Made by a program: the position numbers and the translations under genes
NCBI GenBank assembly: GCA_037439705.1
Contig: JBBIVP010000058.1
Coordinates: 1 to 10,978 of the forward strand
DNA from: JBBIVP01 sp037439705 [NCBI: bacterium]
GTDB taxonomy: Bacteria > JBBIVP01
Length of the DNA: 10,978 nt
Direction: 5' to 3'
Part shown: positions 1 through 10,978 of the stretch, piece by piece
Layout of the letters: each line of letters opens with the position of its first letter
Numbering within the stretch: the stretch's first letter is position 1
Notes under the pieces: generated by a model
Told to the model about the DNA's origin: nothing
The model's input: the letters and a program-made list of their open reading frames with translations, nothing else
The model's database searches: none

Positions 1-459
1 AATAAGCATTTCCCTTAATTCTTCCGCTTTATCTTTTTCTTCAACAAACTGGAGTCCTATTCCTTCCTTGAGAATTTTTCCTCCAGAGGAATATAAAACC
101 TTTCCTCTCATTTCCATTTCCTTTCCATCGGGAAGGGAAATTTTTATTTTTACGATGCTTCCCTGAGGAGGTTTGAGATTTGTTTTTACAAACATTCCTC
201 CGCTTCCTATTGTAGAACACTTGCAAAATTCATTAAGCGTTCCGTAGGATATCTCAGCATCAAGGAACATGTCTGCCCTAAGGTGCTTTCTTCTTTGTTT
301 TCCTATAAGGGGGTTGCGGAGGAGAAACTCCTGAATGTTTTCTTTTATCCTTTCAAACTCTGCCATTTCTTCATCTGAAAGAGCACCGGCTTTCTTTTTT
401 AAACGAAATTCCCTGAATTTTTTGAATTCCTCTACGAAATCCTTTTCCGTCAAAATCAT
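1..459 (-). CDS. PilZ-domain protein, C-terminus off the left edge
   Basis: The reading frame is open from ATG at 459 for 153 codons to base 1, so the 3' end is missing. The first 50 or so residues are charged and helical. A PilZ domain follows: the RxxxR-type motif QRRKHLR near residue 56, then CSTIGSGGMFVKTN (the D/NxSxxGG loop, residues about 85-98), then alternating strands ending GIGLQFVEE. PilZ domains are the classical receptors for cyclic di-GMP and usually control motility, surface structures or secretion. The Arg motif is present. The usual D/N-x-S before GG is altered to C-S-T-I-G-S-G-G, so ligand binding is likely but not certain. The start overlaps the stop of the upstream 331-aa gene in an ATGA arrangement, so the two are translationally coupled. 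Assignment rests on motif recognition, not on a search. Confidence 0.8.
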   Translation of the reverse strand, partial: MILTEKDFVEEFKKFREFRLKKKAGALSDEEMAEFERIKENIQEFLLRNPLIGKQRRKHLRADMFLDAEISYGTLNEFCKCSTIGSGGMFVKTNLKPPQGSIVKIKISLPDGKEMEMRGKVLYSSGGKILKEGIGLQFVEEKDKAEELREMLI

Positions 460-1451
460 GGTTTTATAATACCGCACTCTTTTTGATTTCTCCAGAATTC
501 AAGGGAAGCCCTTACAATTGATTGAAGAACAGGTTTTTCTTCTGATGGAATAGATTCGTCCATGAGTTCTAAAGCCCATCCCTTCAAAACCCCTGCCGAT
601 TCAAATAATCCCTTTTTCATTGCAATAATTCCACATTCAATAAAAAAGTCTCCGTAGGCATCTTTCTTGTTTTCCACCACTTCCTTTATTATCCTTTTGA
701 GTATTTCCATCTCCCTTTCTTGTTTGGTCCAGCTTGTAAGTATGATTGGAGATAATACGACATTTTCGTATTCCTCCAGGTATTTGGAAATTTCATCTTT
801 TGAAAGGAGAACTGCAAAAGGGAGAAAACGATGTATTTCAAAGAGAATTTCTTCCATCCCTCTTGTAGTGGAGGAAGGTGTGATTGGAATTTCTTTTATT
901 GGCTCATAATTTAGGTTTTTTAATTCTTCAAAGGAGATGAAGGATGGAAGGATTTTCCTTCCTCTTGATAGAGCCTTTTTAAGATGGTAAAGCCCGTGTT
1001 CGTAAGGTATTTCATAGACAAAGAATCCAGTCTTTTCCCATTCATTTTTTAAAGCAGGAAGCGGGTCATTTTTTAATCCCCTTTCATCAACAATTATTTC
1101 CACAATACCATTTCTGTAATGCATAGCCAACACTGAAACTGAAAAATCACCTTTTTCAACGCTGAAGGCGAGAGGCATTATTCCATTTCCGTCAAAGGAT
1201 GCGCACAGAAGTTTTTTTACTGTTTGGAGCGGTTTAAAAACTGGTTCTCTATTTTCTTCCGGAATTTCAACCTCCATTCCCCTTGTTCTCAAAATGTGAA
1301 CCACCTTTTTCAAAAATTTTTTTCCCTTTTTATCTGCTAAGGGATAAGCCATTTTTATTATCTCTTTAATGGATGGGTCTTTTTCCCTTAAAAGTTTATT
1401 TATTTTCTCTTCAAACTCAGTTGGATTTTTAACAAGTTCTTCAATATCCAT
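456..1451 (-). CDS. Unrecognised 331-aa soluble protein
   Basis: I do not recognise this family. The protein has no signal peptide and no membrane segment. Residues 1-60 are helical and basic (KMAYPLADKKGKKFLKKVV). Residues 75-125 look like a beta-rich core (LLCASFDGNGIMPLAFSV, then VSVLAMHYRNGIVEIIVDERG). Residues 245-320 are again helical, with a Cys-containing stretch ECGIIAMKKG. It starts at ATG 1451 and has no Shine-Dalgarno, but a promoter lies directly upstream and predicts a leaderless message. Its stop overlaps the start of the PilZ gene (ATGA). That coupling suggests it works with the PilZ protein, possibly in a c-di-GMP-dependent process, which is inference from context only. Confidence 0.85.
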   Translation of the reverse strand: MDIEELVKNPTEFEEKINKLLREKDPSIKEIIKMAYPLADKKGKKFLKKVVHILRTRGMEVEIPEENREPVFKPLQTVKKLLCASFDGNGIMPLAFSVEKGDFSVSVLAMHYRNGIVEIIVDERGLKNDPLPALKNEWEKTGFFVYEIPYEHGLYHLKKALSRGRKILPSFISFEELKNLNYEPIKEIPITPSSTTRGMEEILFEIHRFLPFAVLLSKDEISKYLEEYENVVLSPIILTSWTKQEREMEILKRIIKEVVENKKDAYGDFFIECGIIAMKKGLFESAGVLKGWALELMDESIPSEEKPVLQSIVRASLEFWRNQKECGIIKP

Positions 1452-1457
1452 ATTTTT

Positions 1458-1485
1458 ATTTTAAGAAGTTTTATAAAATCTTCAA
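1458..1485 (-). promoter_or_regulatory. Promoter of the 331-aa/PilZ operon, leaderless layout
   Basis: Read on the minus strand there is TTGAAG (1485-1480), a 16-base spacer, TAAAAT (1463-1458), then six bases and the ATG at 1451. The hexamers match the sigma-70 consensus at 4/6 and 5/6. With transcription starting about 7 bases after the -10, the first base of the RNA would be at or next to the A of the start codon. The same arrangement occurs at 10871-10898. Confidence 0.55.
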
Positions 1486-1515
1486 GCCACAGCATTTCTT
1501 TCTGAAATTCTTTAT

Positions 1516-1521
1516 TAAAAT
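1516..1521 (+). promoter_or_regulatory. Possible -10 element for the LarA-like/pgpA operon
   Basis: TAAAAT lies seven bases before the ATG at 1529 in the 77-base divergent gap (1452-1528). I see no good -35 at 16-18 bases upstream (AT-rich ATTTCT region). A second TAAAAT at 1533-1538 sits eight bases before the alternative ATG at 1547. Neither ATG has a Shine-Dalgarno. The element is therefore only suggestive. Confidence 0.3.
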
Positions 1522-1528
1522 TTCCTGA

Positions 1529-2758
1529 ATGCTAAAATTTTTAAAGATGGATAAAAATTTCATAAGGGTAAGGCAAAAGGTTCCGAAGGTTGAGCCAATA
1601 AGAGATGTTGAAAAGGTTCTGAGAGAAAAAATAAGGAAAATAGCCTTTCCTTCTCTTTCCGGAAAACGAGTTGCTATATGTGTGCCGAGCAGAAAGATTG
1701 TAAAACTTGATGAAATAGTGAGAATTGCTGGAGAAGAAATTAAAAGAATGGGAGGACGCCCTTTCATTGCTCCAGCAATGGGCAGTCATGCTGGAGGGAC
1801 TGCTCAGAACCAGATAGAACATCTCAAGAAAATGGGAATAGGAGAAGAAACAACCGGACTTGAAATTTTTTCAACAGATGAAACCATTAAAGTTTTTGAA
1901 AAAGGCAGAAAATTTATCTTTGAAAAAAATGTGTATGAGAGCGACTACATCTTCCTCATAAACAGGATAAGACCGCATACCGCCTTTGAGGCGGATTTCG
2001 GAAGCGGCCTTATGAAACTTTCAGCTGTAGGACTCGGTAAGGGAGAAGGAGCATGGTATGCCCACCGTTATGGACTCAAGAAGTACATTCCCCTTGCCTT
2101 TAACCATCTTCTTAAGAAGGGAAAAATTCTGGGAGGAATTGGAATTGTTGAGTCTTATAAAGGAGATATATGCAAACTGGAAGTTTTGCACACAAAAAAT
2201 ATTGTGAGTGGAGAAAAAAAACTTTTTTCTTTTTCAAAAAAAATTCTTCTTAAACTTCCCTTTTATCCAGTTGATATTTTGATAGTAAGGGAAATGGGAA
2301 AGGACATAAGCGGAACAGGTCTTGATACAAATGTGATAGGGATGGAAAGGAGAAGGGGAGAAGGAAAAAAGGTGAAATGCGTAGTCGCCTTAAACCTAAG
2401 TCCAGATTCCTTTGGAAATCTCTACGGAGTAGGATTTGCGGATGTAATAACGGAGAAAATAATAACAAATGCAGACTGGGGGGTTACATACAAAAATGCC
2501 TTTTCCACAGTATGCCTTCAGGCAGTAAAAATCCCGATAGTTGCTCCTGATGATGAAATGGCGATAAACTTTGCATACAATTTTTTAAAAACAAAAAATC
2601 CTGCGGTGATAATTGTGGAAAGCACAGGAAAGCTTGAGTACCTCCTTTTAAATGAGAAGGTACTTAAAATGACAAGAGGAAAAGTTTCCGTTGTTGAATC
2701 TGGAATTTCCCTTTCCTTTGATAACCAGAAAAACCTCGTTACAAAGCCATACCCTTGA
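1529..2758 (+). CDS. LarA-type (lactate racemase domain, DUF2088) protein
   Basis: This 409-aa protein resembles the nickel-dependent lactate racemase family (LarA, PF09861). LarA enzymes interconvert 2-hydroxyacid stereoisomers using a nickel-pincer nucleotide. Recognisable motifs are PAMGSHAGGTA (82-92), RIRPHTAFEADFGSG (146-160), LMKLSAVGLGKGEGAWYAH (161-179) and MGKDISGTGLDTNVIG (256-271). By position, H87, H150, K163 and H179 line up with the LarA catalytic and nickel or cofactor-binding residues. The Lys-to-His spacing of 16 equals that of LarA K184/H200, while the His-to-Lys spacing of 13 is longer than the LarA value of 10. The family also contains racemases and epimerases of other 2-hydroxyacids, so the substrate is unknown. 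An ATG at 1547 is an alternative start. The stop overlaps the TTG start of pgpA. Confidence 0.8.
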   Translation: MLKFLKMDKNFIRVRQKVPKVEPIRDVEKVLREKIRKIAFPSLSGKRVAICVPSRKIVKLDEIVRIAGEEIKRMGGRPFIAPAMGSHAGGTAQNQIEHLKKMGIGEETTGLEIFSTDETIKVFEKGRKFIFEKNVYESDYIFLINRIRPHTAFEADFGSGLMKLSAVGLGKGEGAWYAHRYGLKKYIPLAFNHLLKKGKILGGIGIVESYKGDICKLEVLHTKNIVSGEKKLFSFSKKILLKLPFYPVDILIVREMGKDISGTGLDTNVIGMERRRGEGKKVKCVVALNLSPDSFGNLYGVGFADVITEKIITNADWGVTYKNAFSTVCLQAVKIPIVAPDDEMAINFAYNFLKTKNPAVIIVESTGKLEYLLLNEKVLKMTRGKVSVVESGISLSFDNQKNLVTKPYP

Positions 2759-3210
2759 AGGAAAAGGTAATAAAACTTCTTTCTACAGGGTTTTTTACAG
2801 GATACATTCCATACGCTCCAGGAACCTTCGGAACACTTCTTGGAATTCCTGTTCTTTATCTTCTCAAAAAAATCCCCCTTTATTTTTCTCTCGCTTTTAT
2901 TTTAGGTTTTTCAATTTTTTCAGTTTTTTTAGCAGGTCATGCAAAAAAGATATATAACAGTTCTGACCCGAAATGCGTGGTTATAGATGAAATTGTAGGA
3001 TACCTTTATGCGAGCATCTTTTTCCCTTTTAATTTAAAATTTCTCGTCCTTTCTTTTTTGTTCTTCAGGTTCTTTGACATCCTGAAACCATACCCCATAA
3101 AAAAATCGGAGCTTCTAAATAAAGGCTGGGGAATTGTTCTTGACGATATAATTTCAGGAGTATTCTCCGCGTTCGTTCTTTTTATTATGAGTGTCATCTT
3201 AAAATTTTAA
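2755..3210 (+). CDS. pgpA: Phosphatidylglycerophosphatase A
   Basis: PgpA removes the phosphate from phosphatidylglycerophosphate to give phosphatidylglycerol, at the inner membrane. All family hallmarks are present in a normal-length 151-aa protein: APGTFGT (21-27), DPKCVVIDEIVG (71-82), FRFFDILKP (104-112) and GWGIVLDDIISG (124-135). The acidic residues in the last three blocks are those expected to hold Mg2+. Hydrophobic segments at about 28-60, 84-107 and 134-149 fit a membrane protein. The start is TTG at 2755, which shares bases with the TGA of the LarA-like gene, so translation probably depends on the upstream gene. It is the last gene of that two-gene operon. Confidence 0.92.
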   Translation: MKEKVIKLLSTGFFTGYIPYAPGTFGTLLGIPVLYLLKKIPLYFSLAFILGFSIFSVFLAGHAKKIYNSSDPKCVVIDEIVGYLYASIFFPFNLKFLVLSFLFFRFFDILKPYPIKKSELLNKGWGIVLDDIISGVFSAFVLFIMSVILKF

Positions 3211-3221
3211 CAGACTGGTGA

Positions 3222-3248
3222 TTATCCCCCATTTTTTATGGGTGATAA
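3222..3248. other. Inverted repeat between pgpA and the DRTGG operon
   Basis: The arms are ttatcccccat and atgggtgataa, which pair over 11 positions with one mismatch (C/T at 3227/3243) around a five-T loop. It begins 11 bases after the pgpA stop. There is no T-run after the stem on either strand, so it is not a canonical intrinsic terminator. It could be a weak or factor-dependent terminator, an mRNA 3' end stabiliser or an operator for the downstream operon. Confidence 0.45.
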
Positions 3249-3326
3249 CTCCCACATAGATGAGAAAACACTAAAATTATGCACAAACTTCACTAATTTT
3301 CGGGCATAAAATTTGTAAAAAGATAT

Positions 3327-3710
3327 ATGCAATTTATGAAACTGGAAGAAATTAGAAGAATTCTCAATGCAGAAGTGATAGCGGGAAAGGACTTAATGGA
3401 TAAGGAAATTGAGTATGCCTGTGGTTCTGACCTGATGTCAGATGTGCTTGCATTTGCAAAACCCGGTGCACTTGTTCTAACAGGACTTACCAATGTTCAA
3501 AGCGTTAGAACCGCCTATATTGTTGACATCAAAGCAATTGTCTATGTGAGAGGAAAACAGCCTGAAGAGGATGCAATAAAACTGGCAATTGAAAAGGGAA
3601 TTCCTTTGCTTTCCACAAGCTTGAGGATGTTTGAAGCCTGTGGAAAACTTTATAAAGCAGGACTTCGTGGTATAGGGGAGGTAGAAGAAAAAGTTGCGGC
3701 AAATAAATAA
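3327..3710 (+). CDS. DRTGG-domain protein, first copy
   Basis: A 127-aa stand-alone DRTGG domain (PF07085). The family pattern is seen in the N-terminal MKLEEIRRILNAEV stretch, the SDLMSDVLAFAKPGALVLTG block (34-53) and the VQSVRTAYIVDIKAIVYVRGK strand-helix-strand (57-77). It ends with the helix IEKGIPLLSTSLRMFEACGKLY. DRTGG domains occur next to CBS domains and in phosphotransacetylase-like and [FeFe]-hydrogenase loci; their biochemical role is not settled. No catalytic motif is visible. ATG 3327 has only a weak AAAAAGA upstream. ATG 3336 (giving MKLEEI, as in the second copy, MKLGEI) is a fair alternative start. It opens the six-gene operon and overlaps the next gene by 17 bases. Confidence 0.83.
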   Translation: MQFMKLEEIRRILNAEVIAGKDLMDKEIEYACGSDLMSDVLAFAKPGALVLTGLTNVQSVRTAYIVDIKAIVYVRGKQPEEDAIKLAIEKGIPLLSTSLRMFEACGKLYKAGLRGIGEVEEKVAANK

Positions 3711-4164
3711 TGAAGAAAAAAATTTGAAACCCCCACTTCTGGAGAGGGAATTTGAGGTGGAGGGAGGAAATTTTGCAAATGCAGGGGTTGTCTCGGGAAA
3801 GGTAAAGGAGGTTTTAAAAAGTATTGGGTTCGGTCCCGAAGCAGTAAGAAGGATTGCCATCTGTAGCTATGAAGCAGAGGTAAATATCGTTCTATATGCC
3901 AGAAGAGGGGTGATGAAACTCTCAGTTTATGAGGATTACGCTGTCCTCCACATAAAGGACGAAGGTCCTGGAATTGAAGACATAGAACTGGCCATGCAGG
4001 AAGGATATTCTACAGCAACACCCGAAATGAGGGAACTCGGATTCGGTGCAGGCATGGGTTTACCAAATATTAAAAAGAACTCCGACATTTTCACCATAAT
4101 TTCCGAACCTGGAAAAGGGACAGAATTGAGAATATTAATAAGAAATGCAAGAGAACCAATCTGA
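3694..4164 (+). CDS. RsbW-like ATP-binding protein (HATPase_c)
   Basis: A 156-aa GHKL ATPase of the anti-sigma factor/serine kinase kind. The N-box is YEAEVN (59-64), the G1 box KDEGPG (88-93), the G2 region GFGAGMGLPNIKK (116-128) and the final G3 block PGKGTEL (139-145). There is no dimerisation/histidine phospho-acceptor region, so it is not a sensor histidine kinase. Proteins like this either phosphorylate a partner protein on Ser/Thr or bind and release one in a nucleotide-dependent way. The start is TTG at 3694, inside the end of the DRTGG gene, with GGAGG at 3677-3681 at a rather long 12-base spacing. TTG 3724 is an alternative that removes ten residues. The end overlaps the Fe-S gene by 20 bases. 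Confidence 0.85.
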   Translation: MRQINNEEKNLKPPLLEREFEVEGGNFANAGVVSGKVKEVLKSIGFGPEAVRRIAICSYEAEVNIVLYARRGVMKLSVYEDYAVLHIKDEGPGIEDIELAMQEGYSTATPEMRELGFGAGMGLPNIKKNSDIFTIISEPGKGTELRILIRNAREPI

Positions 4165-5437
4165 ACCCCTTCAAACCATAACTATAATTTCAGAGTTATG
4201 CACAGGATGCATGAAATGTGTTCGTGGATGTCCTGTGGAGGCGATGAGGTTCAAGGAAAGAATTCCTTTTGTCAAGTGGGAAAGGTGCATCCATTGCGGA
4301 GAATGTATAAAAGCATGTGATGCAATTCAACCCCTTACAACTTCTTTTTTTGAACTTTCAAAATTCAAATATACCATAGCAATTCCCTCTCCTGCATTTG
4401 TTGCCCAGTTTGAAAGACATATAGGACCTGCACATACATTTTCTGCCCTGAAATTTCTGGGGTTCAACGATGTTTTGAACATAGCTCCTTTCTGCTCTGC
4501 TTATTTTAAGGCAATAAAAATTTTTATTGAAAACCAGAAGATACCAAAACCTGTAATCTCTTCCATCTGTCCGGTGGTAATAAGTTTGATACAGAGGAAG
4601 TATCCCTCTTTAATTGAACATCTCCTTCCAATAACTCCACCGAGACAGCTGGCAGCAAAACTTGCGGTTGAATCCCTTATCAAAAATGGAACATTTAAAA
4701 TGGAAGAAATAGGAGCAATATATATCACACCGTGCATTTCAAAGATGATAGAAATAAATGAAACAGACGATGGAAATTATATCCATGGTGCAATTGCAAT
4801 AAGGCATATATACAATGAGAGCCTGAAGAGGATAAAACCGACGGAGAAGATGGATATAGGAAAATCCGTTTATGGGTTCAGACAGGCAATCGCAGGAGGA
4901 CTTTCTGAGATAATTGGTGAAGAGAATGTGCTTGTGGTTTCTGGAATAAAAAATCTTAAAAAGGCTATGGATGATATAGAGATGGGTAAAATGAGAAGGA
5001 TTCCATTTGTGGATGCCTATGCATGTGCGGAAGGGTGTATTGGAGGAACACTTACAGTGGAAGACCTTTACATAGCAAGACAGAAAATCCTTTCTCTTTT
5101 CCATGAAAGGGACGAAGAAGATGAAGAACTCGTTGAGATATATTTGAAAACGAAATTTGACCCTGTTGAAAGATGGGCAAAGAAGCCAAAATATAGAAAA
5201 CCTGTGTCCGCGGGTATAAAATTTGTTGTAATGAAAGAAGGGATTTTGAAAAACCTTCCCGGGATTGATTGCGGATTGTGCGGTGCACCTACCTGCGAGG
5301 CATTTGCTGAAGACATCCTTGAAGGTGAGGTAAAAGAAGAAGAGTGTATTTTTAATATATTGAGAAATGAAGAAATAAAGGTCGAGGAATTCCTTTCAAG
5401 GTGGAAAAGAAAAGGAGGCAAAAATGAAGCTGGGTGA
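4145..5437 (+). CDS. [FeFe]-hydrogenase-like Fe-S protein, probably sensory
   Basis: A 430-aa protein with three parts. (a) A 2x[4Fe-4S] ferredoxin domain with C19/C22/C25/C29 and C48/C51/C54/C58. (b) A hydrogenase large-subunit C-terminal domain, about 75-315. (c) A C-terminal 4Fe-4S domain of the PF04060 type with C376/C379/C384/C401 (IDCGLCGAPTC). The three H-cluster motifs are present in altered form: SSICP (139-143) for TSCCP, TPCISKMIE (195-203) for MPCxxKxxE, and DAYACAEGCIGG (290-301) for ExMACxGGCxxGG. The four cubane ligands C142, C197, C294 and C298 remain, but the proton-transfer Cys is I141. This resembles putative sensory (group C/D) enzymes more than catalytic HydA. There is no PAS domain, which some sensory relatives have. 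It overlaps both neighbours. Confidence 0.88.
   Translation: MQENQSEPLQTITIISELCTGCMKCVRGCPVEAMRFKERIPFVKWERCIHCGECIKACDAIQPLTTSFFELSKFKYTIAIPSPAFVAQFERHIGPAHTFSALKFLGFNDVLNIAPFCSAYFKAIKIFIENQKIPKPVISSICPVVISLIQRKYPSLIEHLLPITPPRQLAAKLAVESLIKNGTFKMEEIGAIYITPCISKMIEINETDDGNYIHGAIAIRHIYNESLKRIKPTEKMDIGKSVYGFRQAIAGGLSEIIGEENVLVVSGIKNLKKAMDDIEMGKMRRIPFVDAYACAEGCIGGTLTVEDLYIARQKILSLFHERDEEDEELVEIYLKTKFDPVERWAKKPKYRKPVSAGIKFVVMKEGILKNLPGIDCGLCGAPTCEAFAEDILEGEVKEEECIFNILRNEEIKVEEFLSRWKRKGGKNEAG
5413..5418 (+). promoter_or_regulatory. Strong ribosome binding site for the second DRTGG gene
   Basis: A perfect AGGAGG lies five bases before ATG 5424, inside the end of the Fe-S gene. It fixes the start of the second DRTGG protein. 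It is the only strong Shine-Dalgarno in the operon, so this gene may be made in higher amount than its neighbours. Confidence 0.85.
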
Positions 5438-5762
5438 AATAATAAAAATGCTTTCCCTAAAGGAAGAAACAGCAGGGAAAGCCAATTTGGAGAAAGATGT
5501 GAAACTTGCTTATGTGAGCGACCTCTTAAGCGATGTAATTGCGAATGCAAAAAACGGGTGTTTATGGATTACCCTTCAGTCCCATCCAAACATAGTTGCT
5601 GTGGGAGCAATGAAGGAGGTTTCAGGGATAATAATAGTAAACGGAAGACATCCCGATGGAGAAATGATAAAGAAGGCTAACGAAGAGGGGGTTCCTATAT
5701 TTACAACTGAAAAAAGCGCTTTTACTGTAGCAGGGCTTTTGTATCAGGCTGGAATAAGGTGA
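5424..5762 (+). CDS. DRTGG-domain protein, second copy
   Basis: A 112-aa paralogue of the DRTGG protein at 3327. Shared landmarks are the MKLGEI opening, SDLLSDVIANAKNGCLWITL (32-51, against SDLMSDVLAFAKPGALVLTG in copy 1), the strand VSGIIIVNGRHPDG (66-79) and ANEEGVPIFTTEKSAFTVAG with its final helix. The two copies are clearly diverged, so this is not a recent duplication. No catalytic residues are evident; a regulatory or ligand-binding role in the hydrogenase-like module is inferred from context. Its stop overlaps the GTG start of the PHP gene (GTGA). Confidence 0.84.
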   Translation: MKLGEIIKMLSLKEETAGKANLEKDVKLAYVSDLLSDVIANAKNGCLWITLQSHPNIVAVGAMKEVSGIIIVNGRHPDGEMIKKANEEGVPIFTTEKSAFTVAGLLYQAGIR

Positions 5763-6493
5763 GGGGTTTTAAGGGGGACTTACACATTCACACATGCCTT
5801 TCTCCATGCGCAGACCTTGAGATGAGCCCATTGAAGGTCATCCGTAAGGCGGTGGAGAAAGGGCTTGATATAATAGCAATATGCGACCACAATTCTGCGA
5901 AAAATACTCCATACGCCTTTAACCTCTCTAAAAAATTTCCGATTGTGGTTCTCCCTGGAATTGAGGTAAATTCCATAGAAGAGGTTCACATACTTTCTAT
6001 TTTTGATACGCCTGAAAAAGCCTTACTCTTTCAAAAATATGTTTATGATGGGATTAAAGGGAAAAATGACGAAGACCTCTTCGGAATTCAGGCAGTGGTA
6101 AATGAGTTTGATGAGGTTGAGGAAATAGAAGATAGACTTCTCATCTCTGCCTCAAGTATGAGCGTTGAAGAAATCGTTGAAAAAACCCATTCCCTTGATG
6201 GCATAGCAATCGCTTCCCACATTGACAGGGAGGCTTACAGCATAATCGGAAAACTCGGATTTATTCCTCCCAGCCTTTCACTTGACGGAATAGAAATCTC
6301 AAAAACCGGCTCACCGAAGCACATTCCGGAGGGATTCACCGCAATTTCTTCATCGGATGCTCACAGACTTGAAGAAATAGGGGAAGTCTGGACAATTTTT
6401 TATACTGATACTCCTGACCTGAAAGGCATAAAGAAAGCACTGGAAACGGGCAGGGTAAAAATTCATGGAAGAAATTTCCCTTCACATCCTTGA
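5759..6493 (+). CDS. PHP-domain metal-dependent phosphoesterase
   Basis: A 244-aa PHP protein with the complete metal-binding set: DLHIHTCLS (H9, H11), ICDHN (D43, H44), GIEVNS (E69), VHILSIFDT (H77), ASHIDRE (H154) and SSSDAHR (D200, H202). Stand-alone PHP proteins of this kind hydrolyse phosphoesters such as nucleotides or short RNA ends with two or three metal ions; the substrate here cannot be told from sequence. A negatively charged insert (EDLFGIQAVVNEFDEVEEIED, about 105-125) replaces a loop between strands. The GTG start at 5759 shares bases with the preceding TGA. Its position between a DRTGG gene and an ATPase suggests hydrolysis of a signalling phosphate, which is inference. The end overlaps the next gene by 29 bases. 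Confidence 0.9.
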   Translation: MRGFKGDLHIHTCLSPCADLEMSPLKVIRKAVEKGLDIIAICDHNSAKNTPYAFNLSKKFPIVVLPGIEVNSIEEVHILSIFDTPEKALLFQKYVYDGIKGKNDEDLFGIQAVVNEFDEVEEIEDRLLISASSMSVEEIVEKTHSLDGIAIASHIDREAYSIIGKLGFIPPSLSLDGIEISKTGSPKHIPEGFTAISSSDAHRLEEIGEVWTIFYTDTPDLKGIKKALETGRVKIHGRNFPSHP

Positions 6494-6959
6494 CCTCGTT
6501 GAAAATTCAATTTCCGCAGGAGCCACAAAAATTGAAATAGTTGTTGAGGAGGATTTAAAAAAAGATATTCTAAAAATTGTCGTAAAAGACAACGGAAGAG
6601 GGATGAGCAAAGAAGAAATAAAGAAAATTTTTGACCCGTTTTTCACAACAAAAGGAAAAAGAACAGGTCTTGGATTGCCTTTTATAAAACAGGCAGCAGA
6701 GGCTACCGGAGGAAAGGTGAAGGTAAGGAGTAAAGAGGGAAAGGGCACAAGCGTGGAGGCAATCTTCATCCATTCCCACATAGACCGTCAGCCCATCGGG
6801 GAGATCGGCACAACAATAGCCACACTTTTTCTTTCCCATCCAGAAATAGAGTTCATTTACAAACATATTAAGGATAATAAAAAGATGAAAATTTCAAACA
6901 GGAAAAATTTTTCCTTTAATGAGATAAGGGAAAGAATAAGAGCGTTCTTGAAGGATTAA
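6465..6959 (+). CDS. Kinase-type HATPase protein lacking a phospho-acceptor domain
   Basis: A 164-aa protein that begins almost directly with a histidine-kinase-type ATPase domain. The N-box is DLVENSISAGA (10-20), G1 is KDNGRGM (41-47), the F-box is FDPFFTTKG (56-64), G2 is RTGLGLPF (66-73) and the last block is KEGKGTSV (90-97). No HisKA helices precede it. Residues 102-135 form a conserved-looking tail (SHIDRQPIGEIGTTIATL) that I associate with this small ATPase family in hydrogenase neighbourhoods, followed by a basic helical end. It differs from the RsbW-like ATPase at 3694, so the operon has two separate ATPase types. AGGG at 6452-6455 could serve as the Shine-Dalgarno. It is the last gene of the operon, and I see no terminator after it. 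Confidence 0.85.
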   Translation: MEEISLHILDLVENSISAGATKIEIVVEEDLKKDILKIVVKDNGRGMSKEEIKKIFDPFFTTKGKRTGLGLPFIKQAAEATGGKVKVRSKEGKGTSVEAIFIHSHIDRQPIGEIGTTIATLFLSHPEIEFIYKHIKDNKKMKISNRKNFSFNEIRERIRAFLKD

Positions 6960-6976
6960 GGACTCCAGATTCTCAT

Positions 6977-7205
6977 TTAAAAATTCCAGACCAAATCCAC
7001 CTGCACCAACTTCTCTTTCCCATCGCCCTTGATTTCCTTCATGTGATAATAATCCAATCCCAAAGCGAAATTTTTTCCCAGACCAAATTTAAGTTCTGCT
7101 TCATGACCTTTTACAGCTGAATATATCCCATCAGAGCATCAGCGCCATCCTCTACCTCCTTCAACATCCATACTCCCGTATTAGCACACCAAGCCTGAAT
7201 CCTGT
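6977..7205 (-). pseudogene. Frameshifted C-terminal remnant of a porin-like outer-membrane beta-barrel
   Basis: The 6960-7321 gap has no intact gene. On the minus strand, bases 7132-6977 translate without a stop as 51 residues: DGIYSAVKGHEAELKFG, then LGKNFALGLDYYH and KEKLVQVDLVWNF before TAA. This has the alternating pattern and terminal aromatic (F) of an outer-membrane barrel end, including the late strand order Gh-E-elk-G-nfalgldYYh. Just upstream, in another frame, come WMLKEVEDGADA (7170-7135) and then, in the first frame again, GFRLGVLIREYG. These look like the preceding strands of the same protein broken by at least one indel near 7133 and a second near 7172. The rest of the gene is missing. 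It is probably inactive debris; a sequencing error could explain one shift but not the missing body. Confidence 0.55.
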
Positions 7206-7269
7206 TAATGTTAATACTTAACTGAAAAATTAAAACCGGGTATGGGTGTGCGTGGAGAAAATATGGTTG

Positions 7270-7299
7270 TTGAAAATCAATAAACTGATAAAATATATT
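7270..7299 (+). promoter_or_regulatory. Promoter of the radical SAM gene
   Basis: TTGAAA (7270-7275), an 18-base spacer and TATATT (7294-7299) match the sigma-70 consensus at 5/6 in each hexamer. The expected start of transcription near 7306 would leave a leader of about 16 bases before ATG 7322. The region between the porin remnant and this promoter holds nothing else I can identify. Confidence 0.5.
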
Positions 7300-7321
7300 C
7301 TGTGCAGTTGAAAGAATAAAA

Positions 7322-8218
7322 ATGAGGTATAATTCCTTTTCATCGCATTTAAAAAGGGTTTTCGGAACAAAGGTAAAAAGGATTTCTGTTGATGCAGGAT
7401 TTACCTGCCCAAACAGAGATGGCAAAAAGGGATTCGGGGGCTGCGTTTATTGCAACAACTTAGCATTTACAGGAAAAACCGCTGATAGAAGATTAACTGT
7501 AGAGCAGCAGGTCAGAAATGCAATAAGGAATAGGGATGAACTCTTTCTTGTTTATTTTCAGCCCTACACAAATACCTATTCCTCTCCATCTTTTCTTGAG
7601 AAACTCTTCACGGATGTCCTTAAAATAAAAAATGTTGTTGGAATAGCAATAGGAACAAGACCTGATTGTATGGATGAAGATGTACTGAAGGTTATTGAAA
7701 AATTAAACAAACTTACATACCTCTGGGTTGAACTCGGGCTTCAGAGCGCTTCAGACATAACCCTTGAACTCATAAACAGAGGTCATACGGTGAAAGATTT
7801 TGTGGATTGTGTTGAAAAATTAAAAAAGTTAGGTGTAAGAACCTGCGCCCACATAATAATAGGATTGCCTCAAGAAACCCATGAAGATTTTTTAAAAACC
7901 GGTTCCCTTCTTTCAGAATTGCGCGTAGAAGGTGTAAAATTTCATAACATTCAGGTTTTGAAGGACACAAAGTTAGAAGAGATTTATAAAGCCGGTCAGT
8001 TTGAACCAATCGGGATGGAAGAATATGTAAAGGCAGTTGTTGAAATTCTTGAGATTTTGCCAGAGACAACGGTAATCCATCGTTTAGCAGGAGAAGCAGA
8101 CCCGAAGTATCTCATCACCCCAGAATGGGCTTTTTCAAAATGGAAAATCCTCTCAGAGATAAGAAAAGAACTCGAAAAAAGAGATACCTGGCAGGGAAAG
8201 AGATTTAATTCCTACTGA
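7322..8218 (+). CDS. yhcC: TIGR01212-family radical SAM protein (YhcC/YtqA)
   Basis: A 298-aa radical SAM enzyme. The cluster motif is the family-specific CX11CX2C (C29, C41, C44) in FTCPNRDGKKGFGGCVYCNN, not the usual CX3CX2C. Further marks are FQPYTNTY, IGTRPDCM, WVELGLQSASD and HIIIGLPQET, along the TIM-barrel, with a C-terminal WQGKRFNSY. The length is normal for the family. The B. subtilis member YtqA (MnmL) has been linked to conversion of the cmnm5 to the nm5 tRNA wobble-uridine side chain; whether that holds here is not shown by sequence. ATG 7322 has a weak GAAAGA upstream. It stands alone on the plus strand, with its own promoter. Confidence 0.9.
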   Translation: MRYNSFSSHLKRVFGTKVKRISVDAGFTCPNRDGKKGFGGCVYCNNLAFTGKTADRRLTVEQQVRNAIRNRDELFLVYFQPYTNTYSSPSFLEKLFTDVLKIKNVVGIAIGTRPDCMDEDVLKVIEKLNKLTYLWVELGLQSASDITLELINRGHTVKDFVDCVEKLKKLGVRTCAHIIIGLPQETHEDFLKTGSLLSELRVEGVKFHNIQVLKDTKLEEIYKAGQFEPIGMEEYVKAVVEILEILPETTVIHRLAGEADPKYLITPEWAFSKWKILSEIRKELEKRDTWQGKRFNSY

Positions 8219-8248
8219 ACAGTGGATGATGAGACAGCTTCTTTAGAC

Positions 8249-8276
8249 TTGTAAAAAATGCACATTGTAATAAAAT
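8249..8276 (+). promoter_or_regulatory. Probable promoter of the lipoprotein gene
   Basis: TTGTAA (8249-8254), a 16-base spacer and TAAAAT (8271-8276) lie in the 79-base gap after the radical SAM gene. The -35 is weak (4/6) and the -10 good (5/6). Purine-rich GGGTGGAAAGGG sits directly before ATG 8298 as a ribosome binding site. Confidence 0.4.
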
Positions 8277-8297
8277 TGTATATATGGGTGGAAAGGG

Positions 8298-8930
8298 ATG
8301 AGGTTTTTATTTTTCTCGCTACTTCTTATATTTTTGTGTTCATGCTCATCACTTGTTCTTCTTAATTCATCTAAAATCCTGCCACCAAAAGAAAACGAGT
8401 TTTTCACAAGTTTTTTTATTGGTTTTGATAAAACAGAATTCTGGGACGAAAATCCACCTTACTGTCCGTCGCCCTATTGCACCGCAGACTGGGAGCTTTC
8501 TAATGGAGGATTATTACTTGGATGGAGAAGGGGACTCTCAAAACATCTGGAATCCACCCTTAAATTAATCTACTCATATCCGTTCGTTGTCGGAATCGCA
8601 ACGGAAATGAAAGTCGGGGATGGAAGATATTTCGCACTGGGCATAGGGATGGAGGCGGGTTACCCAATTTTTGATATGTATGTCTTTCCCATCCTTACAC
8701 TCACTCCCCCACCACTTGAGCTCTACCTTTCTCCGAGAGCAGTATTTTATCCTCTGGACCCATCAGAGCCTCTTTTTTTAGGTTTCAATGCAGGATTTTT
8801 AATAGTCAGACACCTCGCATTGGAATTTTTTGGATACAATCTTTCATTTCTTGACGATTGCCCTGGTTCTGAATGCTATACAGATGGACCCATAAATGTA
8901 TTGGGAATGGGAATAGGCTTTATCTTCTGA
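8298..8930 (+). CDS. Outer-membrane lipoprotein with beta-barrel character
   Basis: A 210-aa protein with a short type II signal: a charged M-R start, the hydrophobic core FLFFSLLLIFL and a lipobox around LCSC, with C16 (or C14) as the lipidation site. The mature part alternates hydrophobic and polar residues with strand pairs such as GGLLLGWRRGLSKHLES, YFALGIGMEAGY and ALEFFGYNLSFL. It ends with the strand VLGMGIGFIF, whose final F is the classical barrel-assembly signal. Cysteine pairs C56/C61 and C188/C193 may form disulfides. It therefore looks like a small lipid-anchored outer-membrane barrel. I do not recognise a named family or substrate. It converges on the DUF1285 gene with only two bases between the stops. 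Confidence 0.75.
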   Translation: MRFLFFSLLLIFLCSCSSLVLLNSSKILPPKENEFFTSFFIGFDKTEFWDENPPYCPSPYCTADWELSNGGLLLGWRRGLSKHLESTLKLIYSYPFVVGIATEMKVGDGRYFALGIGMEAGYPIFDMYVFPILTLTPPPLELYLSPRAVFYPLDPSEPLFLGFNAGFLIVRHLALEFFGYNLSFLDDCPGSECYTDGPINVLGMGIGFIF

Positions 8931-8932
8931 AC

Positions 8933-9352
8933 TCATGTCTTTATATAAAATTTTTTCCCATCAAATATTATATAATATCCATCGGCATCCTGACGGATGT
9001 GTCCGGCAATCTGATAATAGGCTGACCTTGAAAACCTCGCTTTTCTATCTCCCTTTATCTGGCAGTAAAGCACATTCTCTTTCCCAACCTCAAGGGTGGA
9101 TGGATCCAGAGGCTCCTCACTTCTATCATTTAACACAACAAAAAACTTTCCGTTTTTAAAAAGAACCTCTTTTACAATATAAGGGGTATCCTCTACTTCA
9201 ATAGCAATTTTTTCATTCCCTATTTTTAGATAGTACTTTGTTCCTTCTTGATGGATGGAGCGCGTTAGAAAAAAGGCTATTCCCTCGTGTGTCACCAGCT
9301 CATTGTTTATAAACCAGTTTCCATTCCTATCTATTTTTACTGAAATCTCCAT
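8933..9352 (-). CDS. DUF1285 family protein
   Basis: A 139-aa beta-rich protein. The pattern IDRNGNWFINNELVTHEGIAFFLTRSI (7-33), YYLKIGNEKIAIEVEDTPYIVKEV (40-63) and the late FSRSAYYQIAGHI (107-119) with YYIIFDGKKFYI at the end match DUF1285 (PF06938). It is somewhat shorter than typical members of about 180 aa, lacking the usual N-terminal leader. The function of the family is unknown. The ATG at 9352 overlaps the stop of the sigma-54 activator by one base (TAATG), so it is coupled to it. It has no signal peptide and is probably cytoplasmic. Confidence 0.78.
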   Translation of the reverse strand: MEISVKIDRNGNWFINNELVTHEGIAFFLTRSIHQEGTKYYLKIGNEKIAIEVEDTPYIVKEVLFKNGKFFVVLNDRSEEPLDPSTLEVGKENVLYCQIKGDRKARFSRSAYYQIAGHIRQDADGYYIIFDGKKFYIKT

Positions 9353-10863
9353 TATTCGCTTTTCAGCGAAATACCGTACTTTTTCATTTTGTAATAAAAT
9401 GTGGTCCTTTTAATTCCGAGAAGGTCTGCAGCCTTTGATATGTTAAACCCAACTCTCTCAAGGGCATCCTCTATGGCTTTTTTCTCTATAAAATGTATTG
9501 AGGATTTAAGAGAGGAAACAGGTGATTGAAAAAGCTTCATCTGTGTATCCGGGGTGAGAAGTATATCTTCCTTCCTTATAATCGGTTCCTCCCCTAAAAC
9601 AATAGCCCTTTCTATCACATTTTCCAGTTCCCTCACATTTCCCGGCCATTCATAGTTTATCAATACCTTAAGAGCCTCTTCTTCAATATTCTCAAATTTT
9701 CTGTTCATAAGTTTGTTGTATTTTTTTATAAAATGATGGACAAGGAGAGGAATATCGCCCTTTCTTTCCCTCAAGGGAGGTATAAATATGGTAATTACAT
9801 TTAATCTGTAAAAAAGGTCCTCCCTGAATTTTCCCTCTCTTATTGCCTCTTCAAGATTCTTGTTCGTTGCAGAAACAATTCTCACATCAACCTTTATTTC
9901 CTTTGTGCCTCCGAGCCTCAAAAATTCCTTTTCCTGAAGGACCCTCAAAAGTTTTGCTTGAATTGCAGGGCTTATATCTCCTATTTCGTCAAAGAAAATC
10001 GTTCCACCATCTGCCAGTTCAAGCAATCCCTTTTTTGTAGAATATGCACCTGTAAAAGCCCCTTTTTCGTACCCGAAGAGTTCGCTCTCAAGGAGCGTTT
10101 CTGGAATTGCGGCACAGCTAACCTTAACGAAAGTCCTTCTGTTCCTTTCCGAAAGTTCATGGATTTTCTTTGCAATCAACTCCTTTCCGACCCCGCTCTC
10201 ACCCCTTATCAACACGGAAACAGTGGAGTTTGCAACCTTTTTTACGGTATTCAAGATATTACTTATTTGATGGTCTTCACCTATAAACATATCTTCCATC
10301 TTTTCCTGAAGTTCTCTTTTCAAAATTATGTTTTCCTTTATTAACTCTTCTCTCAACCGAAGGTTTTCAAGAGCCACTGCTATCTGTGAAGAAAGAATTG
10401 TTATGTATTCCTCGTCTTCCTTCATGAAACTTCCATTCTTCTTGTTTAAAGCTTCAACTGCTCCTATGACCTTGCCATCCCTTGAAAATATCGGTGCACA
10501 CAATATGTTTTTTGTCCTGTAACCTGTAAGCCTGTCTATTTCTGGATTGAATCTCTTATCCTCATAAACATTTTCCACATTCAAAAGTTTTCCGTTCTCT
10601 ATAACCCATCCAACAATTCCCTTTCCCCGGGGAACTCTTATCTCACTTATTTCAGCATCCTGGGCAATTTTTGACCATATTTCTTTTCTTTCAAAATCAA
10701 CGAGAAAAAGTGAGCTCCTTTCTGCCTCAAGAATGTCTGATGTTTCATATATTGCGATTTCAAGAAATTTTTCTATATCATCTTCGTATCCCAGCCTTTT
10801 AGCAACACCTAAAATTTTGTAAAGTTTTTCTATCCTGTTGTCCCTGCTTATTCCCATTTTCAT
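9352..10863 (-). CDS. Sigma-54-dependent transcriptional activator with GAF sensor
   Basis: A 503-aa enhancer-binding protein. Residues about 25-170 are a GAF domain (SSLFLVD, RGKGIVGWVIENGK, NILCAPIF, VIGAVEALNKKNG) followed by a helix that leads into the AAA+ domain (about 192-420). The AAA+ part has Walker A GESGVGKE (221-228), the sigma-54 contact loop GAFTGA (268-273), Walker B TIFFDEIGD (288-296), arginine-finger region FREDLFYRLN (346-355) and WPGNVREL (406-413). A Fis-type HTH lies at about 455-500 (ISKAADLLGIKRTTFYYKMKKYG). It should hydrolyse ATP to open sigma-54 promoters in response to a small ligand or redox state bound by GAF. No -24/-12 promoter is evident in this window, so its targets are elsewhere. 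ATG 10857 is an alternative start. Confidence 0.95.
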   Translation of the reverse strand: MKMGISRDNRIEKLYKILGVAKRLGYEDDIEKFLEIAIYETSDILEAERSSLFLVDFERKEIWSKIAQDAEISEIRVPRGKGIVGWVIENGKLLNVENVYEDKRFNPEIDRLTGYRTKNILCAPIFSRDGKVIGAVEALNKKNGSFMKEDEEYITILSSQIAVALENLRLREELIKENIILKRELQEKMEDMFIGEDHQISNILNTVKKVANSTVSVLIRGESGVGKELIAKKIHELSERNRRTFVKVSCAAIPETLLESELFGYEKGAFTGAYSTKKGLLELADGGTIFFDEIGDISPAIQAKLLRVLQEKEFLRLGGTKEIKVDVRIVSATNKNLEEAIREGKFREDLFYRLNVITIFIPPLRERKGDIPLLVHHFIKKYNKLMNRKFENIEEEALKVLINYEWPGNVRELENVIERAIVLGEEPIIRKEDILLTPDTQMKLFQSPVSSLKSSIHFIEKKAIEDALERVGFNISKAADLLGIKRTTFYYKMKKYGISLKSE

Positions 10864-10870
10864 TTTTTAA

Positions 10871-10898
10871 ATTATATTGTAAAAAAAAGTATCTTCAA
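10871..10898 (-). promoter_or_regulatory. Promoter of the sigma-54 activator/DUF1285 operon, leaderless layout
   Basis: On the minus strand: TTGAAG (10898-10893), a 16-base spacer, a perfect TATAAT (10876-10871), seven bases, then ATG 10863. Transcription would begin at about the start codon. There is no Shine-Dalgarno before 10863. The layout matches that at 1458-1485. Confidence 0.6.
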
Positions 10899-10964
10899 TT
10901 AAGTGCTTCCGCTTATATTCTTGCGTCTTTCCTCATAATTAAATCTATTTGAAATATATGTCAT
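10899..10964 (-). CDS. Possible 21-residue ORF or 3' end of an upstream gene
   Basis: On the minus strand ATG 10964 is followed by 20 more codons (MTYISNRFNYEERRKNISGST) and TAA. A perfect AGGAGG (10978-10973) lies eight bases upstream, at the very edge of the window. The frame stays open upstream to the edge (about four more codons), so it may instead be the C-terminus of a larger gene beyond the window. The stop ends one base before the TTGAAG of the sigma-54 activator promoter. I recognise no family; the peptide is basic/acidic mixed with no membrane segment. Confidence 0.35.
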   Translation of the reverse strand: MTYISNRFNYEERRKNISGST

Positions 10965-10972
10965 TATGTATA

Positions 10973-10978
10973 CCTCCT
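10973..10978 (-). promoter_or_regulatory. Shine-Dalgarno before the 21-codon ORF
   Basis: AGGAGG on the minus strand, eight bases before ATG 10964. Its strength is unusual in this window and is the only support for translation starting here. Confidence 0.45.

Follow-up and report, generated by a model that had tools for sequence, protein, structure and literature searches.

A conserved six-gene module around a group D-type [FeFe]-hydrogenase-like protein: a candidate Fe-S redox sensor and kinase unit for electron-bifurcating enzymes

TamHydS of Thermoanaerobacter mathranii, a group D (M2e) protein, has two N-terminal 4Fe-4S motifs, an H-domain, a C-terminal Cx2Cx4Cx16C motif and no PAS domain (PMC8163306, PMC10407848, PMC13104023). 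It can be loaded with a synthetic diiron cofactor and has catalytic activity (PMC6984386, PMC8163306). The proton-relay residues of group D have been named (PMC10407848), and a 2026 paper on TamHydS called the identification of its interaction partners critical (PMC13104023). The group C sensory [FeFe] hydrogenases, such as TmHydS, contain a PAS domain (PMC13104023). Nar1/NARF, a eukaryotic cluster-assembly factor, is hydrogenase-like, has two 4Fe-4S sites, lacks the [2Fe]H cofactor and is proposed to act in cluster trafficking (PMC12621388). The enzymes of the Bfu family (HydABC, StnABC, Nfn-Bfu) are built on a common BfuBC (HydBC) core, the A subunit being exchangeable (PMC9304861, PMC10482914). 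A literature search with the four domain names of the module described here found no paper combining three or more of them.

The module lies in a stretch of bacterial DNA of 10,978 nucleotides (contig JBBIVP010000058.1), referred to as the window. The initial annotation had described six open reading frames packed with overlaps at 3327–6959; they were recovered at the same coordinates on the + strand, and Pfam agreed on the families, each match lying above its own gathering cut-off (Table 1). With the first start codons, the overlaps at the five junctions were 17, 20, 14, 4 and 29 bases, sizes that vary with the choice of start. Gene 2 (RsbW-like) begins with TTG and has a further TTG 30 bases on, gene 5 (PHP) begins with GTG, and AGGAGG precedes the ATG of gene 4 (D2). 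The flanking genes are pgpA (2755–3210) upstream and mnmL (7322–8218) downstream. The module had also been described as standing without visible HydB or HydC, and this was borne out: profile matches to HydA, HydB and HydC were absent from the whole window, leaving no HydBC in the 3.3 kb before or the 4.0 kb after the six genes and no HydB/HydC core of a Bfu enzyme at the locus. A tRNA scan of the window found none, scans for consensus promoters and terminators found sites no more numerous than in shuffles, and a search of viral contigs with HydS found no relative.

Table 1 Genes of the module and features of HydS in the window
Feature	Positions	Strand	Basis
D1, DRTGG-domain protein, 127 aa	3327..3710	+	Pfam DRTGG 33.1 bits
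RsbW/SpoIIAB-like ATPase, 156 aa	3694..4164	+	Pfam HATPase_c_2/HATPase_c 30.6/29.3 bits
HydS, group D-type [FeFe]-hydrogenase-like protein, 430 aa	4145..5437	+	Pfam Fe_hyd_lg_C 89.6 bits, Fer4, FeS (PF04060)
HydS first N-terminal 4Fe-4S motif, C19 C22 C25 C29	4199..4231	+	
HydS second N-terminal 4Fe-4S motif, C48 C51 C54 C58	4286..4318	+	
HydS H-domain (Fe_hyd_lg_C, residues 75-301)	4367..5047	+	Pfam
HydS L1 motif: cubane ligand C142 kept; I141 at CpI C299 / TamHydS A137 position	4559..4573	+	
HydS L2 motif: cubane ligand C197 and K200 (CpI K358 slot) kept; T195 at M353 slot	4727..4744	+	
HydS L253, replacing group D proton-relay Glu (TamHydS E252)	4901..4903	+	PMC10407848
HydS L3 motif: cubane ligands C294 and C298 kept; E296 replaces Gly	5024..5038	+	
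HydS C-terminal FeS motif Cx2Cx4Cx16C, C376 C379 C384 C401	5270..5347	+	motif per PMC6984386
D2, second DRTGG-domain protein, 112 aa	5424..5762	+	Pfam DRTGG 31.0 bits
PHP-domain phosphoesterase, 244 aa	5759..6493	+	Pfam PHP/PHP_C
HAT, free-standing HATPase_c protein, 164 aa	6465..6959	+	Pfam HATPase_c 79 bits

The window HydS has the group D architecture throughout, including the absence of a PAS domain. As in TamHydS, Ser or Thr occupies the M353 slot and a histidine-kinase-like ATPase gene adjoins. The predicted model (pLDDT 89.9) matched the [FeFe]-hydrogenase fold with Z 32.9 and an rmsd of 2.8 over 339 residues against 8zqd_A, and all four cubane Cys ligands of the H-domain are present. 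The group D proton-relay residues E252, E289 and D265, however, are L253, D290 and S266. HydS as a catalytic hydrogenase was rejected, because relay and pocket are altered and no HydBC genes adjoin it in the window. A group C sensor was also rejected; HydS shares with TmHydS a proposed sensory role and a C-terminal FeS cluster, but it lacks the PAS domain and lies on the opposite side of the tree. It resembles Nar1/NARF in keeping cubane sites and, as we infer for its clade, in lacking the [2Fe]H cofactor, but differs in belonging to a kinase and phosphoesterase gene cluster and in falling within the group D tree.

One search for relatives kept the best 80 of at least 491, so that the sample leans towards the window. 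When other genes were ignored, the six families kept the same order in 31 of the 39 flanked loci from clade X, to which the window belongs (see below), and in 36 of 54 flanked loci of other group D members; on account of this recurrence, a chance cluster of reading frames was rejected. In 105 of 106 loci the gene nearest to hydS on its upstream side was the RsbW/SpoIIAB-like one, "nearest" being among profiled families, so that an unprofiled gene may intervene, as in L001. By reading-frame limits the two genes lay no more than 100 bases apart in 113 of the 118 loci holding both; one locus (L029) had no RsbW-like gene in reach of hydS.

In the RsbW-like protein, with gaps set aside, E60 (the position of SpoIIAB E46) and N64 did not vary across 117 aligned relatives; we take these to be the catalytic-position Glu and the N-box Asn, as kept in the anti-sigma kinases SpoIIAB and RsbW. 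SpoIIAB was also the closest match in the PDB, both in sequence and in the fold of the predicted model. Unlike in the SpoIIAB/RsbW systems, there is no sigma factor or STAS gene among the six genes, and the protein scored 43 bits against the NCBIfam anti-sigma F family, for which the cut-off is 135. The PHP protein keeps H9, H11, D43, H44, E69, H77, H154, D200 and H202, presumably its metal ligands. In the DRTGG proteins, gaps again set aside, Ser38 and Asp35 of D1 were invariant among 111 relatives, and Ser36 and Thr50 of D2 among 106; neither protein had a sequence match in the PDB at E 0.1. A Pfam search of HAT found no domain besides HATPase_c. The kept Glu, the SpoIIAB-like fold and the PHP ligands suggest phosphotransfer, and the partner of the RsbW-like protein, a putative kinase, appears to be HydS. 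The proposal of a conserved signalling-type unit has held up; it combines an Fe-S protein with two GHKL ATPases and with a PHP protein that has intact metal-ligand residues, in a recurring order.

Neighbouring genes were sought within 9 kb, and loci were counted as well-flanked when both sides extended for 5 kb or more (36 of 48 in clade X and 43 of 70 others); one genome with two modules (G100) enters these counts twice. HydB-type genes of the electron-bifurcating HydBC type adjoined 33 of the 36 well-flanked clade X loci, and the remaining 3 had none within 9 kb. The A modules at the 33 loci were HdrA (12), NAD(P)H/GltD-type (13), NAD(P)H plus molybdopterin (7) and unassigned (1). Among the other well-flanked group D loci, HydB-type genes were nearby in 31 of 43, and the other 12 had neither a HydB-type nor an A-type gene in the same 9 kb range. 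HydA with hydrogenase motifs was found at none of the 48 clade X loci examined, nor within 9 kb of any of the 36 well-flanked ones. The families are thus not confined to the company of catalytic hydABC. The clusters beside the module resemble the Bfu family in keeping the BfuBC core with exchangeable A subunits, although the six genes do not themselves belong to a Bfu enzyme. The HdrA-fused A subunit of L006 and others has no named counterpart in the available portions of the Bfu literature. On the best reading, the module supplies the regulatory half of a locus that accompanies HydBC-type bifurcating enzymes in other bacteria. We think it fairly probable that the module is an Fe-S redox sensor and kinase unit for such enzymes, operating without an H-cluster.

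The same neighbourhood could instead reflect a system that assembles or repairs the Fe-S or flavin centres of HydBC-type enzymes, with HydS as a Nar1-like cluster carrier and the ATPases as chaperone-like drivers. Such a role would be in keeping with the hydrogenase-like, [2Fe]H-free Nar1, and with the fact that the module accompanies multi-cluster bifurcating enzymes of several kinds, not one substrate. We regard it as unlikely; the invariant Glu and SpoIIAB-like fold of the RsbW-like protein and the kept PHP ligands suggest phosphotransfer, and the 12 other group D loci and 3 clade X loci described above have no HydB-type gene within reach.

The HydS tree contained 137 rows, from which second copies of loci (L086, L090, L100 and L127) and fragments (L137 and L142) had been left out; L003–L005 and 13 matches of 107–123 bits (L103–L115) served as the outgroup. 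The group D side comprised 121 rows, including L055 from Thermoanaerobacter wiegelii, with support 100, and the longer relatives L003–L005 fell outside it. The window HydS, grouped here with TamHydS-like sequences and apart from group C, lay in a sub-clade of 50 rows, clade X, with SH-aLRT 95; in a second tree without five long rows (L091, L002, L102, L003 and L061), its clade had 47 rows and support 100. The H-domain cubane Cys were kept in 50, 50, 48 and 50 of the 50 clade X rows, and the C-terminal FeS Cys in all 50. Of five pocket marks, every clade X row had 0–2 (the window 0) and 68 of 71 other group D rows had 3–5; the three exceptions, with 1–2, were L014, L038 and L059, and the host of L038 has HydE, HydF and HydG. 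Because clade X rows mostly retain Lys at the CpI K358 slot (46/50) and Thr at the M353 slot (46/50), a diiron site may still have some room. The clade X HydS is of group D descent but most likely carries cubanes only, two of them N-terminal, one the [4Fe-4S] of the H-domain and one C-terminal, with no diiron H-cluster.

HydE, HydF and HydG were all absent from 38 of the 47 clade X hosts with a tree row; the other 9 have maturases. Two further hosts (G643 and G662), whose HydS fragments L137 and L142 have an X-type pocket, also lacked all three and are counted only in the resulting set of 40 maturase-less hosts. This set includes six essentially single-contig genomes (G646, G647 and G656–G659), in each of which the first contig equals the genome in length at the 0.1 Mb resolution given. 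HydS was the sole Fe_hyd_lg_C match in 37 of the 40; among the maturase-less clade X hosts, G406 had a second strong hydrogenase-domain protein, at 292 bits. Among other group D hosts, 21 of 69 lacked all three maturases, as did 7 of 32 hosts of non-X loci with a motif-bearing HydA. The difference between 38/47 and 21/69 gives a Fisher p of 8e-8, a value to be read with the relatedness of the rows and with draft genomes that miss genes; to treat it as clean statistical proof would be too strong for those reasons. Moreover, the pocket change is a single event on the tree, so the link between maturases and pocket lacks independent pairs for comparison.

These counts bear on the earlier suggestion that the module senses H2. 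A true H2 sensor would carry a full H-cluster as in TamHydS, report H2 to the two ATPases and control hydrogenases elsewhere, and the shared group D architecture, the four cubane ligands, the Lys at the K358 slot and the maturases of the 9 hosts are compatible with this. We nevertheless consider it quite improbable, given the maturase-less hosts (the six essentially single-contig genomes included), the altered relay and the Ile at the A137 position of the window HydS, and the lack of catalytic HydA beside the well-flanked clade X loci. Because 38 of 47 hosts have no maturases and 37 of 40 no other hydrogenase-domain protein, H2 sensing is unsupported for clade X. Clade X differs from TamHydS in its diiron pocket and proton relay, in the lack of HydEFG in most hosts and in neighbours that are not hydrogenases. 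It has probably lost the hydrogen-binding metal centre and is tied to bifurcating redox enzymes instead.

The suggestion that the module is independent survived only in part, in that it does stand without HydB/HydC in the window. In G657, a genome of essentially one contig, the module has kept hydC and lies about 1 Mb from a hydB fusion homologous to the partner in relatives; a lone module may therefore only mean that the partner is elsewhere. A signalling system unconnected with electron bifurcation and with only incidental neighbours, as might be read from the lone modules of the window, of Parabacteroides (L002) and of the 12 other group D loci, is highly unlikely in view of G657 and of the HydB-type genes near most well-flanked loci of both sets.

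For the redox-sensor reading, the families and their order, the clade, the pocket changes, the neighbours and the lack of maturases in most relatives were observed, whereas the cofactor content of the window HydS, the signal, the phosphotransfer and the target we infer. The most likely mechanism would run as follows. Electrons from the ferredoxin/NAD(P)H pool would set the redox state of the HydS cubanes, and a change of shape would reach the SpoIIAB-like kinase whose gene immediately precedes hydS. This kinase and the second ATPase would phosphorylate or sequester a partner, perhaps at the invariant Ser of the DRTGG proteins, and the PHP enzyme would take the phosphate off. The output would tune the synthesis or activity of a bifurcating complex encoded outside the window or elsewhere in the host genome.

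A wider proposal, on which we are evenly divided, is that a phylum-spanning branch of "sensory [FeFe] hydrogenases" is an Fe-S-only redox sensor that arose by H-cluster loss and, with a SpoIIAB-type kinase, regulates bifurcating transhydrogenase, HdrA-type and formate-type enzymes in hosts without any [FeFe] hydrogenase, the group D signal in general being the ferredoxin/NAD(P)H state and not H2. Some "sensory hydrogenases" may not be H2 sensors at all. If so, the signalling function does not need H2 binding, and for clade X, counts of HydS genes in metagenomes would be unsafe as proof of hydrogen metabolism. Clade X provides natural relatives that have probably lost the hydrogen chemistry and retain the signalling genes. 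The RsbW-like kinase encoded just upstream of hydS (105 of 106 loci) is a first candidate partner of group D HydS.

The initial annotation described six packed, overlapping genes with no visible HydB or HydC subunit. This description held: six open reading frames were assigned to domain families, the overlaps of 17, 20, 14, 4, and 29 bases were retained with the first start codons, and no hydA, hydB, or hydC match was found in the window. The identity of the six-gene module, which encodes two DRTGG proteins (D1 and D2) and a hydrogenase-like protein of group D (HydS), is firm. Upstream of it are pgpA and a gene related to the nickel-pincer cofactor isomerases (353 bits to family group 22, below the cut-off of 400); downstream is mnmL. 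Directly after the last module gene we read a frame-shifted gene remnant, whose end in our reading resembles the C-terminus of an outer-membrane beta-barrel and whose open 45 residues had no Pfam match. The remnant occupies the place of hydC and the hydB/hydA genes in relatives.

Features located in the window and at loci of relatives
Feature	Location	Strand
Module, in order: D1, SpoIIAB/RsbW-like ATPase, HydS (430 residues), D2, PHP phosphoesterase, free-standing HATPase	window 3327-6959	+
PilZ-domain protein (c-di-GMP binding family; Pfam E 7e-11)	window 1-460	-
Isomerase-family relative	window 1529-2758	
Gene remnant	window 6960-7321	-
A slot with HdrA domain	L006:13611-15380	
hydB-GltD/NAD(P)H-type fusion, added domain ~430 residues	L147:13023-16199	
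hydB-GltD/NAD(P)H-type fusion, added domain ~430 residues	L149:11577-14657	
hydB-GltD/NAD(P)H-type fusion, added domain ~430 residues	L163:11678-14764	

The gene set recurs. In a plasmid-collection match from Parabacteroides distasonis (L002), the same six genes stand alone between unrelated genes; the first gene of the six, annotated 'hypothetical', served as a seed of the D1 profile. A Subdoligranulum locus has five of the six, divergent from hydC-HATPase-2Fe2S-hydB-hydA. A first scan used one genome per species, and the best 80 of 491 relatives gave 80 loci; in many of these 80, D1-RsbW-HydS-D2-PHP was followed or faced by genes for HydC, the HATPase, a small 2Fe-2S protein, HydB, and HydA. 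At loci with at least 1.5 kb upstream, the first profiled gene encountered on that side of hydS was the RsbW-like gene in 41/41 loci of the window's clade and 64/65 others, and by ORF limits the two genes were within 100 bases of each other in 113 of the 118 loci holding both. Ignoring other genes, the six-gene order was kept in 31/39 flanked loci of the window's clade and 36/54 flanked others. No published account of the six-gene set was found in the accessible portions of the literature; a 2010 survey of clostridial hydrogenases, to which PMC8924675 refers, or other subscription papers may contain one.

In HydS, two N-terminal 4Fe-4S motifs are followed by an H-domain and by Cx2Cx4Cx16C at the C-terminus, the same architecture as that given for the M2e/group D sensory class in the accessible text of PMC6984386 and PMC13104023. 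Its predicted model (pLDDT 89.9) matched [FeFe] hydrogenases with Z scores reaching 32.9 (339 residues superposed at 2.8 A). All four cysteines of the first N-terminal cluster motif are kept in the window HydS. The second of these is Arg, His, Lys, or Asp (e.g., CxGRMxC) in the HydS of L006, L007, L008, L012, L015, L087, L091, L095, L096, L101, L102, and L138, a change that may leave their first N-terminal site with a 3Fe cluster or one with unusual ligands. In Acetoanaerobium noterae (L003; a 2.6 Mb record listed as a plasmid), the C-terminal part of a HydS-like protein is, by our reading of the ORF, methyl-accepting-chemotaxis-like.

Sampling was widened to the phyla of L006 (Aminicenantes), L010 (Ignavibacteriales), and L013 (Stahlbacteria), in which 12/149, 17/345, and 27/147 genomes, respectively, had a match. 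A tree built from 137 HydS rows by a quick method placed the window inside a clade of 50 (SH-aLRT 95), and in a second tree without five long rows its clade had 47 rows and support of 100. We refer to the clade of 50 as X and to the remaining 71 group D rows as R. Because HydS of Thermoanaerobacter wiegelii (L055) has the residue of TamHydS, the characterized group D protein of T. mathranii, at all numbered positions checked, TamHydS numbering could be mapped directly.

The H-domain cubane ligands are conserved in X (C142, C197, and C298 in 50/50, C294 in 48/50), as are the C-terminal FeS cysteines (50/50), whereas the surroundings of the diiron site are altered. We take window positions 82 and 84 to correspond to CpI A230 and S232. 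Position 82 is Ser in 44/50 X but Ala in 65/71 R; position 84 is Thr in 3/50 X but Ser or Thr in 48/71 R. At the position of CpI C299 (TamHydS A137), Ala is found in 65/71 R; 48/50 X have Thr, Phe, Ser, Val, Tyr, Met, Ile, or His (Ile in the window). The CxGGC motif retains its first Gly in 66/71 R versus 3/50 X, and Asp occurs at the TamHydS D265 position in 66/71 versus 1/50. TamHydS E252 is described as the proton-relay Glu (PMC10407848, accessible text); 68/71 R rows and 28/50 X rows retain this Glu, and the window has Leu in its place. At the TamHydS E289 position, 48/50 X rows have Glu and the window has Asp. Scored on five pocket marks, all 50 X rows had 0–2 (window 0) and 68/71 R rows had 3–5; the low-scoring R rows were L014, L038, and L059, and the L038 host has all three H-cluster maturases.

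Host genomes were searched for these maturases, HydE, HydF, and HydG, with a Thermotoga maritima control that was positive each time. All three were absent from 38/47 X hosts with a tree row and, as a control, from 21/69 R hosts, a contrast inseparable from relatedness, the pocket change being one event on the tree. Two hosts of HydS fragments with an X-type pocket (G643 and G662) also lacked them, giving 40 maturase-less hosts. The R hosts, together with 7/32 R loci that have a motif-bearing HydA in a host lacking all three maturases, indicate that drafts lose genes. In 6 of the 40 (G646, G647, G656, G657, G658, and G659), the first contig equals the genome length to the 0.1 Mb given. HydS was the only Fe_hyd_lg_C match in 37/40; a second such protein was found in G143 (129 bits) and G406 (292 bits), and a weak match in a short frame in G662. 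Nine X hosts have maturases (those of L011, L017, L024, L062, L094/L098, L096, L097, L138, and L139), that of L011 two of the three. Lys at the CpI K358 slot is kept in 46/50 X rows, which counts against complete loss of the diiron site. On balance, we consider it likely that HydS of clade X is free of the H cluster; the window's own HydS may share this state. Nar1, in which [2Fe]H was lost and the hydrogenase-like protein retained, is a parallel case (PMC12621388, accessible text), and accessible portions of the literature contained no account of group D proteins in maturase-less hosts.

Among R hosts, some drafts, such as G064 and G069 (L064, L069), have intact H-cluster motifs in HydA, but HydE, HydF, and HydG were not found in them. 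They are probably incomplete, but the maturases were likewise absent for L037 and L072, tree neighbors of L069.

The module's neighbors in clade X are bifurcating enzymes, not hydrogenases. Neither the L2 nor the L3 H-cluster motif occurred at any of the ten X loci from the first scan (best 80 of 491 relatives) that had a HydA-like ORF, and none of the 48 X loci examined had a hydrogenase-motif HydA within 9 kb. Among 36 X loci with at least 5 kb on both sides, 33 had HydB-type genes with A modules other than hydrogenase HydA: HdrA (12), NAD(P)H-type (13), NAD(P)H plus molybdopterin (7), and unassigned (1). No hydB was within reach at the other three: L002, L152 (2Fe-2S gene retained), and L161 (hydC retained). 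The A slot is GltD/NAD(P)H-type at L024 and molybdopterin-type at L062. The 43 comparable R loci comprised 27 with motif-bearing HydA, 4 with HydB but no motif-bearing HydA in view, and 12 with none of these genes. The accessible text of earlier papers already describes Bfu (HydBC-type) enzymes with exchangeable A subunits (PMC9304861, PMC10482914), NiFe-type members in which a [4Fe-4S] cluster replaces the H cluster (PMC9304861), and group D sensors beside hydABC (PMC8163306).

The RsbW-like protein has a SpoIIAB-type fold as its best structural match, and its Glu60 (the SpoIIAB Glu46 position) and Asn64 are invariant among 117 aligned relatives. D1 Ser38 and D2 Ser36 are also invariant, and the PHP metal-ligand residues are intact. 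We infer that the Fe-S redox state of HydS may govern the RsbW-like protein, which would act by phosphorylation or sequestration; PHP would reset the signal, and the output could tune a bifurcating enzyme.

The protein in the A slot of L006 is a fusion of a NuoG-like N-terminus and an HdrA domain (8rvv_A, 424 bits; HdrA2, 467 bits), possibly giving two bifurcation sites in one operon with HydBC. Such HdrA-type slots beside HydBC also occur at L007, L008, L009, L012, L015, L017, L163-L166, and L172-L174, and were checked by Pfam, PDB, or NCBIfam for L006, L017, L163, and L172; the accessible text of PMC9304861 does not name an HdrA-fused A subunit as a Bfu type. In the Stahlbacteria phylum (L147, L149), a GltD-like domain is fused to hydB itself. 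The A subunit beside the fusion is short and NuoG-like in L147 and L149 and HdrA-type in L163. In G657, the module is at 1.14 Mb and a hydB fusion, 74% identical to that adjoining the module in G646, is at 2.16 Mb; thus, the solitary module of the window is compatible with a partner elsewhere.
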